This document shows positions 1 through 64,000 of a stretch of DNA of 64,000 nucleotides, one piece after another. Below the pieces are notes generated by a model. The model saw only the letters and a program-made list of their open reading frames with translations. It did no database searches and was not told where the DNA came from. The DNA is taken from positions 1,888,873 through 1,952,872 of the forward strand of contig NZ_CP017074.1 of assembly GCF_001717465.1 (NCBI RefSeq), given 5' to 3'. Origin of the DNA: Luteimonas sp. JM171. GTDB lineage: Bacteria; Pseudomonadota; Gammaproteobacteria; Xanthomonadales; Xanthomonadaceae. The first letter of the stretch is position 1. The number at the start of each line of letters is the position of its first letter. The translations under genes were made by a program, and so were the position numbers.

Positions 1-522
<522 letters not shown>

Positions 523-687
523 GGAAAGTCCGGGGGATGGCCCGGCGCGCGCCGAGCGGGTGGGGGAAAGGGCGGGCAGTTGATCAGCCTACCGAGGCAC
601 AGATATGGGGGCAAACCGGAGTTTTTCCACGTTCCCGGGAGCATGACCGGTGCCTGTCGCAGCATCCGCGACGGCGCAGCCGGCCTG

Positions 688-717
688 TTGACCCCAAATC
701 GCTGATTCCCCTACAAT
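688..717 (+). promoter_or_regulatory. sigma-70 promoter for rplU-rpmA
   Basis: TTGACC (688-693) and TACAAT (712-717) lie 18 bp apart. Each matches the -35 and -10 consensus at 5 of 6 positions. The predicted start near 724 gives a leader of about 70 nt before rplU. Not tested experimentally; prediction from sequence. Confidence 0.7.
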
Positions 718-791
718 TCCGCTTCTGTCCGCCCTCGACGGTGGCCAGATCAAAGAATAACTACAGAACCGAACACCACGAGAGGCACGTC

Positions 792-1112
792 ATGTACGCA
801 GTACTGGTCACCGGCGGTAAGCAATACCGCGTGGCGCAGGGCGAAACGCTCCGCGTCGAAAAGCTCGAGGCCGATGCCGGCAGCGAGGTCACGTTCGACA
901 ACATCCTGATGCTGGGCGACAGCGATGGCATCAAGGTCGGCGACGCCGTCAACGGCGCCTCCGTCACCGCCAAGGTCGTGGCCCATGGCCGCGCCGACAA
1001 GATCAAGATCATCAAGTTCCGCCGCCGCAAGCACCACATGAAGCGGCAGGGACATCGCCAGCACTACACCGAATTCGAGATCACCGGCATTGCCGGTGGC
1101 GACAGCAAGTAA
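792..1112 (+). CDS. rplU: 50S ribosomal protein L21
   Basis: L21 is a 23S rRNA-binding protein of the large subunit. The 106-residue product starts [18 protein letters not shown] and ends with the family's basic C-terminal part ([23 protein letters not shown]), the usual length for L21. A longer in-frame reading back to 537 exists, but the family N-terminus begins exactly at the ATG at 792. rpmA follows after 12 nt, the near-universal rplU-rpmA operon. Translation is probably driven by the purine-rich sequence just upstream (cacgagaggcacgtc). Confidence 0.98.
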
Positions 1113-1124
1113 GGAGCAGCAGCC

Positions 1125-1385
1125 ATGGCACACAAGAAAGCAGGCGGTTCGACCCGCAACGGCCGCGACTCCAACCCGAAGTTCCTGGGTGTGAAGATCT
1201 ACGGCGGCCAGGCCATCGAGGCCGGCAACATCATCGTCCGCCAGCGTGGCACCAGGTTCCACCCCGGCAACGGCGTCGGCCTGGGCCGCGACCACACGCT
1301 CTACGCGCTGGTCGATGGCACCGTGGAGTTCACCACCAAGGGCGCCAACAAGCGCCGCACGGTGAACGTCGTCGCCGCGGACTGA
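1125..1385 (+). CDS. rpmA: 50S ribosomal protein L27
   Basis: L27 lies at the peptidyl-transferase centre of the 50S subunit. The 86-residue product begins [19 protein letters not shown], the classical L27 N-terminus that reaches the P-site, and has [20 protein letters not shown]. There is no N-terminal extension of the kind cleaved in Firmicutes. A strong ribosome-binding site (aaggag, 1110-1115) precedes the ATG. It is the second gene of the L21-L27 operon and is followed by an intrinsic terminator. Confidence 0.98.
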
Positions 1386-1411
1386 CCCCGCGCGACAACC
1401 CGATGCACCAG

Positions 1412-1438
1412 AAAGGCCCCGCCAGACGCGGGGCTTTT
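1412..1438 (+). terminator. intrinsic terminator of rplU-rpmA
   Basis: A 7-bp GC stem (GCCCCGC 1416-1422 with GCGGGGC 1428-1434) and 5-nt loop are followed by TTTT. It lies 30 nt after the rpmA stop codon. Confidence 0.85.
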
Positions 1439-1494
1439 CGTTGGTGCCGATCCTTGGGGTGTGTGGTGTGAGGGGGGGCCGGCTTCGGATGGAC

Positions 1495-1611
1495 GCCGCG
1501 CCCTGCCGGCCGGGGGTATCGCTTCTCCCGCGGCAGGGCGTCCTGCCCTGACGCGCGCGCAATACATCCATGTATTGCTTGTCGCGATACCCCCGGCCGG
1601 CAGGGCGCGGC
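1495..1611. repeat. family B long palindromic element, copy B1
   Basis: A perfect 28-bp inverted repeat (1495-1522 and 1584-1611) encloses about 61 nt. Inside are a small hairpin GGCAGGgcgtCCTGCC (1532-1547) and a near-perfect palindrome GCAATACATccATGTATTGC (1559-1578). Copies at 45113-45218 and 49790-49900 share the architecture and the inner TACAT/ATGTA motif, but the arms differ. It lies downstream of the rpmA terminator. A further small hairpin (CTCACCGcaaCGGTGAG) abuts its right edge. I do not recognise a named family. The stretch 1386-1946 has no gene; it holds this element and copy A1. Confidence 0.85.
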
Positions 1612-1664
1612 TCACCGCAACGGTGAGACTTGCTCCTTCGGACGGCTGTCGGGTCCATGGTTGA

Positions 1665-3002
<1,338 letters not shown>

Positions 3003-3070
3003 CGGCGTCAGCGCCGCTGCGGCGCCCGGTCACGGGGCGCGGCGGCCGGTTTGCGGATTGCGCGCAAACG

Positions 3071-3095
3071 AAAAGCCCGGCCAGGGCCGGGCTTT
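3071..3095. terminator. bidirectional terminator between obgE and rpsT
   Basis: AAAGCCCGGCC (3072-3082) pairs with GGCCGGGCTTT (3085-3095), with A- and T-runs at both ends. It sits between the convergent obgE (+) and rpsT (-), so it can serve both. Confidence 0.85.
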
Positions 3096-3117
3096 CAGTG
3101 ACGCCAGGGCGCGCCGG

Positions 3118-3396
3118 TCAGGCGGCGGACTGCTGCTGCAGCGCCTTGATCCGTGCGCTCAGGCGGCTCTTGTGGCGGGCGGCCTTGTTGCGGTGGATCA
3201 GGCCGCGCGCACCGAAGCGGTCGAGCAGCGGCTGGGCGGCGGCAAACGCCTCCTGGGCGCCGGCGGCGTCGTTGGCGTCGAGCGCCTTGATCACCTTCTT
3301 CACCGCGGTGCGCAGCTGCGAACGCTGGCTGCTGTTGCGCTGGTTGCGCACGACGGCCTGCTTGGCGCGCTTCTTGGAAGACTTGATGTTGGCCAC
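3118..3396 (-). CDS. rpsT: 30S ribosomal protein S20
   Basis: S20 binds 16S rRNA early in 30S assembly. The 92-residue product starts (V/M)[17 protein letters not shown], the family N-terminus, and is lysine/arginine-rich throughout. The longer ORF starting at 3459 is not plausible, because the conserved start is a GTG at 3396 with AGGA seven bases upstream. A weak start codon is typical of rpsT (UUG in E. coli, where S20 limits its own translation); whether that applies here is inference. It is transcribed alone, convergent with obgE and divergent from murJ. Confidence 0.96.
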
Positions 3397-3551
3397 GATG
3401 GAATCCTGAATCTGCGGGTGGTGGGGCGCGTACGATAGCGGGCCCGGGAACGGAATCACCGGGCAATCCCGGCAACAAACACAAGCGAGCAGGAAATTAT
3501 GGGGGATTCAACGGGTTGGGTCAACACTGCGGGCCGCGTGGGGGGCGGGGC

Positions 3552-5150
3552 GTGAGCGCGCCCGAGCCCGGCGCCGGGGCACCCGCCCAGCCGCGGCGCG
3601 GCGGCCTGCTGCGCTCCACCGCGGTATTCAGCGGCATGACCCTGCTGTCGCGGATCAGCGGCTTCGCCCGCGACATGCTCCAGGCAACCCTGTTCGGCAC
3701 CGGCGGCGCCATTGGCGCCTTCATCGTTGCCTACCGCATCCCCAATTTCCTGCGCCGGATCTTCGCCGAGGGCTCGATGGCGATGGCCTTCGTGCCGGTG
3801 CTCAACGAGATCCGGGAAAAGGGTGACAAGGCGGCGCTGAAGGATTTCATCGACCACATGGCCGGTGCGCTGTGCGCGGTGGTGCTGGTGGTGACCTCGC
3901 TGGGGATGCTGGCGGCGCCGCTGGTGGCGCGGCTGTTCGCCCCCGGCTGGCTGGATGACCCGGAGCTGCTGCGCCAGACCGGGCAGATGCTGCGGATCAC
4001 CTTCCCGTACCTGCTGTTCATTTCGCTGATGGCGCTGTCGGCGTCGATCCTCAATACCCACGGCAAGTTCGGGCTGCCGGCGTTCACCCCGGTGCTGCAC
4101 AACCTGACCCTGATCGCCGCGATGCTGTGGCTGGCGCCCCGGTTCGAGATTCCGCCGGTGGGGCTGGCCTGGGGCGTGCTGATCGCCGGGTTCCTGCAAT
4201 TGGCGCTGCTGTGGCCGGCGCTGGGACGGCTGGGGCTGCGGCCGCGGCTGCGCTGGGGCTTCGGCCACGCCGAGGTGCGCAAGGTCGGGCGGCTGATGTT
4301 GCCCACCCTGTTCTCGTCCTCGGTGGCCCAGATCAATCTGATCGTGGGCACCGCCTTCGCATCGTTGCTGGCGGCCGGCAGCGTGGAGTGGCTGTACTAC
4401 TCGGACCGGCTGGTGGAATTCCCGCTGGGTCTGTTCGGGGTGGCGCTGGGCACGGTGATCCTGCCGCACCTCTCACGCCGCCACGCCGCGGCCGATGCCG
4501 AGGGCTACAGCCAGTCGCTGGACTGGGGCCTGCGGATGGCGCTGCTGGCCGGTGTGCCGGCCGGGCTGGGGCTGCTGCTGCTGGCAGAACCGATCGTCGC
4601 CACGGTGTACAACTACGGCGAATTCACCGCCTTCGACGCGCGGATGGCGGCGATCAGCCTGTCGGCGATGAGCCTGGGCGTGCCGGCCTTCATGCTGACC
4701 AAAGTGCTGGCGCCTGCGTTTTACTCGCGCCAGGACACGAAGACCCCGATGCGCGCGGCGATTTGGACCGTGGCGGCCAACGTCGGCCTGACCATCATCA
4801 TCACCACCCCGCTGTGGCTGCAGGGCGTGCAGGGCGCCCACGGCGGCATCGCCCTGGCGACGGCGCTGGCCGGCATCATCAACGCGCTGCTGCTGTGGCG
4901 CTACCTGCGCCGGGCCGGGCTGTACCGGCCGCTGTCCGGCTGGGGCGTGTTCGCGCTGCGCCTGCTGGCCGCCTGCGTGGCGATGGCGGCGGTGGTGCTG
5001 GCGGCGCGCGGCTGGATCGGTGAATGGACCGCGCTGGAGGACTGGAGGCTGCGGGTGGGCTGGCTGCTGGCGGTGGTCTGCGCCGGCGCCGTCACTTACG
5101 GCCTGGCCATGCTCGCCCTGGGCCTGCGGCCGCGCCACCTGCGGGCATGA
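3552..5150 (+). CDS. murJ: lipid II flippase MurJ
   Basis: MurJ moves lipid II across the inner membrane for peptidoglycan synthesis; it belongs to the MOP exporter superfamily. The product, about 532 residues, has the MviN signature near the N-terminus (FSGMTLLSRISGFARDML), GSMAMAFVPVL, and about 14 hydrophobic segments to the C-terminus. I chose the GTG at 3552, preceded by a G-rich stretch; a TTG at 3516 in the same frame would add 12 residues. ribF follows after 33 nt. The order rpsT-murJ-ribF-ileS-lspA is typical of this group. Confidence 0.95.
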   Translation: MSAPEPGAGAPAQPRRGGLLRSTAVFSGMTLLSRISGFARDMLQATLFGTGGAIGAFIVAYRIPNFLRRIFAEGSMAMAFVPVLNEIREKGDKAALKDFIDHMAGALCAVVLVVTSLGMLAAPLVARLFAPGWLDDPELLRQTGQMLRITFPYLLFISLMALSASILNTHGKFGLPAFTPVLHNLTLIAAMLWLAPRFEIPPVGLAWGVLIAGFLQLALLWPALGRLGLRPRLRWGFGHAEVRKVGRLMLPTLFSSSVAQINLIVGTAFASLLAAGSVEWLYYSDRLVEFPLGLFGVALGTVILPHLSRRHAAADAEGYSQSLDWGLRMALLAGVPAGLGLLLLAEPIVATVYNYGEFTAFDARMAAISLSAMSLGVPAFMLTKVLAPAFYSRQDTKTPMRAAIWTVAANVGLTIIITTPLWLQGVQGAHGGIALATALAGIINALLLWRYLRRAGLYRPLSGWGVFALRLLAACVAMAAVVLAARGWIGEWTALEDWRLRVGWLLAVVCAGAVTYGLAMLALGLRPRHLRA

Positions 5151-5166
5151 CCGGCATCGCGGCCGG

Positions 5167-5172
5167 TATACT
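5167..5172 (+). promoter_or_regulatory. possible -10 element for ribF
   Basis: TATACT lies 11 nt upstream of the ribF ATG with no clear -35. If used, the transcript would start within a few bases of the start codon, giving an almost leaderless mRNA. No Shine-Dalgarno sequence is visible, which fits. Prediction only. Confidence 0.4.
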
Positions 5173-5183
5173 GCCCGGTTCAC

Positions 5184-6137
5184 ATGATCAGGCTATTTCG
5201 CGACGTCGACGGCGGGCCCCTGTGCCCGGACGGCAGCGTGGTCTGCATCGGTGCCTTCGACGGCCTGCACCGGGGCCATCGGGCGCTGGTGTGCCGCGCG
5301 GTCGAGCGTGCGCGCGCCCTGGGTCTGCCCGCGGTGGCGCTGGGTTTCGAGCCGTTGCCGCGGGAATTCTTCGCGCAAGGCAGCCCGCCGCCGCGGTTGA
5401 TGCCGCCGCGGACCAAGGTCGAGGGCCTGGCGCGGCTGGGCGTGGACGTGGTGGGGCTGCTGCGGTTCAACCGGCGGTTCACCGCGATCACGGCCGAAGA
5501 ATTCGTGCGGCGCGTGCTGGTGGGGCGCCTTGGCGCGCGCGAGGTGTGGGTGGGGCCGGAATTCCGCTTCGGCCACCGCCGCGGTGGCGACCTGGCCACC
5601 CTGCAGCGCGAGGGCGCGGAACACGGCTTCACCGCCCATGAGATCGAGCCGGTGCTGGTGGGCGGCGAGCGCGTGTCGAGCACGCGCATCCGTGCGGCGC
5701 TGGCCGCTGGCGACTTCGAGGACGCCGCCCGGCTGATCGGCGCGCCCTACGCCATTTCCGGGCGCGTGGTGCGCGGGCGCCAGCTTGGCCGCACGCTGGG
5801 CTTCCCCACCGCCAACCTGCGCTTTGCCGGCAAGACACCGGCGCTGCGCGGGATCTACGCCACCTGGGTGCACGGCGTGGGCGACGCACCGTGGCCGGCC
5901 GTGTCCAGCTTCGGCACCCGGCCGACCGTGGACGGCATCGAGCCGCTGCTGGAAGCGCATCTGTTCGATTTCGACGGCGACCTGTACGGTCGCCGGATCT
6001 GCGTTGAATTCGTCGCCCGGCTGCGCGACGAGGAAAAATACCCTGACCTGCCGACCCTGGTCGCGCAGATGGACCGGGACGCCGTGATGGCGCGCCGGAT
6101 CCTGCAATCCACCCCATCCACACAGGCGTGCGCGTGA
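5184..6137 (+). CDS. ribF: bifunctional riboflavin kinase/FAD synthetase RibF
   Basis: RibF makes FMN from riboflavin and ATP, then adenylates it to FAD in the cytosol. The 317-residue product has the N-terminal nucleotidyltransferase fold ([14 protein letters not shown], the HxGH-type site near residues 23-36, and SSTRIR near 160). The C-terminal riboflavin kinase domain follows ([20 protein letters not shown], then FGTRPTVDG and FDGDLYG). The length matches the family. Its stop overlaps the ileS GTG, so translation is probably coupled. Confidence 0.97.
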
Positions 6138-8998
6138 GTCCCGACCCCAACCGCTACAAGTCCACCATCCTGCTGCCCGCCACGCAGTTCCCCATGCGCG
6201 GCGACCTGCCCAGGCGCGAGCCCGAGACGCTGGCGCGCTGGTACCAGGAGGACCTGTACGCGCGCATCCGCGAGAACGCGAAGGGACGGCCGCTGTGGGT
6301 GCTGCACGACGGTCCGCCCTATGCCAACGGCGTGATCCATATCGGCCACGCGGTCAACAAGGTCCTCAAGGACATGATCGTCAAGTCGAAGCTGCTGGCC
6401 GGCTTCGACGCGCCGTACGTGCCCGGCTGGGACTGCCACGGGCTGCCGATCGAGCACGCGGTGGAGAAGAAGCACGGCAAGGTCGGCACGAAGCTGGATG
6501 CCGCCGCGTTCCGGGCCAAGTGCCGCGAGTACGCCGGCGAGCAGATCGAACTGCAGCGCCAGGACTTCAAGCGCCTGGGCGTGCTGGGCGACTGGGACAA
6601 CCCGTACCGCAGCATGGATTTCCGCTACGAGGCCGACATGCTGCGCGCGCTGGCGCGGATCTTCGAACGCGGCCACGTGACCCGCGGCTTCAAGCCGGTG
6701 CACTGGTGTTTCGACTGCCAGTCGGCGTTGGCCGAGGCGGAGATCGAGTACGCCGACAGGACCTCGCCGGCGGTGGACGTGGCCTACCGGGCGCAGGACC
6801 CGGCGGCGGTGGCGGCGGCGTTCGGTGCCACTGTGGAGGATGGCATCCCGGTGGTGGTCCCGATCTGGACCACCACGCCCTGGACGCTCCCTGCTTCTGT
6901 GGCGGTGTCGCTGGGCGCGGAGCTGGACTACGTGCTGGTGGAAGGGCCGCGGCACGATGGCGTCCGCCAGCTGCTGGTGCTGGCCGAGGCGCTGGCCGGC
7001 CCGGCGCTGGCGCGCTACGGCGTGGAATCGATGCAGGTGCTGGGCCACGCCAAGGGCCAGGCGCTGGAGAACATGCTGCTGCACCATCCCTTCTATGAGC
7101 GCGATGTCCCGCTGATCCTTGGCGGGCACGTCTCGGCCGAAGACGGCACCGGCGCGGTGCATACGGCACCGGGCCACGGCCAGGAGGACTTCGCCGTGGG
7201 CAAGGCCTACGGCATCACCGAGCGCTACTCCGCCGCCGAGCTCAATCCGGTGGATGCGCGCGGCGTGTATCTGGAATCGGTGCCGCCGGCGGGCGCCGCC
7301 GGGATCGCCGGCGAGCACATCTGGAAGGCCAACCCGCTGATCGTCGACGCGCTGCGTGCCAACGGCAGCCTGCTGGCCCACGAGGAGCTGCGCCACAGCT
7401 ACCCGCACTGCTGGCGCCACAAGACCCCGGTGGCCTTCCGCGCCACCCCGCAGTGGTTCATCTCGATGGACAAGGCGGGGCTGCGCAGGGATGCGCTGGA
7501 AGCCATCGACGACGTCCGCTGGGTGCCCGACTGGGGCAAGGCCCGCATCGCCGGCATGGTCGAGGGGCGCCCGGACTGGACCATTTCGCGCCAGCGCTTC
7601 TGGGGCGTGCCGATCGCCCTGTTCGTCGATCGCGAAACCCGCGAGCCGCATCCGGACTCGGCGGATCTGATGCGCAAGGTCGCCGAGCGCGTGGAGCGCG
7701 AGGGCGTGGACGCCTGGTACGACCTGGACCCGGCCGAGCTGCTGGACGACGAGGCGGCGCGCTACGACAAGGTCACCGACATCCTCGACGTCTGGTTCGA
7801 CTCGGGCGTCAGCCACGCCTGCGTGCTCGAGCAGCGCCCGGAGGACGGCCTGCGCAAGCCGGCCGACCTGTACCTGGAGGGCTCGGACCAGCACCGCGGC
7901 TGGTTCCAGTCCTCGCTGCTCAGCGGCGTGGCCATGGACGGGGCGGCGCCGTACCGGGAGGTGCTGACCCACGGCTTCACCGTGGATGCGGCCGGTCGCA
8001 AGATGTCCAAGTCGCTGGGCAACGTGGTGGCCCCGCAGAAAGTGATGGACGCGATGGGCGCGGACGTGCTGCGGCTGTGGATCGCCGCGGCCGACTACCG
8101 TCACGAGATGTCGGTGTCCGACGAGATCCTCAAGCGCAGCGCCGATGCCTACCGGCGCATCCGCAACACCGCGCGCTTCCTGCTGGGCAACCTCAACGGC
8201 TTCGATCCGGCTGCGCACCTGCGCCCGCTCGACGACATGGTCGCGCTGGACCGCTGGATCGTGCACCGCGCCCACCTGCTGCAGGAGAAGGTCACCGCCG
8301 CCTACGCGCGCTACGACTTCCCCGAGATCGTGCAGGCGCTGAGCAATTTCTGCAGCGTTGAGCTGGGCTCGCTGTACCTGGACGTGACCAAGGACCGCCT
8401 GTACACCATGGGCGAGGATTCGCGCGGCCGGCGCAGCGCGCAGAGCGTGATGTACCGGATTGCCGAGGCCTTCGTGCGCTGGATCGCGCCGATCCTGGCC
8501 TTCACCGCCGACGAGATGTGGCAGCACATGCCGGCAGGCACGGAGACCGGGCCGCGTCCGGACAACGTGCTGTTCGCCACCTGGTACCAAGGCCTGGCGC
8601 CGCTGCCGGCCGATGCGCCGCTGTCGGCGGAGGAGTTCGACCGCCTGCTGGAGCTGCGCGAGCGCGTGGCCGCGGTGCTGGAGCCGATGCGCGCCAGCGG
8701 CGAGATCGGCGCTGCGCTGCAGGCCGAAGTCACCCTCCGCTGCGGGGTGGCCGAGCAGAACCGGCTGGCGCCGCTGGCCGACGAACTGCGTTTCCTGCTG
8801 ATCAGCGGGGACGTCACCATCGACCCGGTCGAAGAGGCGGTCGACGTCGGCATTGCGGCGGTAAAGACGGACAAGCCCAAGTGCGTGCGCTGCTGGCACC
8901 ACCGGGCCGATATCGGCAGCAACGCCGAGCACCCGGAGATCTGCGGCCGCTGCGTCTCCAACATCGAAGGCCCCGGCGAGGATCGCCAGTGGTTCTGA
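6134..8998 (+). CDS. ileS: isoleucyl-tRNA synthetase
   Basis: IleS charges tRNA-Ile and edits valine. The ~954-residue class I synthetase has the HIGH motif ([13 protein letters not shown]), the CP1 editing domain with the TTPWT motif, KMSKS (RKMSKSLGN), and a C-terminal zinc finger (CVRCWHH and CGRC). The GTG at 6134 overlaps the ribF stop by four bases (GTGA) and has AGG at 6124-6126 at good spacing. A GTG at 6128 is the alternative but has no usable ribosome-binding site. lspA lies 76 nt downstream. Confidence 0.97.
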
Positions 8999-9020
8999 GT
9001 TTTTTCGACCACGTTTCGAC

Positions 9021-9057
9021 GCCGCTCCCGCGAACGCGGGAGTCCGGTGTCTTTGGT
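9021..9057. repeat. REP-like small hairpin between ileS and lspA
   Basis: CTCCCGCG-AA-CGCGGGAG (9025-9042) followed by tccggtgtcttt resembles the widespread bacterial intergenic repeat built on CCCGCGAA-CGCGGG. A single copy was seen in this window. It may process or stabilise the ileS-lspA transcript. Confidence 0.5.
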
Positions 9058-9074
9058 AAGGCGAGGTACATCGA

Positions 9075-9581
9075 ATGACGAAAGCCGTCAGACCCAATGC
9101 GCTGCCCTGGCTGGCGGTGTCCGTGGTGGTCATCGTGCTCGACCAGCTGACCAAGTGGTGGGTGCTCACCAGCCTGCCCGAGTACACCGCGATCCCGGTG
9201 ATCGAAGGCTTCTGGAACTGGTACCGGACCTACAACACCGGCGCTGCGTTCAGCTTCCTCGCCGGCGGCGGCGGCTGGCAGAAATGGTTCTTCACCGTGC
9301 TCGCGTTCGGCATCAGCGCGCTGCTGGTGTTCTGGCTCTCGCGCACGCCGCGCGCGGACTGGAAGACCGCGCTGCCGTTCGCGCTGGTGATCGGCGGGGC
9401 GATCGGCAACGTGATCGACCGCCAGCTCCACGGCCACGTGGTCGACTTCATCCAGTGGCACTGGCGCGATTACTACTGGCCGGCGTTCAACCTGGCCGAC
9501 GCGGCCATCGTCGGCGGGGCCATCGGCATCGCCCTGTTCGGCCTGATCGGTGGGGTTTCGGAGAAGCGCCGCCCCGGCTGA
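9075..9581 (+). CDS. lspA: lipoprotein signal peptidase (signal peptidase II)
   Basis: LspA cleaves prolipoproteins after diacylglyceryl modification at the inner membrane. The 168-residue protein has four hydrophobic segments and the conserved blocks [27 protein letters not shown] and FNLADAAI; the last two supply the catalytic aspartates. Its usual partner ispH is displaced 12.8 kb downstream by the accessory block, which itself encodes several lipoproteins that LspA would process. It is convergent with the first lipoprotein gene, with 16 nt between stops. Confidence 0.97.
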
Positions 9582-9597
9582 TGGCGGCGCACCGGGA

Positions 9598-10266
9598 TCA
9601 GGACTCCGGGATCACAGCGGTGAACCGCCCCTCCCGGACCCGCAGGATCTTGTCGTCCCTGCGGGGTGCCTTGTTGATCGAGGCTCCTTCCATGAGTTCA
9701 AGCTCGAACCGGCCAGTCACCTGGCTTGCGTCCACGTGATCGATCACGAGCTTTCCTTCCAGTCCGTGGCCCTTCCACTCCTCGGGCATGTCGTACTCCA
9801 GCGCCACGTTCGCGTAGCGCCCTCCGCGGTTCTCCATGATGTCCATGAAGTGGGCGGTGAAGCCGCCGGCGTAGCCGCGGGAAGCATCGGTCTCCGAAAC
9901 GATCGGGTACTCGCCGGGAGACGGCACACCTCCGGTCTCCGACATGGCCTGCAGCCGGAGACTGTAGCTCTGCTCCGATTCAACACGGCTGTCCGCTATG
10001 TTGATGACGAACAGGTGACCCCGCGAGTGTTCGAACTGTTGAACCCAGGCGACACCTTGATGCTCCGCTTCCAGTACGCCGGAGGCGGTGAACTCGACCT
10101 CGGGGGCGCCGTCGGTGGCAATGTCCGGGTCCTCGTTCGCGTCCACGGCCATGCAAGCCTGGCATGACAGGAGCGTCGCCAGCATGATGGCCCGACCGGC
10201 AGCGCCGGCCGGAGAAGTCGCGCCTGGGTGGCGCGAAGGCTGCAGCCACTCCCGCACGGACCTCAT
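9598..10266 (-). CDS. putative lipoprotein, paralogue 1 of 3
   Basis: Function unknown. The 222-residue product has a hydrophobic N-terminal segment (AIMLATLLSCQAC) with candidate lipobox cysteines at 35 and 38, then a beta-rich acidic domain. Its C-terminal half (LEGKLVIDHVDASQVTGRFELEL) resembles in pattern the ends of the two upstream lipoproteins, suggesting divergent paralogues. The start overlaps the stop of the upstream gene by four bases. It is the last gene of a leftward operon headed by the adhesin gene, and ends 16 nt from lspA. A weaker signal sequence than its neighbours makes the lipoprotein call moderate. Confidence 0.75.
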   Translation of the reverse strand: MRSVREWLQPSRHPGATSPAGAAGRAIMLATLLSCQACMAVDANEDPDIATDGAPEVEFTASGVLEAEHQGVAWVQQFEHSRGHLFVINIADSRVESEQSYSLRLQAMSETGGVPSPGEYPIVSETDASRGYAGGFTAHFMDIMENRGGRYANVALEYDMPEEWKGHGLEGKLVIDHVDASQVTGRFELELMEGASINKAPRRDDKILRVREGRFTAVIPES

Positions 10267-10904
10267 GGCTGGCCTCCCGAGCCGCTGTCAAGGATGTCCT
10301 GCAGGACATCGTCGCTGGCCACTTCGCTGTTGAAGCTGCCTTCGAGCGGGGAGCAACCTTCATCCGCCCCGGTGGCCGAGCCGTCCGGGCACAGGAAGCC
10401 GCTGAATCGTCCTTCGACGTGTCCGCCCCGGCTGTCCAGCTCGATCCGGTTCCATTCGATCTCCAGCTCTTTTGCCTCCAGCAGCGTCCCGCCCGTATAG
10501 ACGAACAGTTCGTGGCTGGTCACGGTGTAATCGTCTCCCTGCGACATCAGCGTGGCCGAGAGCGTCGCCTGCCGGCTGCGGTCTTCCGCCGCTATGCCCT
10601 GTAGCGACAACAGCATCATCGGCCCCTGCGCGGCGATGCTGGCAGAGGGCCGGCGCAGCTCATCGCCGGGCACACCGGCAAGGATCTGCCAGGAGGACTC
10701 CCGGCCATCCACGCGCGTGACGAGCTCGCCCATCGTGGGCCGGGTGCTGGATGCAGCATTGGCGCTGGCGGCGGGTGAGACCGGTGGCGTGTCGCTGGTC
10801 GACATGGCATTCGCCGGGTCCTCGCCGGTTCCGTTGCTGCAGCCGGCAAGCAGGAGCAGGGCCAGGGCCGCGGTGGCCTTATGGATGACGCAGTGGTTGT
10901 TCAC
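10263..10904 (-). CDS. putative lipoprotein, paralogue 2 of 3
   Basis: Function unknown. The 213-residue product has a clear type II signal peptide with lipobox LLAGC (C22), a low-complexity Ser/Ala/Pro linker, then a domain with IEWNRIELDSRGGHVEGRF and two cysteines (FLCPDGS and DEGCSPLEG) that could form a disulfide. WNR-hydrophobic-acidic-LD followed by a cysteine pair is shared with the protein at 10941-11513. It probably sits in the outer membrane. It is cotranscribed with both neighbours, with 36 nt upstream and a 4-nt overlap downstream. Confidence 0.85.
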   Translation of the reverse strand: MNNHCVIHKATAALALLLLAGCSNGTGEDPANAMSTSDTPPVSPAASANAASSTRPTMGELVTRVDGRESSWQILAGVPGDELRRPSASIAAQGPMMLLSLQGIAAEDRSRQATLSATLMSQGDDYTVTSHELFVYTGGTLLEAKELEIEWNRIELDSRGGHVEGRFSGFLCPDGSATGADEGCSPLEGSFNSEVASDDVLQDILDSGSGGQP

Positions 10905-10940
10905 GCAGGTTCTCCAGGGTGGTCGGTTGGGGTGCGGGGA

Positions 10941-11513
10941 TCAGGGGTCTATCCCCAGGTGCGGGTTCCGTTCCAGTGGGGCACTGAGCTCGCCCTGGAC
11001 CTGGTGGCACCGGGTCTCGTACTCGAGTGGGCCGGTGTAGTGGTCCACGCACACGGGAACATCCAGGAAGACGGAGGCGTGGCCGGTGCCCTTGTCCACG
11101 TCCAGGTCCATGCGGTTCCAGCGGATTCCGCTGTTGTCGTCATCCGCAGCGCGCGGCCCCACGCGCTCGAAGATGGTTCCGCTGTCATCGCGGTATGTCA
11201 CTTTCTGGTTCAGAAAGACCGGTTCCGAAGCCCCGCCCAGAAACGTTGAGTGCACCTCCACGTAGCGATCTCCGTGGTGGGCGCGAAGCTTTACGGCCGT
11301 GGCCACGCCGTGGCGGTTGAATTGGGCGCCGGCTCTGGTTCCGGTCTCGGCGGAACCCGCCGGAATGCTCCAGGGCCCGTGCTCGCCGTCGATGCTCAGG
11401 GCGGTCCCGCCGGTTGCGCTCTGGTTGCAGCCCGCCAGGATCGCGGCCAGTAAACCGGTGAGTCCAAGCGTCCATGTAAAGCGTCGCGTGTTGGCCTGTG
11501 CCGCGTTGGTCAT
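10941..11513 (-). CDS. putative lipoprotein, paralogue 3 of 3
   Basis: Function unknown. The 190-residue product has a lipobox LAGC (C29) after a hydrophobic stretch. Its domain ends IRWNRMDLDVDKGTGHASVFL, followed by two cysteines (VPVCVDHY and TRCHQVQGEL), matching the pattern of paralogue 2. I chose the ATG at 11513 because GGAGA lies about ten bases upstream; a longer reading to 11549 adds a basic extension with no support. It follows the adhesin gene by 59 nt on the same strand, so the lipoproteins may accompany or mature the adhesin. Confidence 0.85.
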   Translation of the reverse strand: MTNAAQANTRRFTWTLGLTGLLAAILAGCNQSATGGTALSIDGEHGPWSIPAGSAETGTRAGAQFNRHGVATAVKLRAHHGDRYVEVHSTFLGGASEPVFLNQKVTYRDDSGTIFERVGPRAADDDNSGIRWNRMDLDVDKGTGHASVFLDVPVCVDHYTGPLEYETRCHQVQGELSAPLERNPHLGIDP

Positions 11514-11572
11514 GACTGTGTGTCTCCGTGGTTGGTCCGGGGCATGCATCGCGCGGCCCCGGACAGGCTGGA

Positions 11573-13540
11573 TTACAGGTCGACGCCGAAGCCGACGCCA
11601 GCCGAGCGCTCGCTGCCACTGAACGCCGCGCCAAGGGAGAACGACGCGCGCTCGCCGACCCGGCGGCCGTAGCCGACGGAAAGCGCCTCGCGCCCGCCCT
11701 GGACACCCGCGCCCACCGCGATCCTTCCGCGCTCCGAGCGGCCCCCTGCCGCGTTGATCGCCATGTTCAGCATGGCCGCGCTCATGGCGCCATGGCGGTC
11801 GATCCGGCGGTCCATGCGTTCCATCTGATAGCTGATGTCGTCGAACCGGTCCTCGAGCAGGTCCATGCGATCGAGCATCGCGGTCGGGTCGAAGCCGGCG
11901 ACGCTGGCGATGCGCTGGTCGGTGTAGCGGTTGGCCGAGGCCAGAGTTGCCGCGTCTGCGGTCTCCATGTCGCTGCGCACCGCGCCCTCCCGGTCGTCGG
12001 TGTAGGCATTCGCAGAAGACAGGGTGGCGGCGTCAGCGGTTTCCATGTCGCTGCGGATCTCGACCTCACGGCTGTCGGTGTAGTCGGTGGCGGTGGCCAC
12101 CGCCGCGGCGCTGCCCTGGACGATGTCGGCGCGGATCGCCGCCTCGCGCGTGTCGGTGTAGGCATTCGCGGAGGACAGGGTGGCGGCGTCAGCGGCCTCC
12201 ATGTCGCTGCGGATCTCGATCTCACGGCTGTCGGTGTAGTCGGTGGCGGTGGCCACCGCCGCGGCACTGCCCTGGGCGATGTCGGCGCGAATCGCCGCCT
12301 CGCGCGTGTCGGTGTAGGCATTGGCCGAAGACAGGGTGGCGGCGTCAGCGGCCTCCATCTGCCGCAGGTTCACGGCATCGGTGGCCTGCACCGCGTCGGC
12401 CACGTTCGCCAGGTTGCGCTCGGCGCCGGCCGCCCCGATCGACACGGTGTTCGCGCGATCGGCGACGCTGTCGGTGCCGATTGCCACCGAATCGTCGGCG
12501 TGGGCGATTGCCCCGTAGCCCATCGCCACGCTGTTGCTCCCATGCGCTTCGCTGACGAAGCCCATCGCCAGGCTCGAATTCCCTGCCGCGGTGTTGCGGT
12601 AGCCCACGGCGGTGGCGAACTCGCCATCGACCACGTTGTTGGAGCCGAAGGCGCTGCCGGCACCGGCATTGGTGGTGTTGGAGAAACCTACCGCGGTGGA
12701 GGCATCGCCAGCGGCCAGGTTCTCCCGCCCCAGGGCGGTCGCGTGGGCACCGGACGCGGTGTTCTCGTGTCCGTACGCCGATGCATTCTCGCCGGTAGCC
12801 TGATTGCTGCGCCCCACTGCGGTGGAACCCGCTGCGGAAGCCTCATTGCTGCTGCCCAGGGCGGTGGACCAGTTGGCGGTGGCATGGTTGACGATGCCCA
12901 CTGCGGTGGCATTGGCGCCCGAGGCGATGTTCATGTTGCCGAGCGCAGTGGAACCGACGTTGTTGGCCTCGTTGCCGCGGCCGACGGCGGTGGATGCCCG
13001 GCCGGCCAGGTTTCCCGAGCCGACAGCGGTTGCATTCTGATCGGAGGCCACGTTGCGGTCGCCTACTGCAGTGCTGCTTTCGCCGGCAGCCTGGTTTTCC
13101 CTGCCGAGCGCGGTGGACGAAAGGGAAGACGCCACGCTTCCATAGCCGATGGCTGTCGCATAGTTGGCGCTCGCCTCGTTGAAGGCGCCAAAGGTGGAAG
13201 CGGTGTTGGCGGTGCTTTCGTTGGCTATGCCGACCGCGAGGGCACCGCCAACGGCCAGGTTGCCCAAGCCCAGCGCCGTGGCGGAATTTCCAGTGGCCTC
13301 GTTGTTGCGGCCGAACGCCATGGAATAGTCCCCCGAGGCCTCGTTGTCGACGCCGCAGGCGACCGCGCCGTTGCCGTCCGCGGTGCTCGGCGTTCCGCCG
13401 TCCATCTCGCACACGTTGCCCGCGTGGGCCGTGGTGGCGGTCATCGCCAGCAGCAGGGCGGTGATCGAAGCGGCCAGGGGGGCGATGGTGCGGACGCGCG
13501 CCGGACGGCGCTTGGCGCTGGTATCAGATTTGCACTGCAT
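11573..13540 (-). CDS. trimeric autotransporter adhesin (YadA-like)
   Basis: Trimeric autotransporters (type Vc) form surface stalks that bind host or other cells. The 655-residue product has a long signal peptide (likely cut after AHA, residue 40) and a head of many ~14-residue Hep/Hag repeats of the type STALGxxNxAxGxxATAVG. A neck (NTVSIGAAGAERNLANVADA, then AVNLRQM) leads to a stalk of six 26-residue repeats. The C-terminal YadA-type anchor ends GVGFGVDL. The start ATG at 13540 has GGAGTG eight bases upstream. The three lipoprotein genes follow. It is divergent from the kinase gene by 170 nt. Confidence 0.93.
   Translation of the reverse strand: MQCKSDTSAKRRPARVRTIAPLAASITALLLAMTATTAHAGNVCEMDGGTPSTADGNGAVACGVDNEASGDYSMAFGRNNEATGNSATALGLGNLAVGGALAVGIANESTANTASTFGAFNEASANYATAIGYGSVASSLSSTALGRENQAAGESSTAVGDRNVASDQNATAVGSGNLAGRASTAVGRGNEANNVGSTALGNMNIASGANATAVGIVNHATANWSTALGSSNEASAAGSTAVGRSNQATGENASAYGHENTASGAHATALGRENLAAGDASTAVGFSNTTNAGAGSAFGSNNVVDGEFATAVGYRNTAAGNSSLAMGFVSEAHGSNSVAMGYGAIAHADDSVAIGTDSVADRANTVSIGAAGAERNLANVADAVQATDAVNLRQMEAADAATLSSANAYTDTREAAIRADIAQGSAAAVATATDYTDSREIEIRSDMEAADAATLSSANAYTDTREAAIRADIVQGSAAAVATATDYTDSREVEIRSDMETADAATLSSANAYTDDREGAVRSDMETADAATLASANRYTDQRIASVAGFDPTAMLDRMDLLEDRFDDISYQMERMDRRIDRHGAMSAAMLNMAINAAGGRSERGRIAVGAGVQGGREALSVGYGRRVGERASFSLGAAFSGSERSAGVGFGVDL
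11891..12358 (-). repeat. tandem 78-bp repeats encoding the adhesin stalk
   Basis: Six 78-bp units (26 codons each) run from 12358 down to 11891. Alternating units read xADAATLSSANAYTDTRE and QGSAAAVATATDYTDSRE, so the clearest period is 156 bp (unit starts at 12358, 12202, 12046), with a half-unit at 11968. High nucleotide identity makes stalk-length change by recombination likely. Confidence 0.85.
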
Positions 13541-13710
13541 GGAAATCACTCCGTTCGATGAGGTTTGCACAGCCATGGGGCTCTGAACCCACATGTACGA
13601 CGGGTATCGGGGAAAGCTGACATCCCGGCCACGACAGGTCGTTCCCGCGTGCTAGCCTGTGTCACGCCGTCGGGGGTGCTGGTTACGGCAACGAAATCCC
13701 AGGGGGAGTG

Positions 13711-16101
13711 ATGGAGGAGACGGAAGGCTGCCCGCACGCGTGGGCGCTGTTCGATCGCCTGGTGGAGCTGTCGGCCGGGGATCGGCAGGCGGTGCTTGAA
13801 CGCGAGGCGCAGGACCCGGCGCTGCGCCGGGAGGTGAAGGCCCTGCTGTCCGAGTTCGAGCGGATGGGGGAAGAAGCGGAGTGCGCTCCGCCGGAACAGA
13901 CTCTTGCCGCCGGCACCGTGTTGGACAAATGGCAGGTGGAGGCGTTGATCGGCCGCGGCGGGATGGGCGAGGTCTATCTCGTGTCGCGCATCGGCGGCGA
14001 CTTCGAGCAACGGGCCGCGCTCAAGCTGCTGAGCCGGATGGACTCGGCCGAGGAGCGGGCGCGCTTCGCGGCCGAGCGCCGCATCCTGGCACGGCTCGAA
14101 CATCCCGGAGTTGCCCGGCTGCTGGATGGCGGCGAGCACGAAGGTATGCCCTACGCGGTGATGGAATATGTCGAAGGGGCGTCGATCACGTCGCACGCGC
14201 GGGAGCTGTCCCTGCGGCAGCAGATCCTGCTGTTGCTGCAGGCCTGTGCCGCGGTCGAACACGCACATCGCCACCTTGTCGTCCACCGCGACCTGAAACC
14301 CGGGAACATGCTGGTCGACACCCAGGGCAGGCTGCGCCTGCTGGACTTCGGCATCGCCAAGCGCCTGGCCCCGGATCGCACGGGCGGGGACGGAGCAACC
14401 CAGGTGATCCGCGCCTCGCCGGACTACTGTGCGCCGGAGCAACTCAGCGGCGAACCCGTCTCGACTGCAACCGACGTCTACGCCTTGGGCGTGATCGCCT
14501 TCGAACTGCTGACCGGGGAACGCCCCTGGAAGCTCGGGGGCTTGCCCATCATCCGGGCGATGGACCGCCTCCGCACGCAGGAGCCGCCGCGCCCCAGCGC
14601 GCGCCTGGCCGGTGCCCGCCGCAGGCTGGTTGCCGGTGACCTCGACAGCATCGTGCTCAAGGCGCTGCAGACGCGACCCGAGCGCCGGTACGCCACCATG
14701 GGCGCGCTGGCCGACGACCTGCGTGCCTGGCTGGACGGCCGGCCGGTCAAGGCACGCGAAGGTACATGGGGTTATCTGGCGCTGCGCGCGCTCCAGCGCC
14801 ACAAGGTGGCGGCCGGGCTGGGTGCCGCGGTGCTGCTGAGCCTGACCGCAGGCCTGGCCGCGACCGCATGGCAGGCGCGCGAGGCTGCGCTTGAGCGCGA
14901 CATGGCCCGCCGGGAAGCAGCGCGCAACCTGGCGGTGTCCGACTACCTGTCCCTCATGTTCCGCACGGCCGGCGAGCTGGAAGGCACCGCCGACGTCACC
15001 GCCCGGATGGTGCTGGACCGGGCGGCGGAGCGCCTGCACGAAGAGTTCTCCGACTCCCCCGAAAGCTATGCCGACCTGTCACTGGCATTGGCTGAGCTGT
15101 ACCTGCAGTTGAACGACTACGCCGGTGCGCGCCCGCTGCTGACCCGCCTGCTGGAGCAGCCAGGCGTGCCGCCCGGGCAGCGCGCGATGGCCCAGCACGA
15201 CCTGGCCCAGCTGCGCTTCCGCGACGAACACCAGGCCGACGCGGCCTCGCTGCTGCGCGAGGCCCAGGCGTTCTGGGCCACCGACCCGGGGCGCTACCGC
15301 GACCAGCTCCTCGACAGCCGCCTGTTGCAGTCGCAGATCGAGTTTGCCGACGGACAGGCCGAACAGGCGCTGCTCACCCTGACCGACGCGCTGCCTGAGC
15401 GGGTGGAGCTGTCCGGGGCCGGGCACCGGGATACCGCCGTGCTGGTCAACAACATCGGCAACGCGTATTTCCGGCTTGGCCGGTTCGAGGAGGCCATTAC
15501 CCATTTCCAGCGAGCCGACGCGATCTGGCGTGCGCTTGGCCGTTCGCGCAGCACCGATGCCCTCAATACGCTGAACAACTGGGCGGGGGCGGAGTATCGC
15601 CTGGGGCGCATCGAACAGGCCGTCGGCTTGTTCGAGCGGGCATTGGAGCTGCGCCGCGAGCTCTACGGTCCGTCCGCGGCCATGGCCGCCCTGCTCAACA
15701 ACCTCGGCAAGGCGCTGTTGCAGTTGCAGCGCCACGACGAGGCGATCGGGTTGCTGCGCGAGGCGATCCGGATGGGCCGCGAGCACGCCGGGGGTGACAC
15801 CAGCACTGTTGTGTTGTCGGCGGGGATGGGCCTGGTCGATGCGCTCGTACTGGCCGGCGATCAGGCGCAGGCGCGCAGCGAGCTGACGTGGCTGGAACCG
15901 GCGGTGCACGAAAGCCGCGGGCCGGAACACCTGCTGGCGGGGCTGCTGGGCATCTCGCAGGCGCGCCTGCTGCACGCCGAGGGCCGGACCGGCGAGGCGC
16001 GCGAGCGCCTGGCGTCGACCCGTGCACACCTGGAAAGCCTGGGGGCGCCCGCCACCGGTGCGCTGGCACAAGTGGCCGAGCTTGAGGCGTCAATCCTGTA
16101 G
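13711..16101 (+). CDS. membrane Ser/Thr protein kinase with extracytoplasmic TPR region
   Basis: A Hanks-type kinase of 796 residues. The cytoplasmic catalytic domain has GRGGMGEVY (near 82-89), lysine ALK (105), HRDLKPGN (192-199), DFG (212-214) and APEQ. One membrane segment (about 366-387) is followed by about 400 residues of TPR-like helices (LNNIGNAYFRLGRFEEAITHF, LLNNLGKALLQLQRHDEAI). This layout suggests a sensor outside and a kinase inside. GGGGAG precedes the ATG; a GTG at 13708 would add one residue. It overlaps tail-to-tail with the ECF sigma gene. By analogy with PknS-EcfK of Xanthomonas citri and PknT-EcfP of Vibrio, it probably activates that sigma factor. Confidence 0.9.
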   Translation: MEETEGCPHAWALFDRLVELSAGDRQAVLEREAQDPALRREVKALLSEFERMGEEAECAPPEQTLAAGTVLDKWQVEALIGRGGMGEVYLVSRIGGDFEQRAALKLLSRMDSAEERARFAAERRILARLEHPGVARLLDGGEHEGMPYAVMEYVEGASITSHARELSLRQQILLLLQACAAVEHAHRHLVVHRDLKPGNMLVDTQGRLRLLDFGIAKRLAPDRTGGDGATQVIRASPDYCAPEQLSGEPVSTATDVYALGVIAFELLTGERPWKLGGLPIIRAMDRLRTQEPPRPSARLAGARRRLVAGDLDSIVLKALQTRPERRYATMGALADDLRAWLDGRPVKAREGTWGYLALRALQRHKVAAGLGAAVLLSLTAGLAATAWQAREAALERDMARREAARNLAVSDYLSLMFRTAGELEGTADVTARMVLDRAAERLHEEFSDSPESYADLSLALAELYLQLNDYAGARPLLTRLLEQPGVPPGQRAMAQHDLAQLRFRDEHQADAASLLREAQAFWATDPGRYRDQLLDSRLLQSQIEFADGQAEQALLTLTDALPERVELSGAGHRDTAVLVNNIGNAYFRLGRFEEAITHFQRADAIWRALGRSRSTDALNTLNNWAGAEYRLGRIEQAVGLFERALELRRELYGPSAAMAALLNNLGKALLQLQRHDEAIGLLREAIRMGREHAGGDTSTVVLSAGMGLVDALVLAGDQAQARSELTWLEPAVHESRGPEHLLAGLLGISQARLLHAEGRTGEARERLASTRAHLESLGAPATGALAQVAELEASIL

Positions 16102-16722
16102 CGAGCCCGCGTCCGGCGTGTGCTGGTCCCGTATGGAGCGGGGTGCTTCGGCGTCCAGCGCATTGCGCAGCCATGCCCGTGCCTTGACCCAGTCCCGCCG
16201 GACGGTACGCGTCGTAACGCCGAGGATCCGGCCGGTTTCCTCGTCGGTGTATCCGGCGAAGTAGCGGCACTCCACCACGCGCGCCAGCCGGGGGTCCACC
16301 CGCGCCAGGGCTTGCAGGGCATCGCCCACCGAAACGCACACTTCGTCCGGGGCTGTCCAACCGCTTCCAGGCGGTGCGTCGGCCTGGATCGCGCACTCGT
16401 CCAGTGGCACATGCGCCGCGCCTTCGCCCCGGCGCAGGCGCAGCCGCGAGCGGGCCCGGTCGACCAGCACATGGCGCATGGCCACCGCGGCGGCGGTGAG
16501 GAAGTGCCGGCGGCTTTGCCAGTTGCCGCCGCGCGCCAGCTTGATATACGCCTCGTTGATCAAGGCTGTGGTCTGCAGCGTGCTGTTGCAACTGACCCGG
16601 GCGCGCACGCCGTGGGCGGCGCGCTTGAGATCCGGGTAAAGCTGCCGCGCCAGGGCTTCGGCGCTTTCACACAGCTCCGCGGTGTCGACGGCGTCCGGCG
16701 CCCGATCGGCTGGTCCTTCCAT
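16090..16722 (-). CDS. ECF sigma factor, kinase-associated type
   Basis: A 210-residue ECF sigma factor: sigma2 around residues 25-95 (LQTTALINEAYIKLARGG) and sigma4 at the C-terminus (YTDEETGRILGVTTRTVRRDW, a helix-turn-helix). Most ECF factors carry an acidic DAED-type patch in region 2.2 to grip the beta-prime subunit. Here it reads QTTALINEAY, with T51 and T52 in that place. Family members with this look are activated by a partner kinase, and the adjacent convergent kinase gene (12-nt 3' overlap) is the obvious partner. The ATG at 16722 follows GAGGGGGAAGGAACC. It lies 56 nt after a secreted-protein gene on the same strand. Confidence 0.9.
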   Translation of the reverse strand: MEGPADRAPDAVDTAELCESAEALARQLYPDLKRAAHGVRARVSCNSTLQTTALINEAYIKLARGGNWQSRRHFLTAAAVAMRHVLVDRARSRLRLRRGEGAAHVPLDECAIQADAPPGSGWTAPDEVCVSVGDALQALARVDPRLARVVECRYFAGYTDEETGRILGVTTRTVRRDWVKARAWLRNALDAEAPRSIRDQHTPDAGSLQD

Positions 16723-16778
16723 GGTTCCTTCCCCCTCTGGCCAACGGGGCCATCCTAGCACTGGGTCGGAAGGCCAAC

Positions 16779-17687
16779 CTACCGGGGAACCGCGAGTATC
16801 GCCGCATCGTACGGCTCGCCACCCGCGGCGCGCCAGCGGATCCAGTGTGTCCCGATCTGGTCGTCCAGCACCACCGCGTTGCGCGCCAGCCCCTGCCGCG
16901 CACCTGCCTGGCCCTCCAGATCCTTGTCCAGGATGAACTCGAACCGCGCCGTCGCTGGCTCCATGCGCGGAATCGGCCGCCTCGCGTCCTCGCCGATTGC
17001 CTCGTGCAGGAAGGCAAGCACCGCGGCAGGACTGGCTCCATCCGCCCCTCCGGCCCCGAAGGGCAGTGGTGGCATCGCCGGATCGAGCGGCTGCCAATCG
17101 CCATCGGGCCCGCCGTATGCGTGTGGAGCCAGGCAGGACCGACCCAGGCAGTCCATTGCGCTGGCCTCGGCATCGGCCAGTTCCCGCCGCTGCACGCGGC
17201 GGATTGCCGCCTGCATGCCCTGTACCGGGCCCATCGTGAAGCGGAACGCCACGTGCGGTCCCGTTCCGAAGGCCTCCGGCGGCGCCAGGGGCAGTGCGGG
17301 ATCCATGGTTGCCAGCTCGGCCCGGATGGCCGGGCCAAGGTTGAAGCGCACCACCTCCACGTGTGCCAGCGGTTCGGCCTCTTCGGTTGTGGCCGGAACC
17401 AGGTCGTATCGCACCCGGTAGCGGGCATGGCGGACTTCCGGTTCGCCGGCGTCGACCAGCAGTACCGCGCGGACCGGCGCCGGCAGCTCGGCGTCGGGAT
17501 GGAACACCGAAGCGCCGATGTCGGGGAAGCGCGTGGCATCGTAGTACCCGGGACCGGCCAGCGTGACGGGGTCGACCTCGACGAACCCCGTGGCCTCGCC
17601 GGGGGGTTGCGCATTGGCCAGGGGCGTGCACAGCAGCAGCATCAGTGCCGGGACCATCAGGCCCATGCCCGGCTTGCGCGCGCTCAT
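16779..17687 (-). CDS. secreted protein of unknown function
   Basis: I do not recognise a family. The 302-residue product has a clear signal peptide (LMVPALMLLLCTPLANA, cut after residue 26) and no later membrane segment. It has a YDATRFPDIGASVFHPD region, a long beta-strand stretch (VRHARYRVRYDLVP), and one nearby cysteine pair (AMDCLGRSCLAP). Its ATG overlaps the OmpA-like gene stop by four bases, and the sigma factor follows, so the three probably form one operon. A periplasmic or outer-surface role for the OmpA-like partner is inference. Confidence 0.8.
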   Translation of the reverse strand: MSARKPGMGLMVPALMLLLCTPLANAQPPGEATGFVEVDPVTLAGPGYYDATRFPDIGASVFHPDAELPAPVRAVLLVDAGEPEVRHARYRVRYDLVPATTEEAEPLAHVEVVRFNLGPAIRAELATMDPALPLAPPEAFGTGPHVAFRFTMGPVQGMQAAIRRVQRRELADAEASAMDCLGRSCLAPHAYGGPDGDWQPLDPAMPPLPFGAGGADGASPAAVLAFLHEAIGEDARRPIPRMEPATARFEFILDKDLEGQAGARQGLARNAVVLDDQIGTHWIRWRAAGGEPYDAAILAVPR

Positions 17688-18814
17688 CGGCGCACCAGCT
17701 CGACGCGGCGGTTCTGCTGCCGGCCGTGTTCGGTGTCGTTGCTGGCCACCGGCGTCGCGGCGCCGACGCCCTGCGCGGTCAGGCGGGCAGGCGACACCCC
17801 GTAGCGAACCACCAGAGCGTCCCGGACCCGCTCGGCGCGCCGCTGCGACAGCTGGATGTTCGCCTCGGCGCTGCCGGTGCTGTCGGTGTGACCCACCACC
17901 ATCAGGTTCAACGCGGGTTGATCACGCAGCAGCAGGCCCACCTGTGCCAGCGCCGGATCCGATTCGGCCCGCAGGGTGTCACGGCCGGTATCGAAATGGA
18001 TCCCCTCCAGGGTGACCTTGCCGTCGCGCTCCAAGCCGTCGGCCAGCGCGCTGGCATTGACCGACACCATGCCGGTGTCCATCTGGCTCGTCTCGACCAC
18101 ATGGATCAGTGTGTGAGGCGGGTACACCTGCAGCGAAATGAATGCGGTGCCGTCGTCCTGGTGCAGTCGGCCAGTGAGGTAGCGCTGGTCGCGCTGGTTG
18201 GAAGACTGGAAGCGGCCGATCTTCATCACGCCGCCCAGGGCGACGCCGCGGACGTTGAAGTTCGAGCACGCGTCAGGGCCGGAGCACTCGTATTCGATCT
18301 GCAGGCCGCGCGAGGCCAGCGCGTCCCGGTAGTTGCGGAAGATCTCGAACACCGAGCGGCCGTCCGGGTTGGTGTAGCACAGGCGGGTGTAGCGCCCTTC
18401 GAGGGTTTCGGTGACGTTGAGGCCGTTCTCCTTGCCAATGACGCGGATGGCCTCGTCGTAATCGGAGTATTCCCGGGCGCAGAGTTGCGAACCGGCGTAT
18501 GGGACGATCAGCGGGTGGTCGCCGCCCGGATCCACGCTGGAGGCGGTGCCGGTGCCGGTGCCGGTGCCGCCGGTGACCTCCACCTCGTGGCCCTGGCGCC
18601 GGGCTTCCGCGATACAGCGCTCATCGCCCAGTGCGCAGCGCGTGGCCTCGCGGGTGCGGCGATCGGCCTGGCGGTGGACCTCGCTTTCGGCGGCACGCTC
18701 GATGGTGCGGCCGAGGCGGTCGAGGAAACTCTGGGCCATGGCGTGGGGGGCGGCGAGCCCGAGGGCAATCGCCAGGACCGCGGCGGTCCGGGCGGCGGAA
18801 GGGAAGTATCGCAT
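17684..18814 (-). CDS. OmpA-family outer-membrane protein with DUF4892-like region
   Basis: The 376-residue product has a signal peptide (cut after AMA, residue 27) and a glycine/threonine spacer (GGTGTGTGTAS). A middle region resembles DUF4892 (ASRGLQIEYECSG, VYPPHTLIHVVE). The C-terminal OmpA peptidoglycan-binding domain carries GIHFDTGRDTL, VVGHTDSTGSAEANIQLSQRRA and the terminal RRVEL. It probably tethers the outer membrane to peptidoglycan. The ATG at 18814 has GGAG eight bases upstream; the ORF runs open to 19159, but this start immediately precedes the signal peptide. It is divergent from the metzincin gene by 149 nt. Confidence 0.88.
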   Translation of the reverse strand: MRYFPSAARTAAVLAIALGLAAPHAMAQSFLDRLGRTIERAAESEVHRQADRRTREATRCALGDERCIAEARRQGHEVEVTGGTGTGTGTASSVDPGGDHPLIVPYAGSQLCAREYSDYDEAIRVIGKENGLNVTETLEGRYTRLCYTNPDGRSVFEIFRNYRDALASRGLQIEYECSGPDACSNFNVRGVALGGVMKIGRFQSSNQRDQRYLTGRLHQDDGTAFISLQVYPPHTLIHVVETSQMDTGMVSVNASALADGLERDGKVTLEGIHFDTGRDTLRAESDPALAQVGLLLRDQPALNLMVVGHTDSTGSAEANIQLSQRRAERVRDALVVRYGVSPARLTAQGVGAATPVASNDTEHGRQQNRRVELVRR

Positions 18815-18963
18815 CGAGGCAGCTCCGTTTCGGAATGGCGCCGGCGCCTGTGCCGGTTTGCCCTGCATATACGATGCCCGGGTCCGTTCGCGGACATGGG
18901 TCCGACAACGCCGTGGCTGCGGCACCAGCGCCGCGTGTCCGCGCCAGCGATCGGGCGCCGTAC

Positions 18964-21900
18964 ATGTTCCGGTCCTCCATCGGATACGAACTGGTCGTGC
19001 GCCCAAAACCGATTGCCCTGTTTGCGTTTCCCGTACTGGCCGCGGTGCTGCTGGCCATGTCGCTGGTGGCCGGGTTGGTCCCGGCCAATGTCCACGCCGC
19101 CGATGATCCGGAAGCGGGGCAGGCGCGGTTCGATCGAGACGCGTTCCTTGCGAAGGCACGTGCGCAGGCCAGGGGCGTGAGCGCCGGCTGGACAGGCTCG
19201 GTCAGCGGTGAGTTCGGCCGCTCCCTGGAGGGGACCGCCAGTTTGAAGTTCTTCGAGACGGGCGGCGGCCGGCTCAAGATCGCCTTTTACCTGGGCGATA
19301 CCCACGCGTACTACGACGGGATCCTCATCGGTGGTCTGGTCAGCTGCGGAACCGGGCCGCGGACGTACCCGGTCTGGGTGCGGCGCAGGGCCGGCGAGCA
19401 GCAGCCTCCGGGGCGCCTGGAGGTGTATTTCACCGAATCGCAGGCGATCGCATCGCGGCGGGCCGGGGTCACCCCGGTTCCGCGGGACGACATGTACAAG
19501 CCCGAGTCCGGGACGGTGTCGCTGCGGCTGGAGGAGGATTACCTTGAGGTCGGTCTCGACGCGGTGATGTCCAGCGGCCCCCTCAGCCCGCAGGTGTCCA
19601 CGCCGGCGCGCATCCGCGTGCGGGCACAGGCGCGGGTGGAGCGCACGCTGGAGAACGATGCGGAATTCAGCACCAGCCTGTGCGATGCCCCGCCACCGTT
19701 CGAGATGGTGAAGATCCTGCCGGAGGACGGCCGTGGCAACGTGCTGCTGGAGCGCCCGGAGATCCTGCTGGAGTTCAACCAGGACATCCATCCGCAAAGC
19801 CTGGAGAATCCGGACTTGGTCGTGGTACGCACGAAGCTGAAGGCGTTGGAACTCCGCCAGCCGTGGCTTGATGCCCTGCCGCCCGAGCTGCAGGAACGGC
19901 TCCGCAAGGCGTCATGGGAATTCCCGGCACAAGTGGCCGAACCCGCCCCACCGGGCCACGCTGTCGAGCTGGACTGGACGCCCGAGCACATGGTGCCGGC
20001 AATGGATGACGATGATCCGGACGGCGAGCACGTGCCGGGCACGGTCGACCTGGACGGGCCGCGGACGCTGCGCTTCGTTCCCTCCCGACCGCTGCGCAGT
20101 GGGGTGCGCTACCAGGTGGACGTCGCGCATGGCCCGGGCGGGGTGCGCAGCACGCAGTTCCACGAACTCGACGAGGTGCCACCCAACTTCTTCAGCACGC
20201 GCGTGCGGCCCGACGAGGTGCGAGTGCACGTCTACCAGACCACGCGCGATGCGCCGCTCCTGTTGCGCAAGCCGGCGATGGCCCGGGTGTTCGTGGACTG
20301 GGAAGCGGATCCCGAGATCGACACCGATTGGCAGGTGCGTGCGTACGAGGTCGACCTGGAGATCACCCGCGACGGGCACGAGGGCGTGGTGTTCCCGCAG
20401 CAGACCCACACCGTGCTGCGGCCGGACCAGTACGACGATCGCGACCGGCGCATGGCCGAGGACTCCATCAACCGCTTCGGCTGGTCGCCGCGGGCCCGGG
20501 ACATCCGGCAACTGGTGGCGCGGGTATCCCCGCACGATCCCTGGCCGGGTGCGGGCAGGCGCAAGGCGCCGGAGGATACCGGCGAGCGGTCGGTGGAATT
20601 CGCTTCCTCCCAGGTCGACGAACTCAGCGTGGAGGCCTATGTCGTGCGCCTTTGGAAGTGGCTGGCGCAGCCGCCGGACGCGGGCACCATTGCCAATGTG
20701 ATCAGCGCGTTCCGGCAGGACAACGAGTTCGCGCGTCAGCTGTTCCCGGTGGTCCGGGTCCGGGGCCACTACGGCGGCGTGTTCATGCCGCCCGAGGACC
20801 TGCGTCGCTCCAGCGTTGGCCTGGCTGTGCAGGCGCGAATCCTTCATGACCATGTGGGGCTGCAGTCGGACGCGGACATCGTGGTCGGCTATTACCCGCC
20901 GAACATGCTGGAGGGGCGGGGCCAGGGCATTGCGAAGTACCCGGCCCAGCGGGCGAACGTCGTGCTGATGCCGGTCAGGGCGTCGGACGGCGAGGAGCAC
21001 CCCGCGATCCTGGGCATGCCGCTGGTCACGCATGAGTACGGACACGTGTTCGGGCTCGACCACAATCCATTCGTCAATGACGATGTCGATCGGCAGACGC
21101 ACTGCGGCTCGTTGGCCGCCTACGCGGCCAGTTCCGCGGGCATCGAGGGGTTTCGCATCGCTGCCGGTGGAGAGCATGGATGGAGCAAGTCCAGCGCGAC
21201 GGGCAACGCCCAGGACCCGGACACGCTCAAGGACCTGATGTATCCGTGCGTCTACGATCACCGGGACTGGTGGTGGATCAGCGACAGGGACTACAAGCGC
21301 CTGGTCAAGGATCTGCCCGGGCTGCTCAACGCGCAGCGCGTCCAGCGTTACCTGCGCCACCACGGCCGGCGCCCGCCCGATGTCTCGAGTTCGGTCCTGT
21401 TGGACCGGCCGGTCGCCGCCCCGGCACGCGGCCGCCGCCGGATGCTGGTCTCGGGCACCATCGAGGGTGACCGGGTCCGGTTCATGCCCACGGTCGACCT
21501 GCCGGAGGCGGGCCCCCTGCCGGAGCCGGGCGGTGACCTCACCGTGGTGGTCGAGGCGGCCAACGGAGCACTTCTGGCGACGCGCGACGCGGTCGTGGTC
21601 CGGGACGAGGACGGCGACGCGTTCGCCTATTTCTCCGCGGTGGTGGAGGTGGAGGGTGAACCGGCCCGCATCGCCCTCAAGCGCGGGCGCCAGGAGCTGG
21701 GCGACGTCGCTGCCCGGGTCCCTCCCGCGCCGCCCACGATCACGTCCCACGCAGACGGCGCGCGCCTGGCGCACGGCGACTGGCTTCGCTGGGAGCCCGT
21801 TGATGTCGAAGGCGCACGGTACTCGGTGCGCTACCGGCCCGATCCGGAGGCCTCGCCACGCGTGCTGGCGGCGCTGGTCGATGCCACCGCGGTTCCGATC

Positions 21901-22359
21901 GACCTGGCAGTGCTGCCCGCGGGCGCCTCGCCCACCCTGGAAGTAGTCGCGCATTCAGGCATGCACGAAGCGCGCACCCTGCTGCGGGTGCAGGTGGTCC
22001 AGGACACGCGGCCGATGCTGGTATTCCCCGTGGATGATGCCGCCCCAGTGCATGACGAGGGCATCGGCGCCTGGTTCAACTCCACGCTGGAGGCCGACAG
22101 CGTCGGTGCCGACGCGATCCGGCTGTTCGACGCGCAGGGGCGCGCCATTCCGGTGGATGCCCGGCTGCTGCCATCTGGCGACGGCGTGCACGGGGTCCCG
22201 CGCGAGCCGCTTTTGGCCGGCGAACGGTACACGGTGCACCTCGGGGCCGGCTTGCGCTACGAGGACGGGCGGGTGATGGAGAATCCGGTCCGCTGGAGCT
22301 TCCATGCAGGCGGGGCACGGGTGACGGACGCGCGAGACAGCCCGAAGCAGGTAAAATAG
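18964..22359 (+). CDS. large secreted metzincin-like metalloprotease with Ig-like ends
   Basis: A predicted secreted zinc protease of 1131 residues. After a signal region ([20 protein letters not shown], cut near 45), a Big_5-like domain begins near 241 ([14 protein letters not shown]). The catalytic part carries [11 protein letters not shown] (690-700), the metzincin HExxHxxGxxH zinc site, and a Met-turn candidate LMYPC with M759. A second Big_5-like domain lies near 1010-1120 ([20 protein letters not shown]). I cannot assign a MEROPS family. Starts are uncertain: ATG 18964 or GTG 18997, neither with a strong ribosome-binding site. It ends four bases before ispH. Confidence 0.85.
22352..22357 (+). 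promoter_or_regulatory. possible -10 element for ispH, inside the metzincin gene end
   Basis: TAAAAT ends six bases before the ispH ATG. With normal spacing, transcription would start at or beside the ATG, a leaderless mRNA. No clear -35 is seen. Read-through from the metzincin gene is the alternative. Confidence 0.4.
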
Positions 22360-22363
22360 GCCC

Positions 22364-23314
22364 ATGGAGATCGTCCTCGCCAATCCCCGCGGTTTCTGCG
22401 CCGGCGTCGACCGCGCGATCGAGATCGTCAAGCGTGCCATCGAAACCCTGGGTGCGCCGATCTACGTTCGCCACGAGGTGGTGCACAACCGCTACGTGGT
22501 CGAGGACCTGCGCAGCCGCGGCGCGATCTTCGTCGAGGAGCTGGACGAGGTGCCGGACGGCGCCACCGTGATCTTCAGTGCCCATGGCGTGTCGCAGGCG
22601 GTGCGGGCCGAGGCCGACCGCCGCGGCTTAAAAGTGTTCGACGCCACCTGCCCGCTGGTGACCAAGGTCCACTTCGAGGTCTCCCGCAACTGCCGCGCCG
22701 GGCGCGACGTGGTGCTGATCGGCCACGCCGGCCATCCCGAGGTGGAAGGCACGATGGGGCAATGGCGCCGCGAGGGCGGGGCAGGGCAGATTTTCCTGGT
22801 CGAAGACCTCGAAGACGTCGCCCGCCTGCAGCCGGGGCAGCCCGGCAACATCGCCTACACCACGCAGACGACGCTGTCGGTGGACGACACGCGCGGCATC
22901 ATCGACGCGTTGCGCGAGCGGTTCCCGTCCATCCAGGGGCCGCGGAAGGACGATATCTGCTATGCCACCCAGAACCGCCAGGACGCGGTGCGCGAGCTGG
23001 CCCGCGAGTGCGACCTGGTGCTGGTCGTCGGGTCGCCCAACAGTTCCAATTCCAACCGGCTGCGCGAGCTGGCCGAGCGCGACGGGGTGGAGGCGTACCT
23101 GATCGACGGGGCGGACGAGATCGATCCGCGCTGGCTGGAAGGGCGCGGCCACGTGGGCGTGACGGCGGGCGCCTCGGCGCCGGACATCCTGGTCCAGGGG
23201 GTGCTGGACCGGCTCCGCGAGATGGGCGCGGGCGGGGTGCGCGAGCTGGACGGCGAGCCGGAAAACATGGTGTTCGCACTGCCCAAGGAGCTGCGGGTGC
23301 GGCTGGTGGACTGA
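22364..23314 (+). CDS. ispH: 4-hydroxy-3-methylbut-2-enyl diphosphate reductase
   Basis: IspH (LytB) is the last enzyme of the MEP isoprenoid pathway, an iron-sulfur protein giving IPP and DMAPP. The 316-residue product begins [19 protein letters not shown], where C12 is the first cluster ligand. It also has ATCPLV (second cysteine), the catalytic-loop SAHG, and [10 protein letters not shown] with the third cysteine. The length fits the family. It normally follows lspA directly; here the accessory block intervenes and ispH starts four bases after the metzincin stop. tRNA-Thr follows. Confidence 0.97.
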
Positions 23315-23326
23315 CCCGGCAGCGGA

Positions 23327-23332
23327 TAGAAT
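23327..23332 (+). promoter_or_regulatory. possible -10 element for tRNA-Thr
   Basis: TAGAAT ends ten bases before the tRNA 5' end; no clear -35. Cotranscription from ispH is also possible. Confidence 0.35.
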
Positions 23333-23342
23333 CGCTTCCCTT

Positions 23343-23418
<76 letters not shown>

Positions 23419-23431
23419 GGTTTTGTTTTTG

Positions 23432-23460
23432 GCCCGCGCCTTGTTGCGCGGGCTTTTTTT
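23432..23460 (+). terminator. intrinsic terminator after tRNA-Thr
   Basis: The 8-bp stem GCCCGCGC (23432-23439) with GCGCGGGC (23446-23453) and a 6-nt loop are followed by seven T. Confidence 0.92.
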
Positions 23461-23517
23461 GGTTCACGTCCAGGTCCGGATCTCCCTCTCCGCTTTTATG
23501 TCGCCGTGACCTGAGGG

Positions 23518-23625
23518 GCCCCGTCGCGGCCGGCAGGCCTTTGCGCTCCATGTCCCCCGGCCTCCGCCTGCGGCTACGGCCTCCTCCTTTACTTACGCGC
23601 AAAGGCCTCCCGGCCACGACGGGGC
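23518..23625. repeat. family A palindromic element, copy A2 (reverse orientation)
   Basis: Arms 23518-23546 and 23597-23625 (29 nt each, two non-matching positions, one a possible G-T pair) frame a 50-nt core (23547-23596). Read on the minus strand, the core again begins GTAAGTAAAGGAGGAGG and ends GGGGGACATGGA; only the middle differs from copy A1. The arms differ from A1 (for example TTTGCGC for TTTTCGC) with matching changes on both sides. The gene-free stretch 23419-23741 holds this element and the tRNA terminator. Confidence 0.9.
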
Positions 23626-23741
23626 TCGGCTTGCGGAGACGGCGTTGCGGGCAGGGCTGTTTCATCGAACGGCCATCCGGTTTTCACAGGATTTGCGATT
23701 GCGATCGGGATCATGTGCGGCAGAAAGGATGGATCTTGGTC

Positions 23742-24026
23742 ATGCATATCACCCACATCGATATCCACCTGGCCGGCGACGGATATGTCGTCGTGCCAGC
23801 CGGGGCAGTGTTGCCCGGGGAGCTCGCCAGGGCGCTTGGCGAGCTGCGTTTTGGCTGGTCGCAGGAGGTAGGGGGCGCGGCGCGTCTGTCTGCCTGGCGC
23901 GGGATACGCGCTGACATCGACGCCTGCGGCTACGCGATCATCTCGGGCGACGAGTTTGCGGCGCTGCTGGCCTGGCCGGTGGAGTCCATTTGCCGGGTTG
24001 ATGCAGGGTGCCGGCTTGCCGCTTGA
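23742..24026 (+). CDS. small protein of unknown function
   Basis: I do not recognise this 94-residue product, which starts MHITHIDIHLAGDGYVVVPA. It has no signal peptide, membrane segment or known motif, but codon use and composition look like real coding sequence. AAGGATGG precedes a TTG at 23736 that would add two residues; ATG 23742 was chosen. The open frame continues upstream to 23541 only by running through repeat A2, so that extension is spurious. It is convergent with the GMC oxidoreductase gene (58 nt). Confidence 0.55.
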   Translation: MHITHIDIHLAGDGYVVVPAGAVLPGELARALGELRFGWSQEVGGAARLSAWRGIRADIDACGYAIISGDEFAALLAWPVESICRVDAGCRLAA

Positions 24027-24084
24027 TGGTTGCGTTTTCCGGAGCGACAGGGATCCGGGCGCGTCGACACGGCGGCCAGGTCGG

Positions 24085-25791
24085 TCAGGCGCCGGCGATC
24101 GCCAGTCCCCTGCGAAGGCGGTCGGACAGCCGCAGGGCCAGGGCGACGATGGTGAAGGTCGGAAAGGCCCAGCCGCCGGTCGGGAAGACGGAGCTGCCTG
24201 CGACATGCAGGTTTTCCATTCCGTGAACCCTGCAGTCGGGATCGACCACGCCGTCCTCTGCGCGCCCGGACATGCGGGTGGTGCCCAGGTGGTGCGCCGT
24301 GCCGACGAGGGCGGGCTGCAGTGCGGGGTCCCGCACCCACGGCTCGGGCTCAAAGCGCCCGCCGCAGGCCCGCGCGGCCTCTTCCCCGAAGATTCCGGCG
24401 GCAACGCGGTAGGAGGCGTAGTCGAGCTCGGCGACGCGCCAGTCCACCCGGACCCGGCGCATGCCGAGCGCATCGCGGGTGTCGGCAAGGGTGACCCGGC
24501 TGTCAGGGTTGGGTGACTGCTCGAAGTAGGTCATCAGCGCCACGTGGCGATAGGTATCCAGCGGGCGGCTGCGCAGCCGGCGCGTCATCGCCCTCGCCAC
24601 GTGGCCGGCGTTCATGCCGACGCGCAGCAACAATCTTCCGCGCCGGACGCCGGCGGCGGGCGCGCAACCGGCGGCGGCCGGAATACCGGCGTCGAGGGCG
24701 CGTTGCACGATGGTCTCGACGCCCGCCCCGGCGTCATTCGCGGGCTGCCGGAAGCTGGCGCGCAACTCGCGCAGGGCCTGCAGCCCCGCCGGCGTGGAGG
24801 CGGTCACCGGATAGGGCCGTGCGCGTGCGTTGAGCAGCCGCTGCTCGCGCTGCACGTCGTCCGACAGCGCCAGTTCACGGTAGCGCGGGAATTCCTTGCG
24901 CAGTTCGCTGCTGTTATAGGGCCGGAGCAGCGCGTGAAGGTCGCCGTCCACCACCTTCCCGGCCACGCAGCGTGGATGGTCCATGAAATGGCGGCCGACC
25001 TGGTCATGCCGGTTGCCCATCCCGGCCGGATGGATGCCGTCGGACGCCAGCAGCAGCCGCGCGTTTTCGATTCCGCCGCCGGCGAGCACGTAATGGCGCG
25101 CGCGGACGATGCCCCGGCGGCCGGCGAGGTTGCCGATGCAACCGTCCTGCACCCGGCTGCCGCCGGTGTTGGCAACCAGCTTCGTGAGGGTGGCGTGGAG
25201 CAGCAGGGTGATGTTGGCTGATTCACCAAACAGCTCGCGGTACCGGGTCTGGAACTTCACCGGGCTGATGTAGCAGACGCGGTCGACGGTGCTCCCGGTC
25301 CGCAGCGGCAGCGCATGTGTGAATCGACTGTGGTCGAAGCCGCCGTCGCCGATCGTCTGGCCCGCGGGGATACCCAGGATGGCCCGGGCCCGGCCCCACC
25401 ACTGCGCGAGCTCGTCGAATCCGATCGGCCAGCCGCTGGCCGGCACCCAGTCGCGTGGCGACACGTCCAGCCGCGCCAGGGGCACGCAGCCGCCGCCCCA
25501 CAGCCGCGAGCTCCCGCCCACCGCCCGCAGGCGGCACATCGCGGGATCGAAACCCATGGGGCCGACCGGGTCGCCCTCGCTGAGGGCGTGGGTCATGGAG
25601 TCGCTGTCGAACCCCCCGCTTTCGATCACGCAGACGCGGAAGCGGCTGTCGGCAAACGCGCTGGCAATGGTGATGCCCGCCGGCCCGGCTCCGATGATGC
25701 AGACGTCGCACTGGTAGTCATCGGGGGCGGAGGGATCGAGATAGTCGAGGATCAAGAGGCAGTCCAGTCGTCTGCGTACCGCTTGTTGCAA
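24085..25791 (-). CDS. GMC-family FAD-dependent oxidoreductase
   Basis: A flavoprotein of about 568 residues oxidising an alcohol or sugar-like substrate that cannot be named from sequence. Near the N-terminus is the Rossmann FAD motif CDVCIIGAGPAGITIASAF, then GGSSRLWGGGC. The C-terminal GMC domain has GTAHHLGTTRMSG, where the tandem histidines fit a catalytic base, and GWAFPTFTIVALALRLSD. There is no signal peptide. The start is uncertain: TTG 25791 is used here, TTG 25755 is possible, and neither has a good ribosome-binding site. The long ORF to 27183 is antisense to radA and rejected. It is divergent from radA by 90 nt. Confidence 0.88.
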   Translation of the reverse strand: MQQAVRRRLDCLLILDYLDPSAPDDYQCDVCIIGAGPAGITIASAFADSRFRVCVIESGGFDSDSMTHALSEGDPVGPMGFDPAMCRLRAVGGSSRLWGGGCVPLARLDVSPRDWVPASGWPIGFDELAQWWGRARAILGIPAGQTIGDGGFDHSRFTHALPLRTGSTVDRVCYISPVKFQTRYRELFGESANITLLLHATLTKLVANTGGSRVQDGCIGNLAGRRGIVRARHYVLAGGGIENARLLLASDGIHPAGMGNRHDQVGRHFMDHPRCVAGKVVDGDLHALLRPYNSSELRKEFPRYRELALSDDVQREQRLLNARARPYPVTASTPAGLQALRELRASFRQPANDAGAGVETIVQRALDAGIPAAAGCAPAAGVRRGRLLLRVGMNAGHVARAMTRRLRSRPLDTYRHVALMTYFEQSPNPDSRVTLADTRDALGMRRVRVDWRVAELDYASYRVAAGIFGEEAARACGGRFEPEPWVRDPALQPALVGTAHHLGTTRMSGRAEDGVVDPDCRVHGMENLHVAGSSVFPTGGWAFPTFTIVALALRLSDRLRRGLAIAGA

Positions 25792-25881
25792 CGCGGACCC
25801 GGTCCCGAAGCGGTCATCGCCGTCTCCCCGGCTGCGACCGCGGGCGGCTAAAGTGGCAGGGAGTTTTCCCAGGATCCGCCA

Positions 25882-27294
25882 ATGTCCCAGACCGCCGCCA
25901 AGCCCGGCCGCACAGCCTCCAAAGCCAAGATCGCCTATGTCTGCACCGAGTGCGGCGCTGACCACTCCAAGTGGCAGGGGCAGTGCGGGGAATGCGGGGC
26001 CTGGAACACGCTGAGCGAATTCGTGGTGGAGCCGGCGGCCGCCAAGGGCGCGGCAGGTCCGGCCACGCGCCGGGCGGGGTGGGCCGGCAAGGCCGACGCG
26101 CCCCGGGTCACCGCGCTCAAGGACGTGCGGCATACCGAGGAGGCGCGGGTGTCCACCGGCATCGGCGAGCTGGACCGGGTGCTCGGCGGAGGCCTGGTGG
26201 AGGGCGCGGTGGTGCTGGTGGGCGGAGATCCCGGCATCGGCAAGTCCACCCTGCTGCTGCAGGCGGTGGCGATGATGGCGCCCACGCTGCAGGCGCTGTA
26301 CGTCACGGGCGAGGAGTCGCTGGGGCAGGTGGCGGGGCGCGCGGCGCGGCTGGGACTGCCGCTGGACGGCCTGCAGGCGCTGGCCGAGACCGGCATCGAG
26401 GCGATCCTGCGCCATGCGGTGGAGATGAAGCCGAAGCTGCTGGTGGCTGATTCGGTGCAGACGCTGTGGACCGAGACCCTCACCGCTGGCCCCGGTTCGG
26501 TGAGCCAGGTGCGCGAGTCCGCCGCGCGCCTGGTGCGCTACGCCAAGGAGACCGGCACCGCGGTGTTCCTGGTGGGGCATGTGACCAAGGAGGGCGGCAT
26601 CGCCGGGCCGCGCGTGCTCGAGCACATGGTGGACGCGGTGCTGTACTTCGAGGGCGAAAGCGGCAGCCGGTTCCGGGTGCTGCGCGCGTTCAAGAACCGC
26701 TTCGGCGCGGTCAACGAGCTGGGCGTGTTCGCGATGGGCGACAAGGGCCTCAAGGAAGTGCCCAACCCCTCGGCGATCTTCCTGTCCGGCGCGTCGCAGC
26801 AGCCCGGAAGCTGCGTGATGGTCACCCGCGAGGGCACCCGCCCGCTGCTGGTGGAAGTGCAGGCGCTGGTGGACTCCTCGCCGCTGTCCAACCCCCGCCG
26901 GGTGGCGGTGGGGATGGAGCAGAACCGGCTGGCGATGCTGCTGGCGGTGCTCAACCGCCACGGCGGCGTGGCCGTTGGCGACCAGGACGTGTTCGTGAAC
27001 GTGGTGGGCGGGATCCGCGTGCAGGAAACCGCGGCCGACCTGCCGGTGCTGCTGTCGGTGCTGTCCTCGCTGCGCGACCGGCCGCTGGCGGACAAGACCG
27101 TGGCCTTCGGCGAGGTCGGCCTGTCCGGCGAGATCCGGCCGGTGCCCAACGGCGAGGAACGCCTGCGCGAGGCGGCAACGCATGGTTTCAAGCGCGCCAT
27201 CGTGGCCAGGGGCAACGCCCCCAAGTCGGGGGCGTTCAAGGGGCTGGAGGTGATCGCGGTGGAGCGCCTGTCGGACGCGTTGGAGGCAGCATGA
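25882..27294 (+). CDS. radA: DNA repair protein RadA (Sms)
   Basis: RadA is a RecA-like, hexameric branch-migration helicase for recombination intermediates. The 470-residue product has an N-terminal zinc finger (CTECGADHSKWQGQCGEC), Walker A GDPGIGKS, the diagnostic KNRFG motif (FKNRFGAVNELG), and a C-terminal Lon-protease-like domain ending with GEVGLSGEIRPV. Length and order fit. The stop TGA overlaps the next gene's ATG (ATGA), so the two are translationally coupled. Confidence 0.97.
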   Translation: MSQTAAKPGRTASKAKIAYVCTECGADHSKWQGQCGECGAWNTLSEFVVEPAAAKGAAGPATRRAGWAGKADAPRVTALKDVRHTEEARVSTGIGELDRVLGGGLVEGAVVLVGGDPGIGKSTLLLQAVAMMAPTLQALYVTGEESLGQVAGRAARLGLPLDGLQALAETGIEAILRHAVEMKPKLLVADSVQTLWTETLTAGPGSVSQVRESAARLVRYAKETGTAVFLVGHVTKEGGIAGPRVLEHMVDAVLYFEGESGSRFRVLRAFKNRFGAVNELGVFAMGDKGLKEVPNPSAIFLSGASQQPGSCVMVTREGTRPLLVEVQALVDSSPLSNPRRVAVGMEQNRLAMLLAVLNRHGGVAVGDQDVFVNVVGGIRVQETAADLPVLLSVLSSLRDRPLADKTVAFGEVGLSGEIRPVPNGEERLREAATHGFKRAIVARGNAPKSGAFKGLEVIAVERLSDALEAA

Positions 27295-28433
27295 TGGCCG
27301 CGCATGCGCTGGACCTGATCGACACGCCGGCCCTGGTGCTCGACCGCGGCCGCATGGACGCCAACATCGCCCGGATGCGCGCGCGGGCGGCGGAGCTGGG
27401 CGTCACCCTGCGGCCGCACCTGAAGACCTGCAAGAGCGTGGACGTGGCGCTGCGCATGGTTGGCCGGGCGGACCCCGTCACGGTCTCGACCCTGCGCGAG
27501 GCGGAGTACTTCGCCCAGGCGGGGTTCACCGACATCTTCTACGCCGTGGCAATTGCGCCGCAGAAGCTCGAACGCGTGGCCCGGCTGCAGCAGGGTGGGG
27601 CGCGGGTCCTGCTGGCGGTGGATTCATTCGAAGCCGCGCGGGCGGTCAGCCGCGGCGGCGAGCAGCTGGGCGTCCGCTTCCAGGCGCTGGTGGAGATCGA
27701 CAGCGGCGACGGGCGCTCGGGCATTGCGGCGGACGCGCCGGACCTGCCCGACATTGCCGGCGCGCTGGGCGGGGGCGCGGAACTGGCGGGCGTGTTCACC
27801 CACGGCGGCCATTCCTACGCGGGCCGCAGGCCCGCGGACCACGCCGCGGTGGCCGAGCAGGAGCGGGCGGCCGTGACCGCGGCGGCCGCGCGCCTGCGCG
27901 CGATGGGCCACGCCTGCCCGATCGTGAGCCTGGGCTCGACGCCCTCGGTGGTGCATGCGCGCACGCTCGATGGGGTCACCGAGGTGCGGGCGGGGGTCTA
28001 CGTGTTCCACGACCTGTTCCAGGCCGGGATCGGCAGCTGCAGTCGCGACGACATCGCGCTGGGCGTGCTCACCACCGTGATCGGCAACCACCCCGGGCGC
28101 GGGCAGCTGGTGGTGGACGCCGGGGCGCTGGCCCTGAGCAAGGACACCAGCACCCGGGCGCTGGGCGCGTCGGGGGACTGCGGCTATGGCCTGGTCGCGG
28201 ACGCGCAGACGGGCTGCATCCTCGACGGCCTGTACGTGCATGGCGTATCGCAGGAGCACGGCATCGTGCGCAGCCGCTCGGGCGCGATGGAGCATGCGGG
28301 TTTCCCGATCGGCCGGCGGCTGCTCATCCTTCCCAACCACGCCTGCCTTACCGCCGCTGCGTATGACTGCTACCACGTCGTCGACGGCGGCCCCGCCATC
28401 GAGGCGGTGTGGCCGCGCATCAACGGCTGGTAG
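27291..28433 (+). CDS. D-threonine aldolase/D-serine dehydratase-type PLP enzyme
   Basis: The 380-residue product is an alanine-racemase-fold enzyme acting on D-amino acids. The N-terminal TIM barrel has RPHLKTCKS, whose lysine should bind PLP, and the C-terminal part has PNHACLTAAAYDCY. The His-x-Cys pair is the metal site of DSD1-type D-serine dehydratases; D-threonine aldolases have His-x-Asp there, so a dehydratase-like reaction is slightly favoured. GGAGG five bases upstream supports the ATG at 27291, which overlaps the radA stop. No biological link to RadA is obvious. It is convergent with the ypjD-like gene, four bases apart. Confidence 0.85.
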   Translation: MMAAHALDLIDTPALVLDRGRMDANIARMRARAAELGVTLRPHLKTCKSVDVALRMVGRADPVTVSTLREAEYFAQAGFTDIFYAVAIAPQKLERVARLQQGGARVLLAVDSFEAARAVSRGGEQLGVRFQALVEIDSGDGRSGIAADAPDLPDIAGALGGGAELAGVFTHGGHSYAGRRPADHAAVAEQERAAVTAAAARLRAMGHACPIVSLGSTPSVVHARTLDGVTEVRAGVYVFHDLFQAGIGSCSRDDIALGVLTTVIGNHPGRGQLVVDAGALALSKDTSTRALGASGDCGYGLVADAQTGCILDGLYVHGVSQEHGIVRSRSGAMEHAGFPIGRRLLILPNHACLTAAAYDCYHVVDGGPAIEAVWPRINGW

Positions 28434-28437
28434 TCGC

Positions 28438-29226
28438 CTACACGCGCTGCAGGAGCAACTCCAGCACGAACTTGCTGCCGAAGAAGGCCAGCAGCAGCAG
28501 CGCCATGGCCGTCAGCGTCCAGGCGCTGGCGCGGGCGCCGCGCCACCCGTAGCGCCAGCGGCCCACCAGCAGTGCGCCGAAGACCAGCCAGGACAGGAAG
28601 CTGAGCACGGTCTTGTGCAGCAGGTGCTGGGCGAAGAAATCGTGCACGAACAGGATGCCGGTCAGCAGGGTGGCGCTGAGCAGCGCGAACCCTACCCCGA
28701 TGGTGCGGAACAGCAGCGTTTCCAGCGCGGTCATCGGCGGCAGCGCGCGCAGCCAGCCGTGGAACTCGCGGCGGCGCAGGGTCCGGTCCTGCACCCACAG
28801 CAGCGCCGCAAGCAGCGCCGCCACCGCCAGCGTGGAATAGGCGAGCAGGGCCGACCAGGCGTGCAGCTGCAGGCGCCAGTCCAGCCCCTCGTGCCCCACG
28901 TGCGGCACGCGCAGGTAGATGAGCAGAGCGATCGCCGCCAGCGGGAACACCACCACCCCCAGCGCCCCGGTCTGCCCGCGCAGGCCCACGAGCACGGTCA
29001 GCGCGGCCATGCCCAGCGCCGTGAGCGACAGTGCGGCGAAGAAGTGCATGTCGGCGCCGCCCACTTCGCGCCACACCAGCACGTGGTACAACGCGTGCGC
29101 CAGCACCGCGCCCAGGGCCGGCAGCGCCCATGCGGCCGAACCCGGGGCCAGGCCGCGCGCGACCCGCCGCACGAGCAGGCCGGCCGCGAGCAGGTAGAGA
29201 AGGGCGGCAATGAGAACGGTTGTCAT
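28438..29226 (-). CDS. ypjD: YpjD/CcsA-like inner-membrane protein
   Basis: The 262-residue product has about eight hydrophobic segments and the cytochrome-c-assembly (CcsA) family region (WSALLAYSTLAVAALLAALLW, then TGILFVHDFF and LSWLVFGALLVGRWRYGW). E. coli YpjD lies beside ffh in the same divergent arrangement. The role is unclear; cytochrome maturation is a family-level guess. I chose ATG 29226 because the hydrophobic N-terminus starts there; the frame is open to 29244. It is divergent from ffh by about 100 nt. Confidence 0.85.
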   Translation of the reverse strand: MTTVLIAALLYLLAAGLLVRRVARGLAPGSAAWALPALGAVLAHALYHVLVWREVGGADMHFFAALSLTALGMAALTVLVGLRGQTGALGVVVFPLAAIALLIYLRVPHVGHEGLDWRLQLHAWSALLAYSTLAVAALLAALLWVQDRTLRRREFHGWLRALPPMTALETLLFRTIGVGFALLSATLLTGILFVHDFFAQHLLHKTVLSFLSWLVFGALLVGRWRYGWRGARASAWTLTAMALLLLAFFGSKFVLELLLQRV

Positions 29227-29291
29227 CGCGCCAGTGTCGCACATGCACGCCGGGTCGGGCAGGTGGGCGCGGGCGGTGCCGGACGCGACGC

Positions 29292-29297
29292 TATAAT
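29292..29297 (+). promoter_or_regulatory. -10 element for ffh
   Basis: A perfect TATAAT lies 30 nt upstream of the ffh ATG, with no recognisable -35 at 17 bp. The expected leader is about 24 nt. Confidence 0.55.
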
Positions 29298-29327
29298 GCG
29301 CGGTCCCGTCCCCGAGACATTTTCCGC

Positions 29328-30698
29328 ATGTTCGAGTCCCTGACCCAGCGCCTGTCCGGCACCATGGAGCGCCTGCGCGGGCGCGGCCGGCTGACCGAGG
29401 AGAACATCCGCGAGGCCACCCGCGAGGTGCGCATCGCCCTGCTCGAGGCCGACGTGGCGCTGCCGGTGGTGCAGGCGCTGATCGAGCGCATCAAGGTGCG
29501 CGCGGTCGGCCAGGAAGTGCTCAAGTCGCTGACCCCGGGCCAGGCCCTGATCAAGGTGGTGCGCGACGAGTTGACCGCGGTGATGGGGTCCCAGGCCAGC
29601 GGCCTGGAACTCAACGTGCAGCCGCCGGCGGTGATCCTGATGGCCGGCCTGCAGGGCGCGGGCAAGACCACCACCGTCGGCAAGCTCGCCAAGCACCTCA
29701 AGGAGCGGCAGAAGAAGAAGGTGATGGTGGTCAGCGCCGACGTCTACCGCCCGGCCGCGATCGAGCAGCTCAAGACCCTCGCTGACCAGGTCGGGGTGCA
29801 GTTCTTCCCGTCCGATGCCGGGCAGAAGCCCGAGGCGATCGTGCGCGCGGCGATCGAGGACGCGCGCAAGACCTATGCCGACGTGCTGATCGTCGACACC
29901 GCCGGCCGGCTGGCCATCGACGAAGAGATGATGGCCGAGATCAAGGCCGTGCACGCGGTGGCGAAGCCGGCCGAGACCCTGTTCGTCGTTGACGCGATGA
30001 CCGGCCAGGACGCCGCCAACACCGCCAAGGCCTTCAGCGAGGCCCTGCCGCTGACGGGCGTGGTGTTGACCAAGACCGACGGCGACGCCCGCGGCGGCGC
30101 GGCGTTGAGCGTGCGCTACATCACCGGCAAGCCGATCAAGTTCATCGGCACCGGCGAGAAGACCGACGGCCTGGATGTGTTCCATCCGGACCGCGTCGCC
30201 AGCCGCATCCTCGACATGGGCGACGTCCTCAGCCTGGTGGAGCAGGTTGAGCAGCAGGTGGACAAGGACGCAGCCACCCGGCTGGCGGAGAAGGTGGCCA
30301 AGGGCCGCAAGTTCGACCTCAACGACATGCGCGAGCAGCTGGGCCAGATGCAGAACATGGGCGGCATCTCCGGCCTGATGGACAAGCTGCCGGGCCTGGG
30401 CAACATCCCGGACCACGTGAAGCAGCAGGTGCAGCAGGGCAAGGAAGTGCCGCAGATGATCGCCATCATCAATTCCATGACCAAGAAGGAGCGCCGCAAC
30501 CCGGCGCTGCTCAACGGCTCGCGGCGCAAGCGCATCGCCGCCGGCGCCGGCGTCACCCCGGCCGACGTCAACCGGCTGATGAAGCAGTACCAGCAGATGG
30601 AAAAGATGATGGGCAAGATGGCCCGCGGCGGCATGAAGGGGATGATGCGCGGCCTGCAGGGCATGATGGGCGGGCGCGGGGGCATGCCCTTCCGGTGA
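29328..30698 (+). CDS. ffh: signal recognition particle protein Ffh
   Basis: Ffh binds 4.5S RNA and nascent signal sequences to target proteins to the Sec/YidC membrane machinery. The 456-residue product has the N domain, the G domain with GLQGAGKTTT (Walker A, near 105) and DTAGRL, and a methionine-rich M domain (QYQQMEKMMGKMARGGMKGMM). The longer ORF from 29220 is unsupported; the family N-terminus MFESLTQRLSGTMERLRG is at 29328. The stop overlaps the GTG of the aminotransferase gene. Confidence 0.98.
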   Translation: MFESLTQRLSGTMERLRGRGRLTEENIREATREVRIALLEADVALPVVQALIERIKVRAVGQEVLKSLTPGQALIKVVRDELTAVMGSQASGLELNVQPPAVILMAGLQGAGKTTTVGKLAKHLKERQKKKVMVVSADVYRPAAIEQLKTLADQVGVQFFPSDAGQKPEAIVRAAIEDARKTYADVLIVDTAGRLAIDEEMMAEIKAVHAVAKPAETLFVVDAMTGQDAANTAKAFSEALPLTGVVLTKTDGDARGGAALSVRYITGKPIKFIGTGEKTDGLDVFHPDRVASRILDMGDVLSLVEQVEQQVDKDAATRLAEKVAKGRKFDLNDMREQLGQMQNMGGISGLMDKLPGLGNIPDHVKQQVQQGKEVPQMIAIINSMTKKERRNPALLNGSRRKRIAAGAGVTPADVNRLMKQYQQMEKMMGKMARGGMKGMMRGLQGMMGGRGGMPFR

Positions 30699-31465
30699 GC
30701 CGCGAGGCCGTTGCCCGCGCCGGCCACTTCACCACCATGCAGGTGCGGGGCGGCGCGGTGCAGGGCCTGGAGCTGCACCTGGCGCGGCTGGTGGAAGCCT
30801 CGGGTCAGCTCTACGGCGCCAGTCCCGGGACAACCCTCTTGAGGCGGCACATCCGCGAGGCACTGGCGGACGGTGGGCAGACCGCAGGCGATTGCATCGT
30901 CAGGGTCCGGATCCTGCCCCCTTTCCCCGAAGGCCCGAGGGACGGCAAAGCGTGGATTTCGGATGAGCAGCCGCCCGTGGCCGTGGATATCGAGCCCCCG
31001 CGGCGGCCCCCAGCCGCACCGCTGCGATTGCGCACCCATCCGGGCCTGCGCGCGCTGCCATCGGTCAAGCACCTGGCGCTTGGATTCCAGCTGCAGGCGC
31101 GGACGCAGGCGAGGGCGGCGGGATTCGACGATGCGTTGCTGCTGGCGCCGGATGGCCGGATCAGCGAAGGCACGTTCTGGAACATCGTATTCTGGGACGG
31201 TCAGGCGTTTGCCTGGCCCGACGCCCCGGCGCTGGCCGGCGTAACCCTGCAACTGCTGCGCGGAGCGGTGGAGCAGGCCCGGATCCCGCAGGCGCGCAGG
31301 GCACTCACCGTGGACTCTCTGGCGGGCCTGGTGGCGGGATTCGCGCTCAACAGCACCGGCATCGCGGTCATTGACGCCATCGATGACCACCGGTTCCCAG
31401 GTGATCCGGACGCGGAGCGGCGTATGCGGGAATTGCTGGCCGGAGTGCCGTGGGATCCGCTGTAG
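30695..31465 (+). CDS. class IV PLP aminotransferase, PabC-like
   Basis: The 256-residue product belongs to the aminodeoxychorismate lyase/branched-chain aminotransferase fold. PSVKHLA near residue 125 carries the expected PLP lysine, and the block [20 protein letters not shown] is the family's phosphate-binding signature. PabC (folate synthesis) is the most likely role, but a D-amino-acid or branched-chain transaminase cannot be excluded. The GTG start overlaps the ffh stop (GTGA). Its place between ffh and rpsP is not the usual order in enterobacteria. Confidence 0.8.
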
Positions 31466-31494
31466 CAGGACTACCGCAGGGCGGTTGCCTGCGC

Positions 31495-31500
31495 TACAAT
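31495..31500 (+). promoter_or_regulatory. -10 element for rpsP operon
   Basis: TACAAT lies 51 nt upstream of the rpsP ATG; no strong -35 at the right distance. Confidence 0.45.
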
Positions 31501-31551
31501 TTCCCGCTTACCTCGCCGTCCTGGCGACTGGGCAACACAGGAAATCCCGAA

Positions 31552-31824
31552 ATGGTCAAGATCCGCATGACCCGCGGCGGCGCCAAGAAGCGTCCGTTCT
31601 ACCACATCATCGTCACCGATTCGCGCAGCGCGCGCGACGGCCGCAACATCGAGCGCCTGGGCTATTACAACCCTGTCGCCACCGGCGCCGAGAAGCGCGT
31701 GGTGCTGGATACCGACCGCGTCGACCACTGGGTCGGCCAGGGTGCGCAGCTGAGCGACAAGGTCCGCGCCCTGTACAAGGAAGCAAAGAAGGCCGCCGCT
31801 GAAGCTCCGGCCCAGGCTGCCTGA
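31552..31824 (+). CDS. rpsP: 30S ribosomal protein S16
   Basis: S16 is a 16S rRNA-binding assembly protein. The 90-residue product starts [20 protein letters not shown] and has the family block [12 protein letters not shown]; the C-terminal tail is Ala/Lys-rich. The start is fixed by the conserved N-terminus, although the frame stays open upstream to 31450. It opens the conserved rpsP-rimM-trmD-rplS operon, with rimM 35 nt on. Confidence 0.98.
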
Positions 31825-31859
31825 TTCGCCCGGCCGCGCGCCGCGCGGCCGCTTCCCGC

Positions 31860-32381
31860 ATGAGCGATTCCGCACGGCGCATCCTGCTGGGCAGGGTCAT
31901 CGGCGCCTTCGGCGTGCGCGGTGAGGTCAAGCTCGATTCCTTCACCGAGCCGCGCGCGCAGATCCTCCGCTACCAGCCATGGATCCTGCGCGACGCCCGC
32001 GGCGGCGAGCGCGAGCTCTCGGGCGTGCGCGCGCGAGAGACCGCCAAGGGTCTGGTGGCCCGGTTCCCTGATGTCGACGACCGCGATGCCGCCGAGGCGT
32101 TGCGGGGGTGCGAGGTGTTCGTGCCCCGATCCGCGCTGCCGCCACCGGCGGAGGGCGAGTTCTACTGGGTGGACCTGGAAGGGCTGCAGGTCCTCACGCT
32201 CGAGGGCGTGAGCCTGGGCACGGTGTCGCACCTGTTCCCCACGGGCGCCAACGACGTGGTGGTGGTGCGCGGCGGCCGCGATGGCCGCGAGCGGATGATC
32301 CCCTTCGTCCGGCCCGACTTCGTGCGCGAGATCGACTTCCAGGCTGGCACCATGACCGTCGACTGGGACCCGGAATTCTGA
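31860..32381 (+). CDS. rimM: 16S rRNA maturation factor RimM
   Basis: RimM binds S19 and assists 30S head assembly. The 173-residue product has the N-terminal RimM domain ([20 protein letters not shown]) and the C-terminal PRC-barrel ([14 protein letters not shown], then [20 protein letters not shown]). Length fits. trmD begins one base after the stop, so translation is probably coupled. Confidence 0.96.
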
Positions 32382-32382
32382 G

Positions 32383-33120
32383 ATGCGCGTGGACGTGGTC
32401 AGCCTGTTCCCCGACTTCGTGGCCGGCTGCGCCGGCTTCGGGGTGGTTGGCCGTGCGGTGGAGCGCGGCCTGCTGTCGGTGAACGGCTGGAACCCGCGCG
32501 ACTACGCCGAAGGCAACTATCGCCGCGTCGACGATCGCCCGTTCGGCGGCGGTCCCGGCATGGTGATGATGATCGACCCCCTGCGCGCGGCGATCCGCGC
32601 CGCCCGGGCCGCCGATCCGGCCCCCGCGCGGCTGGTCTACCTGAGTCCGCAGGGCCGGCCGCTGGACCAGCCCACGGTGCGCGAGCTGGCCTCGCGCGAA
32701 CGCCTGTTCCTGCTGTGCGGGCGCTACGAGGGCGTGGACGAACGCCTGGTACGGGCCGAGGTCGACGAGGAGCTGTCGATCGGCGATTACGTGCTCTCCG
32801 GCGGCGAGCTGGCGGCCGCGGTGGTGATCGACGCCGTGGCGCGGCTGCAGGAAGGGGCGCTGAACGACGCCGAGTCCGCCGCCCAGGACAGTTTCGATGC
32901 GGACGGCCTGCTGGACTGCCCGCATTACACCAAGCCGGCCAGCCACGAACTGGGCGACGTCCCGGACGTGCTGCTGTCAGGCAACCATGCCGAAATCGAC
33001 CGCTGGCGCCGCCAGCAGGCGCTGCTGCGCACCTGGCAGCGGCGTCCGGAGCTGCTTGAGAAGGCGACGCTCGACGACGCAGACCGCAGGTTCCTCGCCG
33101 GGCTGCAGGCCGGGGTTTGA
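32383..33120 (+). CDS. trmD: tRNA (guanine-37-N1) methyltransferase
   Basis: TrmD methylates G37 of tRNAs with SAM, preventing +1 frameshifts. The 245-residue SPOUT enzyme has the family blocks [26 protein letters not shown] and [13 protein letters not shown] (the knot that binds SAM), then HYTKPASH and [10 protein letters not shown]. The stop codon overlaps the -35-like TTGAAT of the rplS promoter. Confidence 0.97.
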
Positions 33121-33147
33121 ATTCCCTGGCCGGTATCCGGCTATAAT
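33117..33147 (+). promoter_or_regulatory. promoter for rplS overlapping the trmD stop
   Basis: TTGAAT (33117-33122) overlaps the trmD TGA and precedes a perfect TATAAT (33142-33147) by 19 bp. It would allow L19 to be made at a higher rate than RimM and TrmD. Predicted leader about 78 nt. Confidence 0.55.
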
Positions 33148-33231
33148 AGGCGGCTGCGCCCGATCGCAGCCCATGCCAAGAGCGTGCGTCCACGTGCACC
33201 ACGCCTACAACGACACCAACAGGCCACCGCC

Positions 33232-33708
33232 ATGAACACCAAGCCTTCCCTGAATACCCTTCTGCAGGACTTCGAGTCCGCGCAGGCCACCCGCGAGCTT
33301 CCCCAGTTTGGCCCGGGCGACACCGTCGTCGTCAACGTCAAGGTCAAGGAAGGCAACCGCGAGCGCATCCAGGCCTATGAGGGCGTGGTGATCGCGCGCA
33401 CCAGCGCCGGCCTGAACTCCTCGTTCACCGTGCGCAAGATCTCCCACGGCTTCGGCGTCGAGCGCGTGTTCCAGGATCACAGCGCCGCGATTGATTCGGT
33501 CGAGGTGAAGCGCCGCGGCGCCGTGCGCGCCAGCAAGCTGTACTACCTGCGTGGCCTGGAAGGCCGCAAGGCGCGCATCAAGGAGGACCTGTCCGCCCGT
33601 GCCCGCGCCCGCAACGCCAAGGCCCGCGAGGACGCCGCCGCCGCTGCTGCGGCCGCGGCGGCTGCTGCCGAAGCGCCGGCCGAGTCGGCCGAGCCCGCCG
33701 CCGAGTAA
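33232..33708 (+). CDS. rplS: 50S ribosomal protein L19
   Basis: L19 sits at the 30S-50S interface. The 158-residue product has [20 protein letters not shown], the [16 protein letters not shown] block and [19 protein letters not shown]. It carries an extra Ala/Glu-rich tail ([20 protein letters not shown]), longer than the 115 residues of E. coli L19. ATG 33232 matches the family start; the upstream open frame to 33184 is not needed. A terminator follows. Confidence 0.97.
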
Positions 33709-33747
33709 TTGGCTGCCGCCAGCCGGCGGCGCCCGCAGATCCACCGG

Positions 33748-33769
33748 AAGGCCCGCGAAAGCGGGCTTT
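33748..33769 (+). terminator. intrinsic terminator after rplS
   Basis: The stem GCCCGC (33751-33756)/GCGGGC (33761-33766) is capped by a GAAA tetraloop, flanked by AAG and TTT. The T-run is short, so efficiency may be modest. Confidence 0.7.
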
Positions 33770-33825
33770 CCGCGTTTTCGCGGCATCAACGGGATGCGAC
33801 CACATGGTGGCGTAGGATCGGAGCC

Positions 33826-34224
33826 ATGGAACAAGCAACGGAAACCGTGCGCCTTGACCTGTGGCTCTGGGCCGCCCGTTTCTTCAAGACCAGGGCGCTG
33901 GCCAAGCAGGCGATCGAGACCGGCAAGGTCGAAGTCGGCGGACAGCGTGCGAAGCCGGCGCGCGCGGTCCGGCTCGGCGACGCACTGCGCGTGGTGCGCG
34001 GCGAGGAGATCTTCGAGATCGAGGTGGCCGCGCTGTCCGACAGCCGCGGTCCCGCCCGGGTAGCGCAGACGCTCTACGTCGAAACGGAGCAGTCGCGGGC
34101 CGAGCGCCTCGAGCGCCTTGCCCGGCTGCGCGCCGAGCGCGCCGGCTATCGCCCGCCGGAGCAGAAGCCTGACAAGCGCGCGCGGCGGTTGATCCGGGCA
34201 CTGGGCGACATCGACGCAAGCTGA
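33826..34224 (+). CDS. hslR: S4-domain heat-shock protein 15 homologue
   Basis: Hsp15 binds free 50S subunits carrying nascent chains and helps recycle them. The 132-residue product has an N-terminal S4 RNA-binding domain (RLDLWLWAARFFKTRALAKQAI, then GGQRAKPARAVRLGD) and a charged C-terminus (RPPEQKPDKRARRLI). The ATG at 33826 follows GGATCGGAG; the ORF open to 33709 overlaps the rplS end and is rejected. It is convergent with the MOSC gene by 15 nt. Confidence 0.93.
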   Translation: MEQATETVRLDLWLWAARFFKTRALAKQAIETGKVEVGGQRAKPARAVRLGDALRVVRGEEIFEIEVAALSDSRGPARVAQTLYVETEQSRAERLERLARLRAERAGYRPPEQKPDKRARRLIRALGDIDAS

Positions 34225-34239
34225 GCATCCGGCGATCGC

Positions 34240-34943
34240 TCAGCCGGCCGGCCTTCCCTCGATCCGCTTCTTCCAGTCTTCGACGCGTCCCGAGGCGAGC
34301 CTGCGTTCAAGCAATTTGCGCCACGACGGCACCAGCGGCAGTTCCAGAGCTTCCTCCAGGCGCCCGGCATCGAGCACCCGTTCGGCCAGCAGGCGCATCA
34401 GGCGATTCAAGGGCCAGTCCGGGAACGGGCGTTCCATGAGCGCGATCTCGTCGCCCGCACTCGCGGCGCCGGCCTGGAGCACGCGGTAGTACCAGCCGGT
34501 CCGCCCGGTGTCCTGCACCCGGCGCGCCATGTCCGGCACGCCGAAGCGGTCGTTGAGCTTCCAGCACGGCTGCCGCCCCTGGCTGACCTCCAGCACCGCG
34601 TCGCCGAGCGTCCAGCGATCGCCCAAACAGACGTTGGATTCGTCCATTCCCCTGGTGCTGATGTTTTCACCGAACGCACCAGGCTCCGCCAGTACCGGCG
34701 AGTCTCCGAGTTCGGCGCGCCACGCCGCGTAGTGGTCGAAGGGATAGTGGTGCACGGCTTTGTCGACGCCGCCGTGTACCCGGGTGTCAGCTTGCTCATC
34801 GCCTTCCAGCCCCAGCGGTCCGATGTACACCTTCCCGGCGCGGGGCGTCTTGGCGATGGCGCTCCGCTTGCCGGGACGGGAGTAGGGGACGGCGACGCCG
34901 GTCAACAGGGCGCGTACCCGGACGCCATGAGGGGATGGGGCGT

Positions 34944-34947
<4 letters not shown>
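34240..34947 (-). CDS. MOSC-domain protein, YiiM type
   Basis: MOSC proteins handle sulfur bound to molybdenum cofactor; the YiiM branch detoxifies N-hydroxylated compounds such as base analogues. The 235-residue product has the MOSC core ([20 protein letters not shown], then GENI and [12 protein letters not shown], whose cysteine is conserved) and a C-terminal 3-alpha region. The GTG start overlaps the mutS stop (GTGA). A link with mutS fits clearance of mutagenic base analogues, but that is inference. Confidence 0.88.
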
Positions 34948-37526
<2,579 letters not shown>

Positions 37527-37605
37527 GCAGGTCTCGGCGGGGGATCGGGTTCGGGCAGGGAATCCCCGATGATATCGTCTGCATCCGGATGGAGAACCCT
37601 GGAAC

Positions 37606-38256
37606 GTGCTGGAAACGCTTCCCGATGGTTGGCAGGTACTCCCGCGCGACTTCTACCGGCGCCATCCGGTGGAGGTGGCGCCCGAGCTGCTGAACATGAT
37701 CCTGGTGCGCGACGACGGCCGCGCCGGGCGGATCGTGGAAGTCGAGGCCTATGGCGGCGCGGACGATCCCGCCGCGCATTCCTACCGCGGCAAGACCGCG
37801 CGCAACGCCACCATGTTCGGCGAGCCGGGCCACCTGTACGTGTACTTCACCTATGGCATCCACTGGGGCTCGAACGCGGTGTGCGGTGAAGTGGGCGAGG
37901 GTACCGGGGTGCTGCTGCGGGCAATCGAGCCGATCCGCGGCATCGAGCTGATGCGGCCGCTGCGGCCCAAGGCCAGGCGCGACCGCGACATCGGCAGTGG
38001 CCCGGGCAAGCTGTCGCAGGCCATGGGCATCACCGGTGAGCTGGACGGCGCCGACCTGGTGGCGGCGGATCGTGGCGTCATCATCGTCACCGACGGGTTG
38101 CCGCCGCCGACCGAGCCGGTGGTCGGGCCGCGGATCGGGATCAGCCGGGCGAAGGAGTTCCCGTGGCGCTGGCACGTTCCGGACCACGACCACGTGTCGG
38201 TGCGTCCGCCGCGCCGTCCCCGTGCGCCGCGCCAATCGGGTCCTCGATCTGGATGA
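37606..38256 (+). CDS. 3-methyladenine DNA glycosylase, AAG/MPG family
   Basis: This enzyme excises alkylated and deaminated purines. The 216-residue product has the AAG family blocks [10 protein letters not shown] (catalytic Glu), [28 protein letters not shown] and [11 protein letters not shown]. The C-terminus is a short Arg/Pro-rich tail. The GTG start at 37606 is preceded by GGAGAACCCTGGAAC. It is convergent with ligD across a hairpin. A second, unrelated glycosylase of AlkA type lies at 59459-60133. Confidence 0.93.
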
Positions 38257-38261
38257 GGTTG

Positions 38262-38295
38262 CCGTGCTGCCACGCGTCCGCGCCCGGCAGCACGG
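38262..38295. terminator. hairpin between convergent glycosylase and ligD genes
   Basis: CCGTGCTGCC (38262-38271) pairs perfectly with GGCAGCACGG (38286-38295) around a 14-nt loop. There is no T-run, so termination is uncertain; it may protect 3' ends. Confidence 0.5.
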
Positions 38296-38307
38296 GTATG
38301 AACGGCT

Positions 38308-40866
38308 TCAGTCCTCGGCCCAGTGGGAGAGATCCTGCTCGATCCGGTCGATGCCCTCCCACGGATCCTTGCGCCGGCGGCGCAGCATGGCGGGCACCTC
38401 GTCCAGGGTGAAGGCGTTGGCGCGCTTGAGTTTTGAAAGCGCGCCCCAGCCCAGCGGCATCGCCACCGGCGCACCGGGGCGGGCGCGCAGCGAGTACGAC
38501 GCCACCGCGGTGGCGCCGCGCCCGTTGCGCAGGTAGTCCACGAAGATGCGCTTGTTGCGCAGGCGCTTGCTGGCGCTGGCCAGGAACCGGTGCGGCTCCG
38601 ACTGCGCCAGCGCGTCGGCAAAACCGTGGGCGAAGCGCTTGGTCAGGTCCCAATCGCAGCCCGGATTGAGCGGCACCACCACGTGCAGGCCCTTGCCGCC
38701 GGACACGCGCAGGAACGATTCCAGCTCCAGCCCGGCCAGCAGCCGGCGGATGTCATTGGCCGCGCGCTTGACCTCGGCAAACGGCACGTCCGGCCCCGGG
38801 TCCAGGTCGAACACCACCCGGTCGGCTACGTCAGGGTTGGCGGCATGCGACCCCCACGGGTGGAACTCCAGCGCGTTGAACTGCACCAGCTCCATCAGCG
38901 CCGCCGCATCCTCCACCACCAGGTAGAAGGCGTTGGCCCCGCTTTCCTCCTTCAGCTTCACCGAGGACACCAGCTCCAGCCCGGCGGTGTGGTGCTTCTG
39001 GAAAAAGCACGGCTTGGCCACGCCGCTGGGGCAGCGGATGATCGACAGCGGCCGCCCGGCGATTTCCGGCAGCAGGTGGTCGAGCACCGCAGCGTAGTAG
39101 TCCCAGACCTGGCGCTTGCTGATCCCGTCTTCGGGGAACAGCACCTTGTTGGGGCTGGAGAGCTTGGGCAGGTCGCGGCCGGCTGTATCGGCCGGTTTGG
39201 CTTTCGGCGCCTTGCCGGCACCCGCTCCCCTGGATCGCGCTTTGGCAAGATCGGGCGCCTTCGCGCGGCTGCCGCGGTCCGAATCCGCCAGATCGTCCAC
39301 GTCCTTGTCCCAGCGCACCGCCTTGAGCGAGGGCTGGCGCAGCAGTTGCTGGCGGCCGATGCCGCGGAAGAACACCTCCACCACGAACTTCGGCGCAAAC
39401 CAGGTCGCCGTGCGCAGGTCGGTGTCGGTGGGGCCCACGTGCGCGGTCGGCTTCTTCCCGCCGCCATTGCCGAGCTTCTTCGTTACCTCGCGCATCAGCT
39501 CGTCGCTGAATCCGGTGCCCACGCGGCCCACGTACAGCCAACCGTGGTCCGGATCGGGCCTGGCCAGGAGCAGCGAGCCGAAGCCCTTGCGGCTGCCCTT
39601 GGGCGCGGTATAACCCACCACCGCGAACTCGTCGCTGGCCAGGCGCTTGGTCTTGCGCCAGTCGTTGCCGCGGCCGCCGTGGTAGGCCCGGTCGCCGCGC
39701 TTGGAAATGATGCCCTCGAAGTGCTGGTCGCCGGCAAGCTGGTAGGCGGCGTCGCCGTCAGCCTTGATATGGGAGCTGTACGCCAGCTGCTTCGGCGCAT
39801 CTTCCAGCAACTCCTGCAGCAGCGCCTTGCGGTCGGTGAGCGCCGCCCGGGTGATGTCCACGCCGTCGATGTGCAGCAGGTCGAACAGCACCAGCGACAG
39901 CACGCCCTGGCGCTCCCCGGAGAGGGTGGACTGCAGCAGGTTGAAGTCGCTGGTGGCGCCCGCGCCGGCAATCAGCTCGCCGTCGAGCGCAGCGGATTTC
40001 AGGCCCAGCGCCTCGATGCCCGCGCGGATGTCCGGCAGCCGGTCGGTCCACTCCAGCGCATTGCGCGACCACAGCCGCGCCTTGCCATCGGCCACCGTGG
40101 CCAGGATCCGGTAGCCGTCCCACTTGAGTTCGTGCAGCCACTGGTCGCCGCGCGGCGGGCTTTCCCCCAGCTTGGCGAGCTGCGGCTCGAACGGCCCGGT
40201 GGGCGCTTCGGCCTCCTGGGCCCCGTCCCGCGCCAGCGCCTTCTTCTTCCACTGCCGGCGCCTGGGCCGCGCGGCCGGCACGGACTTCAGCCTGTGCCGC
40301 TTGGCCTTGCCGGTCCCCGCGCGCCTGGCATCTTCGGCCGGGGGAGGGGTGACGTCCGCGAGCAGGTCGTCGGCCTCCAGCTCGCCCGCGTAGTCATCCC
40401 TGTGCTTGAACAGCAGCCACTGCGGCTGCCGCGCCGGCTTGCCCGAACGCACAAGGTGCCAGCCGCCCTTGAGCTTCCGCCCGAACAGCTCGAAGCGCAG
40501 GTGGCCCTTGGCCAGTTGCGCCTCCGGATCGCCCTCGGTGGCCCAGATACCGTGGTCGAACTGCGCCACGTGTCCCCCGCCGTACTGGTCCCTGGGGATC
40601 TCGCCTTCGAAACCCGCGTAATCCAGCGGGTGGTCTTCCACCTCCACCGCCATCCGCTTCACCTGCGGGTCGTAGCTCGGCCCCTTGGGAACCGCCCAGC
40701 TCTTGAGCGCATCGCCCACCTGCAGGCGGAAGTCGTAATGGCGGCGGCTGGCGTGGTGCAGCTGCACCACGAAGATCGGCCGCTTGCCTTTCGGCGGTAC
40801 CTTGCCCGGCTCCGGCTCGCGGGTCCTGTCGAAGCTGCGCTTGCGCCGGTAGTCCGCCAGGCTCAT
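38308..40866 (-). CDS. ligD: ATP-dependent DNA ligase D (multidomain NHEJ ligase)
   Basis: LigD processes and seals double-strand breaks in bacterial end-joining with Ku. The 852-residue product has, in order, the 3'-phosphoesterase domain (HHASRRHYDFRLQ), a Lys/Arg-rich linker, the ligase domain with nucleotidyl lysine ELKWDGYR and GTGFSD, and a polymerase/primase domain (DRVVFDLDPG, SGGKGLHVVVPL). This is the Pseudomonas-type order. Ku is not in the window. DUF3606 lies 12 nt upstream on the same strand, so they probably share a transcript. Confidence 0.96.
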   Translation of the reverse strand: MSLADYRRKRSFDRTREPEPGKVPPKGKRPIFVVQLHHASRRHYDFRLQVGDALKSWAVPKGPSYDPQVKRMAVEVEDHPLDYAGFEGEIPRDQYGGGHVAQFDHGIWATEGDPEAQLAKGHLRFELFGRKLKGGWHLVRSGKPARQPQWLLFKHRDDYAGELEADDLLADVTPPPAEDARRAGTGKAKRHRLKSVPAARPRRRQWKKKALARDGAQEAEAPTGPFEPQLAKLGESPPRGDQWLHELKWDGYRILATVADGKARLWSRNALEWTDRLPDIRAGIEALGLKSAALDGELIAGAGATSDFNLLQSTLSGERQGVLSLVLFDLLHIDGVDITRAALTDRKALLQELLEDAPKQLAYSSHIKADGDAAYQLAGDQHFEGIISKRGDRAYHGGRGNDWRKTKRLASDEFAVVGYTAPKGSRKGFGSLLLARPDPDHGWLYVGRVGTGFSDELMREVTKKLGNGGGKKPTAHVGPTDTDLRTATWFAPKFVVEVFFRGIGRQQLLRQPSLKAVRWDKDVDDLADSDRGSRAKAPDLAKARSRGAGAGKAPKAKPADTAGRDLPKLSSPNKVLFPEDGISKRQVWDYYAAVLDHLLPEIAGRPLSIIRCPSGVAKPCFFQKHHTAGLELVSSVKLKEESGANAFYLVVEDAAALMELVQFNALEFHPWGSHAANPDVADRVVFDLDPGPDVPFAEVKRAANDIRRLLAGLELESFLRVSGGKGLHVVVPLNPGCDWDLTKRFAHGFADALAQSEPHRFLASASKRLRNKRIFVDYLRNGRGATAVASYSLRARPGAPVAMPLGWGALSKLKRANAFTLDEVPAMLRRRRKDPWEGIDRIEQDLSHWAED

Positions 40867-40878
40867 GGCGCGGCGGGC

Positions 40879-41055
40879 TTACTTGCCCAGGTGGCGGCGC
40901 ACCGCATCGGCCGAGGTGCCCACCTGGTCCACCGCATCGCGCAGCTGCTGCTCGGACACGCCCAGCGCCCTGGTCCAGTACTGCCGCTCGTAGTCGGTGT
41001 TGACGTCAATGCGGTCGCGGTCGGGGGAGCCGGTCTTGTTCTTGTCGTCAGACAT
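40879..41055 (-). CDS. DUF3606 small protein
   Basis: The 58-residue product begins MSDDKNKTGSPDRDRIDVN and contains the DUF3606 core YERQYWTRALGVSEQQLRD, then AVRRHLGK. Function is unknown; the family is small, probably helical and often near stress or repair genes. AAGGTG lies upstream of the ATG at 41055; the frame is open to 41094 but without support. It precedes ligD by 12 nt. Confidence 0.85.
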   Translation of the reverse strand: MSDDKNKTGSPDRDRIDVNTDYERQYWTRALGVSEQQLRDAVDQVGTSADAVRRHLGK

Positions 41056-41198
41056 CGAAAAGCACCTTCGGGGCAGGGAGCCCCGACCATGCACCCGGTT
41101 TCGTCATTCCCTCGTGAACCAAAACTCAGGGCAACGCTGTATCTGGATGCTCCGGTTGTCGGGGACAGCGCGGCCGATACTGCGTCGGGGCGCCGGGC

Positions 41199-41280
41199 GG
41201 GGGTGGCCTCCAGTCTCCATGTCCCCCGGCCTCCGCTGCGCTGCGGCCTCCTCCTTTACTTACGACTGGAGGCCACCCCC
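41199..41280. repeat. family A palindromic element, copy A3 (reverse orientation)
   Basis: 17-bp arms (41199-41215 and 41264-41280), perfectly complementary, frame a 48-nt core (41216-41263) identical to that of A1 when read on the minus strand. The arms (ending CCTCCAGTC/GACTGGAGG) are unrelated at the inner end to those of A1 and A4. Outer GCGTCGGG/CCCGACGC would extend the pairing past a bulge on the left side. The gene-free stretch 41056-41668 holds A3 and A4. Confidence 0.9.
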
Positions 41281-41475
41281 ACCCGACGCTCCAGTTTCCG
41301 TACCCGGGCAGCATCAAGTCCCGGGAGGCGCGGGGGTCGGCACTACGCCCCCGGCGTCCAGCGTTTGCCATGGAACCGACGTCCCGCGCGCCGGCCCGGG
41401 CTTCTCCCGCGTCGAGCGTAGAGCCGACCTGCCGCACCCCGCGACCCAACCGATGCCCCAACCCTCCGAAGCCGA

Positions 41476-41581
41476 GCCCCGCCGTGGCCGGGAGGCCTTT
41501 TCGCGTAAGTAAAGGAGGAGGCCGTAGCGCAGCGGAGGCCGGGGGACATGGAGCGAAAAGGCCTCCCGGCCGCGGCGGGGC
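41476..41581. repeat. family A palindromic element, copy A4
   Basis: Arms (41476-41504 and 41553-41581) are identical to those of A1. The core (41505-41552) differs from A1 at one base (GGCCGTAGC for GGCCGCAGC). It lies 88 nt before the mrfA-like gene, in the same orientation. Confidence 0.92.
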
Positions 41582-41668
41582 CCCTCAGCTCAGGCCGCAC
41601 CCGTGCAGTCTCAACTCCTGAGTCACGCAAATCCGACACTCCAGCCCCCATCCGCCCGCCGCCACCGC

Positions 41669-44071
41669 ATGAACGCCATCGTCCACGAACGCCCCCTTCC
41701 AACACCCGCCCCCTCCGGTACCCGCTTGGCCCAGCGCCTGGCCGACCGCTATGGCGACCGCATCACCGGCCACTTCACCATCCCCGCCCATCCCGCCGAC
41801 ATCCGCCCCCTGCCGCAGGACCTGCCGCCCGCCCTGGCCGACGCCCTGCGCAGCCGCGGCATCAAGTCGCTCTATTCGCACCAAGCCGAAGCGTGGAAAG
41901 CGGCCCGGGCCGGCCGCCACCTGGTGGTGGCCACGCCCACCGCCTCCGGAAAATCGCTGTGCTACACGCTGCCGGTGGTGGCCGGCGCGATGGAGCAGGG
42001 CGCCAAGGCGCTGTACCTGTTCCCGACCAAGGCCCTGGCCCAGGACCAGGTGGCCGAGCTGCTTGAGCTCAATGCCGCCGGCAGCCTTGGCCTGCGCGCG
42101 GCCACCTTCGACGGTGACACCCCGGGCGATGCGCGCCAGGCGATCCGCATCAACGGCGACATCGTGGTCAGCAACCCCGACATGCTCCACCAGGCGATCC
42201 TGCCGCACCACACCAAGTGGGCGCAGTTCTTCGAGAACCTGCGCTACGTGGTGATCGACGAGATCCACACCTACCGCGGCGTGTTCGGCGCCCACGTGGC
42301 CAACGTGATCAGGCGGCTCAAGCGGGTGTGCGCGTTCTACGGCGTGCGCCCGCAGTTCATCCTGTGCTCGGCCACCATCGGCAACGCGGCCGAACATGGC
42401 CAGGCGCTGATCGAGGACGAGCTGGAGGCCATCAGCGAAAGCGGCGCACCGAGCGGCGCCAAGCACATCCTGCTCTGGAACCCGCCGGTGGTGAACCCGG
42501 ACCTGGGCCTGCGCGCCTCCGCGCGCTCGCAGTCCAACCGCATCGCGCGGCTGGCGATCCGCTCCGGGCTCAAAACCCTGGTGTTCTGCCAGACCCGGCT
42601 GATGGTGGAGGTGCTCACCAAGTACCTGAAGGAGGTGTTCGACAACGACCCGCGCAAGCCGCGGCGCATCCGCGCCTACCGCGGGGGCTACATCCCCACC
42701 GAGCGGCGCGAGGTGGAGCGGGAGATGCGCTCGGGGCGGGTGGACGGCATCGTCAGCACCTCGGCGCTGGAGCTGGGCGTGGACATCGGCAGCCTGGACG
42801 TGGTGGTGCTCAACGGCTACCCGGGCTCGATCGCCCAGACCTGGCAGCGCTTCGGGCGCGCGGGGCGGCGGCAGCAGCCTTCGATCGGGGTGCTGGTGGC
42901 CAGCAGCCAGCCGCTGGACCAGTACGTGGTGCGGCACCCGGAGTTCTTTGCAGATGCCACGCCCGAGCAGGCGCGGATCGAACCCGACCAGCCGCTGGTG
43001 CTGATGGACCACATCCGCTGCGCCGCCTTCGAGCTGCCGTTCCTGGAGGGCGAGGGCTTCGGCCCGGTGGATGCGGGCCCGTGGCTGGAGGTGCTGGCCG
43101 AGAGCGGCGTGCTGCACCAGGAGGGCGGGCGCTGGGAATGGATCGCCGACAGCTATCCGGCCCAGGCGGTGAACCTGCGGGCAGTGGCCGACGGCAACTT
43201 CGTGGTGGTCGACCGCACCGACGGCCGCCAGACCATCATCGCCGAGGTGGACTACTCCGCCGCCGCGCTGACTCTGTATGAAGGCGCGATCCACATGGTC
43301 CAGTCCGAGCCGTTCCAGGTCGAGCGCCTGGACTGGGAGGGCCGCAAGGCCTACGTGCGCCGCACCCATGTGGACTACTACACCGATGCCATCGACTACA
43401 CCAAGCTCAAGGTGCTGGACGAGGCCGACGGCGCGCCGGGCGGGCAGGGCAGCACCCACCATGGCGAGGTGCACGTGGTGCGCCGCGTTTCCGGCTACAA
43501 GAAGATCCGCTTCCACACCCACGAGAACATCGGCTACGGGCCGGTGAACCTGCCCGACCAGGAGCTGCACACCACCGCCGTGTGGTGGCAGCTGCCGCAG
43601 CGGGTGCTGGACCGCTGCTTCGACAGCCGCGAGGACGCGCTCGACGGATTCCTCGGCGCCGCCTACGCGCTGCACCTGGTGGCGATGGTGTCGGTGATGG
43701 CCGAGGGCCGGGACCTGCAGAAGGCGGTGGGCAGCGGAGACGGCGCCTGGTTCGTGGCTGCCGACCTGGGGGGCCGCGGGCAGCTGCGCTCGGCCGAGGA
43801 TGGCAGCGTGGCCCCGGATGAAGTGCGCGGCTTCACCCCCACCATCTTCCTCTACGACAATCATCCCGGCGGGGTGGGGCTCTCGCTGCCGCTGTTCGAG
43901 CGCCGCGAGGAGCTGCGCCAGCATGCGCTTGGCCTGGTCCGCGGCTGCGCCTGCAAGGCCGGCTGCCCCGGCTGCGTGGGGCCGGTGCTGGCTTCGGCTG
44001 AAGTCGACGACGGCACCACCGCCAAGGCCGCGGCGCTCACCGTCCTCGAGCTGCTCGGAGAGCCGGCGTGA
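41669..44071 (+). CDS. SF2 helicase with C-terminal zinc (DUF1998) domain, MrfA-like
   Basis: The 800-residue product has DEAD/H motifs I (ATPTASGKS), II (DEIH) and III (SAT), the helicase C-terminal block STSALELGVDIGSL, QRFGRAGR, and a DUF1998 zinc-binding end (CACKAGCPGC). B. subtilis MrfA (YprA) has this layout and works with the exonuclease MrfB to repair mitomycin crosslinks. The next gene is a MrfB-like exonuclease overlapping by four bases (GTGA), strengthening the match. ATG 41669 is taken; the upstream frame to 41603 runs towards repeat A4. Confidence 0.9.
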   Translation: MNAIVHERPLPTPAPSGTRLAQRLADRYGDRITGHFTIPAHPADIRPLPQDLPPALADALRSRGIKSLYSHQAEAWKAARAGRHLVVATPTASGKSLCYTLPVVAGAMEQGAKALYLFPTKALAQDQVAELLELNAAGSLGLRAATFDGDTPGDARQAIRINGDIVVSNPDMLHQAILPHHTKWAQFFENLRYVVIDEIHTYRGVFGAHVANVIRRLKRVCAFYGVRPQFILCSATIGNAAEHGQALIEDELEAISESGAPSGAKHILLWNPPVVNPDLGLRASARSQSNRIARLAIRSGLKTLVFCQTRLMVEVLTKYLKEVFDNDPRKPRRIRAYRGGYIPTERREVEREMRSGRVDGIVSTSALELGVDIGSLDVVVLNGYPGSIAQTWQRFGRAGRRQQPSIGVLVASSQPLDQYVVRHPEFFADATPEQARIEPDQPLVLMDHIRCAAFELPFLEGEGFGPVDAGPWLEVLAESGVLHQEGGRWEWIADSYPAQAVNLRAVADGNFVVVDRTDGRQTIIAEVDYSAAALTLYEGAIHMVQSEPFQVERLDWEGRKAYVRRTHVDYYTDAIDYTKLKVLDEADGAPGGQGSTHHGEVHVVRRVSGYKKIRFHTHENIGYGPVNLPDQELHTTAVWWQLPQRVLDRCFDSREDALDGFLGAAYALHLVAMVSVMAEGRDLQKAVGSGDGAWFVAADLGGRGQLRSAEDGSVAPDEVRGFTPTIFLYDNHPGGVGLSLPLFERREELRQHALGLVRGCACKAGCPGCVGPVLASAEVDDGTTAKAAALTVLELLGEPA

Positions 44072-45057
44072 CGGCACTGGCACACAAGCTGGCGCGGTTG
44101 AAGCAGCAGGCCGGCGGTGCTGCTCCTTCCGCTGGTTCCGTACATCGTTTGAGCCCGCAGCCGGTGGAAACGCCGGTACGGCCTGGCGCGCAGCCCATCC
44201 GTCCCGCAGCTGGAGCAGAGCGCAGCCCTTCCGGGCGGATCGAAGAGGCCCCGGCTCCCATATGGGAGCGTGCGCCTGACCCGGCGCCCGGGGCCGCGGA
44301 GCGCCATGCCCGCCAGGTGGCCCAGCTGCGCAAGCTGATGGGCCTGCGCCCCGGAGCCAGGGACTGGCAGGCGCCCAGCCGCGACCGCACCCTGGACGGG
44401 GAGGAGATCGCACCCGGCCTGCGCCGGATCGAGATCCGCCAACCGGCGCAGCCGCCCGCCGACGTGCTGGATCTCTCCGAACTGCGGCACGAGCCCACTG
44501 AAGCCTCGCGAATCCTCGCCTTCGACACCGAAACCACCGGCCTGGCCGGTGGCACCGGCACCCGCGCCTTCATGATCGGCGCCGCCGACTGGCACGACGG
44601 CAGCCTGCGCATCCGCCAGCTGCTGATGACCACGCTCGGCGCCGAGCGCGCGATGCTGGCCGAGTTCGCGCGCTGGCTGTCAGACGATACGGTGCTGCTG
44701 TCCTACAACGGCAAGTCCTACGACCGCCCGCTGCTCTCCACCCGCTACACCCTGGCGCGGCTGCCGGATCCGGTGATCGGCCGCGCCCACATCGACCTCC
44801 TGCACCCCGCCCGCCGCCGCTGGCGCGGCGTATGGGAGAACTGCCGCCTGGCCACCATCGAACGCCAGGTGCTGGGCGTGGTGCGCGAGGACGACCTGCC
44901 CGGCAGCGAGGCCCCCGCCGCCTGGCTCTCGTACCTTCGCGGCGGCAGCGCCGAGAAGCTGCGCCGCGTGGGCCACCACAACGCCCAGGACCTGCGCAGC
45001 CTCACCGGCCTGCTCGAGCACTTCGTCAACCTCGCCGAACGCAGTCTTCCCCTGTAG
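44068..45057 (+). CDS. DEDD-type exonuclease, YprB/MrfB-like
   Basis: The 329-residue product has a disordered Pro/Ala-rich N-terminal third, then an RNase-H-like exonuclease domain. The motifs are FDTETTGLAGGTGT (Asp and Glu ligands), YNGKSYDRPLL (second Asp region) and HHNAQDL (final Asp). B. subtilis MrfB (YprB) is the exonuclease partner of MrfA. The GTG start overlaps the helicase stop. Its own stop TAG is the first part of a GTAGGAGCG REP-like hairpin. Confidence 0.88.
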   Translation: MTALAHKLARLKQQAGGAAPSAGSVHRLSPQPVETPVRPGAQPIRPAAGAERSPSGRIEEAPAPIWERAPDPAPGAAERHARQVAQLRKLMGLRPGARDWQAPSRDRTLDGEEIAPGLRRIEIRQPAQPPADVLDLSELRHEPTEASRILAFDTETTGLAGGTGTRAFMIGAADWHDGSLRIRQLLMTTLGAERAMLAEFARWLSDDTVLLSYNGKSYDRPLLSTRYTLARLPDPVIGRAHIDLLHPARRRWRGVWENCRLATIERQVLGVVREDDLPGSEAPAAWLSYLRGGSAEKLRRVGHHNAQDLRSLTGLLEHFVNLAERSLPL

Positions 45058-45086
45058 GAGCGCGTCTTACGCGCGAAGCCGCGAGA
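45054..45086. repeat. GTAG-headed REP-like hairpin overlapping the exonuclease stop
   Basis: GTAGGAGCGCGTCTTACGCG begins at 45054; GCGCGT (45060-45065) pairs with ACGCGC (45069-45074). The GTAGGAGC head and CGAAGCCGCGA tail resemble REP sequences common in Xanthomonadaceae. TAG inside it is the stop codon of the preceding gene. Confidence 0.6.
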
Positions 45087-45112
45087 CTCCCGGAACACCG
45101 TGCAAGTCGAGG

Positions 45113-45218
45113 GTCCGGCGGGGCAGCCCTTTGCGGGACTGTCCGCGACATGGACGTCGCGGACAAGCCTACATGGACGTATTCACGGCGTGTCCCGCAA
45201 AGGGCTGCCCCGCCGGAC
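45113..45218. repeat. family B long palindromic element, copy B2
   Basis: A perfect 27-bp inverted repeat (45113-45139 and 45192-45218) contains an inner 10-bp hairpin TGTCCGCGAC/GTCGCGGACA (45140-45149, 45156-45165) and a TACATGGACGTA motif (45170-45181). It lies between the convergent exonuclease and gcvP genes. The arms are unrelated to those of B1 and B3. Confidence 0.88.
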
Positions 45219-45262
45219 CGCCCGCGAAAGTAAACAACCGTGACCGAACTCGCCCGGAAGAA

Positions 45263-48145
<2,883 letters not shown>

Positions 48146-48205
48146 GGCGGGCATCCGGCGGGCAATGGGGGCGGGTGTCCGGCGGGATCCTGGCCGCGAT
48201 GGCGG

Positions 48206-48223
48206 CCGGACCGGCCGGTCCGG
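48206..48223 (-). promoter_or_regulatory. 18-nt palindrome after the glycine riboswitch
   Basis: CCGGACCGGCCGGTCCGG is a perfect palindrome that begins just past aptamer 2 on the gcvP side. It could form a stable hairpin and act as part of the expression platform. No T-run follows. Confidence 0.45.
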
Positions 48224-48227
48224 TTTG

Positions 48228-48395
48228 CCCCTCTGTCCTTTTGCCTGAGAGTTTGGAGGCGCAGGTGCTGCTCCTCGTGCCCCTTCGGCGCCGGCCCGAA
48301 GCCGGTCTCTCCAGAGTTGTGCTGCCTGGGTGGTATCTGGCCTGAGCGATTACGGGCGTTGCGCCTTCGGCAGCCGGGGAAGCCGGCTTCTCCCA
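48228..48395 (-). promoter_or_regulatory. tandem glycine riboswitch upstream of gcvP
   Basis: On the minus strand, aptamer 1 (about 48393 to 48339) has GGGAGAAGCCG, GCCGAAGGCGCAACG and CGCTCAGGC. Aptamer 2 (about 48315 to 48230) has CTCTGGAGAGACCG, GCCGAAGGGGCACGAGG and CTCTCAGGCAAAAGGACAG. These are the conserved cores of the gcvT-type glycine riboswitch (Rfam RF00504), and two copies indicate the cooperative form. It is preceded by a -10 TATAAT and followed by a palindrome and gcvP. Confidence 0.93.
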
Positions 48396-48411
48396 CCACG
48401 GATAGCCCGTG

Positions 48412-48417
48412 ATTATA
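48412..48417 (-). promoter_or_regulatory. -10 element for the gcvP riboswitch transcript
   Basis: A perfect TATAAT on the minus strand ends about 20 nt before aptamer 1. No clear -35 at 16-18 bp. Confidence 0.55.
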
Positions 48418-48476
48418 GCCTGCCGGCCCGTCGCACCGCGTTAAACTAGCGCGTTCGCTCCTCCCCACGAGCCCCC

Positions 48477-49745
48477 ATGACCCACAGCAGTCCCCGGCCC
48501 GAAGCCGGGCCCGCGTGGCCGCGCGGCCTGCCCTGGCTGCTGGCCGGGCTGGCCATGTTCGGCCCGTTCACGATCGACACCATCTTCCCCGCCTTCGTGC
48601 AGATGGGCGAGGACCTGCGCGCCGACAAACTGGCGATGCAGCAGACGATCAGCGTCTACCTGTTCGCCTACGCCCTGATGAGCGTGGTGCATGGCCCGCT
48701 GTCCGACGCCATCGGCCGCAGGCGCGTGATCCTGGGCGGGCTGGTGGTGTTCACCCTGGCCTCGGCCGGCTGCGCCATTGCCGATGACATGGCTACCCTG
48801 CTGGTGTTCCGCGCGCTGCAGGGCCTGTCGGCAGGCGTGGGCGTGGTGGTGGGCAGGGCGGTGATCCGCGACCTCTACGACGGCCCCAACGCCCAGCGCC
48901 TGCTCAGCCAGGTCTCCATGATCTTCGGCATCGCGCCCGCCATCGCCCCCATCATCGGCGGCTGGATCCTCGGCTGGGCCCGGTGGCCGGCGATCTTCTG
49001 GTTCCTGGTGCTGTTCTCCCTGGCCCTGCTGCTGGCCACCTGGCGCTGGCTGCCCGAGACGTTGCCTCCGCCCCAGCGTCGCTCGCTGGCCCCGCGCCAC
49101 CTCCTGCGCGACTACCTGGGGATCTTCCGCAACGCCCGCTTCGGCCGCCTGGCCGCCGCCAGCGCCTTCAACTTCGCCGCCCTGTTCCTGTTCATCGCCT
49201 CGGCCCCGGCCTTCGTCATGGACATCCTGGGCCTGGACGAAGGCCAGTTCGGCTGGTTCTTCGTCCCCATGATCAGCGGGATGATGACCGGGGCCTGGGT
49301 GTCGGGGCGCACCGCGGGCCGCATCGAGGGCATCACCCTGGCCAACATCGGCTTCGCCTGCAGCGCCGTCGCCATTGCCGGCAACATCCTCTACTACCTG
49401 CTCGTCGACGACCCCTCCATCCCCTGGGCCGTCCTCCCCCTCGTCCTCAACGCCTTCGGCATCGCCCTGGTCTTTCCGATCGTCACCCTGGCGATCCTGG
49501 ACATGTTCCCCGCCCAGCGCGGCGCCGCCGCCTCCCTCCAGGCCTTCACCGGCCTGCTCCTCAACGCCGTCATCGCCGGGGTCCTCTCACCCCTGGTCAG
49601 CGCCACCGGCTTCGGCCTCGCCAGCCTCGCGGCGTCCTTCCTGGTGATTGGATGGATCTTCTGGCGCTGGGAAACCCGCACCGGCCGCGTCCGCCCCAAG
49701 GTGCCGGCCGAGCCCGCGGCGTTGGAGCCGACGGATCATCTGTAG
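48477..49745 (+). CDS. Bcr/CflA-type MFS drug efflux transporter
   Basis: The 422-residue inner-membrane protein has 12 hydrophobic segments. The motif A-like loop GPLSDAIGRRRVILGG and the DHA1 motif ALQGLSAGVGVVVGRAVIRD are typical of the Bcr/CflA subfamily, which exports drugs or small metabolites by proton antiport. The N-terminus is a short Pro-rich cytoplasmic leader. The gene is divergent from the gcvP riboswitch. TAAACT at 48442-48447 may be its -10. A small hairpin and element B3 follow. Confidence 0.9.
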   Translation: MTHSSPRPEAGPAWPRGLPWLLAGLAMFGPFTIDTIFPAFVQMGEDLRADKLAMQQTISVYLFAYALMSVVHGPLSDAIGRRRVILGGLVVFTLASAGCAIADDMATLLVFRALQGLSAGVGVVVGRAVIRDLYDGPNAQRLLSQVSMIFGIAPAIAPIIGGWILGWARWPAIFWFLVLFSLALLLATWRWLPETLPPPQRRSLAPRHLLRDYLGIFRNARFGRLAAASAFNFAALFLFIASAPAFVMDILGLDEGQFGWFFVPMISGMMTGAWVSGRTAGRIEGITLANIGFACSAVAIAGNILYYLLVDDPSIPWAVLPLVLNAFGIALVFPIVTLAILDMFPAQRGAAASLQAFTGLLLNAVIAGVLSPLVSATGFGLASLAASFLVIGWIFWRWETRTGRVRPKVPAEPAALEPTDHL

Positions 49746-49747
49746 GG

Positions 49748-49769
49748 TGCCGCTTATAACGAAGCGGCA
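49748..49769. terminator. hairpin after the MFS gene
   Basis: TGCCGCTT (49748-49755) pairs with AAGCGGCA (49762-49769) just after the stop codon. No T-run; weak terminator or 3'-end stabiliser. Confidence 0.4.
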
Positions 49770-49789
49770 GAATTCACCGTTGGGATGAG

Positions 49790-49900
49790 CCGTGACCTGC
49801 CGGCGGGGGTGTCGCGTCAAGCAATACAAGGATGTAGCGCGCGCGTCAGGGGAGGACGCCCTGCCGCGCGAAAAGCGACACCCCCGCCGGCAGGGCACGG
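49790..49900. repeat. family B long palindromic element, copy B3
   Basis: 26-nt arms (49790-49815 and 49875-49900, one mismatch) frame an interior that reads, in the opposite orientation to B1, GCAATACAAGGATGTAGCGC and CAGGggaggacgCCCTG. It lies between the convergent MFS and M2 peptidase genes. Confidence 0.85.
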
Positions 49901-49936
49901 TGTCCAACCGAAGGCCCGTTCCAGATCACTGGATGG

Positions 49937-51868
49937 TCAGCTACCGCCCGGCCACCCGCAGGCCAGCCCTTCGTTCTGCGCCTCCAGCCACGACTGCAGC
50001 GGCGCGAAATACTCCAGCACCGCCGACGCATCCATCTGCTCGCCGCCGCTGATCTCGCGCATCGTCTCCTGCCACGTCTGCCCCGCACCGCGGCTGAGCA
50101 TCGTCCAGAACCGCTCGCCGGCCGCCTCGCTGCCGTGGAAATTGCACTCGTGCAGCGGCCCGTCATACCCGCTCGCACTGCACAGCGCCTTGTAGAACTG
50201 GAACTGCAGCACGTGTGACAGGAAATAGCGCGTATAAGGCGTGTTCCCCGGTACGTGGTACTTCGCGCCCGGATCAAAGAACTCCTCGCCGCGCGGCTCC
50301 GCGGGCGCGACACCCTGGTAACGTGCCTTCAGCTCCCACCATGCCTGGTTGTAGTTCTCCGGCGTGATCGAGCCGTCGAACACCCCCCAGCGCCAGCGGT
50401 CGATCATCAGCCCGAACGGCAGGAACGCCACCTTCGACAGCGCCATCCGCATCTGCGAATTGATCAGCGCCGCCTGGCCCTGCGCCTGTTCCTCCACCAG
50501 CCCGATCGAGGCCAGGTACTCGGGCGTCATCGACAGCACGATCACGTCCCCGATCGCCTCGTGGAAGCCGTCGTGCGCGCCGGCCTGGAACAGCGGCGGC
50601 TGGTCCTTGTAGGCCAGGAAGTAATAGATGTGGCCAAGCTCGTGGTAGATCGTGGTGAAGTTTTCCTCGTTCGGCTCGATGCACATCTTGATGCGCACGT
50701 CCTCGTCCATGTCCATCGGCCAGGCGCTGGCGTGGCACACCACGTCACGGTCGCGCGGCTTGGTGAACTGGCTGTTGGCCCAGAACGGGTCGGGCAGCTC
50801 CGGCATCCCCAGCGACGTGTAGAACTCCTCCGCGCGGCGGGTCATCCGCACCGCCATGTCGTGCTGGGCCTGGCGCTCGATCTCGACCCGCTCGGCCACG
50901 GTCGGCAGCGTGCCCGTGGCAGCCGCCCGGTTGTCGAGCACGGCCTGGTACTGCGCCTCAAGCGCGCCGGTCACATCCAGGCTGCCGGCGTTGGGGTAGG
51001 GCTCCAGGATGTCCCACAGGTTGCTCCAGTCCTGCTGCCACATGTTGCCCATCAGGTGCGCCGGCAGCAGCCCGTCCACCGAGCCCTGGTCCGGGTAGCG
51101 CGCCTCCAGCCGGTTGCGGGCATAGCAGTGCAGCTGCTCGTAAAGCGGCTTGACCTGGCCCCACAGGCGGTCGGCCTCGGCTGCGATCTCCACCGGGCTC
51201 ATGTCGTAGCCCGAGCGCCACATCTCGCCGGCGTCGGCGTAGCCCATCTCGCGCGCGCCCTCGTTCACCAGCTCCACGAAGCGCGCATAGTCATCGCGCA
51301 TCGGCTGGGCAATCGAATGCCAGCCCTGCCACGCGTCCAGCTGCTCGTCGTAGTCGCGGCTGGTGCGCAGCACTTCCTCAAGTTGCCCCAGCTGGCGGCA
51401 GTTGTCCGGATCGCCTTCCACACAGTAGGCGCCTGCGCCGTACATGCCTTCCATGCGGGTGGCGATGGTGGTCAGCTCGGCCAGGCGCTCGGGATCACGC
51501 GGGGCGGGCATGGCGGTGTTGAGCTTGAGCAGGCGGATCGCCCGCGCCGTCTCCGGCGACATCTCCTGGCCTTCGAAGCGGCGCGCCTGCTCGATCCAGC
51601 CGTTGAGGGCAGTCAGCCAGCGCTCGTTGCCCTTGGCCGCCAGCAGCTGGCTGTCCTGGTTGATATAGGTCGAAGAAATCCACTGGGACGCGGTCATCTC
51701 GCGGTACATCGCGCGCATTTCGTCGTTGACGCGCGCCACGAACTGGTCCGCGGTCTCGTCTTCGGGCACCCCGGCAACCGGAGGCGCCTGGGTGGCATCG
51801 CGCTCACAGGCGGGCAGGGCCAGGCAGACGGAAATGGCCAGGAGGCAGCTCAGGCGGCGGAGGTTCAC
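49937..51868 (-). CDS. M2-family dipeptidyl carboxypeptidase (ACE-like) lipoprotein
   Basis: A peptidyl-dipeptidase related to animal angiotensin-converting enzyme. The 643-residue product has a lipobox (LPAC, C21), so it is likely membrane-anchored in the periplasm or outer membrane. It has the zinc motif HELGH (409-413) and the downstream EAIGD glutamate ligand. M2 peptidases are common in Xanthomonadaceae. The start is a GTG at 51868 with AGGA eight bases upstream; the frame is open to 52027 without need. It trails the YrbL-like gene by 50 nt on the same strand, so read-through from the Min cluster is possible. Confidence 0.94.
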   Translation of the reverse strand: MNLRRLSCLLAISVCLALPACERDATQAPPVAGVPEDETADQFVARVNDEMRAMYREMTASQWISSTYINQDSQLLAAKGNERWLTALNGWIEQARRFEGQEMSPETARAIRLLKLNTAMPAPRDPERLAELTTIATRMEGMYGAGAYCVEGDPDNCRQLGQLEEVLRTSRDYDEQLDAWQGWHSIAQPMRDDYARFVELVNEGAREMGYADAGEMWRSGYDMSPVEIAAEADRLWGQVKPLYEQLHCYARNRLEARYPDQGSVDGLLPAHLMGNMWQQDWSNLWDILEPYPNAGSLDVTGALEAQYQAVLDNRAAATGTLPTVAERVEIERQAQHDMAVRMTRRAEEFYTSLGMPELPDPFWANSQFTKPRDRDVVCHASAWPMDMDEDVRIKMCIEPNEENFTTIYHELGHIYYFLAYKDQPPLFQAGAHDGFHEAIGDVIVLSMTPEYLASIGLVEEQAQGQAALINSQMRMALSKVAFLPFGLMIDRWRWGVFDGSITPENYNQAWWELKARYQGVAPAEPRGEEFFDPGAKYHVPGNTPYTRYFLSHVLQFQFYKALCSASGYDGPLHECNFHGSEAAGERFWTMLSRGAGQTWQETMREISGGEQMDASAVLEYFAPLQSWLEAQNEGLACGWPGGS

Positions 51869-51918
51869 GGTCAGATCCTGTTGCGACGTAAGCCGCGGCA
51901 GTGGTGGAAGCGCGCAGG

Positions 51919-52605
51919 CTAGGTGAGCCCCGGCGGGTCCGCAAGTGTTCCGACGCCGGCGGCGGCCCGGATCCGCTCGCGCAGGCGCTGGCAGCGCCGC
52001 TGGATCTTGGCGCGCATCAGCGGCCACGCCCAGCGCGAGAGTGGCACCAGTTCGCGCCCGGAAACGGTGGATTTGAGGTCCACGCAGACCAGCCCCAGGC
52101 CGCCGTCCCGCTCCACGACCACCAGGTTGCCGGCGTTGAGGTCCGACAGCGGGATGCGGTTGGCCAGCAGCCAGGCCTCGAATCCGTCCAGGGCGAGGAC
52201 CAGCGCGGTGGGGTCGAAGCCGCCGGGCCCACGCCCGAGCAGGGAGGCGATGCTCGGCGCCGGCCGGCCACTGGCATCGGCGGCCAGGCGAGCCCGCAAC
52301 GCCGTCCCCGCGCCGGTCTGCACGATCCCGATGCAGGGCGCCACGCGCCCAAGCAGGTCATCGCCCATGCGCGCATGCAGGCGGCGCCATGCCAGCAGTT
52401 CGGTCGCGTTCAAACCGAACCGGGGGAACCGGCGGGAGAGCGCATGGCGCACGCGGCGGCGCCAGTAACGGCGCATGCCGGGCTGCGGCCGCAGCTCGTA
52501 TTTCAGGCAGTGCCCCGGCAGGTCCGGATCCAGGACGCATACGCGGTTGGCGCCGCGGGCGATGACCCGCATCCCCTGCCAGCGCGCGTCCGCGTCGCCG
52601 CTCAT
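51919..52605 (-). CDS. YrbL-like kinase-fold protein
   Basis: The 228-residue product resembles the PhoP-network YrbL family, which has a reduced protein-kinase-like fold. It starts MSGDADARWQGMRVIARGAN, has CLKYELRP (candidate lysine), and IPLSDLNAGNLVVVE, matching the kinase catalytic-loop D-x-x-x-x-N. Substrate is unknown. The ATG overlaps the upstream stop (ATGA), indicating coupling. The frame is open to 52662 within the upstream gene. Confidence 0.78.
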   Translation of the reverse strand: MSGDADARWQGMRVIARGANRVCVLDPDLPGHCLKYELRPQPGMRRYWRRRVRHALSRRFPRFGLNATELLAWRRLHARMGDDLLGRVAPCIGIVQTGAGTALRARLAADASGRPAPSIASLLGRGPGGFDPTALVLALDGFEAWLLANRIPLSDLNAGNLVVVERDGGLGLVCVDLKSTVSGRELVPLSRWAWPLMRAKIQRRCQRLRERIRAAAGVGTLADPPGLT

Positions 52606-53138
52606 GAGCGCGGCTGCCAGCCCTCCGGCGCGGGTGGCAGCAGGCCGCGCTCGTCCAGCCACGCGCGGGCGTCCTCGGCGTCGCGCTCGAACCAGGCGCG
52701 GGTGCTGCCCAGCCGGAAGCTGTAGCCCCAGCTGTCCATGTCCGCCATCAGGCGGTCCCGGCCCACGCCGGGGATGTGGTCGGCCAGCAGGATCTGCAGG
52801 TAGCAGGTGGCGTCTTCCTCGGCCACCGAATCGGTGGCGTCGGTATGCACCCGGGCCCGTTGCTCGGGCGGCAGAACGATCAGATGGCAGGCCTCGTGCA
52901 GCATCGAGTGCACCGGCGTATCGGGGCGCACGAACACTTCGCTGGCGATGATCCCGGCCTCGGGCTCGCCCCAGTAGCTGCCGGGGATCGGCGCGCCCTC
53001 GTCGACCAGTGTCAGCGTCAGCCCGTGGTGGGCAAGCACGCGGGCCCCGTCAGCGGCCTGGATGTCGCGCAGGCACAGGACGCTGGCTTCCGCCTCCGGC
53101 GTGCCGGGCTCGGCGGCCAGCGCCGGGCGGGTGACCAT
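52602..53138 (-). CDS. unknown protein with an HEACH zinc-site motif
   Basis: The 178-residue product has no family I can name. HSMLHEACHLIVLP contains HExxH (H81-E82-A83-C84-H85), the zinc-protease core, and VAEEDATCYLQ about 30 residues on supplies a possible third ligand. There is no clear signal peptide. It may be a small gluzincin-like protein. Nine nt separate it from minE upstream, and it overlaps the YrbL-like gene downstream. Confidence 0.75.
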   Translation of the reverse strand: MVTRPALAAEPGTPEAEASVLCLRDIQAADGARVLAHHGLTLTLVDEGAPIPGSYWGEPEAGIIASEVFVRPDTPVHSMLHEACHLIVLPPEQRARVHTDATDSVAEEDATCYLQILLADHIPGVGRDRLMADMDSWGYSFRLGSTRAWFERDAEDARAWLDERGLLPPAPEGWQPRS

Positions 53139-53147
53139 GCGGGCCGC

Positions 53148-53411
53148 TCAGGCGGTGCCCGAACGCTCGTCGGGCAGCGCCACGGAGATGTCGAGCACGT
53201 CGTGCTCGCCCTCCTTCACCAGGTCCACCTTGACCGCCTCGGCGTCGATGCTCACGTACTTGCGGATCACTTCCAGCAGTTCGCGCTGCAGCAGCGGCAG
53301 GTAGTCCGGGGCGCCGCGGCTGCTGCGCTCCTGGGCCACGATGATCCGCAATCGCTCCTTGGCGATCGACGCCGTGTTCTTCTTGGTCTTCAGGAAGTCG
53401 AACAGTCCCAT
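53148..53411 (-). CDS. minE: cell-division topological factor MinE
   Basis: MinE stimulates the MinD ATPase at the membrane, driving Min oscillation and mid-cell placement of FtsZ. The 87-residue product begins [20 protein letters not shown] (membrane-targeting segment then the anti-MinCD helix) and has [14 protein letters not shown] (dimer domain). It starts four bases after the minD stop, the usual minCDE order. Confidence 0.97.
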
Positions 53412-53415
53412 TGCC

Positions 53416-54225
53416 TCAACCCCCGAACAGCTTGCTGAAGAACCCCTTCTTCTCCAGCTGGGTGAACCGCATGGGCCGCTCCTCGCCCAGCAGCCGCGCG
53501 ACCGCGTCCTCGTACGCCTGCCCGGCGCCCGAATCCTGCGCCAGGATCACCGGCTCGCCCTTGTTGGAGGCGTTGAGCACGTCGGTCGACTCGGGGATCA
53601 CGCCGATGGTCTTCAGGCCCAGCACTTCCTCCACGTCCGCGACCGAGAGCATTTCCCCGGTTTCCACGCGCGCGGGGCTGTAGCGGGTGAGCAGGAGGTA
53701 TTCGTCCACGCGCTCGCCGGCCTCGGCGCGGCGGGTCTTGGACTGCAGCAGGCCGATGATGCGGTCGGAGTCGCGCACCGAAGAAACTTCCGGGTTGACC
53801 ACCACGATCGCCTTGTCGGCGAAGTACATGGCCAGGAACGCGCCCTTCTCGATGCCGGCGGGGGAGTCGGCGACGATGTATTCAAAGCCATCGTCGGCCA
53901 GCTCCTTGAGCACCCGTTCCACGCCCTCGCGGGTCAGCGCGTCCTTGTCGCGGGTCTGCGAGGCGGCCAGGATGAACAGGTTGTCGAAGCGCTTGTCCTT
54001 GATCAGCGCCTGCTTGAGCGAAGCCTCGCCCTGCACCACGTTGACGAAGTCGTACACCACCCGGCGCTCGCAGCCCATGATCAGGTCGAGGTTGCGCAGG
54101 CCAACGTCGAAATCGATCACCGCGGTCTTCTTGCCGCGCCGGGCCAGTCCGCTGGCAATGCTGGCGCTGGTGGTGGTCTTGCCAACGCCGCCCTTGCCGG
54201 AGGTGACTACGATGATCTCGGCCAA
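53416..54225 (-). CDS. minD: septum-site determining ATPase MinD
   Basis: MinD binds ATP, dimerises on the inner membrane and recruits MinC. The 269-residue product starts [20 protein letters not shown], with the deviant Walker A KGGVGKTT, and ends with an amphipathic membrane helix ([12 protein letters not shown]). Translation must start at a TTG at 54225, with GGAGAG upstream, because the family N-terminus lies there; the frame to 54306 runs into minC's end. MinD is 270 residues in E. coli. Confidence 0.96.
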
Positions 54226-54271
54226 TGTCGTGCTCTCCGTATTGTTCTTCTGATGGTTCGCGGAGCGCGGC

Positions 54272-55042
54272 TCAGTCGAGCGCGGCGATCCGCAATTCGT
54301 CTCCATCCAGCCAGACCTGGGCGGCCTTGCCGTGGAGCTCGCGGGGGATATCTTCCAGCACTTTGTACTGCCCGGCCACCGCCACCAGTTCGGCGTGGAA
54401 GGCGCGGCAGAAAATCCTCGCCTTGTCGTTGCCCTGGGCGCCGGCCAGGGCGCGGCCGCGCAGGGGGCCGTAGATGTGGATCGAGCCGTCGGCCAGCACC
54501 TCCGCGCCCGGGCTGACGGCGCCCAGCACCGTCAGGTCGCGGTTGTCGGCATAGACCTGCTGGCCCGAACGCACCGGGACCTGCTGGATCAGGCCGGGCT
54601 GGCCGCTGGCGGGCTGCGGGGCGGGCGCCGGCGCGGCGGCCGGCTCCGGGGCCGGGGCCGGGGCCGGGGCCGGCGGGGGCGGCTCGGGCGCTGCGCCGCC
54701 GGCGCGCTCGTACTGGGCGCGGAAGCGCGCGAGCACCGGCAGGCCCAGGCGAACGGCCAGGGCCTCGTTGTCGCTGCTGCCCCAGGCCAGCGCCACCGGC
54801 AGGGCGCCGGCGTCACGCAGGGCGTCCATCAGGGCCCGCGCGCTGGATTCATCCGGCAGCGCGGGGAGGCCGCCGAAGTCGATCACGAGCGCAGCGCGGT
54901 CGAACAGCTTGGGCGCGCGCTGCACCCGCTCGCGCATTTCCGCGGCCAGCCGGGCCACGTCCAGGGTGCGCACGCGCAGGTTGGCAATGCCGACCTGGCC
55001 GAACTTCAGTTCGCCGGCCGGCTCGAAATCCGCTGCCGCCAC
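54272..55042 (-). CDS. minC: septum-site determining protein MinC
   Basis: MinC inhibits FtsZ polymerisation away from mid-cell. The 256-residue product has an N-terminal domain ([17 protein letters not shown]) and a Pro/Ala-rich linker of about 35 residues, longer than in E. coli. The C-terminal beta-helix has [18 protein letters not shown], then [17 protein letters not shown]. The start is a GTG at 55042 with GGGGA seven bases upstream, two bases after the acetyltransferase stop. The frame open to 55426 overlaps that gene and is rejected. Confidence 0.95.
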
Positions 55043-55044
55043 GC

Positions 55045-55644
55045 TCAGGTCCCCGTCGCTCGCTGGGGCCCGCCACCGCCGCGCTGGCGCGGCTGCAGCA
55101 GCCAGGGGACGTTGGGCAGCTGACCGCGGTAGCGCTCGCGCACCCACGGGTAGCTGCACATGGGCTTGGCCAGCATGGAGGCGCGCACGCCGGTTTCGGG
55201 CATCACGTGCTGGCCTTCCTCCTGGAAGCCGAAGCTGCCGTGGAACAGGCGCGCCGGGTCGTTGTCGTGCTCGATCAGCACCTCGCAGGCCAGCAGCGGC
55301 CAGCGGACCTCGGCAAAGCTCTGCACGTCGGCGTAGAACGCGCGGCCCACGCCACCACCCCGGCGGCGGCTGGCCACCACGATGCGGTCGATGTAGAAGA
55401 ACGACTCGTGGCGCTCGCGGAACCACGCGAAGTTGCTGCTGTCATGGTCCGAATCCGGGCCGAATCCCACCAGGAACCCGGCCATGTTGCCGTCGCGTTC
55501 GGCCACGCGGAAATAATCCGCGGTGTCGAAAATGCGGCGCAGGCGGGCAGCATCCAGCGGCAGGATCGCTGGCCCGGCGGCGTTGTTGAGGGCAAGGATT
55601 GAATCCAGCTCGTGTTCGTACACGTCGCGGATCAGCGTCGACAT
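55045..55644 (-). CDS. GNAT-family N-acetyltransferase
   Basis: The 199-residue product has the GNAT fold: [20 protein letters not shown] is the acetyl-CoA-binding motif A (R/Q-x-x-G-x-G/A). Substrate is unknown. It is the first gene of the Min cluster, immediately before minC with two bases between, so it is translated with it. An extended -10 (TGCGATAAT) lies about 60 nt upstream. Confidence 0.88.
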
Positions 55645-55701
55645 TCAAGGCTCCGGGATTTCCGCCCCGCTTGGGGAAGCAGCTGCGTGGCAGCAACCCG
55701 G

Positions 55702-55707
55702 ATTATC
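55702..55707 (-). promoter_or_regulatory. extended -10 for the GNAT-minCDE operon
   Basis: GATAAT preceded by TGC (TGCGATAAT) on the minus strand is a good extended -10. The leader to the GNAT start would be about 50 nt. Confidence 0.45.
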
Positions 55708-55893
55708 GCACAGGCGCGACCGCGCAGCGAGCCGGCGGAGCCATGCGCGGGCCGCTTTCGCGCGCTCCAGGCGCGGCCGGCCGGAGGCCACCGTGCCCTT
55801 CCGCCCTTGCACTGGAGGGTGGCCTCGGATAACCCTGCTCACCCCTTGCGATCCGCGACGGAAGACGGCTTGGTCCAACCCGGAAACAGCCAG

Positions 55894-57069
55894 ATGCTGC
55901 GCTACGCCGGCCTGTTCACATGGGCGGCGGTCGGGCTGTGGCTGATCATCTTCCTGATCGACCCGCAGGCCCTGCCGCTCGAACACGGCGAGCCCCTGTG
56001 GCAGCTCGTGCGCTGGCTGGTGGTGTACCTGCTGTTCGGGATCGCGTATTGGCGCATCACCCGCGCGCTGGGGGACCGCAAGCCCGGGATCTGGGACCAC
56101 ACCGGACTGCTGCTGCTGACCCTGTGCGCCATTGGCGTGAGCTATTTCTCCGGTACTGCGCTGGGCAGCATCCTGCTGATGGTGGTCGCGGGGCTGCTGC
56201 CGTGGATCCTGCCGCTCCGGGTCGGGGTGCTGTGGCTCATCGTCGGCAACCTGGCGGTGCTGCCGATCTACATCGGCCCGCTCGGCTTCCCGCTGGTGAT
56301 GGGGGTGCTGCAGGCGCTGGGATACATGGGCTTTTCCAGCTTCGTGTTCACCACCGCGCTGGTCGCCCGCCGCCAGGCGCAGGCCCGAGACGAGCAGCGC
56401 CGGCTGAACGCCGAGCTGCGCGCCACCCGGGCACTCCTGGCCGAGAGCGTCCGGGTGAACGAGCGCACCCGCATCGCCCGCGAGCTGCATGACCTGCTCG
56501 GGCACCACCTGACCGCCCTGAGCCTGAACCTGGAAGTGGCCAACCACCTGACCTCCGGCGCCGCCCAGGAGCACGTCAGCCAGGCCCATACCCTGGCCAA
56601 GCTGCTGCTGAGCGACGTGCGCGAGGCGGTCAGCCGGATCCGCGAAGACGATGCCATCGACATGGTGGCCACCCTGCGTCCGCTTGCCGAGCACATGCCC
56701 GCGCTGCAGGTGGACATGCACATGCCCGAGCCGTTCCTGCTCGACGATGCCGAGCGCGCCCACGTGTTGCTGCGCTGCACCCAGGAAATCATCACCAATA
56801 CCGTGCGCCACGCCCAGGCCTCGCGGCTGGAGCTGGACTACCGCCTCGCCGATGGCCGGGTGCTGCTCAGCGCCCGCGACGACGGCCGCGGTGCCGATCC
56901 GGGCCGCTTCGGCAATGGCCTGCGCGGCATGCGCGAGCGGTTGGGTGCCTACGGCGGCAGCATGGAGATCCGGACCGCCCCGGGGGAGGGGTTCGCCCTG
57001 GACATCGTCCTGCCGCTGGAGGAAGCGCCCGACCAGCTGCACGCCATCCCGGGCGCGCCCGGTGCCTGA
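55894..57069 (+). CDS. DesK/NarL-family sensor histidine kinase
   Basis: The 391-residue membrane kinase has five to six N-terminal hydrophobic segments (for example LFTWAAVGLWLIIFLID), a HisKA_3 phosphoacceptor RIARELHDLLGHHLTALSLNL with H199, and a HATPase domain (RDDGRGADPGRFGNGLRGMR). The layout resembles membrane-sensing DesK kinases; the signal is unknown. ATG 55894 has GGAAA nine bases upstream; the frame to 55612 overlaps the divergent gene and is rejected. Its cognate regulator follows 33 nt downstream. Confidence 0.92.
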   Translation: MLRYAGLFTWAAVGLWLIIFLIDPQALPLEHGEPLWQLVRWLVVYLLFGIAYWRITRALGDRKPGIWDHTGLLLLTLCAIGVSYFSGTALGSILLMVVAGLLPWILPLRVGVLWLIVGNLAVLPIYIGPLGFPLVMGVLQALGYMGFSSFVFTTALVARRQAQARDEQRRLNAELRATRALLAESVRVNERTRIARELHDLLGHHLTALSLNLEVANHLTSGAAQEHVSQAHTLAKLLLSDVREAVSRIREDDAIDMVATLRPLAEHMPALQVDMHMPEPFLLDDAERAHVLLRCTQEIITNTVRHAQASRLELDYRLADGRVLLSARDDGRGADPGRFGNGLRGMRERLGAYGGSMEIRTAPGEGFALDIVLPLEEAPDQLHAIPGAPGA

Positions 57070-57102
57070 GGCCTTATCATGAGCCGATCCGAGGAGAAAC
57101 CG

Positions 57103-57744
57103 ATGATCCGAGTTTGCCTGGTGGACGACCAGACCCTGGTCCGGCAGGGCATCCGCTCGCTGCTCGCCCTGGACGACGGCATCGAGGTCGTGGCCGAGGC
57201 CGCGGACGGCCGCCAGGCGGTCGAGATCATCCCCAAGGTGGCCCCCGACGTGGTGCTGATGGACATGCGCATGCCGGTGATGTCGGGCCTGGAGGCGCTG
57301 CAGGTCCTCTCCCGCGACGACCGCCTGCCGCCCACCATCATCCTCACCACCTTTGATGACGACCAGCTGGTGCTGGCGGGGCTGCGCGCCGGCGCCAAGG
57401 GCTACCTGCTCAAGGACGTCTCGCTGGAGCAGCTGGTGGGCGCCATCCGCACGGTGGCCGAAGGCGGCTCGCTGGTGCAGCCGGCCATGACCCAGCGCCT
57501 GCTCTCGGGCCTGGAGCACATGCGCAACGAGTTCGTCAGCCTGGACCGCCCGGACCCGCTGACCGACCGCGAAACCGAAATCCTGAGGCTGATGGCTGGC
57601 GGGTTCTCCAACAAGGAGATCGCCAACTCGCTGGGCGTGGCCGAGGGCACGATCAAGAACCACGTATCCAACATCCTCAGCAAGCTCGGCGTGCGCGACC
57701 GCACCCGGGCCGTCCTGAAGGCTTTTGAACTCAAACTTGTGTGA
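57103..57744 (+). CDS. NarL/FixJ-family response regulator
   Basis: The 213-residue product has a receiver domain with phosphoacceptor D54 (VVLMDMRMP), GAKGYLLKDV, and a C-terminal LuxR helix-turn-helix (LTDRETEILRLMAGGFSNKEI, then GTIKNHVSNILSKLGV). It is the partner of the upstream histidine kinase. ATG 57103 has the strong site GAGGAG six bases upstream; ATG 57079 is an alternative with weak support. Targets are not evident. Confidence 0.94.
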   Translation: MIRVCLVDDQTLVRQGIRSLLALDDGIEVVAEAADGRQAVEIIPKVAPDVVLMDMRMPVMSGLEALQVLSRDDRLPPTIILTTFDDDQLVLAGLRAGAKGYLLKDVSLEQLVGAIRTVAEGGSLVQPAMTQRLLSGLEHMRNEFVSLDRPDPLTDRETEILRLMAGGFSNKEIANSLGVAEGTIKNHVSNILSKLGVRDRTRAVLKAFELKLV

Positions 57745-57864
57745 CGTTTTGAACCGCGGGGAGCCGGAAAAAATTCGCTTCCGGTTCTCGCCCGCGCCCC
57801 CTCAACTTGTTAGGATTGCCCGCTGCGAGCCGGCACAGCCGGATATTGGTCTGGAGAACCCTGA

Positions 57865-59046
57865 ATGACCCGTTTGCTCGAAGTATTGATTTCCCTTTTG
57901 ATCGTCGCCGTGCTCTTCGTGGTGGTCGGCGTTCTGCTGCCCTCCGAACGCACGCTTGTCGAGCAGGTGGAGACCAACAGGCGCCAGACGATCGTGTTCG
58001 ACACCCTCAACAGCTTCCGCCGCTTCCACGAGTGGCATCCGATGGTGCTCTACGATCCGGCCATCGAGCTCAACCGTTCGGGCCCGGAAGAAGGCGTGGG
58101 CGCCACCCTGCAGTTTGAATCCGACGTGCGTTCCGTGCCCAGCGGCAGCTGGACCATCGTCGAATCCGAGCCCCGCAGCCGGATTGCGATCGCAATCGAG
58201 GATGACAGCCAGGGCACCAACAAGCGCACGGAGTTCAGGATCCGCCCGACCGGCCGCGGCGGGCGCAACATGGAAATCACCCAGACCTACAACGTCGAGT
58301 ACGGCTGGAACCTGTTTGGGCGCTACTCCGGCCTGTATGTCTCGCGCAGCGTGGGCGATGCCATGGCGCTGGGCCTGAACCGCCTGAGCAACATGCTCGC
58401 CTCGGTGCCGAACGTGGATTACGCCGTCGAGGGCAGCACCCTGGAGAACCTGCGGATCGTCGAGCGCCCGGCCGAGAACCTGCTGGTCGTGCGCGCCGGC
58501 GGCATCGAGCGCCGCACCAACGAGATCCAGGCCTCCATGCACAGCAACATGGAGTGGATCAACCGCACGCTGGAGGCCAACGACCTGGAGGCCGCCGGCC
58601 CGATGCGCATCATCACCACCGAGCTGGGCCGCGAGGTCTACAACTTCGACGTGGCGCTGCCGGTGCGCACCGCCGGCACCGGTCCGGATGCCGAAGAAAA
58701 CGGCGACGAGGCCGAAAGCGGCGGGAACGGTGAGAATGGCGACAGCGCCGACAGTGCCGATCAGGCCGTGGCCGACGCCCCGGTGGTGGACGAAGGCGAG
58801 CTAGGCGAGCTCGAGCTGCTGGGTCCGGTGGAATACGTGCGCACCGAGCCGACCATGGCCGCCGCTGGCGACTACACCGGCTTCATGGCCGAGCTGGAGA
58901 ACGTACGCAACGCCATCCGCGCCTGGGCGATGACCCAGGGCTACGAGGTCACCGGCCGCCCGTACGAGTTCTACAAGTCCGGCATCGACGACTCGTTCAC
59001 CGCGGACGGCCAGTACGAGGTCTACTGGACCCTGCGGCAGCAGTAA
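57865..59046 (+). CDS. membrane-anchored SRPBCC/effector-binding-like protein
   Basis: The 393-residue product has an N-terminal membrane anchor (LLEVLISLLIVAVLFVVVGVLL). The SRPBCC (polyketide-cyclase-like) domain carries FHEWHPMVLYDPAIELNRSG and SGSWTIVESEP. The C-terminal part resembles AraC/GyrI effector-binding folds (EVYNFDVALPV, YVRTEPTMAAAGDYTGF), interrupted by an acidic Asp/Glu/Gly/Asn insertion. Function is unknown; a lipid or small-ligand binder is plausible. No signal peptidase site is seen, so it is anchored. Confidence 0.82.
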   Translation: MTRLLEVLISLLIVAVLFVVVGVLLPSERTLVEQVETNRRQTIVFDTLNSFRRFHEWHPMVLYDPAIELNRSGPEEGVGATLQFESDVRSVPSGSWTIVESEPRSRIAIAIEDDSQGTNKRTEFRIRPTGRGGRNMEITQTYNVEYGWNLFGRYSGLYVSRSVGDAMALGLNRLSNMLASVPNVDYAVEGSTLENLRIVERPAENLLVVRAGGIERRTNEIQASMHSNMEWINRTLEANDLEAAGPMRIITTELGREVYNFDVALPVRTAGTGPDAEENGDEAESGGNGENGDSADSADQAVADAPVVDEGELGELELLGPVEYVRTEPTMAAAGDYTGFMAELENVRNAIRAWAMTQGYEVTGRPYEFYKSGIDDSFTADGQYEVYWTLRQQ

Positions 59047-59064
59047 GCCGCACAGGCCCTGGCC

Positions 59065-59454
59065 ATGCTGGAACCACAACACGCCGCGCCTTCAAAGCGC
59101 GGCGTGTCGCTTTTCGGGCGCCTGGCAGGCGCTGGCGGCGCGCTGTGCGCAGGGACGGGGGTGGCCATGGCCGCCTACGCATCGCACGGGGTGACCGGGC
59201 AGGCCGCCTCCTGGCTGCAGACGGCGGCCCTGTTCGCGTTTGGGCACGGCGCGGCCGTGGCCCTGTTGTCCGCCCTGCCGGCGCGGGCGCTGAGGCTGCT
59301 GGCCATGGCGCTGCTGTTGGTGGGGATGCTGCTGTTCTCCGGCAGCCTGGCCGGGGCGGCGCTGCTGGCCTGGCCCACCGCGCTCGCCCCGTTTGGCGGC
59401 AGCCTCATGATGCTGGGCTGGCTGCTGCTGGCGATCGACCTGGCGCGGGGCTGA
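59065..59454 (+). CDS. DUF423 membrane protein
   Basis: The up-to-129-residue product has four hydrophobic segments and the DUF423 pattern (AYASHGV, TAALFAFGHGAAVALL, SGSLAGAALLAWPTALAPFGG). Function is unknown. The start is uncertain: ATG 59065 is listed, but a hairpin at 59079-59107 lies inside that N-terminus and a GTG at 59104 would give the family's usual length. It is 18 nt after the SRPBCC gene. Confidence 0.8.
   Translation: MLEPQHAAPSKRGVSLFGRLAGAGGALCAGTGVAMAAYASHGVTGQAASWLQTAALFAFGHGAAVALLSALPARALRLLAMALLLVGMLLFSGSLAGAALLAWPTALAPFGGSLMMLGWLLLAIDLARG
59079..59107 (+). terminator. hairpin at the DUF423 start
   Basis: ACACGCCGCGC (59079-59089) pairs perfectly with GCGCGGCGTGT (59097-59107), followed by CGCTTTT. 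It could terminate or attenuate transcription from the SRPBCC gene if the DUF423 start is the GTG at 59104. Confidence 0.45.
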
Positions 59455-59458
59455 GCGG

Positions 59459-60133
59459 GTGGCCCGCTACCGTCGCGGATACGACACATCGGTTGCCGAC
59501 GCCCACCTCGCGCGGGCAGACCGGCGGCTGGGGAGCTGGATCCGCAGGATCGGACCGCTGGATCCGGACCCGCGCTGGCGCCGCCCGTTCGATCCGGTTG
59601 ACGCGCTGGCCCGGGCCATCCTCTATCAGCAGCTGAGCGGCAAGGCGGCCGCCACCATCGTCGGGCGGGTGGAGCAGGCGATCGGAAGCAGCCGGCTGCA
59701 CGCCGATACCCTCGGCCGGATCGATGATGCCGCGCTGCGGGCCTGCGGCGTTTCGGGCAACAAGGCCCTGGCGCTGCGCGACCTGGCCAGGCGCGAGGAG
59801 GCCGGCGGGATCCCGTCCCTGCGCAGGATGTCCCACATGCACGAGGACGAGATCATCTCGGCCCTGGTGCAGGTCCGCGGGATCGGCCGCTGGACCGTGC
59901 AGATGATGCTGATGTTCCGCCTCGGTCGCCCCGACGTGCTGCCCGCCGACGACCTGGGCATCCGCAAGGGGGTGCAGGTGGTGGATGGACTGGAGGCCCT
60001 GCCAACGCCAAAGCAGGTCCTCGAGCGGGGCCAGCCCTGGGCCCCGTGGCGGACCACCGCCAGCCTCTACCTGTGGCGTATCGCGGATGCCGCTTCCGGA
60101 GCGAAAGCGCCCACCAGGCGCTCGCAGGAGTAG
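59459..60133 (+). CDS. AlkA-type HhH-GPD DNA glycosylase
   Basis: A 3-methyladenine DNA glycosylase II-like enzyme that excises alkylated bases. The 224-residue product has AILYQQLSGKAAATI, the helix-hairpin-helix VRGIGRWTVQMMLMF, and PADDLGIRKG, where the aspartate of the GPD motif is catalytic. It lacks the N-terminal domain of E. coli AlkA, as in the shorter Mag/AlkA2 type. The GTG start lies four bases after the DUF423 stop. Confidence 0.92.
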   Translation: MARYRRGYDTSVADAHLARADRRLGSWIRRIGPLDPDPRWRRPFDPVDALARAILYQQLSGKAAATIVGRVEQAIGSSRLHADTLGRIDDAALRACGVSGNKALALRDLARREEAGGIPSLRRMSHMHEDEIISALVQVRGIGRWTVQMMLMFRLGRPDVLPADDLGIRKGVQVVDGLEALPTPKQVLERGQPWAPWRTTASLYLWRIADAASGAKAPTRRSQE

Positions 60134-60139
60134 GGCAGG

Positions 60140-60994
60140 CTACAGGCCCGGCCCGGGCTGGTAGCGCCAGTGCCAGGGCTCGTAGACGATGCCGTGCGGG
60201 TTGTCGCGCGGGTAGCTCATCAAAAAGCCGTGGGCTGCGGCGTTGGCCTGGAGCCAGCCGAACGCCGCCGTGTGCTCGAAGGATTCCTCCGCCGGCGGCT
60301 CGCCCGGGGTGCCGATGTCCAGCGCCAGCCCCGAATGGTGCTCGCTGTAGCCGGGCGCCGCATTGACCTGGAGGATCTGCGCGACCTGCTGGCCGCGTGC
60401 CAGCTTGCGCTCGAAGATCCCCAGCTGGTAATCGTGGCTGCGGTAACCCGAGATCGCCTCGAGGACGACCCCGTCGCGCCGTGCCGCCAGCTGCATTTGC
60501 CGCCAGCCGTTGGCCGCTCCCGCGCGCAGCCACAGGGCGCGCCGATAGCGGTCGAACCCGGCGAATTCCAGCCGGGCCGGCTCGGCAACCAGCGCCAGTC
60601 CGGTGCGCCGGGCGTATCCGTCCGCGTCGATCCCGAGCTGCCGGAGCCTTTCGGTCAGCCCGTGCAGCGGCAGGCAGCCCGTGGAGCGCAGCCGGCGTGG
60701 TGGTGCTGATTCGGCCGCTTGAATCGATTCCAGCGCCTGGTCCACGCCAGGCTCGTCCTGCCAGCCCGGCAGCAGGGAGACGAAGCCCTCCGGCACCCGC
60801 GCGGCCAGGTAACGGCCGTCGCGCTTGCGCCGCAGCACCCGCGTGGCCCGGGCGAGCGCGCGCGCATGATGGTTGCCGTGCGCGCGCAGCAGCCCGCCCG
60901 GCCACAGTTCCACTTCCGCCGTATTGATCAGGTCGCCCGGCTGCCGCCGCATGTCAGGATCGGCCCGGCCCGGCGGTTGGGCCTGCCACGTCAA
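60140..60994 (-). CDS. M15-family D-alanyl-D-alanine carboxypeptidase-like protein
   Basis: The 284-residue product has the M15B (VanY) zinc-peptidase motifs: SGYRSHDYQ, SEHHSGLALDIG (zinc ligands) and EPWHWRY (final His). It should cut D-Ala-D-Ala ends of peptidoglycan. No signal peptide is apparent at the N-terminus, which is odd for a periplasmic target. TTG 60994 overlaps the upstream stop (TTGA), in keeping with coupling elsewhere in this operon; ATG 60952 is the alternative. It is the last gene of the SPFH operon and convergent with the AlkA-type gene, six bases apart. Confidence 0.9.
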   Translation of the reverse strand: MTWQAQPPGRADPDMRRQPGDLINTAEVELWPGGLLRAHGNHHARALARATRVLRRKRDGRYLAARVPEGFVSLLPGWQDEPGVDQALESIQAAESAPPRRLRSTGCLPLHGLTERLRQLGIDADGYARRTGLALVAEPARLEFAGFDRYRRALWLRAGAANGWRQMQLAARRDGVVLEAISGYRSHDYQLGIFERKLARGQQVAQILQVNAAPGYSEHHSGLALDIGTPGEPPAEESFEHTAAFGWLQANAAAHGFLMSYPRDNPHGIVYEPWHWRYQPGPGL

Positions 60995-61404
60995 TCCGCA
61001 TCCGGCTCAGCCGGCGGCGCCGCGGGCGCCTGCGCCGGCTGCACGAACAGGCCGGCGAGCTGGCCCTCGTCGTTGAAGGCGACGGAGACATTGGCGGCCG
61101 CCCGCTCGTATTGCACCGGCACCACCACCACGTCATGGCCATCCTGCCGGCTCGCCACCGGCTCGCCGCGCGATTGCAGGGCGCCCAGCTGCTGGGGCAG
61201 CGATTCCCACACCTGGCCGAGCGTGGCCGCGTCCATGGCGGCTGCCATCTGCGCGTCGAACGTGGCCGCCACTTCCTCGTATTGCCCGGCATCGAGCTGG
61301 TCGAGCACCTGGACCGCGCGCTCGGCCGGCTCCTGCGCCCAGGCCGCGGAGGCCGCCAGCGCCGCGAACAGGGCAACGCCGAAGCGAATCAGGGTCTTTT
61401 TCAT
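60991..61404 (-). CDS. DUF3887 secreted protein
   Basis: The 137-residue product has a signal peptide (LIRFGVALFAALAASAAWA then QEPA) and a DUF3887 domain (EVAATFDAQMAAAMDAATLG, then GHDVVVVPVQYERA). It ends in a Pro/Ala tail. Function is unknown; the family is often found with peptidoglycan hydrolases. AAGGAGA seven bases upstream fixes the ATG at 61404. One base separates it from the small DUF4177-like gene (TGAGATG). Confidence 0.88.
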   Translation of the reverse strand: MKKTLIRFGVALFAALAASAAWAQEPAERAVQVLDQLDAGQYEEVAATFDAQMAAAMDAATLGQVWESLPQQLGALQSRGEPVASRQDGHDVVVVPVQYERAAANVSVAFNDEGQLAGLFVQPAQAPAAPPAEPDAD

Positions 61405-61405
61405 C

Positions 61406-61582
61406 TCACGTCTCCTTCTTGAGAAAGGCGAGGATGGGGTATCCCGTCCCCTGGTGTACAACCGATACCAGCTCCCAGCCCTGCAGGCCGAGCTTGGCCA
61501 GCTGCTCCTGCGCGGCCGCCTGCTTCACGCCGCCCAACATCCCGGTGGCCAGTTCCACCACCTGGTAACTCCACCTGCTCAT
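61406..61582 (-). CDS. DUF4177-like small protein
   Basis: A 58-residue product not usually called because of its size: [20 protein letters not shown], then [15 protein letters not shown] and LAFLKKET. The YQVVEL and LGxxGWELVSV pattern is that of DUF4177. GGGGAGGGG precedes the ATG, which overlaps the upstream Arc-like stop (ATGA). Function is unknown. Conserved coupling on both sides supports it as a real gene. Confidence 0.85.
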
Positions 61583-61773
61583 GATTCCCCTCCCCGCTGC
61601 GGGTCCGCGGGCGGCTGGCCCGGGGAGGGCAGCCTTCCGGCCTTGCGCAGCGCATCGCGCAGCACGTATTCGATCTGCGCATTGAGGCTGCGCAGCTCAT
61701 CGTCCGACCACCGCTGCATCGCCGCCAGCACTTCGGCATTGATGCGCAGCGGATAGCTCTTCTTCGGGCTCAC
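61579..61773 (-). CDS. Arc-like ribbon-helix-helix protein
   Basis: The 64-residue product ([20 protein letters not shown], then [19 protein letters not shown]) matches the Arc/MetJ ribbon-helix-helix pattern: a short basic strand followed by two helices. It is probably a DNA-binding autoregulator; the repeats in the SPFH promoter are a candidate operator, but that is inference. A GTG at 61773 overlaps the upstream stop (GTGA); the frame is open to 61812 without need. Confidence 0.82.
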
Positions 61774-62048
61774 CCGCGCCCGTTCCCCCGGCGCCGGCGC
61801 AGGACGTCCCACAGCACCACCAGCCCCAGCCCGTTGACTGCCAGTGCCACCGCAATCACCACCGCCAAAGTGCGCGACGGGTCGCCGCCGGCCCAGGCCA
61901 GCCCCACCGCCCCGGCGAGTATCGCGATGCCGACCAGGCGCATCAGGGTGGCCAGCCGCTTCCGGTCATGGGCGAACGCGCGGGCAGCCAGGAAGGCCGG
62001 CACGCTGCTGGCGGCCACGATCAGCGGGATCAGCAGTTCGCTTTCCAT
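61770..62048 (-). CDS. small membrane protein
   Basis: The 92-residue product has three hydrophobic segments ([58 protein letters not shown]) and an Arg-rich C-terminus. I do not recognise a family. The ATG at 62048 is one base after the SPFH stop, so it is probably coupled and may form a membrane complex with it. Confidence 0.8.
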
Positions 62049-62049
62049 G

Positions 62050-62943
62050 TCAGTACAGCGTCCCGGTATTGAGCACCGGCTGGGCCGAGCGGTCACCGCA
62101 CAGCACCACCAGCAGGTTGCTCACCATCGCCGCCTTGCGCTCCTCGTCCAGGTGCACCACGCCGCTCTTCTGCAGCTCCTCCAGCGCCATCTCGACCATG
62201 CCACAGGCGCCGGCCACGATCCGGGCCCGCGCCGCCACCACGGCGTTGGCCTGCTGGCGCTGCAACATCGCGTGGGCGATCTCGGACGCGTAGGCCAGGT
62301 GGCTGATCCTCGCCTCCAGGACCTCGACGCCGGCCGAGGCCAGGCGCTCGTCAAGGTGCTTCTTGAGCTCGCCGGAGATCGCCACCGGATGGCTGCGCAG
62401 CGACATCTGGCCTTCCTCGTGCTGGTCGTACGGATAGCTGGTGGCCATGGCCCGCAGCGCCGCCTCGGACTGGATATGCACGAAGCTCTCGTAATCGTCG
62501 ACGTTGAACACCGCCTCGGCCGAATCAGTGACCTTCCACACGATCACCGCGGCGATCTCGATCGGACTGCCCTCAAGCTCGTTGACCTTGAGCTTGCCGC
62601 TCTCGAAGTTGCGGATGCGCAGGGAAACCTTGCGCTTGCTGAAGAATGGGTTGTTCCAGCGCAGCCCGTTCTCCTTCACGGTGCCCACGTACTTGCCGAA
62701 CAGGCTCACCACCGCCGACTGGTTCGGCTCGACCATGTAGAGCCCGATCAGGATGAACACCGCCAGTGCGCCGACGACAACGCCTGTCACCAGCATCGCC
62801 ACCGACGAAACGATGCTCCCGGCGCTGCCGGAGGTGAGGGCGCTGAAGGACAGGATGATCGCAATTGCGCAGGCGGCCATCACGGCCAGCGTGGCCAGCA
62901 GCACCGGGATCCCGGGCAGGGACCGGATCGGGTTCTCTTTCAT
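62050..62943 (-). CDS. SPFH/Band 7 membrane protein
   Basis: The 297-residue product has two N-terminal membrane segments, then an SPFH domain ([38 protein letters not shown]), and a helical region ([20 protein letters not shown]) as in stomatin/flotillin-type proteins that scaffold membrane microdomains and proteases. Substrates are unknown. It heads a six-gene operon whose promoter carries GTGATATC repeats. Confidence 0.92.
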
Positions 62944-62978
62944 CAGACGCGCACTCCCCTCATGGTTGATGGGAGATA

Positions 62979-63007
62979 GTGATATCGAAGTGATATCACC
63001 CTATCAA
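62979..63007 (-). promoter_or_regulatory. SPFH operon promoter with GTGATATC operator repeats
   Basis: On the minus strand TTGATA (63002-63007) and TATCAC (62979-62984) are 17 bp apart, a good sigma-70 promoter. Two GTGATATC repeats on the plus strand (62979-62986, 62990-62997) are spaced exactly 11 bp, one helical turn, and overlap the -10 and spacer. This is the arrangement of a repressor site. The repressor is unknown. Confidence 0.65.
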
Positions 63008-63025
63008 CATATTTGCGGGTGGGCG

Positions 63026-64000
63026 TCAGGGAATCCGCAGGTCGGCCCAGACCAGGCGGTGGTCGCTTCCTTCCACGATCGGCGCGCTGGGATCGTCCGG
63101 CGCCGGCCAGTACACCCGGCCGCCCAGGTATTCGAAGCCGGTGGACGGCAGCACGTAATCCACCCGCAGGTTGCCCGACTGGGGGCCGAAGTCCGAGGTG
63201 TCATGCGCGTGCGGGCCGGCGTGGGAGAGGTTGGCGCCGCCGGCATCCAGCGCCGCGTGCACCGCGCCCGGGCTGCGCGGCGCCGGATGGCGCAGCACCC
63301 GCGGGTGTTCGAGCAGTCCGGCAATGGCCTCGCTCACGCCGTCGCCGTCGTGCGGGTCGTTGTTGAGGTCGCCCGCGATCACGAATCGCGCCCCGTCGCG
63401 CAGCCCGCCGCAGCGCCCGGCGTCGTCGCACAGCCAGGCCAGTTCCCCGCCGGAGATGTACTCCTGCCAGAACCGGATCTCGTCGGCGTTGCGCGCCCGG
63501 TTGCGCCGCTCCGGCCCGTCGAACACCGGCGGGGTGGGGTGGGAAGCCAGCAGGTGCACCGTGCCCGCAGGCGTGCGGACCGGCACGTCCCAGTGCGATT
63601 TGGATGACAGCCGCAGCTGCTCCCACACCGCGTCGGGATACCAGGGCGCGCCGGTCTCCGGGTCCATCGGGCGGCGCGCGCCTGGCAGGTCCTTCCACTT
63701 GAACAGCTGGAACGTGCGCACCGCCTGGGCGTCGATCGGGTGGCGCGAGAGCACCAGCATGCCGTACTGGCCCGGGTGCAGGCCGTAGCCCCAGGCGTCG
63801 TTGCCGCGCGCGCGGCCCTCGCCGCCAACGTTGCCATCGCGGTCCAGGTCCAGCCCGCTGGGCACTCCGGTATTCACCGGCGCCAGGTACCGGTAGGGAT
63901 AGCGCAGCGGCCGCCCGCCGCCCGGCTGCGCGGTTTCGAGATAGCGCTGCTGGAACAGGTCCGCCGCGCTTCCGTCGGCGACATAGTCGAACTCGTTGAC
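63026..64000 (-). CDS. endonuclease/exonuclease/phosphatase-fold protein (5' end outside window)
   Basis: 325 codons are visible; the N-terminus lies beyond 64000. The C-terminal part has VIAGDLNNDPHDGD (Asp/Asn metal site), LRVDYVLPS and VEGSDHRLVWADL (final SDH). These are the EEP (DNase I-like) signatures. The substrate may be a phosphodiester or sugar-phosphate bond in secreted or surface material; no signal peptide can be judged. It is the gene upstream of the SPFH operon on the same strand, with the SPFH promoter between. Confidence 0.88.
   Translation of the reverse strand, partial: VNEFDYVADGSAADLFQQRYLETAQPGGGRPLRYPYRYLAPVNTGVPSGLDLDRDGNVGGEGRARGNDAWGYGLHPGQYGMLVLSRHPIDAQAVRTFQLFKWKDLPGARRPMDPETGAPWYPDAVWEQLRLSSKSHWDVPVRTPAGTVHLLASHPTPPVFDGPERRNRARNADEIRFWQEYISGGELAWLCDDAGRCGGLRDGARFVIAGDLNNDPHDGDGVSEAIAGLLEHPRVLRHPAPRSPGAVHAALDAGGANLSHAGPHAHDTSDFGPQSGNLRVDYVLPSTGFEYLGGRVYWPAPDDPSAPIVEGSDHRLVWADLRIP

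What the first reader, a model, noticed from the sequence alone, without database searches (positions are those of the whole stretch)
9598..22359. 12.8-kb accessory block splitting lspA from ispH: a kinase/sigma-controlled surface programme
lspA and ispH are normally adjacent in proteobacteria. Here they are separated by a trimeric adhesin, three lipoproteins, a sensor kinase, an ECF sigma factor, a secreted orphan, an OmpA-like protein and a metzincin-like secreted protein. Nearly all products carry export signals, and the only regulators are the kinase-sigma pair in the middle. That suggests one signal-controlled envelope or contact response.
Basis: partly seen in the sequence, partly recalled or inferred. 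Interest (0 to 1): 0.78.

Follow-up and report, generated by a model that had tools for sequence, protein, structure and literature searches.

The report
Kinase-sigma switch controlling surface adhesin genes
A block of nine genes, probably acquired from outside, combines a protein kinase and a transcription factor with an adhesin, lipoproteins and a secreted protease-like protein, and three matching promoter-like sequences suggest that the pair switches the surface genes on together.

Summary
The block is real and fills the lspA-ispH gap in this genome only: of 48 same-genus relatives, 41 have a gap of at most 455 nt, 7 carry other cargo, none the block. The "sensor kinase" is a Hanks-type Ser/Thr kinase; the sigma factor is ECF43-type with the QTTA motif phosphorylated in known relatives. 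The likely switch is kinase-activated sigma, as in EcfK-PknS.

Two results support one programme. The adhesin's nearest family relatives lie beside ECF43 and/or kinase genes in 20 of 20 loci, against 0 of 20 hand-picked lower-ranked adhesins and 0 of 63 ispH loci. Related modules carry CTGTCAGT-N15-KCGTGKWTG before surface genes; a derived form, RTGTCMGC-N15-YCGTAYATG, precedes the block's three envelope units. The 2.99-Mb genome has one other match at up to 2 mismatches.

Expression was not tested. The sigma belongs to another ECF43 clade than those of the closest adhesin modules, so adhesin and regulators may have met secondarily. Kinase-activated sigma is known; an adhesin-linked regulon with its own promoter did not turn up in the papers searched.

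The parts
9598..10266 (-). lip1, lipoprotein-like, no Pfam family
   Evidence: lipobox pattern
10263..10904 (-). lip2, lipoprotein-like, no Pfam family
   Evidence: weak similarity to lip3 (BLASTP E 0.001)
10941..11513 (-). lip3, lipoprotein-like, no Pfam family
11573..13540 (-). trimeric autotransporter adhesin (YadA head repeats, stalk, anchor)
   Evidence: 46% identical to the L055 adhesin
13592..13623 (-). promoter-like site P1, ATGTCAGC-N15-TCGTACATG, 82 nt before the adhesin start
13708..16101 (+). Hanks-type Ser/Thr kinase: kinase domain (aa 76-334), one TM segment (nt 14806-14868), TPRs
16090..16722 (-). ECF43-type sigma factor; QTTA motif at nt 16564-16575
   Evidence: TIGR02999 over cut-off
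16779..17687 (-). secreted orphan protein
   Evidence: no family; relatives
17684..18814 (-). OmpA-domain protein with a DUF4892-like N-terminal part (below the Pfam cut-off)
18866..18897 (-). promoter-like site P2, ATGTCCGC-N15-TCGTATATG, about 83 nt before the OmpA-protein start
18935..18966 (+). promoter-like site P3, GTGTCCGC-N15-CCGTACATG, before the metzincin gene
18997..22359 (+). metzincin-like secreted protein with a C-terminal Big_5 domain; [11 protein letters not shown] at nt 21031-21063, LMYP further on (start inferred; ATG 18964 is the alternative)

Best explanation
The block is an acquired, largely self-contained surface regulon. A transmembrane Hanks-type kinase, whose TPR part probably faces the periplasm, senses an envelope or contact signal and phosphorylates the QTTA motif of the adjacent ECF43 sigma factor, which lets the sigma bind RNA polymerase. 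The active sigma then transcribes from three RTGTCMGC-N15-YCGTAYATG promoters: adhesin-lip3-lip2-lip1, OmpA-orphan-sigma (so that the sigma raises its own level), and the metzincin. The output is a more adhesive, remodelled and perhaps proteolytic cell surface. Shown by sequence: gene families, phospho-acceptor motif, shared promoter-like motif and its rarity in the genome, recurrence of this adhesin type with ECF43/kinase genes, lineage-specific insertion. Inferred: phosphorylation, use of the promoters by this sigma, operon structure, the signal, the purpose.
For: ECF43 type: TIGR02999, QTTA, adjacent kinase, with the mechanism described in PMC13147305 and PMC8999054 (passages). Best solved-structure match of the kinase is 9eed_A, a 364-residue kinase domain protein. 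Nearest adhesin relatives: ECF43 in 18, kinase in 19, both in 17, either in 20 of 20 loci; 0 of 20 lower-ranked adhesin loci; 0 of 63 ispH loci. Promoter: a matrix from six sites outside the window finds P1 and P2; the pattern written from P1 and P2 finds P3, expected 0.22, 0 of 100 shuffles with three; in the whole genome one other match at up to 2 mismatches, reversed control none. Minimal motif three times in 64 kb, all at P1-P3; longer form 0 in 1.47 Mb of control loci. Promoter type follows ECF clade in two other module groups. Orthologous sigma loci L029 and L068 have a related site 80 nt before the lipoprotein gene preceding the sigma gene.
Against: No expression data. P1 was part of the set in which the motif was first found. 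In the matrix scan P1 and P2 rank 4th and 9th in the window, and one other exact-spacing hit (62937 +) scores between them. The sigma groups with factors at type II secretion-like loci (L062, L029, L068), not with those of the closest adhesin modules, and L062 has no such site. No motif was found upstream of 67 other ECF43 genes. Secreted genes in general are not enriched around ECF43 genes (p 0.23). lip1-3, orphan and metzincin are not regular members of the other modules.
Confidence: 0.75

Rival explanations
1. Mixed island: the kinase/sigma pair mainly regulates something else (for example type II secretion, as its surroundings in relatives hint), and another ECF43 factor of this genome, such as the one in L229, drives the adhesin and OmpA units.
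For: The block's sigma clades with L062, L029 and L068 beside type II secretion-like genes; the adhesin resembles those of the L055/L218/L229 modules; this genome has a second such module.
Against: P1-P3 differ from the L229-type promoter (CTGTCAGT...KCGTGKWTG) in a shared way; the sigma gene itself lies downstream of P2; L029 and L068, with the same sigma type, have a related site before their sigma units.
Confidence: 0.17
2. The block is a chance pile-up of accessory genes at an insertion-prone site, without common control; the motif similarity is coincidence or DNA copied between the promoter regions.
For: Seven of 48 same-genus relatives carry other cargo at this site. Three copies of the minimal motif in 64 kb is not itself far from the background rate of 1.15 per 64 kb (from 20 in 1.11 Mb). 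The metzincin has one weak relative outside this genome among 149 family genomes.
Against: All three copies lie 30-150 nt before envelope genes in the right orientation, whereas 3 of 20 copies in the ispH loci lie so before a called gene; the longer form is absent from 1.47 Mb of controls; the spacers of P1-P3 differ; the adhesin/ECF43/kinase linkage recurs at other sites.
Confidence: 0.08

Closest known systems
EcfK-PknS of Xanthomonas citri (PMC13147305, abstract and passages; PMC6653060, passages)
   Same: ECF43 sigma beside a transmembrane Hanks kinase; phospho-acceptor threonine in region 2.2; the kinase's best solved-structure match is a 364-residue kinase domain that I take to be PknS(1-364)
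   Different: EcfK controls a type VI secretion system and its motif reads QATE; here the linked genes are an adhesin, lipoproteins, an OmpA-domain protein and a metzincin. PMC6653060 lists an adhesin for the X. citri 306 cluster, so some link there is not excluded
EcfP-PknT of Vibrio parahaemolyticus (PMC8999054, passages)
   Same: Sigma without acidic region-2.2 motif, activated by an adjacent Ser/Thr kinase
   Different: Polymyxin response; STTA instead of QTTA; adhesin or OmpA neighbours not mentioned in the passages read
YadA-type trimeric autotransporter adhesins
   Same: Head repeats, stalk-like region, C-terminal anchor
   Different: This one resembles a subset whose members lie beside ECF43 and/or kinase genes; 655 aa, with 78-nt repeats in the region after the head

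Membership tests
ECF43 sigma factors | ECF sigma of the TIGR02999 / PF07638 type | tested here: met
   165.6 bits against a cut-off of 126.15; PF07638 124.4 against 21.1. That TIGR02999 corresponds to ECF43 is recalled; the ECF43 profile itself was not available
ECF43 sigma factors | Adjacent gene for a Hanks-type Ser/Thr kinase | tested here: met
   PF00069 E 6e-42, gene overlaps the sigma gene
ECF43 sigma factors | QTTA-like motif in place of the acidic region-2.2 motif | tested here: met
   QTTA at residues 50-53; significance from PMC13147305
ECF43 sigma factors | Phosphorylation by the neighbouring kinase activates the sigma | not testable with these tools
   biochemistry needed
YadA-type trimeric autotransporter | YadA anchor domain and head repeats | tested here: met
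   anchor 24.2 bits against 22.7; head repeats 113.8 against 25, 11 stretches
YadA-type trimeric autotransporter | Coiled-coil stalk | tested here: inconclusive
   28.2 bits, just under the cut-off of 28.4
Metzincin peptidase | HExxHxxGxxH and a following Met-turn | tested here: met
   [11 protein letters not shown] and LMYP, both with counterparts in the L056 relative; motif definition recalled
Metzincin peptidase | Match to a peptidase family profile | tested here: not met
   no Pfam peptidase family at E 0.1 and no NCBIfam family at 0.01; archaemetzincin only at E 0.03
Integrative genomic island | Absent from close relatives, deviating composition | tested here: met
   absent from 48 of 48 same-genus relatives; mean GC3 0.84 against 0.92
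Integrative genomic island | Integrase and flanking direct repeats | tested here: not met
   no integrase among the nine genes; no repeat joining the two edges among those listed, 20 of 33 direct families shown

The most novel reading that the evidence does not exclude
Lysobacteraceae carry a spreading family of adhesin-dedicated phospho-sigma modules: each ECF43/Hanks-kinase pair has its own promoter code and switches on a matching set of trimeric adhesin, lipoproteins and OmpA-type proteins. The kinase's periplasmic part, perhaps together with the orphan protein, reads the state of that same surface: a contact-sensing loop in which adhesins are expressed through self-reinforcing sigma activation.
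Probability: 0.35. Interest if true: 0.78.

Novelty: new variant of a known kind. Interest (0 to 1): 0.65.

Why it matters
In the passages read here, the controlled functions of ECF43/kinase pairs were given for two cases (type VI secretion, polymyxin response). This work points to a further target class, trimeric adhesins and envelope proteins, gives candidate promoter sequences that differ between ECF43 clades, and offers a compact locus where sensor, sigma, promoters and outputs lie within 13 kb. Sigma-promoter specificity and adhesin control become testable with simple reporters.

Tried and rejected
Rejected: a histidine sensor kinase (Hanks kinase). Rejected: a block conserved in the genus (absent from 48 of 48 relatives). 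Not supported: general enrichment of secreted genes within 4 kb of ECF43 genes (26.8% against 23.2%, p 0.23). The strong linkage appears when loci are picked by the adhesin's C-terminus. Failed: motif search upstream of 67 ECF43 genes. Uninformative: single-sequence structure models of the orphan (pLDDT 37.7) and lip3 (44.1), so no fold search was made. One search counted the motif at a wrong spacing; one search replaces it.

Limits of the adhesin control: the 20 lower-ranked loci were hand-picked from about ranks 49-150. At least four adhesins of about that range, not in the control, lie within about 6 kb of an ECF43 match by coordinates (G081:C5:868684, G032:C1:1997793, G125:C7:98352, G133:C1:1172585), so 0 of 20 overstates the contrast. 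On a tree of adhesin C-termini the neighbour label is clustered but is not one clade: 7 changes against a shuffled mean of 16.3, 0 of 500 shuffles as low.
Full report
Observation. The window lies in a single-contig genome of 2,992,253 bases. A genome of the same family, G139, has a contig whose length and match place equal those of the named record Pseudoxanthomonas gei, so the family is Lysobacteraceae. On the minus strand adhesin, lip3, lip2 and lip1 follow each other with gaps of at most 59 nt, and OmpA-protein, orphan and sigma likewise (4-nt overlap, then a 56-nt gap), so each set reads as one apparent unit. The kinase gene runs toward the sigma gene and overlaps it by 12 nt. The metzincin gene diverges from the OmpA unit and ends 4 nt before ispH.

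Is the gap abnormal? ispH was sought in 52 same-genus genomes. Apart from this one, 48 have lspA and ispH on the fetched stretch: 5. In 41 the gap is 455 nt or less. In 7 it is 2.4-4.7 kb with other cargo: in L006 a TonB receptor and a PepSY membrane protein by Pfam, in L010, L174, L175 and L185 genes with like-looking starts, in L155 and L156 the PepSY-like gene without the receptor (not profiled). None has the block. The relative with the most similar IspH (95%, L152) has a 93-nt gap. Compared separately with the window edges, that site shares the lspA end and the GGTAAAAT-like stretch just before ispH. The nine block genes have GC3 of 0.81-0.88, mean 0.84, against 0.87-0.97, mean 0.92, in 17 other window genes that I chose (Mann-Whitney p 7e-5). 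There is no integrase among the nine and no edge-joining repeat among those listed. I read this as a lineage-specific acquisition at a site that also takes other cargo in the genus.

The regulators. The sigma factor passes TIGR02999 and carries LQTTALINEAY. PMC13147305 (abstract and passages) states that QTTA is the ECF43 consensus in place of acidic residues that contact RNA polymerase, that an adjacent Hanks kinase is the hallmark of the group, and that PknS phosphorylates EcfK at the matching threonine and in the linker. PMC8999054 (passages) describes the same logic for EcfP-PknT. The window kinase has HRD and DFG motifs, one TM segment after the kinase domain, and TPRs. Its best solved-structure match, 9eed_A, is probably the PknS(1-364) structure; that is my inference from the length.

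The adhesin and its neighbours. I searched 149 family genomes with the last 166 residues of the adhesin and fetched about 9 kb on each side of the 20 best-ranked loci beyond the window and G133:C1:439864, which was already held as L055 and also has the pair. ECF43 matches are present in 18 of 20, kinase matches in 19, both in 17, at least one in 20. Twenty lower-ranked adhesin loci had none, 63 ispH loci none. The 20 are not independent: several share a genome or are near copies, one lies in this genome (L229), and the adhesin control was hand-picked (see Tried and rejected). A common order is sigma, kinase, sometimes secreted or lipoprotein genes, adhesin, with a groEL-like gene beside it in L055, L218, L219, L222 and L223. 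L222, of the same genus, holds sigma, kinase, adhesin and the best match, among the loci compared, to the window's OmpA-protein N-terminal part (9e-70). OmpA-domain proteins also lie within about 1.2 kb of the ECF gene in 6 of the 80 named loci (L067, L077, L103, L120, L125, L132). Relatives of the orphan were found in seven other genomes, leaving out one weak hit in G124: one near adhesin, kinase and ECF genes (L055), one divergent from a TPR kinase gene (L208), one, a partial match, with a kinase match about 3.8 kb away (L212); L210 and L211 have none, and the contigs of L207 and L209 are short. A metzincin relative was found in one other of 149 family genomes (G041) and in none of 184 others of a class sample.

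The promoter. Among 35 adhesin upstream regions (34 from other loci and the window's own) gapped words exceeded shuffled controls. The clearest is CTGTCAGT-N15-KCGTGKWTG, in six loci outside the window, 53-133 nt before the adhesin start; the window's adhesin has the weaker form P1. Exact matches occur in 8 of 255 fetched loci, all adhesin modules; two of these (L055, L200) are one place. In L219, L221 and L223 it also precedes other genes of the module, so it is not only shared ancestry of adhesin flanks. A matrix from the six outside sites, scanned over the window, ranks P1 4th and P2 9th; both have the exact spacing and lie 82-83 nt before the adhesin and OmpA-protein starts; one other exact-spacing hit (62937 +) scores between them, and the three top hits have shifted spacing. 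The pattern written from P1 and P2, with up to 3 mismatches, finds one more site in the window, P3 before the metzincin (2 mismatches; expected 0.22, 0 of 100 shuffles with three). In the whole genome at up to 2 mismatches there are these three and one other, in the gspF-like region; the reversed control gives none. The minimal form TGTCNG-N17-CGT occurs three times in 64 kb, exactly at P1-P3. In 63 ispH loci (1.11 Mb) it occurs 20 times, 3 of them 30-150 nt before one of 986 called genes; in the 20 control adhesin loci 7 times, 2 of them so. The longer form TGTCMG-N17-CGTNNATG, chosen after seeing P1-P3, is absent from these 1.47 Mb. The other fetched loci (3.96 Mb, own genome left out) have no match to the block pattern at up to 2 mismatches. 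L029 and L068, whose sigma is of the same clade, carry TTGTCCGG-N15-ACGTA 80 nt before the lipoprotein-like gene that precedes the sigma gene; L062 has no such site. The orphan relative in L055 has a minimal-form match about 110 nt upstream.

Which sigma reads which promoter? In a tree of 35 ECF sequences five loci with the CTGTCAGT motif (L200, L218, L221, L223, L229) form one clade (99/96); L219 (fragment) and L231 (no ECF on its contig) are not in the tree. Six loci sharing another motif, TGATGGG followed by CGGTT (L217, L224, L227, L228, L230, L232), fall in another clade (100/100) that also holds L225 and L226, which were not among the loci with it. The window sigma forms a third clade with L062, L029 and L068 (100/99), which lie beside genes that I read as type II secretion genes from their sequences, without a profile search. 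Promoter type thus tends to follow sigma type, which supports assigning P1-P3 to the block's sigma. It also means that adhesin and sigma probably met secondarily.

Mechanism and limits. The most likely working is: signal, kinase activation, sigma phosphorylation at QTTA, transcription from P1-P3, surface change, with positive feedback because P2 lies before the unit that contains the sigma gene. The steps from phosphorylation onward are inferred from relatives. The signal is unknown; contact or predation sensing is a guess by analogy with EcfK-PknS. Prior description: searches for trimeric autotransporter with ECF sigma factor, ECF43, trimeric autotransporter, sigma factor, threonine kinase and Xanthomonadaceae, YadA and related terms (12 of 101 listed), ECF classification (8 of 53 listed) and TIGR02999 (8 of 5,150 listed) showed no paper on ECF43-controlled adhesins. 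I saw listings, and passages of PMC13147305, PMC8999054 and PMC6653060. One passage of PMC6653060 lists an adhesin for the X. citri 306 type VI cluster, whose variable region holds EcfK/PknS, so a link there cannot be excluded. The original EcfP paper did not appear in the library, and the ECF reclassification paper is not held under the id tried.

Noticed in passing
window 24088-25650 (-): GMC oxidoreductase-like gene (PF05199 E 6e-23) between the tRNA-Thr gene at 23343-23418 and radA; the codon-based gene caller missed it, so it may be another accessory gene.
   Followed up: partly
L006, L010, L155, L156, L174, L175, L185, between lspA and ispH: Seven same-genus relatives carry a PepSY-like gene there, five of them also a TonB-receptor-like gene: the lspA-ispH gap is a recurrent cargo site.
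   Followed up: partly
L229 (own genome C1:588000-607000): Second sigma-kinase-lipoprotein-adhesin module of this genome, with the CTGTCAGT-type promoter 105 nt before the adhesin.
   Followed up: partly
L217, L224, L227, L228, L230, L232: A second promoter-like motif, TGATGGG followed by CGGTT, before the adhesins of another ECF43 clade.
   Followed up: partly
L062; L195 (own genome C1:404001-424000): A MAG whose type II secretion-like proteins begin almost identically to this genome's has an ECF43/kinase pair just after a pseudopilin-like gene of that locus; in the own-genome stretch no ECF43 or kinase match was seen.
   Followed up: partly
L208 4349-8269: Orphan-family gene divergent from a TPR Ser/Thr kinase gene in a genome of another family, with no ECF match on the stretch: the orphan may be a partner of such kinases.
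   Followed up: partly
window 13649-13655 (+) and 16755-16761 (-): Kinase and sigma genes both have GTGCTAG a short way upstream and no copy of the shared motif there; perhaps a housekeeping promoter element, but the sigma-70 consensus scan found none in the block.
   Followed up: no
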